Below, one piece after another: positions 1 through 45,078 of a stretch of 45,078 nucleotides of DNA; position 1 is the first letter of the stretch; the number at the start of each line of letters is the position of its first letter. A program made the position numbers and the translations under genes. The DNA lies in contig JAURZI010000090.1 in assembly GCA_030653435.1 (NCBI GenBank), positions 1 through 45,078 on the forward strand, in the 5' to 3' direction. Source of the DNA: Methylovulum sp. (GTDB lineage Bacteria; Pseudomonadota; Gammaproteobacteria; Methylococcales; Methylomonadaceae). The notes beneath the pieces are model-generated. The model was not told where the DNA came from. It worked only from the letters and a program-made list of their open reading frames with translations, and did no database searches.

Positions 1-299
1 TGTTCGGTAACCAGTTTTGCCCAATAGTAAATGGCGCGCTTGTCAAAGTTATAGTCTTCGCTGATTTGCATTTCCACATTAAACCAGCGGCCTTGTTCAC
101 TTTTAGCTTTAATGTCCAGAATAGACATTTTACCCGCTTGATAGGCAGCCAGGTTATAAGGGTTTTTTAATTCCACTTCGACCACTTGTTGGTCTTCTGA
201 AACAACGGCGTTAATCAGCGAAATGAGCAAGTCCTTGTTTTCTTCGCTGCCAAACAGTTTTTTAAACGCGAAATCAACGCGTGGGTTTATTTTGCACAT
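1..299 (-). CDS. Rpn family recombination-promoting nuclease/putative transposase, partial (N-terminal part)
   Basis: The – strand reads open from an ATG at 299 through the left window edge, about 99 codons without a stop. The N-terminus carries the typical opening of the Rpn/PD-(D/E)XK transposase-like family (INPRVDFAFKKLFGSEENKD), followed by LISLINAVV and LDIKAKSEQGRWFNVEMQI, which fits the family's nuclease core with acidic/QxxK-type positions. Members of this family (RpnA–E in E. coli) are DNA endonucleases that stimulate RecA-independent recombination and are abundant in accessory regions. Only the first third is visible, so I cannot say whether the gene is intact. It lies just downstream of a frameshifted small gene on the same strand, which fits a decaying accessory patch. 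Confidence 0.85.
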   Translation of the reverse strand, partial: MCKINPRVDFAFKKLFGSEENKDLLISLINAVVSEDQQVVEVELKNPYNLAAYQAGKMSILDIKAKSEQGRWFNVEMQISEDYNFDKRAIYYWAKLVTE

Positions 300-313
300 G
301 TGATGACATATAA

Positions 314-345
314 AAATAAGAAAAGGGGGCAGACTCCTTTCTTCG
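314..345. repeat. Small inverted-repeat motif of the GGGGCAGACTCC type
   Basis: A short element has AAAGG on the left and CCTTT on the right of a central GGGCAGACT core. It resembles the GGGGTCAGACTCC-type motifs found near REP-associated Y1 transposases and scattered between genes in many gammaproteobacteria. It sits between the Rpn gene and the frameshifted gene. It is a single copy here, so the identification rests on resemblance only. Confidence 0.35.
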
Positions 346-356
346 CTTTACGAAAC

Positions 357-573
357 TTAGCCTGTAAATGCCTTGAAAAACAAAGAAACCATACCGGCAA
401 CAAGAAAACCGAGCATCCATTTCAAAACAGTAATCTCGGCCTTCAACAAAGCCAGATCCTGATCGATTTTATTGAACCGACTATCGTAATCAACCATTGT
501 TTTAGCCGCAGCCCTGGCTTTTTCTTCAGACGCGCCAGCTTCTTATAAGTGCATCATAAAGTTCGGCAATCAT
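357..573 (-). pseudogene. Frameshifted small coiled-coil membrane protein (DUF1640/CCDC90-like)
   Basis: On the – strand an ATG at 573, preceded by a good ribosome site (AGGAG, 4 bases upstream), opens MIAELYDALI and hits a stop after 15 codons. Removing one base near 543 restores a continuous frame that reads EAGASEEKARAAAKTMVDYD, a short coiled coil (FNKIDQDLALLKAEITVLKW) and a C-terminal membrane segment, and ends at a TAA at 357–359 after about 71 residues. This architecture (short helix, coiled coil, single C-terminal anchor) resembles small DUF1640-type proteins. The single-base insertion is either a real inactivating mutation or a sequencing error. No ordinary ORF call would recover this gene. 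Confidence 0.65.
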
Positions 574-778
574 TGTGCTCCTGGCGCTATCCCTTGTAGA
601 TAAATATATTCGTACCGATTATAAAGGTGTGATTAGCGTTAGTCATCTTCCTGAGGCGTATCGGGTGCGATTCAAACTGAGGCGGAAATCAACCCACCCA
701 CTGATTTGATTAGAGAGGATCTCTTAGGTGGCTTCGACATGACAACTCAATTTCGGGAAGTTATTGTTGACCAAAGTC

Positions 779-1141
779 TTAAAGGAAGAACAGCGGGTTT
801 TTAGTGACGGCGACAATGCCGATATATGCAAAACAGAGCATTGCGCCGGAGAACGCCAGCCATCGGGTAGTCCCTCGATTACGCATCACTACGATGCTTA
901 ATCCGATATAAACCACTAAAGCGCACAGTTTGGCTATAATCCAGCCGTGTTCGGTTGACAGCCATTGGCCTTGAAAAACCAGTGCAATGCCACTAAGCAA
1001 TAGGGCGCTATCAATAATATGGGGCGCAATTTTGAATAATTTCTGCTTGAGCAGGGCAGGTTGAGTTTCTGAAATAATAACCCTGCCGACGAAGCTTACG
1101 ACTGACATTAAAATAAAAGTAAGGTGAAGAATTTTGATCAT
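779..1141 (-). CDS. SirB2 family membrane protein
   Basis: This 120-residue protein is almost entirely hydrophobic, with four predicted membrane helices (roughly residues 3–20, 40–58, 68–85 and 95–113). The opening IKILHLTFILMSVVSFVGRV and the motif KIAPHIIDSALLLSGIAL match the SirB (invasion gene expression up-regulator SirB2) family, normally about 120–130 residues. The biochemical role of the family is not established; it is an inner-membrane protein often found as a single gene. The start at 1141 follows an AGGGAAC ribosome site. It stands alone on the – strand, and the next gene on the right runs away from it. Confidence 0.85.
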   Translation of the reverse strand: MIKILHLTFILMSVVSFVGRVIISETQPALLKQKLFKIAPHIIDSALLLSGIALVFQGQWLSTEHGWIIAKLCALVVYIGLSIVVMRNRGTTRWLAFSGAMLCFAYIGIVAVTKNPLFFL

Positions 1142-1675
1142 GCTGTTCCCTGTTGTAGTGGCTCTGCAAAGTTTAGTGGTCGCCGTCTGACTGCGGCAAC
1201 AGTACGTGGTTCAATTTTACCCTGTTTATACGATAGGCTATGCGGTAGGTAGTGCAAATTATCCGGAAGACATTTGTCCGGTGGATAACCTACGCAGGCT
1301 GGTAAAATATAAGCGCTTCATTTTGAATGTCAAAAGTAAAAGCAACCGTGTAGTGCTGACGATAGCTGCCTTGACAGTGGTGGCTAGGGCACTATACTTT
1401 TTAGCCAAGCAGCGTTTGTTGGCGGCAGGCAGCACTGGGCCTTAGATGGCTAGTTGTAAAGAATATACTCTTTCCCCCCATTATTGTATAAAAATAGCAG
1501 CTTGCTTGATCGGGTCGTTTTTTCTGCTTGGGCAAGAACTATGCGAAGGCTGTCTTCAGTGCTCTTGCCATCACTGAAAATGCACAAAAATACTGTGCAT
1601 GGGGGGACTTAATTTTGGCTATCGCCATAGTGCCATTTGTTTTGCTTGATGCTAACCCAGCCTGAGGAAACACCT
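1142..1675. other. Non-coding stretch upstream of the DUF1800 gene
   Basis: No supported gene lies here. A 79-codon open frame at 1206–1445 on the + strand has only a GTG start, no convincing ribosome site and no recognisable domain, so I do not call it. The stretch contains a short inverted repeat near 1261–1284 (CCGGA, 9-base spacer, TCCGG) and the palindrome described separately at 1580–1600. A promoter for the following two-gene unit presumably lies in its right half. Confidence 0.5.
1580..1600. promoter_or_regulatory. Palindrome upstream of the DUF1800–DUF1501 unit
   Basis: ATGCACA and TGTGCAT form perfect 7-base arms around a 7-base AT-rich spacer (aaaatac), about 75 bases before the start codon of the DUF1800 gene. 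The size and symmetry suit a dimeric DNA-binding protein. The loop is too AT-rich and the arms too short for a terminator, and no T-tract follows. The function is inferred from form and position only. Confidence 0.4.
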
Positions 1676-3349
1676 ATGAAATGCGCGACCCCTTACCGTG
1701 ACTTTGTTGCCGCTCTGTGGGCAGGGTTATTGTCAATCATGCTAATGCCTAGCGCCTCATGGGCCGATGCACCTGCCGATTGCTTCGACCCTCTGGCAGC
1801 TCCCGTATATCCGCATACGCCCGATACAGAGGTGCTTACACCACAAAACGACGCAGTGCGTTTTCTCAATATGGCAACGTTTGGCGCTACGCCGAATGAT
1901 ATTGGTCATCTGCGGAAAATGACTCTGTTGCAATGGGTTAACGAGCAGTTCAGGATGAATGCCTCCTGCCATCTGGATGTGCTTAACCAGACCCAGAATA
2001 ACAACGACAGGGCGAACCGTATGGAAGTGTGGTTCCGGCATGCTGTCACTGCACCCGATCAGTTGCGGCAACGTGTGGCGTTTGCGTTGTCTGAGATATT
2101 TGTGGTTTCTGATGTGGGTTCCGGCATTCCCGCTAACGCGCTGGCGGTTTATTACGATATTTTGGTGCGTAATGCGTTCGGTAACTTTCGAGACATTTTG
2201 GAACAAGTGACGCTTTCGCCCGCTATGGGACGTTATTTATCCATGCTGGGTAATCAAAAACCCAACCGCGCCCAAGGCATTCGTGCCGATGAGAATTTTG
2301 CCCGCGAAGTGATGCAGCTGTTTACGATAGGGTTGGTGCAACTGAATGCGGCAGGCGTCCCTCTGCGTGAAGGCGGTGAAACGATACCCACATATTCCCA
2401 AGCGGACATCGAGGGTTTGGCGCGCGTATTCACCGGCTGGAGTTGGGGGGATTCTTTGTCGTTCTTCGACGGCGATGATTGGCGCATTAGTATGAAAGCA
2501 TTCCCGGCTTATCATGACCGCAAAGAAAAGGCCATTTTGAACAAAAAGCGTGTGCCGGAAGGCGGGACAGCCGAAAAAGACTTGGCAATCGTATTGAAAG
2601 TATTGTTTAACCATCCCAACGTAGGGCCGTTTATAGGGCGCCGACTTATCCAGCGTTTGGTGACCAGCAACCCATCGCCGCAATATATCGCCAGGGTTGC
2701 CCGACGCTTTGATGATAACGGGCAAGGTGTGCGCGGGGACATGAAATCAGTCATTAGGGCGGTATTGCTGGACGCGGAAGCGCTAGGCGGTACGTCGGTA
2801 AACCCTAAGTTCGGCAAATTGCGCGAGCCCTTGCTGGTATTGACTCATCTTTGGCGCGCTTTTGACGGCAATGCAGCGGATGGGACGTTGCCTTATTATT
2901 ATCCCGATTACACTATCGGACAAGCGCCGTTGTCAGCGCCCAGCGTGTTCAATTTCTTTCGTCCCGACTATGCGCCCAGTGGCGCGATCAAAGATAACAA
3001 AATGGTGGCGCCGGAATTTCAATGGGTCAACGATGCCAATAACACCCGTTTTTATAATGAGTTATTTGGCTTGACGCAATGGTATTACAAAGGCAACCCT
3101 TATGTTGACCGCAACAATATTTTGATCGATATCAACAACCTGAAGAGCCATGCCAAATCTCCTGATGACTTGGTAAATTACCTTGATTTTTTACTGACCG
3201 GCAAAAAACTGCCGGTTGATGCCAAGCAGGCACTACGCAATTATCTGCGCGGCATAGCCATGGGTACGGGCAGGGATAAGGGCGTCCGCCGTTCGCTGGA
3301 GGCGCTTTATCTCATTATGAGTTCACCGTATTACCTTATTCAACGCTGA
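1676..3349 (+). CDS. DUF1800 family exported protein
   Basis: This 557-residue protein has a Sec-type signal peptide (hydrophobic residues about 10–27, likely cleavage after SWA at residue 30). The rest matches DUF1800: AVRFLNMATFGATPNDI near the N-terminus, then RADENFAREVMQLFTIGL, VFTGWSWG and FIGRRLIQRLV, all family hallmarks. DUF1800 proteins have no established enzymatic role and are almost always encoded next to a DUF1501 protein, as here (13 bases apart). I chose the ATG at 1676 rather than the upstream in-frame ATG at 1637, because GAGGAAA lies 6–12 bases before it and it places the signal peptide at the N-terminus. The likely location is the periplasm or cell surface. Confidence 0.9.
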   Translation: MKCATPYRDFVAALWAGLLSIMLMPSASWADAPADCFDPLAAPVYPHTPDTEVLTPQNDAVRFLNMATFGATPNDIGHLRKMTLLQWVNEQFRMNASCHLDVLNQTQNNNDRANRMEVWFRHAVTAPDQLRQRVAFALSEIFVVSDVGSGIPANALAVYYDILVRNAFGNFRDILEQVTLSPAMGRYLSMLGNQKPNRAQGIRADENFAREVMQLFTIGLVQLNAAGVPLREGGETIPTYSQADIEGLARVFTGWSWGDSLSFFDGDDWRISMKAFPAYHDRKEKAILNKKRVPEGGTAEKDLAIVLKVLFNHPNVGPFIGRRLIQRLVTSNPSPQYIARVARRFDDNGQGVRGDMKSVIRAVLLDAEALGGTSVNPKFGKLREPLLVLTHLWRAFDGNAADGTLPYYYPDYTIGQAPLSAPSVFNFFRPDYAPSGAIKDNKMVAPEFQWVNDANNTRFYNELFGLTQWYYKGNPYVDRNNILIDINNLKSHAKSPDDLVNYLDFLLTGKKLPVDAKQALRNYLRGIAMGTGRDKGVRRSLEALYLIMSSPYYLIQR

Positions 3350-3362
3350 TAAGAGAGCCGCC

Positions 3363-4733
3363 ATGACGACATCAAAATATTGGACACGCCGTGATTTTTT
3401 GCAATGCTCCCTGGCCGCTGCTACGGGCTTAAGTTCCCGATCTGCCGCATTGGGTTTTTTGGCCGGTGCCCAGGCTGCCGCAGTTGAAGCGGCACCAAAA
3501 GATTACCGCGCACTGGTTTGTATTTTTCTCGCCGGTGGCAATGATGGTTTTAATGTACTGATTCCCACCGACGAAGCGCGATATGCTGTTTACAAGGCGG
3601 CACGTTCCAACTTGGCGCTGCCTAAAGAACAATTGTTGGATTTGTCCGCGTCATCACCGGATCTGAGTTATGCCGTTTCCGACCGCGCAGAAGGCTTGCA
3701 GGCTCTATATAACAATGGTCGCTTGGCGTTCGTCGCCAATGCGGGCACTTTGTTGCAACCGACCACTAAAAAAGATTATGAAGCGGGTAGCAACCTGCCG
3801 CCACAGTTATTTTCCCACAACGACCAGTCCGACCAGATGATGTCCAGCCAACTGGACGCGTTGCAACGTCTCGGATGGGGAGGCCGTATTGCCGACCTGA
3901 TGTCCAGCCTTAACGGTGCCAAAGCCTTGCCTCTGGGAATATCGGTGGCCGGCAACAATCTGTTTCAGGTAGGCAGCGCTACGGTGCCTTATTACCTTAG
4001 CGCTTCGGGCGTTGACCGCTTTTCGGTCACGTCCGGCGGCGCCCAAGATCCGCGCACCCGAATATTTAAAAAGCTGCTGGGTCAGGCGTATAATGACGGG
4101 CGGTTGCTGGAACAGGCACTGGCCCAGTCAGTGCAAGGGTCTATAGGGCTCAGCGAAACGCTGGTCAAGGCGCTGGAAAACAGCAGTGTGGGTAGTGGGA
4201 TTTGGCCGGGAAGCTATCTGGCTCAACAGCTGCAAATGGTGGCTAGAATGATCAGTGTGCGTGGGACGTTCGGGATGTCGCGTCAGGTTTTTTATGTTGT
4301 TCAGGGCGGTTACGATACTCATGATGACCAACTTGAGCGGCACGGGAATTTGATTTCCGAATTATCCGAAGCTATCGATGCTTTTCATGCCGCGATGGAA
4401 GAGCTAGGCGTTGGCAACGATGTCACCAGTTTCACGCTATCTGATTTTGGCCGTACCCTCACCTCGAACGGAGACGGCACGGATCATTCTTGGGGCAATG
4501 TGCAAATCGTTGCGGGTGGATCGGTTGCCGGCGGCAATGTGTATGGCGCATTCCCGAATCAAACCTTAGATGGCCCTGATGATGCGGGCTATGGCAGATT
4601 GATCCCCACAGTTTCGATAGAGCAATATGGCGCTACCCTGGCGGCTTGGTTTGGCGCCGGTGAAGACGAGTTGCAAACGATATTTCCGCATTTAAACCGT
4701 TTTGATGCGGCGGATCTTGGTTTTATGTTATAA
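3363..4733 (+). CDS. DUF1501 family Tat-exported protein
   Basis: This 456-residue protein opens with a twin-arginine signal (TRRDFLQ at residues 8–14, then a hydrophobic stretch ending in AGAQAAAVEAA). The body shows DUF1501 motifs: FLAGGNDGFNVLIPTD early, then VVQGGYDTHDDQ and SDFGRTLTSNGDGTDHSWGN. The family is related to the alkaline phosphatase/sulfatase superfamily, and the D/H-rich motifs could bind metal, but no activity is established. It is exported folded by the Tat route, while its partner upstream uses a Sec-type signal, so the two probably meet in the periplasm. The ribosome site AGAGAG lies before the ATG. The two genes very likely form one transcript. Confidence 0.9.
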   Translation: MTTSKYWTRRDFLQCSLAAATGLSSRSAALGFLAGAQAAAVEAAPKDYRALVCIFLAGGNDGFNVLIPTDEARYAVYKAARSNLALPKEQLLDLSASSPDLSYAVSDRAEGLQALYNNGRLAFVANAGTLLQPTTKKDYEAGSNLPPQLFSHNDQSDQMMSSQLDALQRLGWGGRIADLMSSLNGAKALPLGISVAGNNLFQVGSATVPYYLSASGVDRFSVTSGGAQDPRTRIFKKLLGQAYNDGRLLEQALAQSVQGSIGLSETLVKALENSSVGSGIWPGSYLAQQLQMVARMISVRGTFGMSRQVFYVVQGGYDTHDDQLERHGNLISELSEAIDAFHAAMEELGVGNDVTSFTLSDFGRTLTSNGDGTDHSWGNVQIVAGGSVAGGNVYGAFPNQTLDGPDDAGYGRLIPTVSIEQYGATLAAWFGAGEDELQTIFPHLNRFDAADLGFML

Positions 4734-4997
4734 ATTTATAGGCTCAAGCACGTTTGGCGATGATTACCGGGAAAGTAAAACGGAAGGTATAGCGTTAAAT
4801 CATACACAGTAATGGATGGAAATGGCTTAGATTATCGCGGTACCGGAACGGTATGGCGCAAGATATAAGTTTAGGATTTACGCATTGACGGAAGGCTATT
4901 GTGTAGGTTCAAATATTCCTTGCCGATCAAAATCCCGTGACGAATGAGGCATCTGCCAGGGGCCAGCCTCAATTTAAAGCAGCCGCAACAGAAGGAG
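4734..4997. other. Non-coding stretch after the DUF1501 gene
   Basis: I see no supported gene, RNA gene or clear terminator here. It leads directly into the decayed transposase, so part of it may be insertion-sequence debris that can no longer be recognised. Confidence 0.4.
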
Positions 4998-5490
4998 CGT
5001 CAAAGAGATTTATTTTGTGCCAAAACCGTGTCCATCTTTGATCCGTTAAAACTAATACCCGTAAATTTAAGATGTTGGCCGTCCACGGTTGTTTCCAGTG
5101 CATTTCGCTGTTTTATAAGCGTTTTACAAGCCACTTCTGTGACGCCGGAGCCGATCGGGTGATGCCAACCTGTGATACGCGCAGATTGCTCCAAAGGGTA
5201 GAAGGTTCTTCCGCTTCCGTGCTGGTGATAAACATGCCGCGCAAACTGGATTTCACCCTAAGGTGTTTGGTAAAACTATTCTTCCTGTCCCTTGCTTCGC
5301 CATGGTTTACCCCTCTCAATCGATTCACCTTGGGTGTCGAATTGCTCCAATGTTTCTTCAATGCGAGAGTGCCTGGCTCATTGATGACCGCTTGAATCGG
5401 TTCCTCACTGTCCAGCATCGAATCTTCAAGATCAATTGATAGCCCTATAATTAGCTTTTTCCCTTCTTTTCTTATAATTTTTGCGGCCAT
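4998..5490 (-). pseudogene. Decayed ISKra4-family transposase with internal deletion
   Basis: Reading the – strand from the ATG at 5490 gives RKEGKKLIIGLSIDLEDSML and then IQAVINEPGTLA, the characteristic start of ISKra4-family transposases. Near 5355 the frame shifts; the next frame continues with LEQFDTQGESIERGKPWRSK, then has two stops around YQTP and GEIQFARHVYHQ, and reaches GRTFYPLEQSARIT. It then jumps straight to HPIGSGVTEVACKTLIKQR, a motif from near the C-terminus of these transposases. Full-length proteins are several hundred residues long, so the central catalytic part is missing. With a frameshift, two stops and the deletion, it cannot encode an active enzyme. I did not find the IS ends. 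Confidence 0.75.
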
Positions 5491-5696
5491 GTCTGCTCTT
5501 TAAGTGTCAAAAGATTATCCGTTTAAGCTTCTATCTCTAAGTGTAGGATAATGCCCATCTGTTTATTTAAGTTGTCATAAAACTGAGGTCGCACCCTCTA
5601 CGCCTAAAATGGCACATTGGTTTTCAATGTGCCTATAGTGTGCATCATGAGTGTGAAAATAGCACAAAATGCGCAGCAATAACTGAATATAACACC

Positions 5697-6692
5697 ATGA
5701 ATTCTTTACAAAACAACAAGCTTATCACAACTTTTGCCGTTGCCCCGATGATGGATTGGACCACCCGGCATTGCCGTTTTTTTCATAGATTGATTTCCCG
5801 GCGCGCCTTGTTATATACAGAGATGGTGACCACTGGCGCACTTATACATGGCGACCATCACCGTTTTTTGCAATTTAACCGGGAGGAGCATCCGTTAGCC
5901 CTGCAACTCGGTGGCAGCAATCCCCGCGAATTGGCTGTTTGCGCCAAGATGGCCGAAGATTATGGTTATGACGAAGTGAATTTAAATGTCGGTTGCCCTA
6001 GCGACCGCGTACAAAACGGGCGTTTCGGTGCCTGTTTGATGGCGGAACCTGAATTGGTCGCCGATTGTGTTGCCGCGATGCGGCAAACCGTGACCATTCC
6101 GGTGACGGTTAAATCACGCATAGGCATAGATGAACGTGATTCTTATGCGGAGTTGGTGCATTTTATCGCGACCGTAGCCTCTGCCGGTTGCGGGACGTTT
6201 ATAGTCCATGCAAGAAAGGCGTGGTTAAGCGGTTTATCGCCTAAACAAAACCGCGATGTGCCGCCGTTACGTTATGAGCTGGTTTACCAACTCAAGCAGG
6301 ATTTTCCGCAACTGGAAATTATTTTGAACGGCGGCGTGACGTCATTGGAGCAGGCTGAAGCCATATTGCAACAAACCGATGGTGTGATGGTCGGGCGCGA
6401 GGCATACCACAACCCCTATATGTTGGCGGAGGTCGACCGGCGTCTGTTTGGCGACAACGCCCCTGCTTTGTCCCGGCAACAAATCATTACCCGTCTGCTG
6501 CCTTATGTCCATGAGCAACTAAAGGCCGGCGGGCGCTTAAACAGTGTCACCCGGCATATCCTGGGTTTGTTTCACGGTGAGCCTGGAGCCAGAGGCTGGC
6601 GGCGTTATCTGAGCGAACACGGATGCAAACCCGGCGCCGATGAATCTGTCATTGCCAAGGCATTAACATTCACAATTCATGATGTATACTGA
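5697..6692 (+). CDS. dusA: tRNA-dihydrouridine(20/20a) synthase DusA
   Basis: This 331-residue FMN-dependent enzyme reduces uridine at positions 20/20a of the tRNA D-loop using NADPH. Visible hallmarks are FAVAPMMDWTTRHCRFF (FMN barrel start), NLNVGCPSDRVQNGRFGACL with the catalytic cysteine at residue 100, HARKAWLSGLSPKQNR, which distinguishes DusA from DusB and DusC, and ILGLFHGEPGARGWRRYLSE near the C-terminus. The length matches E. coli DusA. I chose the ATG at 5697 over an in-frame ATG at 5640 because the extra 19 residues resemble nothing in the family; the ribosome site is weak for both. It is followed 40 bases later by folE. Confidence 0.93.
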   Translation: MNSLQNNKLITTFAVAPMMDWTTRHCRFFHRLISRRALLYTEMVTTGALIHGDHHRFLQFNREEHPLALQLGGSNPRELAVCAKMAEDYGYDEVNLNVGCPSDRVQNGRFGACLMAEPELVADCVAAMRQTVTIPVTVKSRIGIDERDSYAELVHFIATVASAGCGTFIVHARKAWLSGLSPKQNRDVPPLRYELVYQLKQDFPQLEIILNGGVTSLEQAEAILQQTDGVMVGREAYHNPYMLAEVDRRLFGDNAPALSRQQIITRLLPYVHEQLKAGGRLNSVTRHILGLFHGEPGARGWRRYLSEHGCKPGADESVIAKALTFTIHDVY

Positions 6693-6732
6693 CCAGCTAC
6701 TTTAAGCCATCCTATAACTGAGATTAAGATCC

Positions 6733-7275
6733 ATGGAAGAGCAGTTCGCCAAAATTATCGAAGCCATCGGTGAAAATTTAAACCGCGAAGGTTTGATTGA
6801 CACTCCCAAACGTGCCGCCAAGGCGTTTAAGTTTTTAAACAACGGTTACGATAAAACCCTGGAAGATGTGCTGAATGGTGCTATTTTTACGGCGGAAACT
6901 GAAGACATGGTGATTGTCAAGGATATTGAATTGTATTCGCTGTGTGAACATCACCTATTGCCCTTTATCGGCAAATGCCACGTCGGCTACTTGCCGCAAG
7001 GTAAAGTGCTGGGCTTGTCCAAAGTGGCACGTGTTGTCGATATGTATGCCCGGCGCCTGCAAATCCAGGAAAAACTTACTAAACAAATTGCCGATGCTAT
7101 AGAGAAAGCGACCGATGCCAGAGGGGTTGCCGTGGTGATTGAAGCCAAGCATTTATGTATGATGATGCGCGGCGTTGAAAAACAGAATTCAGTGATGACA
7201 ACTTCGGTGATGACGGGTATTTTCCGCAAACATATCAGCACACGCTCAGAATTTTTAAACCTGATTAACCGATAG
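6733..7275 (+). CDS. folE: GTP cyclohydrolase I
   Basis: This 180-residue enzyme converts GTP to 7,8-dihydroneopterin triphosphate, the entry to folate and, through QueD, to queuosine precursors. The zinc site is visible: Cys71 and His74 in [10 protein letters not shown] and Cys142 in KHLCMMMRG. The [20 protein letters not shown] helix and the C-terminal [16 protein letters not shown] are typical. The length fits the compact bacterial form. It lies between dusA and hemH with short gaps (40 and 7 bases), suggesting one transcript. A queF gene for the queuosine pathway lies about 5.5 kb away on the other strand. Confidence 0.95.
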
Positions 7276-7282
7276 GACCACG

Positions 7283-8254
7283 ATGACCACCTCACGCACA
7301 GCAGTCTTACTGGTAAACTTGGGTTCGCCTGCTGCCCCGACCACGGCGGCGGTTAGAAAATTTCTGAAGGCTTTTCTCTGGGATCCACGGGTGGTCAATA
7401 TTCCACGGCCCTTATGGTGGCTTATTCTGCATGGTGCCGTGTTACCGTTTAGGCCCGGAAAATCGGCCAAAGCTTACCGCAAAGTGTGGGACGCTGAAAA
7501 AGGCTCGCCGCTGACTTTTCTAACCCGGCAATTGACCGAAAAAGCCGCCGCCAAGCTTTGCGGGCAAGGGATTGAGGTGTCCTACGCCATGAGTTACGGC
7601 GAACCGTCCATAGCCTCGCAACTGCAAGCCTTTAAGGCACAGGGCATTGCAAATATCGTCGTGTTGCCCCTGTATCCGCAGTATTCATCGACAACCAGCG
7701 CCTCGGTATATGATGCGTTAACCAAAGAGCTCCAGCAATGGCGGCACATCCCCAATCTCCGGTTCATTAGCGATTACCATCAGAACACCTATTATATTGC
7801 TGCCGTCGCCGAGTCCATCCAACAAGCGTGGCGCGAGCACGGCAAGCATGAGTTATTGATGATGTCTTTTCACGGCCTGCCCGAACAACTAACCCTATGG
7901 GGCGACCCCTACTACCACCAATGCCATAGCACAGCCGCGTTGATCGCCGGACAACTGGGTCTTCAGGACAGCGAATGGATGCTGGTTTTCCAGTCACGTT
8001 TTGGTAAAGCCGAATGGTTAAAGCCGTATTGCGTCAATACCTTGCAAACCTTGCCGGGACTAGGCATCAAAACGATTGACATGGTCTGCCCTGGATTTGC
8101 AGTCGATTGCCTTGAGACCTTGGAAGAAATTGCCATGGAAAACAAATCGGTGTTTATCGAAGCGGGCGGCACGGCTTACCGTTATATACCCGCCCTGAAT
8201 GATACCGATGCCCATGCCGATGCGCTCATTAATGTACTTGAACAAACGTTTTAA
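7283..8254 (+). CDS. hemH: Ferrochelatase
   Basis: This 323-residue protein inserts ferrous iron into protoporphyrin IX, the last step of heme synthesis, at the cytoplasmic face of the membrane. Family features include AVLLVNLGSP at the start, LPLYPQYSSTTSAS near residues 128–141, the metal-binding histidine His197 in SFHGLP, and PGFAVDCLETLEEI followed by EAGGTAYRYIPALND at the end. The length is close to E. coli HemH (320). It has an AGGA ribosome site and starts 7 bases after folE. Two HbpS/GlcG-type heme-binding homologues occur elsewhere in the window, but nothing links them directly to this gene. Confidence 0.95.
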   Translation: MTTSRTAVLLVNLGSPAAPTTAAVRKFLKAFLWDPRVVNIPRPLWWLILHGAVLPFRPGKSAKAYRKVWDAEKGSPLTFLTRQLTEKAAAKLCGQGIEVSYAMSYGEPSIASQLQAFKAQGIANIVVLPLYPQYSSTTSASVYDALTKELQQWRHIPNLRFISDYHQNTYYIAAVAESIQQAWREHGKHELLMMSFHGLPEQLTLWGDPYYHQCHSTAALIAGQLGLQDSEWMLVFQSRFGKAEWLKPYCVNTLQTLPGLGIKTIDMVCPGFAVDCLETLEEIAMENKSVFIEAGGTAYRYIPALNDTDAHADALINVLEQTF

Positions 8255-8411
8255 ACGACTATAGTTAGCACTCGTCATTTAAATCTTTTTCCGGGCCAAT
8301 AACCGTCGTGTTGTGCAACGTCGCGCAAATAGTATTTTTACCGCAACAGTCCGGGCTTGTCCTAACCGCGCAACTAGTTTTTGGCATCTATAACAATAAC
8401 GAGCTGAAACG

Positions 8412-9995
8412 ATGAAAGAACTCCTCACAATATGGCAACATGATACCTGGCCGTCCGTCAAATCCACACAGCCTTTGGAAACCGGGGTTGGTGTCATTGA
8501 TGAAAGTGCTTTTAACACGATTGAAGTGGATAAGGTTTTTGAAGCCGTCAATTATGCATCAACAACCGTCGGTCAAGCTGTGTTATACCGCTCTTTGGCC
8601 CAGCCACTGGATAATCGTGATGACATCAGGGCAAAGCAGGAGGCGCTCGAAGAATTACGTCAGAATACGGCATTAAAAGACACCGTGGAAAACATCGTGC
8701 AAAACGCGGCGAGCCAGGAAAACAGTTTTTATTTATTATTGTTCGGCGATTTTTTAGGCTCGTTCGGTTCAGCGCGGGAAGGCCATGAAATTGAAGGTTA
8801 CGGTTATCCGCAATATAAAAAAGGCATAGGCTTTATGCGCGGGCTGGTCGAGGGCATTCAAGCCGCCGAAAGCCCTAAAAGCCCTTACTTAGCGAGTTTG
8901 TTTGGACGCATCACGGCTTTTGCCGATACGCGCCCTTATTCGTTAATGGAAGGCCCTGTCTATATCACTGAAAACGGTATCCAGTGCAAACAGGAAAGAA
9001 GCAGCTCATGGTCGCCCGCCGTCATTTTTGTGCCGCGCATCATCAAGCCGTTACTGTTAGCCTTGACATTCGCGGTGCTGTGGTTAGCCAACCACTTTGC
9101 CCCGGTGGACATCAGGCAGTCCATCCCTGACCAAGCCATTTTCCTTACCCCGCTGTTGCTGCTGTATTTTCCGATAGTGGGCGGGTTTGACCGCGACCAC
9201 TGCATCATCCCGTTACGCAACCTGTTTAAAAGCTCGCCCGCAGTTGCCCAAACCCTGGACGCGCTGGGGCAGCTGGACGAGCTGCTGTCATTTTTAAAAT
9301 TCGCCGACAACTTCGGACATGAAACCGTGTTACCGACGCTGATAAACAGCCCGCATCACCGGATAAACCTGGTTGACGCGAAAAATCCCGTATTGAGCAA
9401 AATCTACAACGATTATGTCGGCAATGACCTGGTACTGGAAGACGACAAACTGGTTCTGGTCACCGGGCCCAATAGCGGCGGCAAAACCGCATTTTGTAAA
9501 ACCATCACACAAATTCAACTGCTGGCGCAGACGGGTTGTTTTGTCCCCGCCAAATCGGCAACACTAACCGTTGCCGACAGGATTTTTTATCAGGTTCCTG
9601 AAATCAGTCATTTGAATGATGGCGAAGGCCGTTTTGGCACCGAGCTAAAACGCACCAAAGACATTTTCCTGGCCACGACGGCCAAGAGTCTGGTCGTACT
9701 GGATGAATTATCGGAAGGCACCACTTTTGAAGAGAAAATGGAATCGTCCTCGAATGTGCTCAATGGTTTTTACCGCAAAGGCAACAGTACTATCCTGATT
9801 ACGCATAACCATCAATTGGTCGATTTGTTCGTCAATCAAGGCATAGGTTTGCCGAAACAGGTTGAGTTTGCAAACGAAGCGCCAACGTATAAAGTCATCC
9901 CCGGCATTTCCCGCATCAGCCATGCTGACCGTGTTGCGAAAAAAATCGGGTTTTCCAAAGAAGACATAGACCATTATCTGGCGGATGCACCATGA
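8412..9995 (+). CDS. Membrane-inserted MutS-like ATPase
   Basis: This 527-residue protein ends in a MutS-type ATPase domain: Walker [11 protein letters not shown] at about residues 352–361, Walker [16 protein letters not shown] at about 428–442, and the switch motif ILITHNHQ at about 460. The N-terminal half has helical MutS core-like sequence but no mismatch-recognition domain. Two hydrophobic segments (about 208–226 and 243–259) lie between the core and the ATPase, which suggests membrane attachment. Related MutS-domain proteins of unknown role exist in other bacteria; this is not MutS or MutS2, which are longer and soluble. Its last codons overlap the start of purT (ATGA, 9992–9995), implying translational coupling. 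A DNA-repair role is not demonstrated by the sequence. Confidence 0.8.
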
Positions 9996-11191
9996 AAATC
10001 GGCACGGCATTAACAAACAACGCGACCAAGGCCTTATTGCTGGGTAGCGGCGAACTCGGTAAAGAGATGGCTATTGCGCTGCAACGCTATGGCGTCGAAG
10101 TGATTGCCGTAGACCGTTACGCCAACGCACCCGCGCATCAGGTCGCGCATCGTTGGCATGCGGTGGACATGACCGATGCCGGGTCAATAAAAGCCATAAT
10201 AGCCCTGGAGCAACCGGATTTCATTATCCCAGAGCTGGAAGCGATAGCTACCGGCGCGTTGTTCGATATTGAAGAACAAGGCGGTTGTACCGTGGTGCCT
10301 AACGCCACGGCCATACAACTGACCATGAACCGCGAAGGCATCAGGGTACTGGCCGCACAGCAACTTAAAATACCGACCTCGGCTTACGCCTTTGCCGGAT
10401 CGTTTGCCGAGCTGGAAGCTGCGGTCAACAACGGCATCGGTTTCCCCTGTTTCGTCAAGCCGACCATGTCCTCATCAGGCAAGGGTCAGTCGCTGGTAAA
10501 CGACGCCGGACAACTGAAAGATGCCTGGGATTATGCCAGATCTGCGGGGCGTGTCGATACCGGCAAAGTCATCGTTGAAGCTAAAATTGATTTCGATTTT
10601 GAAATAACGTTATTGACCGTGCGGGCTTTAAATGCCGCGGGCGAAATCCAAACTTATTTTTGCGCGCCCATCGGTCATCGGCAGGAACACGGCGATTACC
10701 GCGAAAGCTGGCAACCGCAAGCGATGACACAGGCCGCGCTTGCAAAAGCCCAGGATATAGCCCTGAAAATAACCGACTGCATAGGCGGTTTAGGGTTGTT
10801 CGGCGTTGAACTGTTCGTCAAAAATGATGACGTCTGGTTTAGCGAGGTCAGTCCCAGGCCGCACGACACCGGGATGGTCACGTTGGCCACGCAAAAACAA
10901 AACGAGTTTGAGCTGCATGTCCGCGCGCTATTGGGACTGCCGGTCAATACCCGATTGCATTGCTGTGGCGCTAGCGCCGTTATTTTAGGTGGCATAGACG
11001 GGCGCGGCGTGTCTTACCATGGCTTGGAACAGGCGCTTGCCGTGCCTGACAGCGAAGTCCGCCTATTCGGTAAACCTGAAGCTTTTGTCAACCGACGTAT
11101 GGGGGTTGCCTTGGCCACTGCGGCAACCACCGATGAGGCCAGGATTAAAGCGGCTATCACCGCCAATATGATAGTGATTAAACCCGAATGA
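9992..11191 (+). CDS. purT: Formate-dependent phosphoribosylglycinamide formyltransferase PurT
   Basis: This 399-residue ATP-grasp enzyme makes formyl-GAR from GAR, formate and ATP in purine synthesis. The N-terminus has the Rossmann-like [20 protein letters not shown]; the ATP-grasp part shows [15 protein letters not shown] and [14 protein letters not shown], followed by [13 protein letters not shown], where the metal ligands lie. The C-terminal motif [18 protein letters not shown] is typical of PurT. Using formate directly would suit an organism that makes formate from one-carbon compounds, though PurT is also common elsewhere. The start codon overlaps the stop of the MutS-like gene by four bases, and the lytic transglycosylase follows 12 bases downstream. 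Confidence 0.95.
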
Positions 11192-11203
11192 CAGGTAACA
11201 AAC

Positions 11204-11803
11204 ATGCTGAGAATTGCACTTATATTATTTACCGCATTAATATCGAGCTTAGTAATGCCACAGCTTGCCGTGGCCGACATTTACAAATTTGTCGATAGGG
11301 ACGGACGCATCTACTACACCGACCAACCTAAAAACAACAAATACAAACGCATTATCAAGAGCAGGGCATCCAGTTTTTTTAGCAGTTATACGCCTAAAAG
11401 CCATGGCTATTCGACCGCCAACAAACAACGTTTTTCAGTTCTGATCGAGCAGGCCGCATTCAGGCATCAAGTTGACCCGAAACTGGTCCATGCCGTTATC
11501 CAAACCGAATCCGCCTATAATTCAACCGCGATTTCATCAGCAGGCGCTGTGGGCCTGATGCAATTGATGCCCGATACCGCAAGGCGCTTCGGCGTTTATG
11601 ATCGCAACGACCCCGACCAGAATGTGGACGGTGGCACCCGCTATCTGAAGCACTTAATCGGCTTATTCGGGCCTAATCTGGATCTGGCCGTCGCCGCGTA
11701 TAATGCCGGCGAAAATGCCGTTATCAAATACAATCATTCCATCCCGCCTTATCCTGAAACGCAAAATTACGTCAAACAGGTACTGGCGTTATATAACCGG
11801 TAG
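11204..11803 (+). CDS. Lytic murein transglycosylase, SLT domain, with DUF4124-like N-terminus
   Basis: This 199-residue exported protein cleaves peptidoglycan to 1,6-anhydro-muropeptides. It has a signal peptide (residues 1–24), a short DUF4124-like segment (IYKFVDRDGRIYYTDQP) and a C-terminal SLT domain with the catalytic glutamate at 102 (IQTESAYN), then GAVGLMQLMPDTARRFGV and LAVAAYNAGENAV. It is far smaller than Slt70 and resembles the compact SLT proteins of many gammaproteobacteria. An AGGT ribosome site precedes the ATG, and the gap to purT is only 12 bases, so cotranscription is likely. Downstream it faces psd, with a hairpin between the two. Confidence 0.9.
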   Translation: MLRIALILFTALISSLVMPQLAVADIYKFVDRDGRIYYTDQPKNNKYKRIIKSRASSFFSSYTPKSHGYSTANKQRFSVLIEQAAFRHQVDPKLVHAVIQTESAYNSTAISSAGAVGLMQLMPDTARRFGVYDRNDPDQNVDGGTRYLKHLIGLFGPNLDLAVAAYNAGENAVIKYNHSIPPYPETQNYVKQVLALYNR

Positions 11804-11834
11804 CCCTAATGCAGGAGGCTTGATCGCAACCGTC

Positions 11835-11853
11835 GCGCCTAGTTTCTAGGCGC
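11835..11853. terminator. Hairpin between convergent genes
   Basis: GCGCCTAG and CTAGGCGC form a perfect 8-base stem with a TTT loop, 32 bases after the transglycosylase stop and before the psd stop on the opposite strand. A second small palindrome (ACGGTT–AA–AACCGT, about 11883–11896) lies right after the psd stop. Neither has a clear T-tract, so they may stabilise transcript ends rather than act as classical intrinsic terminators. Confidence 0.45.
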
Positions 11854-11897
11854 TAGCGTTGGACAGTGTATCTTGCAGTGTTTACGGTTAAAACCGT

Positions 11898-12755
11898 TTA
11901 CACCACCGACCCAATTTTCTCACCCAAGCGCACCACGCTATCGGCGTTAAAGCCCTTGTTCCAGCGTATTTTATTCTGGCCGAACAGCACAATAATCGTC
12001 GAACCCATATTAAAACGGCCCATTTCCGCGCCCATAGCTAACGTAGGGGCGTTATCCCGGTATTGCCAACTACGCACAGCAGCCATCGTGGGCGGCGTGA
12101 CGACGCCGTGCCAAACCGTTTCAATACTGGATACAAAAATAGCGCCCACCAGCACCAGCGCCATAGGGCCGGCCTCAGTGTCAAACAAACAGCAAACACG
12201 TTCATTTCTGGCAAATAATCCCGGCACTGAACGGGTTGTAGCGGTGTTCACGCTGAATAGACGGCCGGGCACATGCACCATCTCCTTTAATGTGCCGGTC
12301 AAGGGCATGTGTAACCGGTGGTAATCCTTAGGCGACAAATAAACCGTTGCAAAGCTGCCATTAACAAAAGCGGCTGCGCGTTCCGTACTGCCGCCCAATA
12401 AGTCGAGTGCAGTAAAGCTTTTGCCTTTGGCCTGAAAAATATGGCCTTCGGTAATGTTTCCGGCTTGGCTGACCGCGCCATCGGCAGGACAGGCAATAGC
12501 ATGCGGCTCGGCCGTCACAGGCCTAAGTCCGGGCTTTAGTTCACGGGTGAAAAAATGGTTAAAACTTTTAAAGGCATGGATGTCCTGCTCCAATGCTTCA
12601 TCCATATTGACGCCGTAATGCCTGACAACCTGGCGGATAAGCAGATTTTTCACTGCCGGGTTTTCAGCGTGCGTTAACCTGGACATTATTCTGGACAAGC
12701 CATGCTGAGGCAAAACGTATTGGGGTAAGGTGGTCAAGGCTTCTTTAAGCGTCAT
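11898..12755 (-). CDS. psd: Phosphatidylserine decarboxylase proenzyme
   Basis: This 285-residue protein makes phosphatidylethanolamine from phosphatidylserine at the inner membrane. The chain self-cleaves to produce a pyruvoyl cofactor at the serine of the GS motif (MGSTIIVLF, Ser252). Other features are FNHFFTRELKPGLRP, ACPADGAVSQAG and LSPKDYHRLHMPLTG, containing the conserved Asp/His of the self-cleavage triad. The length matches E. coli Psd-type enzymes. It begins 9 bases after the queF stop on the same strand, so the two probably share a transcript. Confidence 0.95.
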   Translation of the reverse strand: MTLKEALTTLPQYVLPQHGLSRIMSRLTHAENPAVKNLLIRQVVRHYGVNMDEALEQDIHAFKSFNHFFTRELKPGLRPVTAEPHAIACPADGAVSQAGNITEGHIFQAKGKSFTALDLLGGSTERAAAFVNGSFATVYLSPKDYHRLHMPLTGTLKEMVHVPGRLFSVNTATTRSVPGLFARNERVCCLFDTEAGPMALVLVGAIFVSSIETVWHGVVTPPTMAAVRSWQYRDNAPTLAMGAEMGRFNMGSTIIVLFGQNKIRWNKGFNADSVVRLGEKIGSVV

Positions 12756-12764
12756 GGTAATGCC

Positions 12765-13154
12765 TTAAGGCAGTTGGATGAGTTCAGGGGCAAGCCAATC
12801 GGGGTTACGGTGCTCCACCACGACAGTGGTATAGATGCCGCCGCGCACATTAAACTCAGCACGTATCCGCATAAAGTTAGGCGCAACCGCGCTGACCAAA
12901 TCGTTGAGAATTTCATTGCTGACGGCTTCATGGAATGCGCCTTGGTCACGAAATGCCCACATGTAGAGTTTTAAGGATTTCAGTTCCACACACAGCTCTG
13001 CCGGCACGTATTCAATTTGTAGCGTGGCAAAATCAGGCTGGCCTGTTTTAGGGCAAAGGCAGGTGAATTCAGGAATATCAATGCGGATTGTGTAATCACG
13101 TCCGGGTTGCGGGTTAACGAAGGTTTCGAGTTCTTTACTGGCTTGTGTGCTCAT
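12765..13154 (-). CDS. queF: NADPH-dependent 7-cyano-7-deazaguanine reductase QueF (short, unimodular type)
   Basis: This 129-residue enzyme reduces preQ0 to preQ1 in queuosine synthesis. The catalytic cysteine is Cys34 in [13 protein letters not shown], with the conserved Asp at 41, and the QueF substrate/NADPH motif is [20 protein letters not shown] at 57–76. It belongs to the short class, like the B. subtilis enzyme, rather than the two-module E. coli enzyme. GTP cyclohydrolase I, which starts the pathway, is encoded about 5.5 kb away. I see no preQ1 riboswitch upstream. psd follows closely on the same strand. Confidence 0.93.
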
Positions 13155-13547
13155 AGCGTAGTTATAGTGGGTTAAAATGAAGCTTATTCTATCAGCTTTG
13201 GTGCAGCAACACTGCGGTGCCGGAATTTTAATAATGCCAGTGTTGACAGCTATTCATCGCCTGCGTGCACGTCCGTGACGGCAATGGCTATGAGATGACA
13301 GTAAACCTGACAATCTTCAATATAAGCCTACCTATCAATCGATGCAATCAGTCTACACGTCGATAAGTTCTCCGCGACGAGCCGCTTGCTGTCGCCGGTT
13401 TAAGAAAATCCCTGTATCTCCAAACAAGACAGCTTGCTCATAATAACCTATTGTTATATATGTCTTTATATTAAAAACAGACCGGTGGAGGGTAAGCGTC
13501 TATGAGAAAATAAGCGCTCGTGCTAACATCCGTTTGCACCCATAACG
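13155..13547. other. Divergent intergenic region between queF and the HbpS-like gene
   Basis: About 400 bases without a supported gene. An AT-rich stretch around 13441–13475 (TAACCTATTGTTATATATG) could hold a promoter for the rightward gene. I looked for a preQ1-type leader upstream of queF and found none. Confidence 0.4.
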
Positions 13548-13565
13548 CGGCTTAAGTTTAAGCCG
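13548..13565. promoter_or_regulatory. 18-base palindrome upstream of the secreted HbpS-like gene
   Basis: CGGCTTAA and TTAAGCCG are perfect 8-base arms separated by GT, ending 59 bases before the chosen start codon at 13625. The short spacer makes it a poor RNA hairpin but a good candidate operator for a dimeric regulator. The bound protein is unknown. Confidence 0.45.
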
Positions 13566-13624
13566 GATTAACCATAGACATGAGTGCATCACAAATCATT
13601 AAAACAAACTATGACGAGGTGACC

Positions 13625-14413
13625 ATGAATAACAAAATTTATACATCGGCAATAATATTAGGCCTGGCACTTGGCGGCAATACTGCTTTTGCCAAGCCCT
13701 GCGACGGGTTGCCTAGCCGTGCGACTTTAGAATCCGCGTTAAAAGCAGCCCAAATCCAGCCCAATGGCGGGTTCGGCCTGCACATGTGGGCAACTATTGT
13801 TAACAGGGCGGGTATCGTTTGCGCCGTTGCCCATTCAGGCGCCAATTCCGGCGAACAATGGCCGGGCAGCAGAGTGATTTCAGCACAAAAAGCCAATACT
13901 GCAAACGCCTTCAGCTTACCCGGCTTAGCGCTGTCCACCGCTAACCTTTATTCTGCCACGCAGCCGGGTGGAAGCCTGTACGGCTTGCAGGAAAGCAATC
14001 CGGTCAATACTTCCGTTGCTTATGCCGGTTTGTTTGCAAAATATGGCACGGACGACGATGCGCTGATCGGTAAAAAAATAGGCGGCATCAATGTGTTTGG
14101 CGGAGGTTTGGCATTATACGATGCGAATAACAAAATTGTCGGGGGCCTAGGGGTCAGCGGCGACTCTTCCTGCGCGGACCATAATATTGCATGGCGGACA
14201 CGGTTTGCCTTGGGCCTGGATCACGTACCGTCCGGTGTGGCAACCGCAGGCGACGACAATATCGTCTATGACATCACCAATGGCGATACATCAACCGTCA
14301 ACGAAGTCCCTGCATTAGGCAAAAGCGCAAACGGCTGGGGGCATCCGAGCTGTACTCCAGCAGCAAAAAGCATTGCGGAAAGCTTCAAAAAAGCAGGTTC
14401 AGGCACCCTCTAA
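13625..14413 (+). CDS. Secreted GlcG/HbpS family heme-binding-like protein
   Basis: The 262-residue protein has a signal peptide (residues 1–23, ending NTAFA) and a domain related to the GlcG/HbpS family: early LESALKAAQIQ, then SRVISAQKANTANAF, and GGLALYDANNKIVGGLGVSGDSSCADHNIAWRT (given here only for its order), the usual GG–GVSGD signature. HbpS proteins bind heme and in Streptomyces report redox stress; GlcG has no firm role. This version is about twice the length of the cytoplasmic homologue at 23740–24168 and carries extra internal and C-terminal segments with several cysteines. I chose the ATG at 13625 because GAGGTGACC precedes it directly and the signal peptide then begins at residue 1. 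Substrate and heme binding are inferred from the family. Confidence 0.8.
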   Translation: MNNKIYTSAIILGLALGGNTAFAKPCDGLPSRATLESALKAAQIQPNGGFGLHMWATIVNRAGIVCAVAHSGANSGEQWPGSRVISAQKANTANAFSLPGLALSTANLYSATQPGGSLYGLQESNPVNTSVAYAGLFAKYGTDDDALIGKKIGGINVFGGGLALYDANNKIVGGLGVSGDSSCADHNIAWRTRFALGLDHVPSGVATAGDDNIVYDITNGDTSTVNEVPALGKSANGWGHPSCTPAAKSIAESFKKAGSGTL

Positions 14414-14430
14414 CACATTCTGACATAACC

Positions 14431-14462
14431 CCGTTTGTGCCGTCGGCGCATGGCACAAACGG
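14431..14462 (+). terminator. Hairpin after the secreted HbpS-like gene
   Basis: CCGTTTGTGCC and GGCACAAACGG form a perfect 11-base stem with a 10-base loop, 17 bases after the stop codon. No run of T follows, so it may be a transcript-end hairpin or a weak terminator. Confidence 0.5.
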
Positions 14463-14633
14463 TGGATTCAGATTGCCCCAGACACTTTGCAGATTTTGTT
14501 TCCTGACTGGCTAGCCACCCCGTTGACAACACATAACGCTCGCTTATCTGCTGCTGTTTTAGCAGCTTCTTAAGCAAACCGGCAAGAACTGTAATAAGAT
14601 AGCGACAGTTTAATCTTGATAGAGGTTTTCAAC

Positions 14634-14972
14634 ATGCGCCGTTTTATTTTAATGAGTTTTCTCGCGTTACCCGTCTTGGCTGCTGATGAGCCTCAGCCCG
14701 ATCTTGAATCCTTGCCTGAAGTGCCCGCCCCGCCTGTGCCGGTGCAGAGCGGCGAAACGCTGGAGCCCGACATTACGATCATCCGCCGCGAAAAAAAGAC
14801 CATCCAGGAGTTTCGTAGAGGCGGCAGGCTTTATATGATTAAAATCGTGCCCGATATAGGCCCGCCTTATTATTTTCTCGACACCAACGGCGATGGCAAA
14901 ATGGATGTCCGTAGCAGCGATCTCGATCAGGGCAGCCATATCAATATGTGGAAACTCTTGGAATGGAAATGA
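14634..14972 (+). CDS. DUF2782 family exported protein
   Basis: This 112-residue protein starts with a short signal peptide (MRRFILMSFLALPVLAA) and a proline-rich linker. The conserved part (ITIIRREKKTIQEFRRGGRLYMIKIVP, seen as two halves, then IGPPYYFLDTNGDGKMD) matches DUF2782, a small family of unknown function common in beta- and gammaproteobacteria. Family members are often encoded beside polA or thrB-type genes, which is not the case here. I chose the ATG at 14634, which follows AGAGG, over an in-frame ATG at 14616. The protein is predicted to be periplasmic. Confidence 0.8.
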   Translation: MRRFILMSFLALPVLAADEPQPDLESLPEVPAPPVPVQSGETLEPDITIIRREKKTIQEFRRGGRLYMIKIVPDIGPPYYFLDTNGDGKMDVRSSDLDQGSHINMWKLLEWK

Positions 14973-14978
14973 GCCCAA

Positions 14979-14999
14979 AGGGCGCGCACGGCGCGCCCT
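14979..14999. repeat. GC-rich palindromic repeat (REP-like), copy 1
   Basis: AGGGCGCGC and GCGCGCCCT form a perfect 9-base stem with a 3-base loop between two convergent genes. Similar GTAGGGCG…GCGCGCC sequences recur near 23676–23702 and 32889–32951, so this is probably one copy of a dispersed palindromic family. It may also end transcripts from both sides, although it lacks a T-tract. Confidence 0.5.
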
Positions 15000-15028
15000 A
15001 CGCTAAGCTTAACAACCTCTATACACCT

Positions 15029-18000
15029 CTAGCCGCGCAACAATTGCACAAAGGCCGCTGCCGGCAAGGGTTTGCTTTTCAAATAACCCTGGTATAAATC
15101 GCAGCCTTTACCTTGTAAAAAAGCCAGCTGCGGCAGGGTTTCGACACCTTCGGCGAGGACTTTAAAACCCAGAATATGCCCCATCGCGATAATGCTTGCA
15201 GCAATTTCCATATCATCATTATCATGGGGAATGTCGTCGATAAAGCTTTTGTCGATTTTTAACACATCCAACGGAAAGCGTTTTAAATAAGCCAATGACG
15301 AGTAACCGGTGCCAAAGTCATCAATCGCCAGACGCACCCCCTGATTCCGCAGCTTGTTAAGAATATCCACAGCCTCTTCTTCCCGTTCCATCAGCCCGCT
15401 CTCGGTCAGTTCCAGCTCCAAATAACGGGCCGGGAATCCTGTTTCCGCCAACACCTCCGACACCAGTTCGCCGACATCGCTCTGGATAAACTGATGCGGC
15501 GACACATTGACCGCCAAAATCAGTGGCGGCAAGCCTTCATCCAGCCATTGCTTGCCCTGGCGGCAGGTTTCGCGCAATACCCAGGCACCTACCGGGATAA
15601 TCAAACCGGTGTCTTCGGCCAGCGGAATAAACCGTGCAGGCGGTATCAAGCCTTCTGTAGGGTCTTGCCAACGCACCAGCGCTTCGGCACCGACGATGCA
15701 ACCAGAGACGATATCAACCTGGGGTTGGTAATAAACGCATAATTCGTTTTGGGCGATGGCCTTACGCAACCGGGCTTCCAGCTCTATACGGGTGCGTGCG
15801 GCAATGGTCAGTTCATCGGAAAAATAAGCATAGCGCCCTCGCCCCTGGGCTTTAGCCAGATACAGCGCGGTGTCTGCCTGTTGCAGCAACATTTCCGGCG
15901 TGTCTGCGTGCTGTGGGTACAGGCTGATGCCGACGCTGACGCCTATCCGCACATCGCCCCACTGGCTAAGCTGATAGGATTCGCTTAAATCGGCAATGAT
16001 GGACTTGGCTAAGCGGCCGGCATCTTCCGGCGCGCTAATATCTTCCAGCAACACGGTAAATTCATCACCACCCAGACGGGCGACGGTATCGGCTTTACGC
16101 AATCTGCCCATCAGCCGTTCGGCAACCTGTTGCAGCAATTCATCACCCGCCAAATGCCCAAAACTATCATTGATATTTTTAAAATGATCCAGATCAAGCA
16201 TCATCAAAGCCATTTGCTTGCCTTCGCGCAGAGCTAGGTCGATAGCGTGTTTCAGCCTATAAAATAGTAGCAAACGGTTAGGCAAACGGGTTAGTGAATC
16301 GTGATGGGCCAGATACTCAAGCTGGCTTTCCGTTTCCTTAAGCTTGGACATATCGGTGAATACGGCAACATAATGCGATACATGACCCAGCTCATCGGTC
16401 ACCGCGCTGATACTCAATAACTCAGGAAAAATATCGCCGTTTTTGCGCCGGTTCCAGATCTCGCCCTGCCAGTGGCCTTGCGTCAGGATGGATTCCCACA
16501 TCTGCTGGTAAAAACTATCATCGTGCAAGCCCGAACCCAACAGTGATGGCTGCATACCCCGCACGTCGGACTCGCTATAACCGGTAATAGCGGTAAAGGC
16601 GCGGTTGACCGTAAGGATATTGCGGTCGGCATCGGTAATCATAAAGCCTTCGCCGCTTTGCTCGAATACCTTGCTGGTAAGTTTTAGCTGCGTTTCGGCC
16701 TGTTTGCGCTCGGTGATGTCAAAGACGATGGCAATATGGTAATCAGGACTCGCACCGCTTACCCACATCGGCGACACCGTCAAGCTCACCCATTTAGTGC
16801 TGCCGTCTTTACAAAAATAGCGTTTTTCCAGCGTAAATTCGCTAATTTTTCCGGCATTAAGCCGCTCTTTATAAAAACGATCCAGCGCCACATCATCAGG
16901 ATGGGTCAGCTCAATAAAGTCCGCGCCTTGCATCTCTTTACGCGTATAGCCCAAAATGTCGCAATATTTTTGATTGATACGGACACATCGGTTGCTTGCG
17001 GTTTCAACCTGGGCAACACCGACAGCCGCCTGCTCGAAGACGACGCGGAAACGCGATTCACTCTCCCGCAACGCGGCTTCAGCTAATTTACGCTCAGTAA
17101 TATCGTCAAAAACAGCGACAAAAAATCCGGGTTCGGGACAGTAAACAGAGATAATCAGCCACTGGTTGTTAGGTTTGAAATCAAACTCAAAAACCTCAGG
17201 GACACCGGTGGCGGCAACCCGTCCATAGATCTCGAACAACTCAGGGCTGAGTTCTTTAAGTCCCGGAATAACAACACTAACCGGTTTACCGACAACATCA
17301 TCCAAACCCGTTATCCGCGTGAAAGCGTTATTGACATCCAGATAGACAAAGTCCACCGGTTGACCGCCTGCATCGTACTGCATCTGACAATAGGCATAAC
17401 CGCTAATCATATTCTCAAACAGTGAGCGGTAACGCTGCTCGCTCGCTCCCAATGCAATCTCGGCCTGCTTGCGTACCGTAATGTCGCGGGTGACACCCAA
17501 CAGCAATTCAATCTTGCCGTCCGCTTCACTACGCAGCGGCGCATAATGAGTTTCAAGCCAGCGCGGCCTGCCCTTTAAACTGATGATCTCAAATTCCAAA
17601 ACGCCACTCTGACCTTGCAGCGTGCGTTGATGCAAATCGACAAACGGTTTCCGGTATGCCGGCAGTAAAAAGTTAACCAAACCATGCTGCTGCACGGCTT
17701 CCAGGCTATCGGCCTCCAGCATCGCAAGCCCCGCCCGGTTCATATCCAAAAGATGACCCGCTGCATCAACAATTTTTACACATTCCGGTTCGTTTTCGAT
17801 GATGGTCCGTAAGCGCTGTTCGCTCTCCTGGAAGGACAATTCCGCCAGTTTGCGGGACGTAATATTTTCATGCACGACCACTGCGCCACGCCGAGCACCC
17901 TGTAACGGCGAGACATGCATCAGAAACCAGCGGCGCTCAGTCGGCGAATGGCATGGGTATTCCATGCTGAACTCCGGCGATGCGCCTGCCAATACCGCCA

Positions 18001-20026
18001 TGATGCCTTGCCGTACCTCCGCAACTTCTTTATCCAAAACATAATTGGGCGCAGTTACGCACACATCAAGATAATTGACGCCATGTGAATTAAGGGCGCT
18101 ATCCGGCGCGCCATTCTGCTCGGCAAACTGGTGCCATGCCTTGTTGACGGCAACAATGAAGCCTGCTGAATCCAGCACCGCGACATGTTGCAGCAACGAA
18201 TCCAGCACGCTGACGTTAAACGCCTCACTTTCGCATAGTGCGGCCTGGATTTGCTGGCGGGCGGCTTCCTGGACAAAATTATTCAACGCATAATCAATGT
18301 CCATGGTCATTTCCAGCAACAGATTACGCTCAGCTTCATCGAAGGCGTTGACTACATCGGCATATAACGTGAACACGCCGATGACCATGCCGTTGCGGTG
18401 TAGCGGCAACGCGGCCGATGCCGCCCAACCATAGCGCCTGCCTTGTTCATGCCACGGCCCGGTACGGGGGTCATGGATAAAATCCTGGCACCAAACCGGC
18501 TCGTTCCCGCGCAGGGCAATACCGGTCGGGCCTTGCCCGAAGGGGTTGTCGACATCCACCGAGATACGCAGTTCATGTAAATACTCAACACCGGCGCCAA
18601 AGCTGGCAACAGGGTGGATCCAATGGCTGTCGGGGTCTATCATGCCGATCCAAGCCATTTTCATGCCGCCAAACTGCACGGCATCGCGGCATATTTGCGG
18701 GAATAACTCCGCTTCAGTGGCGCAACGGACAATGGCCTGGTTGCATTGGCTCAATGCCGCATAGAGGTTAGTCATGCGTTGGATTTTCGCCTCAACGCCC
18801 TTGCGTTCGGTAATATCGGTGATAAAACCGTGCCAGATCATCGAACCATCCGCCTCGCGCTCCGGCAATGAATTCCCTGACAACCAGCGCACCGTGCCAT
18901 CATCGAACCTCACCCGATAGTCATAATGCCAAGGCGTCAAATTCTGTGCAGATGCCTCGATGGAAGCCACAATGCCGTCATAATCATCCGGGTGCAATGT
19001 TGCAAACACTGGGGAGGCATCGTCGCGAACAAGCGCCGGATCAACCCGGTAGATATCGCGCATCGCCTCGCTGGCGAACGGAAAACAGAAACTCCCGTCA
19101 GGGCGTAAACGGAATTGGTAAACAACGCCGGGCAAGCGGCTGATGATCTTCTGGAACAATGCCTGGGTTTCCTGGCGTTCTTCTTCCAGCCGTTTGCGTT
19201 CGGTAATGTCATGCACTACGGCAATGCAATAATCAGGTTGGGCACCCGGTTCCCACATGGGAGATAGCGTCAGTTCCACCCAGACCGGCTGCCCGTTTTT
19301 GTGGATATAGCGTTTTTCGAGGCTGAATTCGTGCAGCTCACCCGCTTTGAGACGTGCTATATGGCTTAAATCGCTGGCCAGATCGGCAGGTTCAGTGATG
19401 TCGGTGCAGGTCATCGCCATCATTTCCTCGAGGCTATAACCGGTTATCGCGCAATATTTGCGGTTAACACGCACGAACTCGCCGGTAACCGTGTTGATTT
19501 GGGCGACGCCGACCGCAGCTTGGTTAAATAACGCGCGAAAACGCGCCTCGCTTTCCGCCACCGCCGCCGTACAGCGCGCTTCCAGTGCATATCGATAAAT
19601 ACGTTGCTGCTGGTACCATAGCTGCAAAAAGACTACGCATAACACGACGCTGAAAAAAAAAGCAAAAACGCTGACCCAGAGCGCCCGTTCGTACACTGGG
19701 GAAATCTGCACTAAGGCAAGGCAGGCCAGCGGGACGATCAGCGCCAACGCAGCAATCAAGGCGAGCGGCCTTACCGCCTTAGGCGGGTCAAGGTTGCCGC
19801 ACAGGGACATCTCAACATCAAATGACGCACGCCAGCCTTTAAGTCCCAAATAAAGCAAATAACTGGTGACCGCAACAAAAACCAGCCCCTTGCCTATCTC
19901 GATACGGTTTTGGATGACGGGGTCGGCGACCGTAAACGTCAATAAATACCCGGATGCTATAATCCATAACACGGCAAAACCGGCATAAAGCAAGGAAATT
20001 TTGGCAGGCGTCAATCGTTTAGGCAT
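15029..20026 (-). CDS. Multi-PAS/GAF GGDEF–EAL c-di-GMP turnover protein
   Basis: The protein has about 1665 residues. It begins with four hydrophobic segments in the first 140 residues, then about seven PAS/PAC modules with one GAF domain after the second (about residues 430–585), and ends with GGDEF and EAL domains. The GGDEF active site is intact (ARLGGDEFTVLLED) after DSLTRLPNRLLL and LDLDHFKNINDSFGH; the EAL domain keeps GAEALVRWQDP, DDFGTGYSSLAYLKRFPL and AEGVE. Both diguanylate cyclase and phosphodiesterase activity are therefore possible, with the sensors probably setting the balance. The first PAS and the sixth are clearly similar (both contain QAAVGVAQ, EKRY and SPMW…DITERK), showing internal duplication. 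I prefer the ATG at 20026 to the GTG six codons upstream. The gene stands alone; signal and target are unknown. Confidence 0.9.
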   Translation of the reverse strand: MPKRLTPAKISLLYAGFAVLWIIASGYLLTFTVADPVIQNRIEIGKGLVFVAVTSYLLYLGLKGWRASFDVEMSLCGNLDPPKAVRPLALIAALALIVPLACLALVQISPVYERALWVSVFAFFFSVVLCVVFLQLWYQQQRIYRYALEARCTAAVAESEARFRALFNQAAVGVAQINTVTGEFVRVNRKYCAITGYSLEEMMAMTCTDITEPADLASDLSHIARLKAGELHEFSLEKRYIHKNGQPVWVELTLSPMWEPGAQPDYCIAVVHDITERKRLEEERQETQALFQKIISRLPGVVYQFRLRPDGSFCFPFASEAMRDIYRVDPALVRDDASPVFATLHPDDYDGIVASIEASAQNLTPWHYDYRVRFDDGTVRWLSGNSLPEREADGSMIWHGFITDITERKGVEAKIQRMTNLYAALSQCNQAIVRCATEAELFPQICRDAVQFGGMKMAWIGMIDPDSHWIHPVASFGAGVEYLHELRISVDVDNPFGQGPTGIALRGNEPVWCQDFIHDPRTGPWHEQGRRYGWAASAALPLHRNGMVIGVFTLYADVVNAFDEAERNLLLEMTMDIDYALNNFVQEAARQQIQAALCESEAFNVSVLDSLLQHVAVLDSAGFIVAVNKAWHQFAEQNGAPDSALNSHGVNYLDVCVTAPNYVLDKEVAEVRQGIMAVLAGASPEFSMEYPCHSPTERRWFLMHVSPLQGARRGAVVVHENITSRKLAELSFQESEQRLRTIIENEPECVKIVDAAGHLLDMNRAGLAMLEADSLEAVQQHGLVNFLLPAYRKPFVDLHQRTLQGQSGVLEFEIISLKGRPRWLETHYAPLRSEADGKIELLLGVTRDITVRKQAEIALGASEQRYRSLFENMISGYAYCQMQYDAGGQPVDFVYLDVNNAFTRITGLDDVVGKPVSVVIPGLKELSPELFEIYGRVAATGVPEVFEFDFKPNNQWLIISVYCPEPGFFVAVFDDITERKLAEAALRESESRFRVVFEQAAVGVAQVETASNRCVRINQKYCDILGYTRKEMQGADFIELTHPDDVALDRFYKERLNAGKISEFTLEKRYFCKDGSTKWVSLTVSPMWVSGASPDYHIAIVFDITERKQAETQLKLTSKVFEQSGEGFMITDADRNILTVNRAFTAITGYSESDVRGMQPSLLGSGLHDDSFYQQMWESILTQGHWQGEIWNRRKNGDIFPELLSISAVTDELGHVSHYVAVFTDMSKLKETESQLEYLAHHDSLTRLPNRLLLFYRLKHAIDLALREGKQMALMMLDLDHFKNINDSFGHLAGDELLQQVAERLMGRLRKADTVARLGGDEFTVLLEDISAPEDAGRLAKSIIADLSESYQLSQWGDVRIGVSVGISLYPQHADTPEMLLQQADTALYLAKAQGRGRYAYFSDELTIAARTRIELEARLRKAIAQNELCVYYQPQVDIVSGCIVGAEALVRWQDPTEGLIPPARFIPLAEDTGLIIPVGAWVLRETCRQGKQWLDEGLPPLILAVNVSPHQFIQSDVGELVSEVLAETGFPARYLELELTESGLMEREEEAVDILNKLRNQGVRLAIDDFGTGYSSLAYLKRFPLDVLKIDKSFIDDIPHDNDDMEIAASIIAMGHILGFKVLAEGVETLPQLAFLQGKGCDLYQGYLKSKPLPAAAFVQLLRG

Positions 20027-20112
20027 GTTTGTCTTTTTCAGCACTTTTTACTGTTTTCCATCGGAGTGCACCGCCGCCGGGCATAACAGCGCTCTTGCCG
20101 ACCATTACGTGT

Positions 20113-20556
20113 TTATTCAACCCGTTGCACATCAAACACCGTCCCACGGATAGCGATCACCTTCACTTTGGTGTTGACGGCACAATCTTCGCCATGCACT
20201 TTCCAAATAGAATCATCCACTTTTATTTTGCCCTGCCCGTTTTCTATCGCTTCATGCAAATTAAAAACCCGACCGACATATTGTGCGCCGCGTTTATTCA
20301 ACAAAGGCCGATCCGACTTGATAACGCTTTTTTTGACCGCAAACTTCCAAATCAAAATGGCGGCTATCGACAGCACGGAAAACAGCAACACCTGGGTTTC
20401 CATGCCGGTTGACGGTATGGCCCAGATCAGGCATCCGGTCACCAGTCCTGCCGCCGCCATCCATAAAAAGAAAAAACCGGACACCAGCATTTCTATGACT
20501 AAAAACACCAGTGCCAACACCCACCAATACCAAAACACAAATGCCCATCCGTCCAT
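20113..20556 (-). CDS. NfeD family membrane protein
   Basis: This 147-residue protein has an N-terminal block of hydrophobic helices (about residues 8–70) and a C-terminal OB-fold-like part (VGRVFNLHEAIENGQGKIKV, then KVKVIAIRGTVFDVQRVE). This is the short NfeD form that partners an SPFH/stomatin-like protein. The partner is encoded two bases upstream, so the two are almost certainly cotranscribed and work together in the inner membrane, probably in membrane-domain organisation or quality control. It is comparable to E. coli YbbK/YbbL (QmcA neighbourhood). Confidence 0.9.
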   Translation of the reverse strand: MDGWAFVFWYWWVLALVFLVIEMLVSGFFFLWMAAAGLVTGCLIWAIPSTGMETQVLLFSVLSIAAILIWKFAVKKSVIKSDRPLLNKRGAQYVGRVFNLHEAIENGQGKIKVDDSIWKVHGEDCAVNTKVKVIAIRGTVFDVQRVE

Positions 20557-20558
20557 CG

Positions 20559-21479
20559 CTAGCCCTTGTTATTCATCGCGTGTTTGGCCAGTTCGGTGAT
20601 GCCGCCTAAGGCGCCGATGACACTGGATGCTTCCAAAGGCATGAAAATCAGCTTGCTGTTGTCTGCCGACGCAATCTCTTTTAACGCCTCTATATATTTT
20701 TGTGCGACAAAATAGTTAATGGCTTGTATATCGCCTTTGCCTATGGCTTCAGACACCATTAACGTCGCCCGTGCTTCCGCCTGGGCCATACGTTCGCGGG
20801 CGTCGGCATCACGGTAAGCGGCTTCTTTACGGCCTTCCGCGTCCAAAATAGTCGCTTGCTGCGCGCCTTCCGCGCGTAAAATTTCCGATTGCCGCAAACC
20901 CTCGGCTTCCAGTATCGACGCACGTTTTAAACGCTCGGCTTTCATTTGCCGCCCCATCGCTTCCACCAGGTCTTTAGGCGGCGCAATGTCTTTGATCTCA
21001 ATGCGCGTGGCTTTAATGCCCCAGGGCGTGGTCGCGTCGTCAACCACCATCAGCAGCCTGGCATTAATATCGTCGCGGCGGGACAGCAATTCGTCCAAAT
21101 CCATAGAACCCATGACGGTGCGGATATTGGTCATGACCAGATTCAAAATCGCCCAGTCCAGTTTGCTGACCTCATAAGCGGCTTTGGCGGCATCCATGAC
21201 CTGATAAAACACCACGCCATCGACGGTGACCATGGCGTTGTCTTTGGTAATCACTTCCTGCGACGGCACATCCATGACCTGTTCCATCATAATCATCTTC
21301 TTGCCGATGCGGTCGATAATCGGCATGATGATGTTCAAGCCCGGCGTCAGCGTATTGGTATATTTACCAAAACGTTCCACCGTGTACTCCATGCCCTGCG
21401 GGACGGATTTAACGCTCATGAACACCAGCAATATCGCAAAAACAAATAACACCAGAACAAATACACCAAAACCACCCAT
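20559..21479 (-). CDS. SPFH/Band 7 paraslipin-type membrane protein (QmcA-like)
   Basis: This 306-residue protein has one N-terminal membrane helix (residues 3–22), then the SPFH core ([55 protein letters not shown]) and a long alanine/glutamate-rich coiled coil (about residues 170–240). It matches the paraslipin branch, including E. coli QmcA (YbbK). These proteins form large ring or cage oligomers on the inner membrane and associate with NfeD proteins; here NfeD follows two bases downstream. The start at 21479 places the membrane helix at the N-terminus. Confidence 0.93.
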
Positions 21480-21706
21480 AAAGCCCCCTGATTGTTTATC
21501 TTAGTGACTACAACGTTTTTCGGCACGAGTGTGCCTTGATTAAAGCCTGATACAGCCGGCAAAGCCTAATTCATGCGCCAGCGGTTAAATAATTCAGCAC
21601 ATTAGGAATTAAAATCATTAAAATACCCGCCAGCAAGCGTATGCTGCAAAACCCTTGCCCATAATAATGTATATTCATTCAAGTAAAAGCTTAACAGGTA
21701 AATATA

Positions 21707-21985
21707 ATGATAACAGCCTCTTTCGACTTAGCCCTGTGGACCCTTCTGTTCTTTGTCATCGGAATGGTGAAACCGGGCTGGCCTTTGTTCTTCCTGAAAA
21801 AACCGGACCGGTTTTTAATCGTTGCCATCACCACAGTTTTTGTCATGATTACCCTTACGCTTTGGGGCGAAGGCAACCGGCAAGCCAAAGAAGAACAAGC
21901 CGCAAAAACAGCGCCAGCGCCAACGGTTGCCCCGGTTCCCGTACCTGTGCCTGCTCCGGCAGCTGAACCGCCAATCGCCAAATAA
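21707..21985 (+). CDS. Small membrane protein with proline/alanine-rich tail
   Basis: I do not recognise this 92-residue protein. It has two hydrophobic helices (about residues 5–22 and 36–52) separated by a short loop with GMVKPGWPLFFLKKPDRF, then a cytoplasmic or periplasmic tail rich in Ala, Pro and Val (residues 60–92). The ATG at 21707 follows an AGGT ribosome site at a long spacing. It stands between divergent SPFH and the methyltransferase-like gene. Codon use looks like its neighbours, so I take it as a real gene, but no function can be assigned. Confidence 0.6.
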   Translation: MITASFDLALWTLLFFVIGMVKPGWPLFFLKKPDRFLIVAITTVFVMITLTLWGEGNRQAKEEQAAKTAPAPTVAPVPVPVPAPAAEPPIAK

Positions 21986-22116
21986 CCGGCCGTGCGGCTA
22001 AGAGCAACCGCCTCCCGGCATAGCAAAAAACACATGGCGCACTCGCTCTCAGGAAATTATTACGCGGCCTTTACCCGTGATAAACAGCCCTTCGATAAGC
22101 GTTTGCCGGAACGGGT

Positions 22117-22857
22117 TTGGCGACATTAATTAAAGCATTCGCGGCCCAGTTCCTCGGTTTGGCGCTCGCCATTCTGCTGGCCTCGTTAGCACCCGGACTG
22201 CTGCACGGAACAGTGCGTTTGGCCCTGCTTCAGGCCACCGCAGCAGCAGCTTGTGCTTACCTGCTACGCCAGCCGCCCTGGTGGCTGCCTATCCATTTGT
22301 TGTTTTTGCCCACTGCACTGGCGCTGTTGAGCTTGCAACTGCCTTCCGGGGTTTATCTCGCCATTACGTTGCTGTTGGCGCTGGTGTTTTGGGGTACCGT
22401 GAAAGGCGATGTGCCCCTTTTTCTGTCTTCGTCTGCGGCAGCCGACGCTGTCGCCCGTATTATTGAACGGGAAAACGCCGAAAACTTCGCCGATCTCGGT
22501 GCGGGCATAGGCTCGTTGGCCATACCGCTGGCGCGCTGTCATCCGTTGCTGGCGATAGATGCCGTAGAACTTGCGCCGTTGCCTTGGTTAATCACGGCCT
22601 TACGCTGCCGTAAGCTGGCTAACATACAGGCAAGGCGCGCCAGTTTCTGGCATTGCGGTCTGAATGCTTACGATGTGGTGTTCGCGTTCCTGTCCCCCGC
22701 CGTGATGCTTAAACTGAGCGAAAAAATCAGCCGGGACATGCGCTCCGGCAGCCTGTTCATCAGTTCATCGTTCCCGATCCCCGATTGGCAACCGGAATCC
22801 GTCATCACGCTGGCAGATCGACGCAAGACCCGGCTTTATTGTTACCGGATCACGTAG
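22117..22857 (+). CDS. Membrane-tethered class I methyltransferase-like protein
   Basis: The 246-residue protein has about four hydrophobic helices in its first 95 residues, followed by a Rossmann-type domain with motif I ENFADLGAGIGSLAIPLAR (residues 122–140), an acidic end of strand two (IDAVELAPLPWL), and FAFLSPAVMLKLSEKISRDM further on. This is the layout of an S-adenosylmethionine-dependent methyltransferase anchored to the inner membrane. The substrate is unknown. No ATG fits; a stop at 22096 limits the choice and the TTG at 22117 is the best start, with a weak GGAACGGG upstream. I am fairly sure of the fold and unsure of the activity. Confidence 0.7.
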   Translation: MATLIKAFAAQFLGLALAILLASLAPGLLHGTVRLALLQATAAAACAYLLRQPPWWLPIHLLFLPTALALLSLQLPSGVYLAITLLLALVFWGTVKGDVPLFLSSSAAADAVARIIERENAENFADLGAGIGSLAIPLARCHPLLAIDAVELAPLPWLITALRCRKLANIQARRASFWHCGLNAYDVVFAFLSPAVMLKLSEKISRDMRSGSLFISSSFPIPDWQPESVITLADRRKTRLYCYRIT

Positions 22858-22865
22858 ACTATCGG

Positions 22866-23618
22866 CTATGCCCGGACGGACAGCCATTTCCACCAAAACC
22901 AGCTACGCACATGCAGATGGCCGCGTATCGGCGTTTTCAGCAGCAGCAACAATAAGCCTATCGAGTATAAACACCACACCGCCGCCCATTCATTGGGGTT
23001 ATCCGTACTCAAATACGCCAGCAACGGCCCGGTCATAACATGATAAACCGTCATTTTCCAGGAGCCGTACAACACGGGCATGATAAATGCTGCGACAATA
23101 TACATATTGAACAGGACTTGATTGGCAATCGCCGGAATTTCCCAGGCAATATGCCATGCACCGGAAACCGAGCAAATCCGCTTGCCGCAAAACGGCACCG
23201 TGAACGGATCGAAGTAGTTGCTGAACAAGGCTATCCTGGTTTTAACCTCGTAACAGGCCGGCGCCCACTCGAAAGGATACAAGCGGATCAGCAGGCAAAC
23301 CGTCGCGATGAAACAAATGGCATACACGGTCGGAGATATTTTCCGGCTGACCGTGTCGGGGATGAAATAGAGCGAGACCGCATTGACAAAAAACGGCTGA
23401 AAAGCGATGTGGATATAACCTAATAACGTTGCCACCTGGTTGCCGGGATTGGCGCAATCGTCTATCACGGTATAGGTATAAGCCTGCAAGGCTTCCATCA
23501 GGGAAAAAAAACCCAACGCCGCACACAGCGCCAGCGGTTCTTTTTTATAATAAAAATAAACGGTGCTCGATAACCCGACTGCCGCTAAAACTGTTGACGC
23601 TTCACCGCTCCAGCACAT
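22866..23618 (-). CDS. DUF5765 family multi-pass membrane protein
   Basis: This 250-residue protein begins MCWSGEAS, a signature of the DUF5765 family, and is made of about seven hydrophobic helices. A central loop is rich in cysteine and aromatic residues (PFCGKRICSVSGAWHIAWEI). The function is unknown. An excellent ribosome site (AGGAGGAACT) sits immediately before the ATG at 23618, so an in-frame start 11 codons upstream can be excluded. It converges with the methyltransferase-like gene, eight bases apart. Confidence 0.8.
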   Translation of the reverse strand: MCWSGEASTVLAAVGLSSTVYFYYKKEPLALCAALGFFSLMEALQAYTYTVIDDCANPGNQVATLLGYIHIAFQPFFVNAVSLYFIPDTVSRKISPTVYAICFIATVCLLIRLYPFEWAPACYEVKTRIALFSNYFDPFTVPFCGKRICSVSGAWHIAWEIPAIANQVLFNMYIVAAFIMPVLYGSWKMTVYHVMTGPLLAYLSTDNPNEWAAVWCLYSIGLLLLLLKTPIRGHLHVRSWFWWKWLSVRA

Positions 23619-23675
23619 AGTTCCTCCTGTAGGACGCACTGCACGCGCCAAAGTGTGGCATCTTGCCCAAACATC

Positions 23676-23702
23676 TAAGCAGGCGCGCTCGGCCCGCCCT
23701 AC
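23676..23702. repeat. GC-rich REP-like repeat, copy 2
   Basis: Read on the – strand this is GTAGGGCGGGCCGAGCGCGCC, closely similar to the palindromes near 14979 and 32889. It lies between the cytoplasmic GlcG-like gene and the DUF5765 gene. It is a less perfect palindrome than copy 1. Confidence 0.4.
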
Positions 23703-23739
23703 AGGGATAGGACATTAACCTGAATAGGCTCACCTTGCC

Positions 23740-24168
23740 CTAAATGCTCGCAAAAAAACCGACCGCCTCAATCCCGGCAATCGCACAGCGCTCATCCTGG
23801 TCAGACACATCGCCGCTAATCCCAACCGCACCCAGAAGGTTATTGTCGGCATCACGGATCAGCACGCCGCCGGGCACCGGCATAATATTGCCGCCCGCGA
23901 TACCGATCAACGCGTTCATAAAATCGGGGCGCTGTTCTGCGACCGCCGCCAGACTGCGGGACGACACGCCCATATTGACTGCGCCCCAGGCTTTTGCCGT
24001 GGCAATTTGCTGCCGGATCATGCTGGCGCCGTCTTCCCGCTGCATGGCCTTGACATGGCCGGAAGCATCCAGCACCACCACGGTCAGTGGCGCCAAGTTT
24101 AATTCCCTGGCTACATGGATAGCCGTATTGATCATAAGATTAGCTTGTTTCAATGTTAATGCGGTCAT
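23740..24168 (-). CDS. GlcG/HbpS family heme-binding-like protein (cytoplasmic)
   Basis: This 142-residue protein has no signal peptide and covers a single GlcG/HbpS domain: LTLKQANLMINTAIHVAREL at the start, VVVLDASGHVKAMQREDGAS, then ATAKAWGAVNMGVSSR, and the GG/GISGD signature (GGVLIRDADNNLLGAVGISG). The family includes HbpS, which binds heme, and GlcG, whose role is unclear. It starts nine bases after the tesA stop on the same strand, so it may share its transcript. A longer, exported homologue is encoded at 13625–14413. Confidence 0.85.
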   Translation of the reverse strand: MTALTLKQANLMINTAIHVARELNLAPLTVVVLDASGHVKAMQREDGASMIRQQIATAKAWGAVNMGVSSRSLAAVAEQRPDFMNALIGIAGGNIMPVPGGVLIRDADNNLLGAVGISGDVSDQDERCAIAGIEAVGFFASI

Positions 24169-24177
24169 CGGTCACTC

Positions 24178-24789
24178 TCAGTTGTTGAGTAAGGGGAAAA
24201 GATACGAGGCTATTTTGTCGGCGATAAAAGGCTGTGCCAGCTCATTCGGATGCAATCCGTCCGCCTGCATTAGCGCCTTGTCTAACGCGACGTCTTCGAG
24301 AATAAAAGGCACTAGGGGGACGCCCAATTCCTGGGATAATTGCGGATAAACCTTATAGAACAGCTCAATATAGCGCTTGCCGTAATTCGGCGGAATTTTC
24401 ATGCCCAACAGCAGGACTTTGCTGCCTGCCTGCCGGGCGCGTCGGGTGATTTCGGCAAGATTGTTTTTCATAGCCACCGGCGACAAGCCCCGCAATCCGT
24501 CGTTAGCACCGAGCTCCAGCAACAGCACGGTCGGTTTTTGTGCCGCCAAGATTTGGTCTATACGCGCCAGACCACCGGCGCTGGTATCGCCGCTGATGCT
24601 TTCATTACTGATACTATAGTTACTGTGCGCTTCTGCCAGCTTAGCCTGCAACAAAGCCACCCAACCCTGGTCCTCTTTAATTCCATAGCCGGCACTGATA
24701 CTATCACCCAACACGATGATGACCGGCGGCTTGGCCATAGCGGCCGACGACATTAGCGACATTAGCACAGCAACTAAAAATCTGGACAT
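24178..24789 (-). CDS. tesA: Periplasmic SGNH esterase/lysophospholipase (TesA family)
   Basis: This 203-residue enzyme is an arylesterase/thioesterase/lysophospholipase L1 type. A signal peptide (residues 1–19, MSRFLVAVLMSLMSSAAMA) exports it. The four SGNH blocks are visible: VLGDSISAGYG with nucleophile Ser30, the glycine block in SISGDTSAGG, LELGANDGLRG with the Asn, and DGLHPN with the catalytic Asp/His. The start at 24789 is one base from the divergent ybbA start; an in-frame ATG at 24798 is possible but would overlap ybbA. The tesA/ybbA/ybbP arrangement is also known in E. coli. Confidence 0.93.
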   Translation of the reverse strand: MSRFLVAVLMSLMSSAAMAKPPVIIVLGDSISAGYGIKEDQGWVALLQAKLAEAHSNYSISNESISGDTSAGGLARIDQILAAQKPTVLLLELGANDGLRGLSPVAMKNNLAEITRRARQAGSKVLLLGMKIPPNYGKRYIELFYKVYPQLSQELGVPLVPFILEDVALDKALMQADGLHPNELAQPFIADKIASYLFPLLNN

Positions 24790-24790
24790 T

Positions 24791-25477
24791 ATGCACACTC
24801 AAGCAGATAGATTAAACAACATAATCGTAACGGAAAACCTAGGTAAATCTGTTATGACTTCCGATGGCACACTACATATCTTGTCATCTATAGATTTGAT
24901 AATCAAATCCGGTGAAAGCATTGCCGTCATCGGCGAATCCGGTTCCGGAAAATCCACCTTAATCGGCTTGCTGGCGGGTCTGGACACACCGAGCTCAGGG
25001 ACTATCCGTCTAAATGGACAATCGCTCACGCGCATGGATGAAGACGGGCGGGCTGCCGTGCGTAATGCGCTGGTCGGCTTTGTGTTCCAATCATTCCAGC
25101 TGCTGCCTGGGCTTAGCGCCCTGGCAAACGTCATGTTGCCGCTGGAGCTGGCCGGCGACCGCCAAGCCAAGGCCGCAGCCACAGCCCTGCTGCACCGCGT
25201 CGGGCTTGGGCAACGCCTAAACCATACTCCCCGACAGTTGTCCGGTGGCGAACAACAACGGGTCGCGCTGGCCAGGGCGTTTGTCAGACAACCGGCCATC
25301 CTGTTTGCCGACGAGCCTACCGGCAATCTGGACAGCAAAACCGGCACCCATATCATCGACTTGTTGTTTGAGCTTAATCTGGAAAACAACACGACGCTGA
25401 TTCTGGTCACCCATGACCCAACACTGGCGGCGCGTTGCGGGCGGACCATCAGGCTTGATGCGGGGCGGATCATATGA
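24791..25477 (+). CDS. ybbA: ABC transporter ATPase, YbbA type
   Basis: This 228-residue LolD/MacB-class ATPase has Walker A GESGSGKST (residues 48–56), Q-loop VFQSFQLLPGLSA, signature LSGGEQQRVALARA and Walker B ILFADEPTGNLD, all intact. It pairs with the FtsX-type permease encoded next, whose ATG overlaps its stop (ATGA). Such pairs are thought to act on lipoproteins or envelope substrates rather than small-molecule uptake. I chose ATG 24791 because alignment with YbbA places the conserved IIVTENLGKSV just after it; a further upstream ATG at 24716 would lie inside tesA. Confidence 0.9.
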   Translation: MHTQADRLNNIIVTENLGKSVMTSDGTLHILSSIDLIIKSGESIAVIGESGSGKSTLIGLLAGLDTPSSGTIRLNGQSLTRMDEDGRAAVRNALVGFVFQSFQLLPGLSALANVMLPLELAGDRQAKAAATALLHRVGLGQRLNHTPRQLSGGEQQRVALARAFVRQPAILFADEPTGNLDSKTGTHIIDLLFELNLENNTTLILVTHDPTLAARCGRTIRLDAGRII

Positions 25478-27957
25478 GCCGTTTTAAGCTTGCTTTGCGC
25501 TTACTGTGGCGCGACACGCGCTCCGGCGAATTGACGGCATTACTGTGCGCGTTAATCATTGCCGTCGCCAGCTCAACGGCGATAGCGGTGTTTTCTGACC
25601 GCTTGCAGCTCACGATGACTACGCAAACGGCAGAATTTATCGCGGCGGATTTGGCCGTCGCTAGCCCCGATGCGATGCCCGGCGCGTGGCGGGCTAAAGC
25701 GGCGCAACTACAGCTAAGCCAGGCCCAGACCGTAGAATTCTCCAGTGTGCTCATAGAACACGACGAATTATTGCTGGCTAGTGTTAAAGCCGTCAGCAGC
25801 CGCTATCCGCTACGCGGTTTTTTAAAAACCGCCGACGGCGATATGGTAACGGAAACCATAGCCCATCAGGGGCCGGAAACCGGCGCGGTCTGGGTGGACA
25901 AGCGTGTGCTGTCGGCACTGAAGCTTCAGCTGGGCGATACGCTGAATGTCGGCGAAAAAACGCTGACCATCCAGCGCATCATCACCTACGAACCCGACAA
26001 GCAAGGCAATTATTACAGCTTTTCGCCGCGGATCATGATTAATGACGGCGACTTGCAGGCGACCGGCATAATCCAGCCAGGCAGCCACGTCCATTACGTC
26101 TTTCAATTCATCGGTACCAGTCCGGCCTTGGCCGCATTCAGTGACTGGTTAAAACCCCAGCTAACGGCTGCACAGCGCCTTCTGGACATCCACAAAGACC
26201 GCCCGGAACTGGGTTCCGCATTGGACAGGACACAGCGTTACCTGGGCTTGTCCAGCATGCTGGTCGTCATCATTTCCGGCGTGGCAATTGCCATGGCAGC
26301 CCGCCGTTATAGCGAGCGCCATTTCGACAGCACGGCGCTACTGCGTTGCCTGGGTTGCAGGCAGCGCGACCTGTTGTGGTTGTTCGTCAGCCAGTTTATC
26401 GTACTGGGCCTCATCGCCAGCTGTATCGGCGGGGTATTCGGCTGGTTCGCTCAACAGGGCTTGTTCCTGTTATTAAAGGATTTGCTGCCCCAACAGCTGG
26501 CAGCCCCCTCTATCCTATCGCTTGGCTTCGGGTTTATTATCGCCCTTACGGCATTACTGGGCTTTGCCTTGCCGCCGCTGCTCAGGCTTAAACAAGTGTC
26601 GCCATTGCGGGTATTGCGCCGCGATCTGGCACCCTTGCCCGGCAGCGCATGGCTGAGCTATGGGCTGGCGCTGACTGTCATCGGCCTGCTGCTATGGCAA
26701 TATACCGGCGATCTGGACATGACGGCAACACTGCTAGGCATGGGCGCGGCCACTGTGCTGGCGCTGGGCATGGTGCTATCGGCATTGCTGGACGCAGCCG
26801 GCAAATGGTTGCCGTTGCTGGGTCTGCGCTGGCGCTTCGGAGTGCAGGGGCTCACCCGTGACCGCCCCGCCGCTGTCAGCCAAATTCTGGCGTTCAGCAT
26901 CACAATGGTCGCGATGATACTAAGCTTTACCGTGCATAACGACGTTATCCGCAACTGGCAACAGCAATTGCCGGAAAAAGCGCCCAACCACTTCGCGCTC
27001 AATATTTTCCCCGACCAGCTCGACGCTTTTCGGCAGACGCTGGAACAGCAACAGATCAGCGGCAGCCGGTTTTATCCGGTGACCCGTGGCCGATTGACCG
27101 CCATCAACAATACCCCTGTGCAACAAGCCGCCAGCAAGGACTCCTCCGGCGAATTGGCCATTCACCGCGAACTCAGCCTAACCTGGGCCCAGCAACTGCC
27201 TGACGAGAATAAAATTACGGCCGGCAGTTGGTGGCTGAGCGAACGGCCTGGACGCGTTTCCGTAGAGCAAAAACTGGCTGAAAGCCTGCATATCAAGGTC
27301 GGCGACCGCTTGACCTTTACCGTCACCAGTAGGCAGTTCCAGGCGGATGTTACCAGCATCCGCTCTTTGCGCTGGGATACGATGAAGCCGAATTTTTATA
27401 TGGTGTTCTCGCCGGGCACACTGGACGGCTATCCCAGCACTTATTTGACCAGCTTTTATCTGGCGCCGGAGCAAAAAAACCTGCTGAATACGCTGGTTAA
27501 ACAATACCCCGGCATAACGGTGATGGAGGTTGAACAGATTTTGCATCAAATAAAAACCATATTGACGCACACCACACAAGCGGTCAATTATTTGTTGTAT
27601 TTTGCCATCATGGCCGGGATTGCTGTGCTGTATGCGGCCGTTTACGCCAGCCTGGACAGTCGCATTTATGAAAGCGCGTTAATGCGCGCCTTGGGCGCAA
27701 ACCGGGGCTTGCTCAGATCCGCCCATATCATTGAATTCAGCTTATTGGGCGGGTTATCCGGCGTGCTCGCGGTCATTATCTCGGAAGCGCTGCTGTATGC
27801 CTTATATAGCCGGGTCATAGACATCGCTTATCACCCCAATTTTTATCTGTGGTTACTGGTGCCCTTAGCCGGGGCGTTGTCGGTGGCCCTGACAGGATGC
27901 TGGGGATTGCGGGGCGTGCTGGATAAAGCGCCATTGTGCGTATTGAGGGAGCTATGA
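25474..27957 (+). CDS. ybbP: ABC transporter permease, YbbP type (FtsX/MacB-like)
   Basis: This 827-residue protein is slightly longer than E. coli YbbP. Its N-terminal helix is followed by a periplasmic domain, a core of membrane helices between about residues 255 and 440 (including the FtsX-type stretch around RRYSERHFDSTALLRCLGC), a second large periplasmic part, and a final group of helices near the C-terminus with IYESALMRALGANRGLL, a hallmark repeat of this permease class. It starts inside the ybbA stop codon, so the two are translationally coupled. The transported or extracted substrate is unknown; the neighbouring tesA suggests envelope lipid or lipoprotein work by context only. Confidence 0.9.
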   Translation: MSRFKLALRLLWRDTRSGELTALLCALIIAVASSTAIAVFSDRLQLTMTTQTAEFIAADLAVASPDAMPGAWRAKAAQLQLSQAQTVEFSSVLIEHDELLLASVKAVSSRYPLRGFLKTADGDMVTETIAHQGPETGAVWVDKRVLSALKLQLGDTLNVGEKTLTIQRIITYEPDKQGNYYSFSPRIMINDGDLQATGIIQPGSHVHYVFQFIGTSPALAAFSDWLKPQLTAAQRLLDIHKDRPELGSALDRTQRYLGLSSMLVVIISGVAIAMAARRYSERHFDSTALLRCLGCRQRDLLWLFVSQFIVLGLIASCIGGVFGWFAQQGLFLLLKDLLPQQLAAPSILSLGFGFIIALTALLGFALPPLLRLKQVSPLRVLRRDLAPLPGSAWLSYGLALTVIGLLLWQYTGDLDMTATLLGMGAATVLALGMVLSALLDAAGKWLPLLGLRWRFGVQGLTRDRPAAVSQILAFSITMVAMILSFTVHNDVIRNWQQQLPEKAPNHFALNIFPDQLDAFRQTLEQQQISGSRFYPVTRGRLTAINNTPVQQAASKDSSGELAIHRELSLTWAQQLPDENKITAGSWWLSERPGRVSVEQKLAESLHIKVGDRLTFTVTSRQFQADVTSIRSLRWDTMKPNFYMVFSPGTLDGYPSTYLTSFYLAPEQKNLLNTLVKQYPGITVMEVEQILHQIKTILTHTTQAVNYLLYFAIMAGIAVLYAAVYASLDSRIYESALMRALGANRGLLRSAHIIEFSLLGGLSGVLAVIISEALLYALYSRVIDIAYHPNFYLWLLVPLAGALSVALTGCWGLRGVLDKAPLCVLREL

Positions 27958-28012
27958 GCGTACCTAAAGCCGATTTGTCAGCGCGTATGCGGCACGAAAA
28001 GCATATCCGGGC

Positions 28013-28918
28013 TCAATACGCCAACATCCTTTCTTGGGCGGCAACCAGCAACTCATCAATGAAATGCTGGCTGTATAAAGGCAGGTAATTCTGCTTTAAA
28101 TAGGCGATTTTCGTGATGGATCGTGGAATGAGATGTGACAAATCCCTGATAACCAGATCCTGGTCCGCGTAAGGGTCATAAGCCATGCCGGCAATGAGGC
28201 CGACGCCCATGCCAAGACGCACGTAGGTTTTGATGACATCGGTGTCGGCTGCCGCCAGGATAATATCCAGCTTCACGCCTGCCGTTTTAAACGCGCTTTC
28301 AATATTCGAGCGCCCGGTAAAGCCGAAGCTGTAAGTCAGTATCGGATAATCCGCCAAACGCCCGCAAGACAACTCGCCTACGCACAAGGGATGGCCTTTG
28401 GGCATCACGGCCGCATGGTGCCATTCATAGCATTGCCGGGTAACCAATTCGGCATCGTCTTCCACTTTTTCAGTACAGATGGCGATGTCGGCTTTGTGCT
28501 CATGGAGCTGTGCGATCAGTTGTTCCGGCGAAGTCTGCACCATATAGATCCTGACACCGGGATATTTTTCGCGGAAGCGCCGTATCGGTTCCGGCAAAAA
28601 ATATTTCGCTTGGGTATGCGTCGTTGCAATATGGATAGTGCCCTGGTTACTGTCTAGGAAATCGGCGGCAATCGCCTGAATATTGAGTTTGGCCTGGTTA
28701 ATAGCGGCAACCTCGTCCATGACGCGCTGCCCCAACGGCGTCAGCGCAGTCAGTTTTTTGCCTTTTCTTTCAAATAACGGCGACCCTAGCTCTTCTTCAA
28801 ATAGCTGTAATTGTCGGCTGACCGCAGACTGCACAACGTGCATACGTTCTGCGGCCTTGGAAAGGTTCAGCCCGGTTTCCTGCAAAACGCGCAACAATTC
28901 AATCTGGCTTAAATTCAT
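28013..28918 (-). CDS. LysR-type regulator, CysB/Cbl-like
   Basis: This 301-residue protein has the LysR helix–turn–helix (residues 1–60: LNLSKAAERMHVVQSAVSRQ) and an effector domain with TTHTQAKYFLP, the CysB-family anion-binding motif, and later GMGVGLIAGMAYDP. CysB is the activator of sulfate-assimilation genes and responds to N-acetylserine and sulfur status. At 301 residues it lacks about 20 C-terminal residues of E. coli CysB. The sulfur-related genes cysZ, mtnA and the MTA deaminase follow within 4 kb, which supports the role but does not prove direct control. CysB and Cbl cannot be told apart here. Confidence 0.85.
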   Translation of the reverse strand: MNLSQIELLRVLQETGLNLSKAAERMHVVQSAVSRQLQLFEEELGSPLFERKGKKLTALTPLGQRVMDEVAAINQAKLNIQAIAADFLDSNQGTIHIATTHTQAKYFLPEPIRRFREKYPGVRIYMVQTSPEQLIAQLHEHKADIAICTEKVEDDAELVTRQCYEWHHAAVMPKGHPLCVGELSCGRLADYPILTYSFGFTGRSNIESAFKTAGVKLDIILAAADTDVIKTYVRLGMGVGLIAGMAYDPYADQDLVIRDLSHLIPRSITKIAYLKQNYLPLYSQHFIDELLVAAQERMLAY

Positions 28919-28966
28919 TGTGACTCGACTATCTGGGTGACTGACCTAAAACAGGCAAGATCTGGC

Positions 28967-29308
28967 TTATTTTGAGCGTTTAGTCGAATTGTAGGTATAA
29001 GAGCTGACCACGCCACGCTTGTCGAATTTGATCACTAAATCCTCGGTTTCGCTCTCGGTAAAGGCGTTATAGCGATAATTGCCGTAAGTCCACGTTTTCA
29101 GGCCATTTTCTATACCACTTCTCCAGGGTGTGCCGAAGGTGGTAAAAATATCATTTTGCGTTGTTTCGCCTATGCGTATCGTCTGTACTTGCCCGGCAGG
29201 AAACTCATGGCCCATAGACGCGCATCCTGAACCCAGCAATGCTGTTGACAGCACAAAACCACGAAAAACGTGCCGCAACATCCCAACAGTAAAAAGATCA
29301 GTCTTCAT
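28967..29308 (-). CDS. BamE/SmpA-like lipoprotein
   Basis: This 113-residue protein has a lipoprotein signal with lipobox LLGSGC (lipidated Cys29) and a SmpA/OmlA-type fold (IRIGETTQNDIFTTFGTPWR, then TWTYGNYRYN and DLVIKFDKRGVVSSYTYN). BamE is an accessory lipoprotein of the outer-membrane assembly machine, but many small paralogues of this domain exist and this one is not in a bam context. An in-frame ATG at codon 10 could be the true start. Its role is uncertain. Confidence 0.75.
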   Translation of the reverse strand: MKTDLFTVGMLRHVFRGFVLSTALLGSGCASMGHEFPAGQVQTIRIGETTQNDIFTTFGTPWRSGIENGLKTWTYGNYRYNAFTESETEDLVIKFDKRGVVSSYTYNSTKRSK

Positions 29309-29668
29309 GTGTGTATCCCTTAATTTAAAAAGCTATCGTGATTGTAATAAAAAAACGGGGGGCAAAATCGGCGCACAATCCTAACCATCATGCTGATTCT
29401 TGCTGGGAGCAGTAAAAATAGCGCACGGGTTATCTATGCCAGCATATTTTTTGGGTTAGGGTCAAGTTTGGCGTCACCCAACCCGCATCATGGCCTTATG
29501 TTCTCAAAATGGCTAGCTTTGGTAAAGGGCCGCCAGATCAAACCGCTGATATTTTCGTTTAAGGGCTATATAGCTTGCTTTTAACATCAGTTGATCGGTA
29601 ACGGATCAATCCCTGCAAATTGCACCTGAAGCAATGGAGTCATACCAACCCCATTAACTGAAAATCTG
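29309..29668. other. Non-coding stretch before cysZ
   Basis: About 360 bases with no supported gene. It contains an inverted pair TTGGGT…ACCCAA (29451–29481), a form seen in dispersed GGGTTGGGT-type repeats. A 64-codon frame at 29390–29584 on the + strand has no family resemblance and I do not call it. Confidence 0.4.
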
Positions 29669-30394
29669 TCAACGCCCCTGTTCTTTAAGCTCATGAATAT
29701 AAACCGTCGCGCCGATCACCGCCGCCGGTGCGACGACGATATTCAGCACCGGCAAGGTTAGCCCCATCATGGTCAGGCCGCCAAAGCTTAATGCGCCCAA
29801 GCGTATTTCCTTGGCGAGCTGTTTTTGTTCAGCGAATAAAACGCCTTCATTTTCGAAGGGATAAGCCATGTATTCCAACGCCATGCCCCACGCGCCGAAC
29901 AACGCCCACAAGAAAGGCGCGGCGACGTTTAGCCCTGGAATAATAAACAATACCAGTAACGGCACGGCACGGGTTGCCAGATACACAACCCGTTTAAATT
30001 CTGCGGCCATGACCTTGGCTATAGGCTGTTCCGGCGTGCTGCTGGTCAAGCCGGTGATGACCACCAGCGTTTTTGCGGCCAGCTTTCCGTAAAACGGTGC
30101 GGCTATCATATTGGCCATGACCGTAAACGTGAAAAACCCCGCGATAAAAAAACAGATAAAAAACAACGGCCATAATATCCAGTCCAGCCATTGCAACCAG
30201 CCGGGTATAAAGCTGTCTATCAAATCGTTCATATAATAGTAACCCAGCGTTAATGCCACGCTATACAACACCAGATTAATCAAAATCGGGATAATCAAAA
30301 AACTACGCAGTTCAGGGCTGAGCAGCAATTTCAGCCCCTTTAAGAAATAACCGATGGCGACTATCGGGTTGTTGCCTTTTTTAGCCAGTCTCAT
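29669..30394 (-). CDS. cysZ: Sulfate transporter CysZ
   Basis: This 241-residue inner-membrane protein matches CysZ (EI24 domain): [20 protein letters not shown] at the N-terminus, [15 protein letters not shown] after two long helices, and a C-terminal helical pair. CysZ brings sulfate into the cell for cysteine synthesis and is controlled by CysB in E. coli. A CysB-like regulator is encoded 0.8 kb away on the same strand. Its start codon overlaps the mtnA stop (ATGA, 30391–30394), so the two are coupled. Confidence 0.9.
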
Positions 30395-31416
30395 TGCAAG
30401 CTCCTCACACCTTGTGTTGATGGGTTCAGGATAACGCCGCGTTCAGTTACGATAGCGGAAATCAGTTCAGCCGGCGTGACATCAAACACCGGATTCCACG
30501 CTCTGACCAGCGAGTCTGCACCGAAATAACACGCCGGCAGCAATTCATTTTGATGGCGTTCTTCGATAGCGATCTGTGCGCCACTATCAATCGTCCAATC
30601 TATCGTTGTCGTGGGTGCAACCACCATAAATTTAACGCCATGCTGCCTAGCCAACACCGCCAGCGAATACGTGCCGATTTTGTTGGCGCTGTCGCCATTA
30701 GCGGCAATGCGGTCGGCACCGACGATGACCCAATCCACGGTACCTGATTTCATCAACCAGGCGGCTGCCGAGTCGGCAATCAGCGTGGATGGAATACCGT
30801 CTTGCGCCAGTTCCCAAACGGTTAAGCGCGCACCTTGCAGCCAAGGCCGGGTTTCATCGGCATAAATGTGCACCGGCTGCCGTTGATAAGCGCTGCGGAT
30901 AACGCCTAACGCCGTGCCGTAACCGCCGGTAGCCAGGGCGCCGGTGTTGCAATGCGTCAATATGCCTTTAGCGCCGGTCAGCAAATCCGCCCCCAGCTCG
31001 CCCATTTTATAATTGGCGGCAATATCATCGGCATGGATTTTTTCGGCACAGGCCAATAACGCCACTAGCGGATCAGCGCTGACCAGGCCCAATACCGCCG
31101 ACATCCGGTCCAGTGCGGTAAACAGATTAACCGCTGTAGGCCTGGATTTGGCAAGTCTGTCAATATCGGCGGCAACCTGTTGCCGCCAATTGTCCGCAGT
31201 CGCCGAGTAATGCCGGTAAGCGGACAATACCACGCCATAAGCCGCAGCGATACCGATGGCCGGCGCGCCGCGCACACGCATCGTCGCAATCGCTTCAGCG
31301 ACACCGGCGGCATCGCTGTATTCATCATAACGGCAGATGTCCGGCAATTGCCGCTGATCCAGCACTTTTAAAGCAGTTCCCGTCCATTGCAAGGACTGTA
31401 CAGTCAGTTTATTCAT
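30391..31416 (-). CDS. mtnA: Methylthioribose-1-phosphate isomerase
   Basis: This 341-residue enzyme interconverts methylthioribose-1-phosphate and methylthioribulose-1-phosphate in methionine salvage. The family's active-site pair is present: Cys156 in [21 protein letters not shown] and Asp235 in [34 protein letters not shown] at 48–62 is also diagnostic. It is divergent from the MTA/SAH deaminase (65 bases apart) and coupled to cysZ downstream, so sulfate uptake and sulfur salvage share a transcript. In Pseudomonas aeruginosa a homologous deaminase and mtnA are neighbours too. Confidence 0.95.
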
Positions 31417-31481
31417 TTATCAAAACTCATCGTGAAAGTTATAATTCGTCATTTAAAAGTGCAAGCACCCAGGAACGTCCC

Positions 31482-32795
31482 ATGATAGCTGTCGATACCC
31501 TCATCCACGCACGCTGGATTATACCCGTTGAACCAGAATCCGTAACGCTGGAACATCACACACTGGTCATTGATGCGGGCAGAATTATTGAGGTGCTGCC
31601 TACTCATCTTGCACAAGCAAAGTATCAGGGCGCATGCACAGAAGCCCTTGATAACCATGCGCTATTACCGGGGTTAATCAACAGCCATACCCATGCGGCG
31701 ATGGCCTTGATGCGCGGTATTGCCGATGACCTGCCGCTGATGGACTGGCTAAACAACCATATCTGGCCACTGGAACAAAAATGGATGAGTGAGGCGTTCG
31801 TCAGGGACGGCACCGATTTGGCCATCGCCGAGATGATCAGGGGCGGCACGACCTGTTTTAACGATATGTATTTTTTCCCGGACATCACGGCAAAACAAGC
31901 GATCCAGCATGGCATGCGCGCCAGTATCGGCCTGATCGTGTTTGACTTTCCCACCATCTGGGCGGAACACAGCGACGCCTATATCGAAAAAGGTCTGGCC
32001 CTGTATGACCGCATGCGGCATCAGCCGCTCATCAGCACCACCTTTGCACCGCATGCGCCGTACACCGTTTCCGACGGGCCGTTGGAAAAAATCCGCACCT
32101 TGTCCGATGAACTGGATCGACCGATACACATCCATGTCCACGAAACCTTGCATGAAGTCGAACAAGCCCAGCAAGACAACGGCAAACGACCTTTGCAGCG
32201 CCTACATGAACTCGGCCTGGTCAATCCGTCACTCATGGCGGTCCATGCCACCCAGTTGACGGATGCAGAAATCGCCATGCTGGCGGAAGCCGGTGCACAC
32301 ATCGTGCATTGCCCGGAATCCAACCTGAAACTCGCCAGCGGCTTTTGCCCGGTCGCCCGATGTATCGCCGCCGGAATTAATGTCGCCTTGGGCACCGATG
32401 GCGCAGCCAGCAATAACGATCTGGACATGTTCGGTGAAATGCGTACCGCCGCCTTGTTAGGCAAAGCGGTCGCCGGGGACGCCAGCGCCGTTCCGGCGAT
32501 GACGGTATTACGCATGGCGACGATTAACGGCGCGAAGGCATTGGGCCTGGAGCATGAAATCGGCTCGTTAAGCGTGGGCAAAGCCGCCGATGTGATCGCT
32601 ATCGACCTGAACCTCCTGGAAACCCGGCCCTTATATTGCCCCGTCTCGCAAATCGTCTATGCCGCCAGCCGCCAGCAGGTTACCGACGTTTGGGTGGCCG
32701 GCAAGCGCTTGTTAAATCAACGCCAGCTGACGACAATTAATCTCGATGAATTAACTGCTAAAGTCGCACAATGGCAGCAACGGTTGTCGGGCTGA
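31482..32795 (+). CDS. mtaD: 5-Methylthioadenosine/S-adenosylhomocysteine deaminase
   Basis: This 437-residue amidohydrolase (TrzA/MtaD type) removes ammonia from methylthioadenosine or S-adenosylhomocysteine. Metal ligands are visible at INSHTHAAM (His69, His71), HVHETLHE, VHCPESNLKLASG and LGTDGAASNNDLDMF. It is divergent from mtnA. In the P. aeruginosa pathway the deaminase product methylthioinosine is split by a phosphorylase to the MtnA substrate; no such phosphorylase lies in this window. The substrate choice between MTA and SAH cannot be read from the sequence. Confidence 0.9.
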   Translation: MIAVDTLIHARWIIPVEPESVTLEHHTLVIDAGRIIEVLPTHLAQAKYQGACTEALDNHALLPGLINSHTHAAMALMRGIADDLPLMDWLNNHIWPLEQKWMSEAFVRDGTDLAIAEMIRGGTTCFNDMYFFPDITAKQAIQHGMRASIGLIVFDFPTIWAEHSDAYIEKGLALYDRMRHQPLISTTFAPHAPYTVSDGPLEKIRTLSDELDRPIHIHVHETLHEVEQAQQDNGKRPLQRLHELGLVNPSLMAVHATQLTDAEIAMLAEAGAHIVHCPESNLKLASGFCPVARCIAAGINVALGTDGAASNNDLDMFGEMRTAALLGKAVAGDASAVPAMTVLRMATINGAKALGLEHEIGSLSVGKAADVIAIDLNLLETRPLYCPVSQIVYAASRQQVTDVWVAGKRLLNQRQLTTINLDELTAKVAQWQQRLSG

Positions 32796-32888
32796 GCGAG
32801 GCATCGCTTCTATATCCGATTATTTACTCCCATCTGATCGAGAAAACGTCTAAGTTTTGAAAACCGGCAACGCCTACCGTCATACAAA

Positions 32889-32951
32889 ACGTAGGGCGTG
32901 CCGCGCGCGCCTTTTCCGGTACCGAACCGCCGATGGCGCACACAGCGCGCC
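32889..32951. repeat. GC-rich REP-like repeats, copy 3 (pair)
   Basis: GTAGGGCGTGCCGCGCGCGCC at the left and CAGCGCGCCCTGCGG at the right form an inverted pair about 35 bases apart. Similar sequences occur near 14979 and 23676. The pair is the usual arrangement of bacterial REP/BIME-type elements. Confidence 0.45.
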
Positions 32952-33072
32952 CTGCGGTGTGAAAGGGCTGAATAATGACCTCTGGCAAAATCTTCAACGC
33001 TTTTTGACTCAGATGGGAGTAGGATTGCACTTCAGCGTTGAATGTAAGCAATTTAAACCATACATAACATCA

Positions 33073-33214
33073 CTGAAGCCAAAAGCCAAACCATTAACAT
33101 CGAATCTTGTTACAACCGTTCCAACTTGAATCATTTGGGCATGGTTGACGAATTGGGACCGCCTGAATGGATTGATACCGTGATCAAACAAGATCATAAG
33201 CAACGCAAAGACAC
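33073..33214 (+). pseudogene. Fragment resembling the DUF4277 N-terminus of IS1634-type transposases
   Basis: The + strand frame ending just before the ppc stop reads LNHLGMVDELGPPEWID then KQDHKQRK, resembling the start of DUF4277-type transposases (…DHLGIVAG…IGL…QDHQQRK). Only about 50 codons remain, with no start and no catalytic part. It overlaps the downstream edge of ppc. This is a weak identification by motif only. Confidence 0.4.
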
Positions 33215-33219
33215 AAAAC

Positions 33220-36024
33220 CTATCCCGTATTCCGCATCCCCGCCGCAATCGCGTTAATCGTCCGCAATAAGGGTTTACGCCACGGATTCTCGCCACTGTG
33301 ATCCACTTGCTCTTCACGCACTAATTTCAGCAAATTGGCTTGAATGTAATTCAACGGCCCCAAATAATTATTGCGATGATGTAAAGACACGGCTAATTCT
33401 GGATTATCCGCCAGCAAATGGTCAGCTTCCGCAACTTCCAAAACCCATTCTACGCTACGGTGATGTTCCGCTGCGATCATCGCATGGATACCTTTGCCGA
33501 CTTGTTCATCCAAACATAAGCTTGCATATTCGCGGGCAATGTTCATGTCGGTTTTGCTCAAAGCCATTTGCGCGTTGCTCAGCAAATTGCGGAAGAACGG
33601 CCATGTCTGGTACATCTCACGTAGCGCCGCCAAGCGATCCGGTTTTCCCGCGCACCAAGTTTCCAAGCTCGCGCCAATGCCATACCAGGCCGGAAACGTC
33701 TGCCGCGACTGCGCCCAAGAGAAAACCCAGGCAATCGCGCGTACCGAATTTTTCGAACGGTCTTGTTTTTTTCTGTGCGAGGGACGTGAGCCGATGTTAA
33801 GACCACCTATTTCCGATAAGGGCGTGGCTTCGTAAAAATAATCCAAAAAGCCTGGCGTGTGTTCGGTCAATTGTCTAAAACCGCGTTCACCGATTTGCGC
33901 CAACTCGCTCATGATGGCGAGATTTTCGGGGCGGTCTTGCTCCACGGTGTGCACCAAGCTCATACTGGCTTTCATCAGGCCAGTGATGCCCATAGTCAGT
34001 TCGTACATCGCTGTTTCCATATTGTTGTAGCGGTAGAACAGGGTTTCGCCTTGTTCGGTGAATTTGATTTGTCCGCGCACGGTAGCCGGTGGTTGCGCCA
34101 AAATCGCTTGATGGGTAGGGCCGCCGCCCCGTCCGATGGTGCCGCCGCGACCGTGGAACAAACGGCAAGGGATGTCTTGCTCATCGGCAATCGCCATGAC
34201 TTGCTGCTGCGCCCTGTACAAGCCCCATGCCGAAGCCAGGATGCCGCCGTCTTTGCAGGAATCGGAATAGCCGAGCATGATTTCCTGCCGTTGGCCTGAG
34301 GCTTGCAGCAAAGCGCGGTAGGCAGGTTGGGCAAACAAGGTACGCAAAACACTGTCGATATGGTTTAAGTCGTTGATGGTTTCAAACAACGGGCTGACGC
34401 CGATATGACAAAACCATTGTCCGCCGATGCGCCCCGCCAAGCCATGTTGGGCGGAGAGCAGCAATACTTCAATGATGTGGCTGGCGGCATGAGTCATCGA
34501 GATAACGTATTTGCTGAAGCAATCGCCGCCGATTTCGCGGCGCATTTGCGCCATGACGCGGAACAATTCCAAGGTTTCGGTGGCGGCATCCGATAACTTC
34601 GTTGCATCGTAAACCAAACCGCCGGGCGTGGCGATGGCTTCACCCAGGATTTTTAGGCGTTGCTCTTCATCCATTGCCAAGTAATCCATGCCCAACGCGG
34701 CGGTGAAAATTTCAGCAACGGTCTCGCTGTGGCGGGTAGATTCCTGGCGCACGTCCATTTGCATCAAATGGAAACCAAAAGTACCTACCAGGCGCTGTAA
34801 ATCCTGCAATTCCAGGTCTGCCACCGCGAGGTCGCCATGACCAAGCAGCGATTGTTGGATAATCTTTAAATCAGCATAAAATTCGCCTGCGCTGCGGTAA
34901 GCGTAATTGACCAACTGGGCATCGTAGCCGTCAATGCACTGCTCGATTTGCTGCAAACGTTGTTCCAGGCGAAACCGCATCAGTGAGAGTTTTTGCCGAT
35001 AGGGTTCTTGCAAAAAAGGACGCTCCAGTGTTTTGGCATGTTCGCCGATTAATGCACGGTCACTATCCAAACTAGTGAAGAACTCAGCACTGGGTTTGCA
35101 CAAACCATTTGAAAATGCCAGTTGTTCGCGTAGGGAATCAATGCGTTGCAGATATTCTTGAACGATGGTGCGGGAATTCAAGCGCAGGGCATGGGCGGTG
35201 GTTTCCGGTTTAACATTAGGGTTGCCGTCCCGGTCGCCGCCTATCCACGTTCCGTAGTTCAAAAAATGGGGGATGTTCAGTTGTTGTGCGGCTTCCGCAC
35301 CATAAACATCCTGCACGGCTCGCAAGAAGTTGCGGTACACCCTTGCGGTGGCTTCAAACAGTGACAGTGGGAAGTAAAACAAGCCCGCTTCAATTTCATC
35401 AACCACGTTCATGCTACGGGTTCGCACTTCGTCGGTTTTCCACAGCAATTGGATTTGGCTATGCAGACGTTCTAGGGCTTGTTGGCGGTAATAGCCTTTG
35501 AGGCGCTGGTCATCGATTTGCTCATAACTGACAAAAATTTTCCGCAATGCACTACGCACTGTTCGCCGTTTGGCTTCGGTTGGATGCGCGGTCATCACTG
35601 GCAGATAATGCAGGTTGTTCAATAGGGTCTGCAAATCTTCAATAGCCAGACCTTGTTGCTGGAATTGCTGCAAAGTGTGATGGAAAGAGCCGGGCCAAAA
35701 ATGCTTGTTGTTTTCGATGTCCTTACGGCGATGGCGTAAGTTGGTGGCCTCTTCGGCAATATTCAACAAGCTGAAATATAAGCTAAAGGCGCGTATCACT
35801 TCGGTGAGGGTGTCGGCCGGCAAACCTTTGAGGGTGTCCGCCAATTGTTTACGTTTGCTGGGGGTGTCATCGCGATGCAAAGCGGAAAATTGTTTTTGCA
35901 ATTGCTCAACCGTTGCCATGATTTTCGGGTTGGCTTGGCTTTTCAGCACCTGCGCCAGCATCGTTTTGAGTGATTTGATGCTGGCTTGCAGAGCTTTGTC
36001 ATCGTAAGTGATATCAGTGGTCAT
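33220..36024 (-). CDS. ppc: Phosphoenolpyruvate carboxylase
   Basis: This 934-residue enzyme fixes bicarbonate on PEP to give oxaloacetate. Catalytic motifs are intact: VMTAHPTEAKRRTV with His147, GYSDSCKDGG, HGRGGTIGRGGGPTH, QGETLFYRYNN, and the RAIAWVFSWAQSR loop (usually RAIPWVFSWTQ). The C-terminus ends RNTG, as in most family members. I chose the ATG at 36024, which follows GGAGAGG, over an in-frame ATG 16 codons upstream. PEP carboxylase is common in methylotrophs but not diagnostic. No neighbour is functionally linked. Confidence 0.95.
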   Translation of the reverse strand: MTTDITYDDKALQASIKSLKTMLAQVLKSQANPKIMATVEQLQKQFSALHRDDTPSKRKQLADTLKGLPADTLTEVIRAFSLYFSLLNIAEEATNLRHRRKDIENNKHFWPGSFHHTLQQFQQQGLAIEDLQTLLNNLHYLPVMTAHPTEAKRRTVRSALRKIFVSYEQIDDQRLKGYYRQQALERLHSQIQLLWKTDEVRTRSMNVVDEIEAGLFYFPLSLFEATARVYRNFLRAVQDVYGAEAAQQLNIPHFLNYGTWIGGDRDGNPNVKPETTAHALRLNSRTIVQEYLQRIDSLREQLAFSNGLCKPSAEFFTSLDSDRALIGEHAKTLERPFLQEPYRQKLSLMRFRLEQRLQQIEQCIDGYDAQLVNYAYRSAGEFYADLKIIQQSLLGHGDLAVADLELQDLQRLVGTFGFHLMQMDVRQESTRHSETVAEIFTAALGMDYLAMDEEQRLKILGEAIATPGGLVYDATKLSDAATETLELFRVMAQMRREIGGDCFSKYVISMTHAASHIIEVLLLSAQHGLAGRIGGQWFCHIGVSPLFETINDLNHIDSVLRTLFAQPAYRALLQASGQRQEIMLGYSDSCKDGGILASAWGLYRAQQQVMAIADEQDIPCRLFHGRGGTIGRGGGPTHQAILAQPPATVRGQIKFTEQGETLFYRYNNMETAMYELTMGITGLMKASMSLVHTVEQDRPENLAIMSELAQIGERGFRQLTEHTPGFLDYFYEATPLSEIGGLNIGSRPSHRKKQDRSKNSVRAIAWVFSWAQSRQTFPAWYGIGASLETWCAGKPDRLAALREMYQTWPFFRNLLSNAQMALSKTDMNIAREYASLCLDEQVGKGIHAMIAAEHHRSVEWVLEVAEADHLLADNPELAVSLHHRNNYLGPLNYIQANLLKLVREEQVDHSGENPWRKPLLRTINAIAAGMRNTG

Positions 36025-36072
36025 TTTGCCTCTCCGGAAGCTAAAGTAGTTTGGGTTATAACTGAAAAACAA

Positions 36073-36487
36073 CGCGATATGAGCCTAAATCAATATTAAG
36101 CAAAAAATATTTTTGGCCGTGTAATTGTATTTTTACAATCAATAAATCATCCAGAAATTCTTATTGTTCCTACGCTCCTGGATCATTGCCATTAAGTTAG
36201 CCCGCAAAAACAAACCACCCAGTCGCATAGGCCGTGCGCTGAGCCGGGTCGAAGTGAACAAATTGGCTTCGTGGCTTAGACTTCGCACAGCCAACGGCGT
36301 TTTATTTTTGCGAGTTGCCTAAGCTATCCAAGGCTGGTGGCTCAACGCTTGGCTCATCAAAAACAGCTAAAGCTGTTCTGTTCCGGCTTAATGGCAGTGA
36401 CGCTTGTCAGAGAATGCCGCCAGAAGCGCCCCCCCGGGCTTGGGAATTATCGGTATTACGCGCAAAGATGGCGCCTAATCGCGCTTT
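36073..36487. other. Gene-free stretch with repeat-like segments upstream of ppc
   Basis: About 415 bases without a gene. It contains an imperfect inverted pair (CCGCAAAAACAAACC near 36202 and its rough complement near 36294–36311), a segment (36169–36200) that matches in inverted orientation part of the repeat at 39980–40014, and the direct repeat listed separately. It may be a small decayed mobile element. The ppc promoter presumably lies at its left end. Confidence 0.4.
36351..36399. repeat. Imperfect direct repeat, copy A
   Basis: GGCTCATCAAAAACAGCTAA and the bases after it match the copy at 39941–39994; the first 24 bases are identical, and the following part (about CCGGCTTAATGGCAGTG) is similar with a short gap. 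Weaker similarity begins about 30 bases before (CTATCCAAGGCTGG versus CCATCCAAGATTGG). The two copies flank the adaptor/TolC/membrane-protein block. Confidence 0.65.
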
Positions 36488-36925
36488 TCAAGTCAGCACG
36501 ATAACCAGCGTGCCCATTAACAACCCCAGTTGAATCAGCAACAACCTGATTTTTCCAGGCCAACTCGAAGCAGTCCATAGCTGTATGGTATGGTTTTTCA
36601 AGTTGAAATAACGGGTGGAAATATCACTTTTAATTGCTTGTATCATGTCAGGCAGTCGCCGCCCAAAGTAATAAGCACTCAGCAAGCCCAAACACCAGCT
36701 CGAATAAAAGACAATCAACTGGCACTCGAATTTGCTCAAGTGCAAACTGTGATGCAATATTTCTTCCACGACAAACGCAAAGCATTCATAGATGACATGC
36801 AATAATTGCAACACTTGGTGAAAAAACTCTAGCGGCGCGTGAATGAAATAAATCAGCAATAACATGACCACAAGAACTTTGCCGATAGTTATCTGCGTTT
36901 CCACTGTAGGCCATTGTGATTTCAT
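36488..36925 (-). CDS. Small multi-pass membrane protein of the export cluster
   Basis: I do not recognise this 145-residue protein. It has hydrophobic helices near residues 14–30, 35–55, 70–88 and 125–144, with charged loops (SKFECQLI, GRRLPDMIQAIKSD). Its ATG follows AGGAG and lies 23 bases after the TolC stop on the same strand, so it is most likely the last gene of the export-like operon. It could be an accessory inner-membrane subunit, but that is by context only. Confidence 0.65.
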   Translation of the reverse strand: MKSQWPTVETQITIGKVLVVMLLLIYFIHAPLEFFHQVLQLLHVIYECFAFVVEEILHHSLHLSKFECQLIVFYSSWCLGLLSAYYFGRRLPDMIQAIKSDISTRYFNLKNHTIQLWTASSWPGKIRLLLIQLGLLMGTLVIVLT

Positions 36926-36948
36926 AGCGTTCTCCTATTTAAGGGTGA

Positions 36949-38469
36949 CTAATGGGTTGTTAAGCCCAGAGCCGCTTGGTAATCGGCATGGGCTTTTAAT
37001 AAAGTGCTGGCGGCATCGGCGGCCATTAAAGCCGCGTCGCCATGGGCGATTTCGCGCAGATTCACAAATAGCATCGTGCTTTCGCCCAGATCAAAACGGT
37101 CACGCTCGCCTTGTTCCAATTGCTGCGCCGCTTGCTGTTGCTGGACGGTCAACCCTACCCGCTGGCGAGCAGCGGATAATGCAGACAATACGTCTTGCAC
37201 ATCGGCGGCAATGCGGTCTTCCAACATTTGCCGTTCCCATTTCAGCCGTTGTAGATTCGCTGCGGTTATTTGGGTGCGACCTGTAGCGACGCGGCGTTGC
37301 AATGGAATGTCGAGATTTAAGCCGACATATAATTCTTCGCGATTGAGCTTGTCCTTGTTCGAACCTAAGTCTTGTGCGCCCATCACAGACAGATCCACGC
37401 CGGGCGCGCGTTGATTACGTTGCAAGTCCAGCTCGATTTGGGTTTGCTGGCGTTGTATGCTCAAGCGTTGCAATTCCGGGCGGTGGTTTTGTGCTGTTTG
37501 CAAGGTTTGCTGAAAACTCAGCGTGGTTTGCGGTCCCTGTACAGGAAAACCGGACGGGAGTTGAGTAGCACCCGGCAAACGCGGCTCACCGTCCACATCC
37601 CGCCAATACAGCGATAACTGGATTGCGCTTTGCTCCAATAAACGTTGTGCAGCGATTGTGCGCTCTCGGCGTTCGATGATTGCCCGCTGATTGTCGAGCG
37701 CTTCAAATTCCGGTATATCGCCAGCAGCAACCCGCTCGTGGATTCCGGCATTACGCTGTTCGGCGATTTGCAACAAGCGCTTAGCGATTTGCAGGCGTTG
37801 TCCCGCTAATACCCAATCCCAGTAACGGTAGGTCGCCAAACGACGGACTTCCAGCAAGGCCTGATCGTAATCATGATTTGCGATCAGTTTTGCCAATTCA
37901 GCCTGTTGCAAACTGGCGCGACGACGGTCTATATCGCGGTTACGCCATAACGGGATGTTCACGCCGACGCGCATTTCACCGGCGTCTGCAGTAAGGTTTT
38001 TGCCTTCGTACACCGGATAATTGCCAACACCGCGCCGCCAACCGCCGAAAAACGTTGCGCCGCCGAATGCAGTAGGTTGTTCAAAGCCTACGTCGTTATT
38101 TTGGTTTTCGTATAATCCGGCTACGGAAAAGTTATTGCGGATTTTCAGTTGTGTATCGAAACCGCCTTCCGCTGCTTGCAACTCGCCTTCAGCAACGGCC
38201 TTGCGCTGTTCGGTTGCAAGTAGGGTAGGGAAGGCGTGCAGTGCGGAATTGATGACGTCATTCAACGCCAAGACTGGTTCTGCATGAGCGGTTGGAAAAA
38301 TCGTCAATGACACTATCAAAAATACCCGCACGGCCATGCTGCGACGTGAGAATTCATTCTGGAACACAGGCTCTTCATTGGCCGCATTAGCATTGATGTC
38401 CCAAGAGGCGCGCTGGAGCGGAGCAAGAATAAAATGTCCACAAGTTCTTGGAATGATGTGATTAGTCAC
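36949..38469 (-). CDS. TolC family outer-membrane efflux protein
   Basis: Up to 506 residues. After a signal peptide (MAVRVFLIVSLTIFPTAHA) come the two repeated OEP halves: long helical stretches with ALNDVINSALHAFPTLLATE, LNIPLWRNRDIDRRRASLQQ, VGLNLDIPLQRRVATGRTQI, and a C-terminal helix. It would form the outer-membrane tunnel of the export complex. The outermost start is a GTG at 38469 overlapping the adaptor stop (GTGA) with a good GGGGGAG site; an ATG at 38337 gives a conventional signal peptide at the N-terminus. The true start is unresolved. The adaptor and ABC genes lie directly upstream. Confidence 0.88.
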   Translation of the reverse strand: MTNHIIPRTCGHFILAPLQRASWDINANAANEEPVFQNEFSRRSMAVRVFLIVSLTIFPTAHAEPVLALNDVINSALHAFPTLLATEQRKAVAEGELQAAEGGFDTQLKIRNNFSVAGLYENQNNDVGFEQPTAFGGATFFGGWRRGVGNYPVYEGKNLTADAGEMRVGVNIPLWRNRDIDRRRASLQQAELAKLIANHDYDQALLEVRRLATYRYWDWVLAGQRLQIAKRLLQIAEQRNAGIHERVAAGDIPEFEALDNQRAIIERRERTIAAQRLLEQSAIQLSLYWRDVDGEPRLPGATQLPSGFPVQGPQTTLSFQQTLQTAQNHRPELQRLSIQRQQTQIELDLQRNQRAPGVDLSVMGAQDLGSNKDKLNREELYVGLNLDIPLQRRVATGRTQITAANLQRLKWERQMLEDRIAADVQDVLSALSAARQRVGLTVQQQQAAQQLEQGERDRFDLGESTMLFVNLREIAHGDAALMAADAASTLLKAHADYQAALGLTTH

Positions 38470-39812
38470 CCTTTTTCTCCCCCATCACTTTCTGATTTAA
38501 CATCGCTTTTACCCGCTTTCATCAACTCCGGCTCTGGCAACACCATGGGTGGAAAGCCGTTAAAAATTCGCCATAATTCATACCCCAGCGTGACTCGGCC
38601 TAACAAAACCCAACCGTTAACACGCACGCCCTGGCGAAGAAACCGGGCATCCGGCCAGGCAATATCATTTTTATCGGCGGTAACTAACACCCGGAAATGG
38701 CCTTTGCCATCGTCTGTCGCGTCAATCAACGCTATCCTGCCGCCGAACGACCCCGCCGAAAACTCCGGCCAGCCGCCGAACTGAATCGCCGGATAGCCTT
38801 CAAATTGCAAGCGCACAGGGCTGTCAGTCACGATCAACGGCAAATCGTTGCCGTCCACCCATAATTCCACAGCACGTTCGGCGGTATCTGGCACCAAAAT
38901 AACCAATGGCTGACCCGGCTTGACCATTTCTGCACCCGGATTTGCCAATAGGCGCAAAACCGAACCGTCTCGCGGCGCCGTCACGACCTGGGTTTGTTGT
39001 CTCGCCAGTCGGGTTTGTAATTTCAGCACTTCGCCACGCACGATGTTCTGATCTTCAATGGCCTTTTGTAAATCCGCTCGCGCTTTTTCAATCGAGGCCA
39101 ACGTATCGGCAGCGAGTTTTTCCCGATCGGCGTTAATGGCTTCGACTTCACTACCCGCTGCTGCCAATGAGGCTTTGCTGCGTTCTACTTCGGTGCTGCG
39201 CTGCGCTATTTCCAGCTGTGATAACTCTAGCGTTCGTTTCGACGCCAAACCCTTGCCTTGCAATTGCTGTTGCCGCACCAAATTTAAACCAGCAGTTTGC
39301 CGCGCGGCGGCGGCCGCTGTAACCGTTTGCTGGGCCGCGCTGCGGCGTTGTTTCGCCATCATAATGCGTGATTCGGCGGCAGTCAGGGCTTGCGGTCTGG
39401 CTTTTTCGACCATTTTTAATTGTTGCCGAAAAGTCTCCACGCGACTGTCGTTTGCGACTTGTTTAGCCAGGTAGCTTTGCAGTTCATTGTTGATGCGCTC
39501 CAAAAACAGAGGATCGTTATCGTTGATTTCCGCCAACACCTCGCCTCGTTTAACCTGGGACCCTTCCCTAACCCGCCAATGGGCAATACGGCCTTCGACC
39601 TGTGCACTGATGATTTGCTGCCGTTCGGCCGGTTTGTAAGCTACTACACGTCCGACACCGCGCACGTTTTGCTGCCAAGGGGTGAAACCCAGCAATACCA
39701 GCATCACGGCAAACATCAGCACCAGGGAACGTGCGATGCGGTGCGCCAATGGCGCGGTCGCAGCGGCATCCAGGTTTTTTAGCGGCGGTATGTCGTTGTG
39801 TATTGGGTTCAT
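38466..39812 (-). CDS. HlyD family periplasmic adaptor
   Basis: This 448-residue protein is anchored by one N-terminal helix (residues 28–44), then a lipoyl-like half (IISAQVEGRIAHWRVREGSQV), a long coiled coil (about 100–290) and a second lipoyl/β-barrel part (APRDGSVLRLLANPGAEMVK). Such adaptors bridge the inner-membrane ABC exporter and TolC. It overlaps the TolC start by four bases. The gap to the upstream ABC gene is 217 bases and contains a repeat, so the adaptor may have its own promoter. Confidence 0.9.
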   Translation of the reverse strand: MNPIHNDIPPLKNLDAAATAPLAHRIARSLVLMFAVMLVLLGFTPWQQNVRGVGRVVAYKPAERQQIISAQVEGRIAHWRVREGSQVKRGEVLAEINDNDPLFLERINNELQSYLAKQVANDSRVETFRQQLKMVEKARPQALTAAESRIMMAKQRRSAAQQTVTAAAAARQTAGLNLVRQQQLQGKGLASKRTLELSQLEIAQRSTEVERSKASLAAAGSEVEAINADREKLAADTLASIEKARADLQKAIEDQNIVRGEVLKLQTRLARQQTQVVTAPRDGSVLRLLANPGAEMVKPGQPLVILVPDTAERAVELWVDGNDLPLIVTDSPVRLQFEGYPAIQFGGWPEFSAGSFGGRIALIDATDDGKGHFRVLVTADKNDIAWPDARFLRQGVRVNGWVLLGRVTLGYELWRIFNGFPPMVLPEPELMKAGKSDVKSESDGGEKG

Positions 39813-39940
39813 GGATGTCTTGTTGCTTGTTTTATTCGCTTTTTATGATTATCGTTCCCCCCATTTATGCGTCACAGCCATTCAGTTAAGCCATCCAAGA
39901 TTGGAATCCAACAGCTTTGGCTATTGGTGTATTTACGGTT

Positions 39941-39994
39941 GGCTCATCAAAAACAGCTAAAGCTATTTTGCCCCGGTTTAACTTAATGGCAGTG
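39941..39994. repeat. Imperfect direct repeat, copy B
   Basis: This copy lies in the 217-base gap between the ABC gene and the adaptor gene, inside what would otherwise be one operon. It matches copy A at 36351–36399 in the same orientation. It is followed by GTGCCGTTCTGCGTAGGAAC, part of which matches in inverted orientation the segment near 36169. Confidence 0.65.
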
Positions 39995-40029
39995 CCGTTC
40001 TGCGTAGGAACGATGAAATTATGAAATAA

Positions 40030-41676
40030 CTACTTTTCTTCCAGTAACACCCCATCCACAATTTGCACATGCCGCGAACATCGGTTGATAACTTGAGCAT
40101 TCTGACTGCTCACCATCAACGTCCAAGTCGAGCCATCAGCAAACAAACTATCCAAAACCGGTACCAAAAAGCGGCTGTCCAACCTGTCCAATACGCCGTC
40201 AAGCAACAGCAACAGCGGCTGTATCAACAACGCCCGTGCCAAGGTCAAGCGCAGGCATTGCTCAGGCGACAGCGGCGCACCGTTGACCGCCAACCGGGTT
40301 TCCAAACCATCCGGCAAGTTGAGGATAGTTTGCAGTAATCCCACTTTGTTCAGCACCTGTTGCAAATCCGTTATATTTAAGTCGCGACCCAACGCCAGAT
40401 TGTCGATTACCGAAGCCGTGATGATTTCCGCATCGCGTACTAAAGCCACTGTCTCACGCAAGCAACGCAAATTGACATCGCGGATATCCTGCCCATTCAG
40501 GCAGACGTAACCGGCGCTGGGCGCGCGCAAGCCAAACAGCACATCAAGCAAACTGCCGTGTTCCACACCTGCACTAATCACTAAACGTTCGCCCGACGAC
40601 ACATGCAGGTTTATGCACCGCAGTACATCCAATTGCGGACTGTCAGGTAAGGCAGCACCGACCACATCAACTTGGTACCCTTGTGCGCTAGGACATGGTT
40701 CGGCACCGTGCGGATTTTCCTGGGGCAAATCCAGGAGATGTCCGATTTTGTCGAGACTGGTCAGCAGTTCGTAGTAATTATCCAGCGTCTTACCTAAACG
40801 GGTCAGGCCGTAAATCATCGCACTGACCACCAGTTCAGCGGCGATCAATTGCCCCAGGCTGAGCTGATGTTCGATCACCATCCAGCCGCCCATGCCCAGC
40901 AACAAGGTGTTAGCCAAGGTATGCAGCACTAATGCGCCAGTGTTTTGCCGAGCCAGCACACGAAAATGTTGATAGCTCGCTTCTAGGTAAGCATCGGCGA
41001 TACGCTCTGTTTTCGCAGTCAAAAATGCACCGCCGCTGACTGATTTGCCCAATAACGCATTCGTGGCAATGTTTTCCAGCCAATCCAACGCCGCGTATTT
41101 GGCTTTGGATTGCGCTATCGCGGAGCTTAATCCGTTCTTACCCATCACAAATAGAATAATGGCCAGCATCGCGATCAAGAATAAATCAAATGCGAGCAAT
41201 AAAGGGTGATAAAACGCCAGCAATACCATACCAATGACTGTCTGCAGCACATAGCCCAAGGTTTCCAGCAGCAATACCGAAGCGGTTTTTTGCAGCGTCA
41301 CCACATCCAAAAAACGGTTCGCCAATTCCGGCAGATAGAGGTTATCACGGCTGGCAAGCATCGCTTGTTGCAATCGTCCTGCCGCTTCGCCGAAAAAGCG
41401 CACAAACAAGCGTCGTTGCAGCATATCGACCACATAAAACTGCAAGCCCGCCAGCATATTGCTGAAACCGACCAACACCAGCAACACTAATGTCAACACC
41501 AGCAACGGCTGGAACAACGCGCCAAAGGCGATAGTGTTAACCAACGCTTGCACGGCAACGGGCGTTGCCAGCGACATTAAGCCGATACCGACCCCATAGG
41601 CCAACAAAGTGTTGATATCCTGGTGTTCCAGCCGGATAAGCTGTTGTAAGCGTTCAAATGGAGTTTGATGATTCAT
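40030..41676 (-). CDS. ABC exporter-like protein with degenerate nucleotide-binding domain
   Basis: The 548-residue protein has an exporter-type membrane domain (helices between about residues 24 and 295, typical LLAYGVGIGLMSLATPVAVQ start) fused to a C-terminal ATPase-like domain (about 335–548). All key ATPase motifs are altered: Walker A reads SAGVEHGSLL (368–377) without the lysine, the Q-loop position is Asp415, the signature is LSPEQ (469–473) instead of LSGGQ, Walker B reads LLLLDGVLD with Gly494 in place of Glu, and the switch is SSQ (523–525) instead of a histidine. LTLARAL and the D-loop (RLDS) remain. The frame is intact and the HlyD and TolC genes follow, so it is unlikely to be junk. 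Its LysR neighbour is divergent. Confidence 0.85.
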   Translation of the reverse strand: MNHQTPFERLQQLIRLEHQDINTLLAYGVGIGLMSLATPVAVQALVNTIAFGALFQPLLVLTLVLLVLVGFSNMLAGLQFYVVDMLQRRLFVRFFGEAAGRLQQAMLASRDNLYLPELANRFLDVVTLQKTASVLLLETLGYVLQTVIGMVLLAFYHPLLLAFDLFLIAMLAIILFVMGKNGLSSAIAQSKAKYAALDWLENIATNALLGKSVSGGAFLTAKTERIADAYLEASYQHFRVLARQNTGALVLHTLANTLLLGMGGWMVIEHQLSLGQLIAAELVVSAMIYGLTRLGKTLDNYYELLTSLDKIGHLLDLPQENPHGAEPCPSAQGYQVDVVGAALPDSPQLDVLRCINLHVSSGERLVISAGVEHGSLLDVLFGLRAPSAGYVCLNGQDIRDVNLRCLRETVALVRDAEIITASVIDNLALGRDLNITDLQQVLNKVGLLQTILNLPDGLETRLAVNGAPLSPEQCLRLTLARALLIQPLLLLLDGVLDRLDSRFLVPVLDSLFADGSTWTLMVSSQNAQVINRCSRHVQIVDGVLLEEK

Positions 41677-41717
41677 GCGCCTATTCTCTAGCGATTATTT
41701 TCTTTGTGACCAAGTTG

Positions 41718-41733
41718 TATTCCTACCGGAATA
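41718..41733. promoter_or_regulatory. Palindrome in the divergent promoter region of the export cluster and its LysR gene
   Basis: TATTCC and GGAATA are perfect 6-base arms around TACC, about 42 bases upstream of the ABC start and 140 bases upstream of the LysR gene. LysR-type regulators commonly bind interrupted dyads in divergent intergenic regions; the position suits that. The rest of the 196-base region is AT-rich with possible promoters for both genes. Confidence 0.45.
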
Positions 41734-41872
41734 TATCAATAGGCTGATAGGAGTTAGGTTTACATGCGCCAGACCAAGCTAAGGTAGTGACAACAATATA
41801 CGGGCATCAAATAAAATAGTAAAATAGAATAAAACGATTTTAAATATAGATTTTTACGATAATTAAAGAGCT

Positions 41873-42781
41873 ATGGAACGTCTCAATTACCAACACTTGT
41901 ATTATTTCTGGACGGTTGCCAAACAGGGTAGCGTCAGCAAGGCCTGTGCTTTGCTGCATCTGGCACAGCCGACCATCAGCGGGCAATTGGCGGTATTTGA
42001 ACAAAACATCGGCACGCAGTTGTTACGAAAAGAAGGCCGTAAGCTCGCGTTAACAGACACGGGGCGGACGGTATTCAATTACGCGGAAGAAATTTTCACG
42101 CTGGGTCGTGAACTAACGCAAACCCTGAAAGGCCAGGGCAACGAGCGCGGTTTGCGCCTGCATTTGGGCGTTGCTGACGCATTACCCAAATTGATTGCCT
42201 ATCGTTTGATTGCACCGTTGCTGAAGCAACCGGAACCTGTGCAAATCCATTGTTACGAAGACAAAACCGAACGTCTGTTGTCGGAAATTGCCTTGCACAC
42301 AATTGATTTGGTGTTGGCTGATATGCCTGCCACGCCTGCCAGCGGGGCCAAGGTGTTCAATCACTTGCTGGGCGAATCGGCCGTAGGTGTGTTTGCTGCA
42401 TCCAGTTTGGCGGGGCGTTATCGGCAGGATTTTCCTCGTTCGCTTAACGGCGCCCCTTTTTTGCTGCCAACCGCCAATACCGCGTTACGGCGGTCGCTGA
42501 ACCAATGGTTTGATACCAACGAACTTAGTCCGTCGATACAAGCGGAAGTGGAAGACAGCGCATTACTAAAAACCTTCGGCGCGGCGGGGGTAGGTTTGTT
42601 TTTCTCGCCGATGGCGGTAGCAAATGAGATCAATCGTCAATACGGTACGGTTTTGCTGGGGCAAGTAGATGGCGTTGTTGAACGGTTTTATGCGATTACC
42701 GCACAACGAAAGTTGAAGCATCCGTCGGTTGCAGCGATTTTGATGAACGCGCAGGAAGATTTATTTGAGTGCGTGTTTTAA
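41873..42781 (+). CDS. LysR-type regulator, NhaR-like
   Basis: This 302-residue protein has the NhaR-type N-terminus (LNYQHLYYFWTVAKQGSVSK) with the helix–turn–helix ALLHLAQPTISGQLAVFEQN, and an effector domain including VADALPKLIAYRLIAPLL and GVGLFFSPMAVANEI. E. coli NhaR activates the nhaA antiporter and other genes in response to sodium, but NhaR-like paralogues regulate many neighbours. No antiporter gene is nearby; it faces the export cluster, so that is its likely target. The start has an AAAGAG ribosome site. Confidence 0.85.
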   Translation: MERLNYQHLYYFWTVAKQGSVSKACALLHLAQPTISGQLAVFEQNIGTQLLRKEGRKLALTDTGRTVFNYAEEIFTLGRELTQTLKGQGNERGLRLHLGVADALPKLIAYRLIAPLLKQPEPVQIHCYEDKTERLLSEIALHTIDLVLADMPATPASGAKVFNHLLGESAVGVFAASSLAGRYRQDFPRSLNGAPFLLPTANTALRRSLNQWFDTNELSPSIQAEVEDSALLKTFGAAGVGLFFSPMAVANEINRQYGTVLLGQVDGVVERFYAITAQRKLKHPSVAAILMNAQEDLFECVF

Positions 42782-42913
42782 GATTAGCCGGTACCAGCGA
42801 AAACTAATAGCTGATCCGTAAATAAGTAGTTGATAAGAATACTCACTTAGTAAAGAATTACGAACTTAACCCCTCCAAAGGGCATCTTTAGCCGCCACCT
42901 TCCAGAACCAGAT

Positions 42914-43426
42914 ATGTTTATTAACACCCTACCGATCATCTTTACTTATACACATCTGTTTACCCCTCTTGAAGCCCTTATTTTTTTAGGTGCGGTTTTT
43001 TGTTTAAGTTATTTTTATGCCCCCGAAATAAATCATAGCTGGAAAGACATACCTGTTAAAAACTGGTATCTGTTGCTACATTCCGCCTGGTTGGGTCACG
43101 TTGCCTTATGGCGTGCATTCTGGCCGTTTTTTCTGCTGGTCAATATCATCCTTTATTATATCGACCACCGTATAAGCAACGTCACTTATACCATAGCCAG
43201 TTGGAAGACTGTCCATGGCATGCTGCTTTTGCCTATACTCTGGTGGGTCACATCGGTTTGGCGGTGCTCTGCAAATACCGCCCATAAACTATGGGGGGCC
43301 AGCGCCCGTGCGCTAACCCTCTATCTTCTTTTAGAATTGATCCTGCGTTTTTTTATCAGTACGCAATATCCCAACACTTTTTTCGATTGCCGACTGTTAG
43401 TCATGGAATACGGCGATTGCTTGTAA
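42914..43426 (+). CDS. Membrane protein of unknown function
   Basis: I do not recognise this 170-residue protein. It has several hydrophobic helices (about 15–35, 48–62, 68–85, 98–112, 130–148) and ends with FFDCRLLVMEYGDCL. It has no clear ribosome site. It lies between the NhaR-like gene and the fatty-acid-hydroxylase-family gene on the same strand, with a 394-base gap to the latter. A function cannot be assigned. Confidence 0.6.
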   Translation: MFINTLPIIFTYTHLFTPLEALIFLGAVFCLSYFYAPEINHSWKDIPVKNWYLLLHSAWLGHVALWRAFWPFFLLVNIILYYIDHRISNVTYTIASWKTVHGMLLLPILWWVTSVWRCSANTAHKLWGASARALTLYLLLELILRFFISTQYPNTFFDCRLLVMEYGDCL

Positions 43427-43820
43427 AACAACACTCGCTTAACAGCACTTAACCGCATATAGCCGATTATGGCAACAATATGCACACTATTAATTAACAA
43501 TATAGCAATACATGGCTTATTTGGTGCAAATTAAAACACAATTGCACCGGACCGATACACCCAAACACCTTCACGTTCTGCAGAAACTATCCTGCTGCAA
43601 TGATGCGCTACCCCCCCAGTCCTTTCTTATCAAGGCATGCAGCCGTTTACGGCAGCGTTAGGCCGCTACGTCCCGGCAAATGGCATGTAATATGCTGGTA
43701 AATGATATATTACCGGCGCTTATTCAGGGCAAAGCTGGCTTCATGCTGTTGTAACTAACATCGGCTATGATTACATTTTGCAACTGAACACTTGCGCCAG
43801 CCTTATCCTGAGGAAAGCCC
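43427..43820. other. Gene-free stretch before the fatty-acid hydroxylase family gene
   Basis: About 394 bases without a gene. It contains GGTGCAA…TTGCACC with a 12-base spacer (43523–43548) and GGTAA…TTACC with an 8-base spacer (43697–43714). Both are possible operator-like dyads upstream of the following gene, whose promoter should lie here. Confidence 0.45.
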
Positions 43821-44825
43821 ATGTTAAGCCTATCCGATTTATTTGAAACGTCTTTCAAATGGCCGATCACGCTATCAGGCGAATTGATGGCCGTTATCCT
43901 GCTCGTGTCTTTTGGCATCCTATCAACGCTCGAATTTATTTTCCCACAGCAAAAACTGCCAGCAAGATCGCTACGCCAGTCCTACAAAACGAACATCAGC
44001 CTATTTGTTTTTAACAGCACGGCCATGTCCTTATTATCGGTTTCATCGCTTTTTTTGCTCGCCCAGCGTTACTCACAACAAGGGCTGTTGCGTTATCTGG
44101 ACAGCCCCTTATGGCAAGCCATCCTGTCATTCGTCCTGCTCGATTTGCTACTGTACCTATGGCATAAAGCCTGTCATCAATTCGACCGCCTGTGGATGTT
44201 TCACCGCGTGCATCATAATGACCCTTACCTAAATATTTCAACGGCATTTCGGGTTCATTTTATCGAGCTGCTGGTCACGAACACGCTAAAAGCCGTTTAT
44301 ATTGTCTTACTGGGTGTCGACCAAATTATGGTGCTGGCTAATGAGGCTATCATCACGCTGTTTGTCATGTTTCATCACACCAATATTGCTTTTAAAGGTG
44401 AAAAATGGCTTGGATATTTTATTATTGTCCCATATCTGCATCGCACGCATCATTCCACGCAACGCAACGAGCACGACAGCAATTATGGCGCGGTACTGTC
44501 GCTTTGGGACCGGTTATTTAGGACATTGACTGAATTTGAACCCGCAGCAATTGGCATCAACGGACACTCCCCGCAAGATTTCACCAACCTGCTAAGGTTC
44601 GGTTTCACATTACCATCACTACCGCCCACGCAACCACTTAATGTTGACCTGGATGTCATGATCGCTGAAGCAGCCTATTACAAGGCAGAAAAACGCAATT
44701 TTTATCCCGGCTATGAGCTACTCGACTGGCTAGAAGCAAAAAAAGACATCATCAAACTGGTTTATGGTGATAAGACCATGCCCAAAAACAAGCATACAAT
44801 GCTTAACTTTAAGTTGGGCACTTAA
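43821..44825 (+). CDS. Fatty acid hydroxylase/sterol desaturase family protein
   Basis: This 334-residue inner-membrane protein has about five hydrophobic segments and the three histidine clusters of the family: HKACH, HRVHH and HRTHH, which hold a di-iron centre that oxidises lipid or sterol C–H bonds. A GAGGAAAG ribosome site precedes the ATG. The family includes sterol C4/C5 enzymes, fatty-acid hydroxylases and carotenoid hydroxylases; the substrate cannot be read from the sequence. Some methanotrophs make sterols, but no other sterol gene lies in the window. The C-terminal tail beyond residue 250 lacks recognisable motifs. Confidence 0.88.
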   Translation: MLSLSDLFETSFKWPITLSGELMAVILLVSFGILSTLEFIFPQQKLPARSLRQSYKTNISLFVFNSTAMSLLSVSSLFLLAQRYSQQGLLRYLDSPLWQAILSFVLLDLLLYLWHKACHQFDRLWMFHRVHHNDPYLNISTAFRVHFIELLVTNTLKAVYIVLLGVDQIMVLANEAIITLFVMFHHTNIAFKGEKWLGYFIIVPYLHRTHHSTQRNEHDSNYGAVLSLWDRLFRTLTEFEPAAIGINGHSPQDFTNLLRFGFTLPSLPPTQPLNVDLDVMIAEAAYYKAEKRNFYPGYELLDWLEAKKDIIKLVYGDKTMPKNKHTMLNFKLGT

Positions 44826-44987
44826 ACTGACAATAGCCATGCCACTATGTTAATAAAAATACTTGGCGGGGTAACAAAGTTACCTCAGAATGGCGCAGAG
44901 GGCAGATGGGCGGCCCACTAGGGCTGACCATCGTCTTCAGAGACTGTGAAAGTATCTAAAATCCAGCGAGCTAGTAAAGCGATTTTT

Positions 44988-45022
44988 AGCAACATTTTCT
45001 AAAAAACGCACTAAATGTTGCT
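44988..45022. repeat. Inverted repeat at the right window end
   Basis: AGCAACATTT and AAATGTTGCT are perfect 10-base arms around a 15-base spacer. It could be the end of a mobile element or an RNA hairpin; the window ends before its context can be seen. The rest of 44826–45078 shows only a weak hairpin GGTAAC–AAA–GTTACC at 44870–44884. Confidence 0.4.
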
Positions 45023-45078
45023 TAGCAAGCCAGTTTATTATTAAAAAAAGGGTTTAACGCCGTGTTTTTTACGCATAT

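Follow-up and report, generated by a model that had tools for sequence, protein, structure and literature searches.

The window analysed here, a 45,078-nucleotide stretch of a Methylovulum sp. contig (JAURZI010000090.1), carries on its minus strand a set of genes with the organization of an export operon. The gene at 40030..41676 (minus strand) encodes an ABC-exporter-like protein of 548 aa, with a membrane domain (approximately residues 1-330) and a degenerate nucleotide-binding domain (NBD, approximately residues 338-548). Downstream on the same strand are genes for a 448-aa HlyD-family periplasmic adaptor (38466..39812; Pfam HlyD_3 and Biotin_lipoyl_2), a TolC-type outer-membrane factor (36949..38469; 506 aa as called from GTG; Pfam OEP, 106.6 bits), and a small membrane-type protein of 145 aa without a Pfam or NCBIfam match (36488..36925). 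On its other side, a gap of 196 bp separates the ABC-like gene from a divergently oriented gene for an NhaR-type LysR regulator (41873..42781, plus strand; NCBIfam NhaR, 228.3 bits against a cut-off of 219). NhaR is a sodium-responsive regulator. A recurrent neighbour is the ORF at 33220..36072 (minus strand), which from our reading of its sequence we take to be phosphoenolpyruvate carboxylase. Elsewhere, the window has a gene for a protein of 1671 aa that combines multiple PAS/GAF domains with a GGDEF and an EAL domain (15029-20044, minus strand).

The frame of the ABC-like gene begins with ATG and has 548 open codons and zero internal stops. Against Pfam, the protein scores over the cut-off for ABC_tran (32.3 bits, cut-off 25) and slightly under it for ABC_membrane (25.2 bits, cut-off 28). 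The fusion of membrane domain and NBD that defines ABC exporter architecture is apparent from Pfam, from alignment with HlyB, and from the NBD fold. Of the sequence features of such exporters, Walker A, LSGGQ, the catalytic Glu, and the switch His, the protein has none. Specifically, alignment with 23 intact ABC exporters revealed a P-loop two residues shorter and without Gly-Lys, a Q-loop without its Gln (the counterpart is Arg414 or Asp415, depending on the choice of alignment), the signature LSPEQ instead of LSGGQ, Gly494 in place of the catalytic Glu, and Gln525 in place of the switch His. Walker B Asp493, the LD of the D-loop, and the LTLARAL helix are retained. An earlier note on this DNA had reported an intact frame, changes in Walker A, Q-loop, signature, Walker B and switch, preservation of the fold-supporting LTLARAL and D-loop parts, and intact HlyD and TolC genes downstream. 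The alignment and the open downstream ORFs bear out each of these observations. Its statement that every catalytic motif is lost is right for the main motifs and slightly strong overall, as Walker B Asp493 and the D-loop stay.

An AlphaFold model of the protein, built from 13 sequences, is confident for the NBD (block pLDDT 72-91, with one block of 59) and poor for the membrane domain (block pLDDT 40-81). The best Foldseek matches are ABC exporters, including HlyB/D. Because the membrane-domain model is poor, residue positions there were assigned by sequence only, and placement of residue E281 from the model was rejected.

The motif loss is neither chance nor an assembly error, because 15 of the 16 loci on named genome contigs encode similarly degenerate close relatives at 58-75% identity, which come from Methylococcaceae, Ca. 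Nitrotoga, and other MAGs. In all 15, LSGGQ, the catalytic Glu, and the Lys of the P-loop are missing. At a threshold of E 1e-50, matches occur in 51/151 genomes of the window's family and in 14/369 genomes of its class. A phylum sample, queried with a 23-row alignment and with three candidates scored per genome, yielded full-length matches in 11/398 genomes (537-700 bits); the next match (178 bits) was partial coverage of an ABC protein. The genome from which the window comes is itself counted in the class sample and in the phylum sample. Plasmid records, 22 from one query and 11 from a different one, extend the family to Sphingomonadales, Persicobacter, Aureibacter, and Riemerella, and seven plasmid loci were read. 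More broadly, the degenerate family spans Gamma- and Betaproteobacteria, Sphingomonadales, and Bacteroidota. Four of six annotated plasmid copies are named 'ABC transporter ATP-binding protein', and this annotation is misleading.

The family occurs in a short and a long form. Within the window's family, 20 genomes encode the short form (at least 827 bits) and 31 genomes score at most 534 bits; open frames of 697-725 aa were found in 26 of these 31, and the ones that were aligned have an N-terminal extension. None of the 51 positive genomes has two matches. The N-terminal domain of about 160 aa in the long form (L045-L055, L108) found no counterpart in searches of PDB and Pfam, which also gave no support to a C39-like domain in the extension of the 700-aa type, for which there is a similarity by eye. 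At the other extreme, three loci from one genus with genomes of 2.0-2.1 Mb (L085, L086, L087) encode a very degenerate ABC-like protein of 517-527 aa, stop to stop.

In a membrane-domain tree, 58 members form one clade relative to the 23 intact exporters (SH-aLRT 100); the tree is a quick one, the program flagged long outgroup branches, and its inner order is uncertain. Prior to tree building, 18 of 76 family sequences were dropped as near-identical or partial, and L105 was added afterwards, giving 59 non-redundant members. L016, an ordinary ABC protein, was moved to the intact set. The intact exporters were chosen by motif, so motif counts against them are true by construction; membrane-residue counts are not.

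LSGGQ is absent from all members (0/59), as is Gly-Gly at the signature (also 0/59), and the second signature glycine is Glu in all 27 aligned short-form sequences. Only L055 has the Walker B Asp-Glu pair (1/59). Glu occupies the catalytic column in 4/59; in L064, L113, and L114 the residue before it is not Asp. Of the 59 members, 13 retain a proper P-loop, GK[S/T/N]: nine long methanotroph members (all of those compared), L105, L125, Persicobacter L108, and Riemerella L113. This count leaves out L057 and L112, where the letters GK fall outside the loop. The P-loop Lys is gone in the other 46/59, including 23/23 of the window's own group (the window among them). His stands in the switch column in 11/59 members, 9 of them among the 23 of the window's own group; the loss of this residue, claimed earlier, is real in the window and is not a family trait. 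No member has three of the four catalytic features, and the maximum of two is reached only by L055 and L105. On the simplest reading of these sequences, the ancestor would already have lacked the signature and the catalytic Glu, and the P-loop would have disappeared afterwards in several branches. The 13 members with a proper P-loop may still bind ATP.

The earlier note had proposed that homologues with intact motifs in the same clusters, together with selection relaxed only in this copy, would indicate simple decay. We looked for such members using a membrane-domain profile blind to the NBD, and found none in 369 genomes (E 1e-12, with up to five candidates scored per genome). Members were present in 14 of these genomes, the same 14 as in the E 1e-50 search, and all have degenerate NBDs. 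The fifteenth match, at 83 bits versus at least 355 for members, is an ordinary type I secretion system (T1SS)-type protein with intact motifs; the ORF in front of it is presumably an RTX protein.

The membrane domain has residues of its own. E281 (TM6), Q145 (TM3), and Y302 are each present in 59/59 family members versus 0/23 intact exporters (with 2 gaps at Q145), in which these columns are mostly N, F, and Q, respectively. A further set is nearly as consistent, and occurs in 0/23 intact exporters: W199 (58/59), H157, K130, and Q244 (57/59 each), and K193 (56/59). Y156 is found in 59/59 members, yet also in 7/23 intact exporters. E281 and Q145 sit in hydrophobic stretches, and E281 is a conserved protonatable membrane residue of the kind expected for proton coupling. 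Given these new invariant residues, the translocation domain is under new constraints of its own, unlike a decaying protein. The conserved polar residues could instead serve HlyD contact or folding. We considered whether E281 corresponds to E314 of LmrA. The aligned position of E281 precedes the Walker A Lys column by 93-96 residues in 22/23 intact exporters, and E314 and K388 of LmrA are 74 residues apart according to PMC2704374 and PMC4979069. By this spacing E281 is about 20 residues nearer the periplasm, and the equivalence was rejected.

Both domains are under purifying selection in the family, and the NBD diverges faster, the reverse of intact exporters. Among 16 short-form pairs with membrane-domain dS <1.3, which are not independent of one another, omega is 0-0.18 for the membrane domain and 0.09-0.23 for the NBD (14 computable pairs). 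For the pair formed by the window and L001, NBD dS is saturated, which leaves the window itself without an NBD omega; membrane-domain omega is 0.09. Mean identity is 69% for the membrane domain and 53% for the NBD (351 pairs, 27 short-form sequences), and the NBD is the more conserved domain in 15/1711 family pairs versus 119/136 intact T1SS-like pairs. The NBD alignment of the 27 sequences nevertheless has one gapped column and 31 invariant positions. The dN/dS comparison suggested earlier for the NBD finds purifying selection in the 14 computable short-form pairs, and recent local decay was rejected on this basis together with family-wide conservation.

The partner genes are retained across the family. 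Neighbourhoods were counted in 49 contigs after dropping the duplicates L088, L089, L091, L093, L094, and L096; L090, which represents a strain nearly identical to L008, stayed in the count. HlyD adjoins the ABC-like gene in 49/49 (48 by gene caller and L107 by direct search), and a TolC HMM match lies within 3.5 kb in 44/49. Two of the five contigs without such a match (L001 and L006) end directly behind HlyD, and the other loci, L085-L087, have HlyD and no TolC match within 3.5 kb. HlyD and TolC are present at 7/7 plasmid loci read. The joint encoding of ABC, HlyD, and TolC components that characterizes type I secretion is seen in the window, in 44 of the 49 contigs, and at the plasmid loci. 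The motif loss that the earlier note asked to see conserved is kept across species and phyla, with HlyD always and TolC mostly alongside. In genome G043, the ABC-like gene of L107 (8295-10357, minus strand) is split, and the HlyD and TolC ORFs are open.

Other neighbours recur in parts of the family. Homologues of the 145-aa protein occur in 19/62 loci besides the window, all of methanotroph type, either behind TolC or at most 0.9 kb before the ABC-like gene. The loci counted include L088, L091, L093, and L094 as second copies of a contig, and the profile was built from methanotroph-type sequences, so distant homologues may be missed. By eye, this family of about 140 aa has a conserved His, acidic residues, and a Q.IVFY-like stretch. 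It is a probable fourth component in the methanotroph branch. An NhaR HMM match lies within 8 kb in 11/49 contigs, and the NhaR-type LysR gene is also divergent from and adjacent to the ABC-like gene in the distant members L014 and L080. A phosphoenolpyruvate carboxylase HMM match lies within 8 kb in 8/49 contigs (L003, L006, L007, L008, L014, L068, L090, and L107, before or after the operon). The Bacteroidota plasmid of Persicobacter, L108, also carries this gene near the operon; the recurrence seen is one of position. In Sphingobium baderi (L109, 431-3060), the annotation places HxsB and HxsC upstream of the family operon, at a distance of a few kb. HxsB and HxsC are radical SAM maturases of the His-Xaa-Ser system.

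Overall, the protein very probably belongs to the ABC exporter fold as a conserved and functional member that does not hydrolyse ATP. The pattern of conserved loss, purifying selection, and retained partners fits the distinct non-ATPase system under selection that the earlier note had envisaged. We infer an export role because the partner genes are conserved, and another energy source because the ATPase is missing. Our leading explanation, plausible and somewhat short of probable, is a tripartite exporter that would work without ATP hydrolysis, driven by an ion or other gradient, and probably as a homodimer. The ABC-fold inner-membrane protein, HlyD adaptor, and TolC-type duct would form the export path, and the NBDs may serve as a cytoplasmic dimerisation scaffold. 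The outward cycle could draw on the motive force of protons (or sodium) or on the gradient of the substrate itself, and the TM6 residue E281 is a candidate for the coupling carboxylate. The idea of another energy source, raised in the earlier note, has circumstantial backing from the family-specific membrane residues and is taken that far. More tentatively still, the family might constitute a natural, phylum-spanning class in which an ABC exporter became a secondary-active, ion-driven pump: hydrolysis would have been lost in the ancestor and ATP binding later in several branches, with E281 and other residues coupling energy and the NBD retained as a scaffold.

A precedent of principle, by analogy, may come from LmrA and MsbA. 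As described in PMC2704374 and PMC4979069, both proteins without their NBDs carry out proton-dependent transport, E314 in TM6 of LmrA carries the delta-pH dependence, and NBD-less MsbA is less efficient than wild type. The same sources report that transport by full-length LmrA or MsbA is inhibited when the Walker A Lys is deleted. A dead NBD differs from an absent one, and the family must therefore have escaped this block. If the block needs a nucleotide-responsive NBD, the window's group could have escaped it by losing the P-loop.

The explanation that competes best, though still an unlikely one, is that the protein is not a pump and instead acts as a gated conduit, a sensor, or an assembly platform for HlyD and TolC, set in motion by its substrate or by an adjacent protein. 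Such conversions have precedents in CFTR, now a channel, and in the sulphonylurea receptors, now regulators (PMC7756269). The family's loss of hydrolysis fits this reading as well. The small conserved membrane-type protein beside many methanotroph operons, and the NhaR-type regulator near several operons, would also suit such a role. However, constraint is strongest in the translocation domain, and the retention of HlyD, with an outer-membrane duct in 44/49 contigs, suits transport.

The exporter could alternatively be one half of an asymmetric heterodimer, in which the ATPase site would come from an intact ABC half with its gene elsewhere in the genome, as in TAP (ABCB2/B3) or TmrAB. TmrAB is a precedent for such asymmetry, and the window's genome has another seven ABC loci, whose frames are open over 572-975 aa and among which a partner may lie. 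We nevertheless consider this improbable, since none of 49 contigs shows a second half-transporter beside the family gene. With an NBD profile, further NBD-like ORFs turned up in 5/49 contigs, all of 146-310 aa and none of half-transporter length. Those of L010 and L098 (247-248 aa, behind TolC) we read as SufC, and that of L077 (222 aa) presumably as FtsE in an ftsYEX cluster; those of L078 (310 aa) and L090 (146 aa) are on the opposite strand, 7-8 kb away. A dedicated adjacent partner was rejected on this result, which extends to 49 contigs the earlier observation that no second ABC half is nearby. In the single-contig genome G442, ABC_membrane at E 1e-5 retrieved only MsbA, CydD, and CydC, each over its NCBIfam cut-off, in a search that missed the family member itself and that another very divergent half could escape too. 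No competent second half was found alongside in the 49 contigs, and G442 as a whole showed only MsbA and CydDC besides the family protein; these results make pairing with a second ATPase half, as suggested in the earlier note, and a dedicated ATPase partner in general, unlikely.

ATP binding without hydrolysis might also act as a switch, with NBD closure gating the pump and something else resetting it. The proper P-loop in 13/59 members is compatible with this idea. Its prospects are poor, and in the window's branch it is unlikely: the P-loop Lys is absent in 23/23 of the window's own group, and Glu replaces the second signature glycine in 27/27 short-form sequences. Finally, that the exporter is decaying toward loss is scarcely credible, for although single copies may decay (the L107 gene is split over two frames) and the NBD changes more quickly than the membrane domain, frames are open across phyla, the NBD keeps its low omega, single gapped column, and 31 invariant positions, and its fold is confidently predicted.

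We recognised no description of such a family in the open-access PMC literature; subscription papers and preprints lay outside this scope. ABC exporters are defined by ATP hydrolysis, and transport by ABC membrane domains without it has so far been argued from truncated laboratory proteins. The natural loss of hydrolysis motifs together with kept export partners, in Proteobacteria and Bacteroidota, makes the question directly testable.

Among known systems, the protein most resembles the ABC components of type I secretion. Window residues 21-537 align on HlyB 155-674 (E 8e-26), covering both domains, and by profile the protein aligns with PCAT1 and ComA over their length. The HlyB/LssB/PCAT group has the same ABC-HlyD-TolC gene order, and the nearest non-family match of the membrane-domain profile is the T1SS-type protein with intact motifs. 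In contrast to T1SS ABC proteins, the family lacks the ATPase motifs and has E281, Q145, Y302, and H157 as residues of its own. Scores against NCBIfam T1SS ATPase models are far under the cut-offs (TIGR01846, 112.7 bits versus 725.55; TIGR03375, 106.9 bits versus 693.1). A link to S-layer export in Methylomicrobium album was rejected, because that T1SS is named as PrtD family in PMC13274458; the second T1SS cluster of that paper lies outside the comparison. Judged from sequence, fold and operon are type I secretion-like, and the motif tests indicate that the protein is no T1SS ATPase.

Exporters with one degenerate site keep one competent site. Like the family, these exporters (TAP and others) have an NBD that has lost its signature, its switch residues, and the catalytic Glu (PMC7756269); the family differs in that no second half is present in 49 contigs and the P-loop Lys is also gone in 46/59 members. 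LmrA-MD and MsbA-MD, the membrane-domain forms, are likewise exporter membrane domains without an ATPase, and proton coupling by LmrA involves a carboxylate in TM6 (PMC2704374, PMC4979069). These are laboratory truncations of ATP-driven pumps, whereas the family occurs in nature, its NBD is still folded, and its TM6 Glu is at another position.
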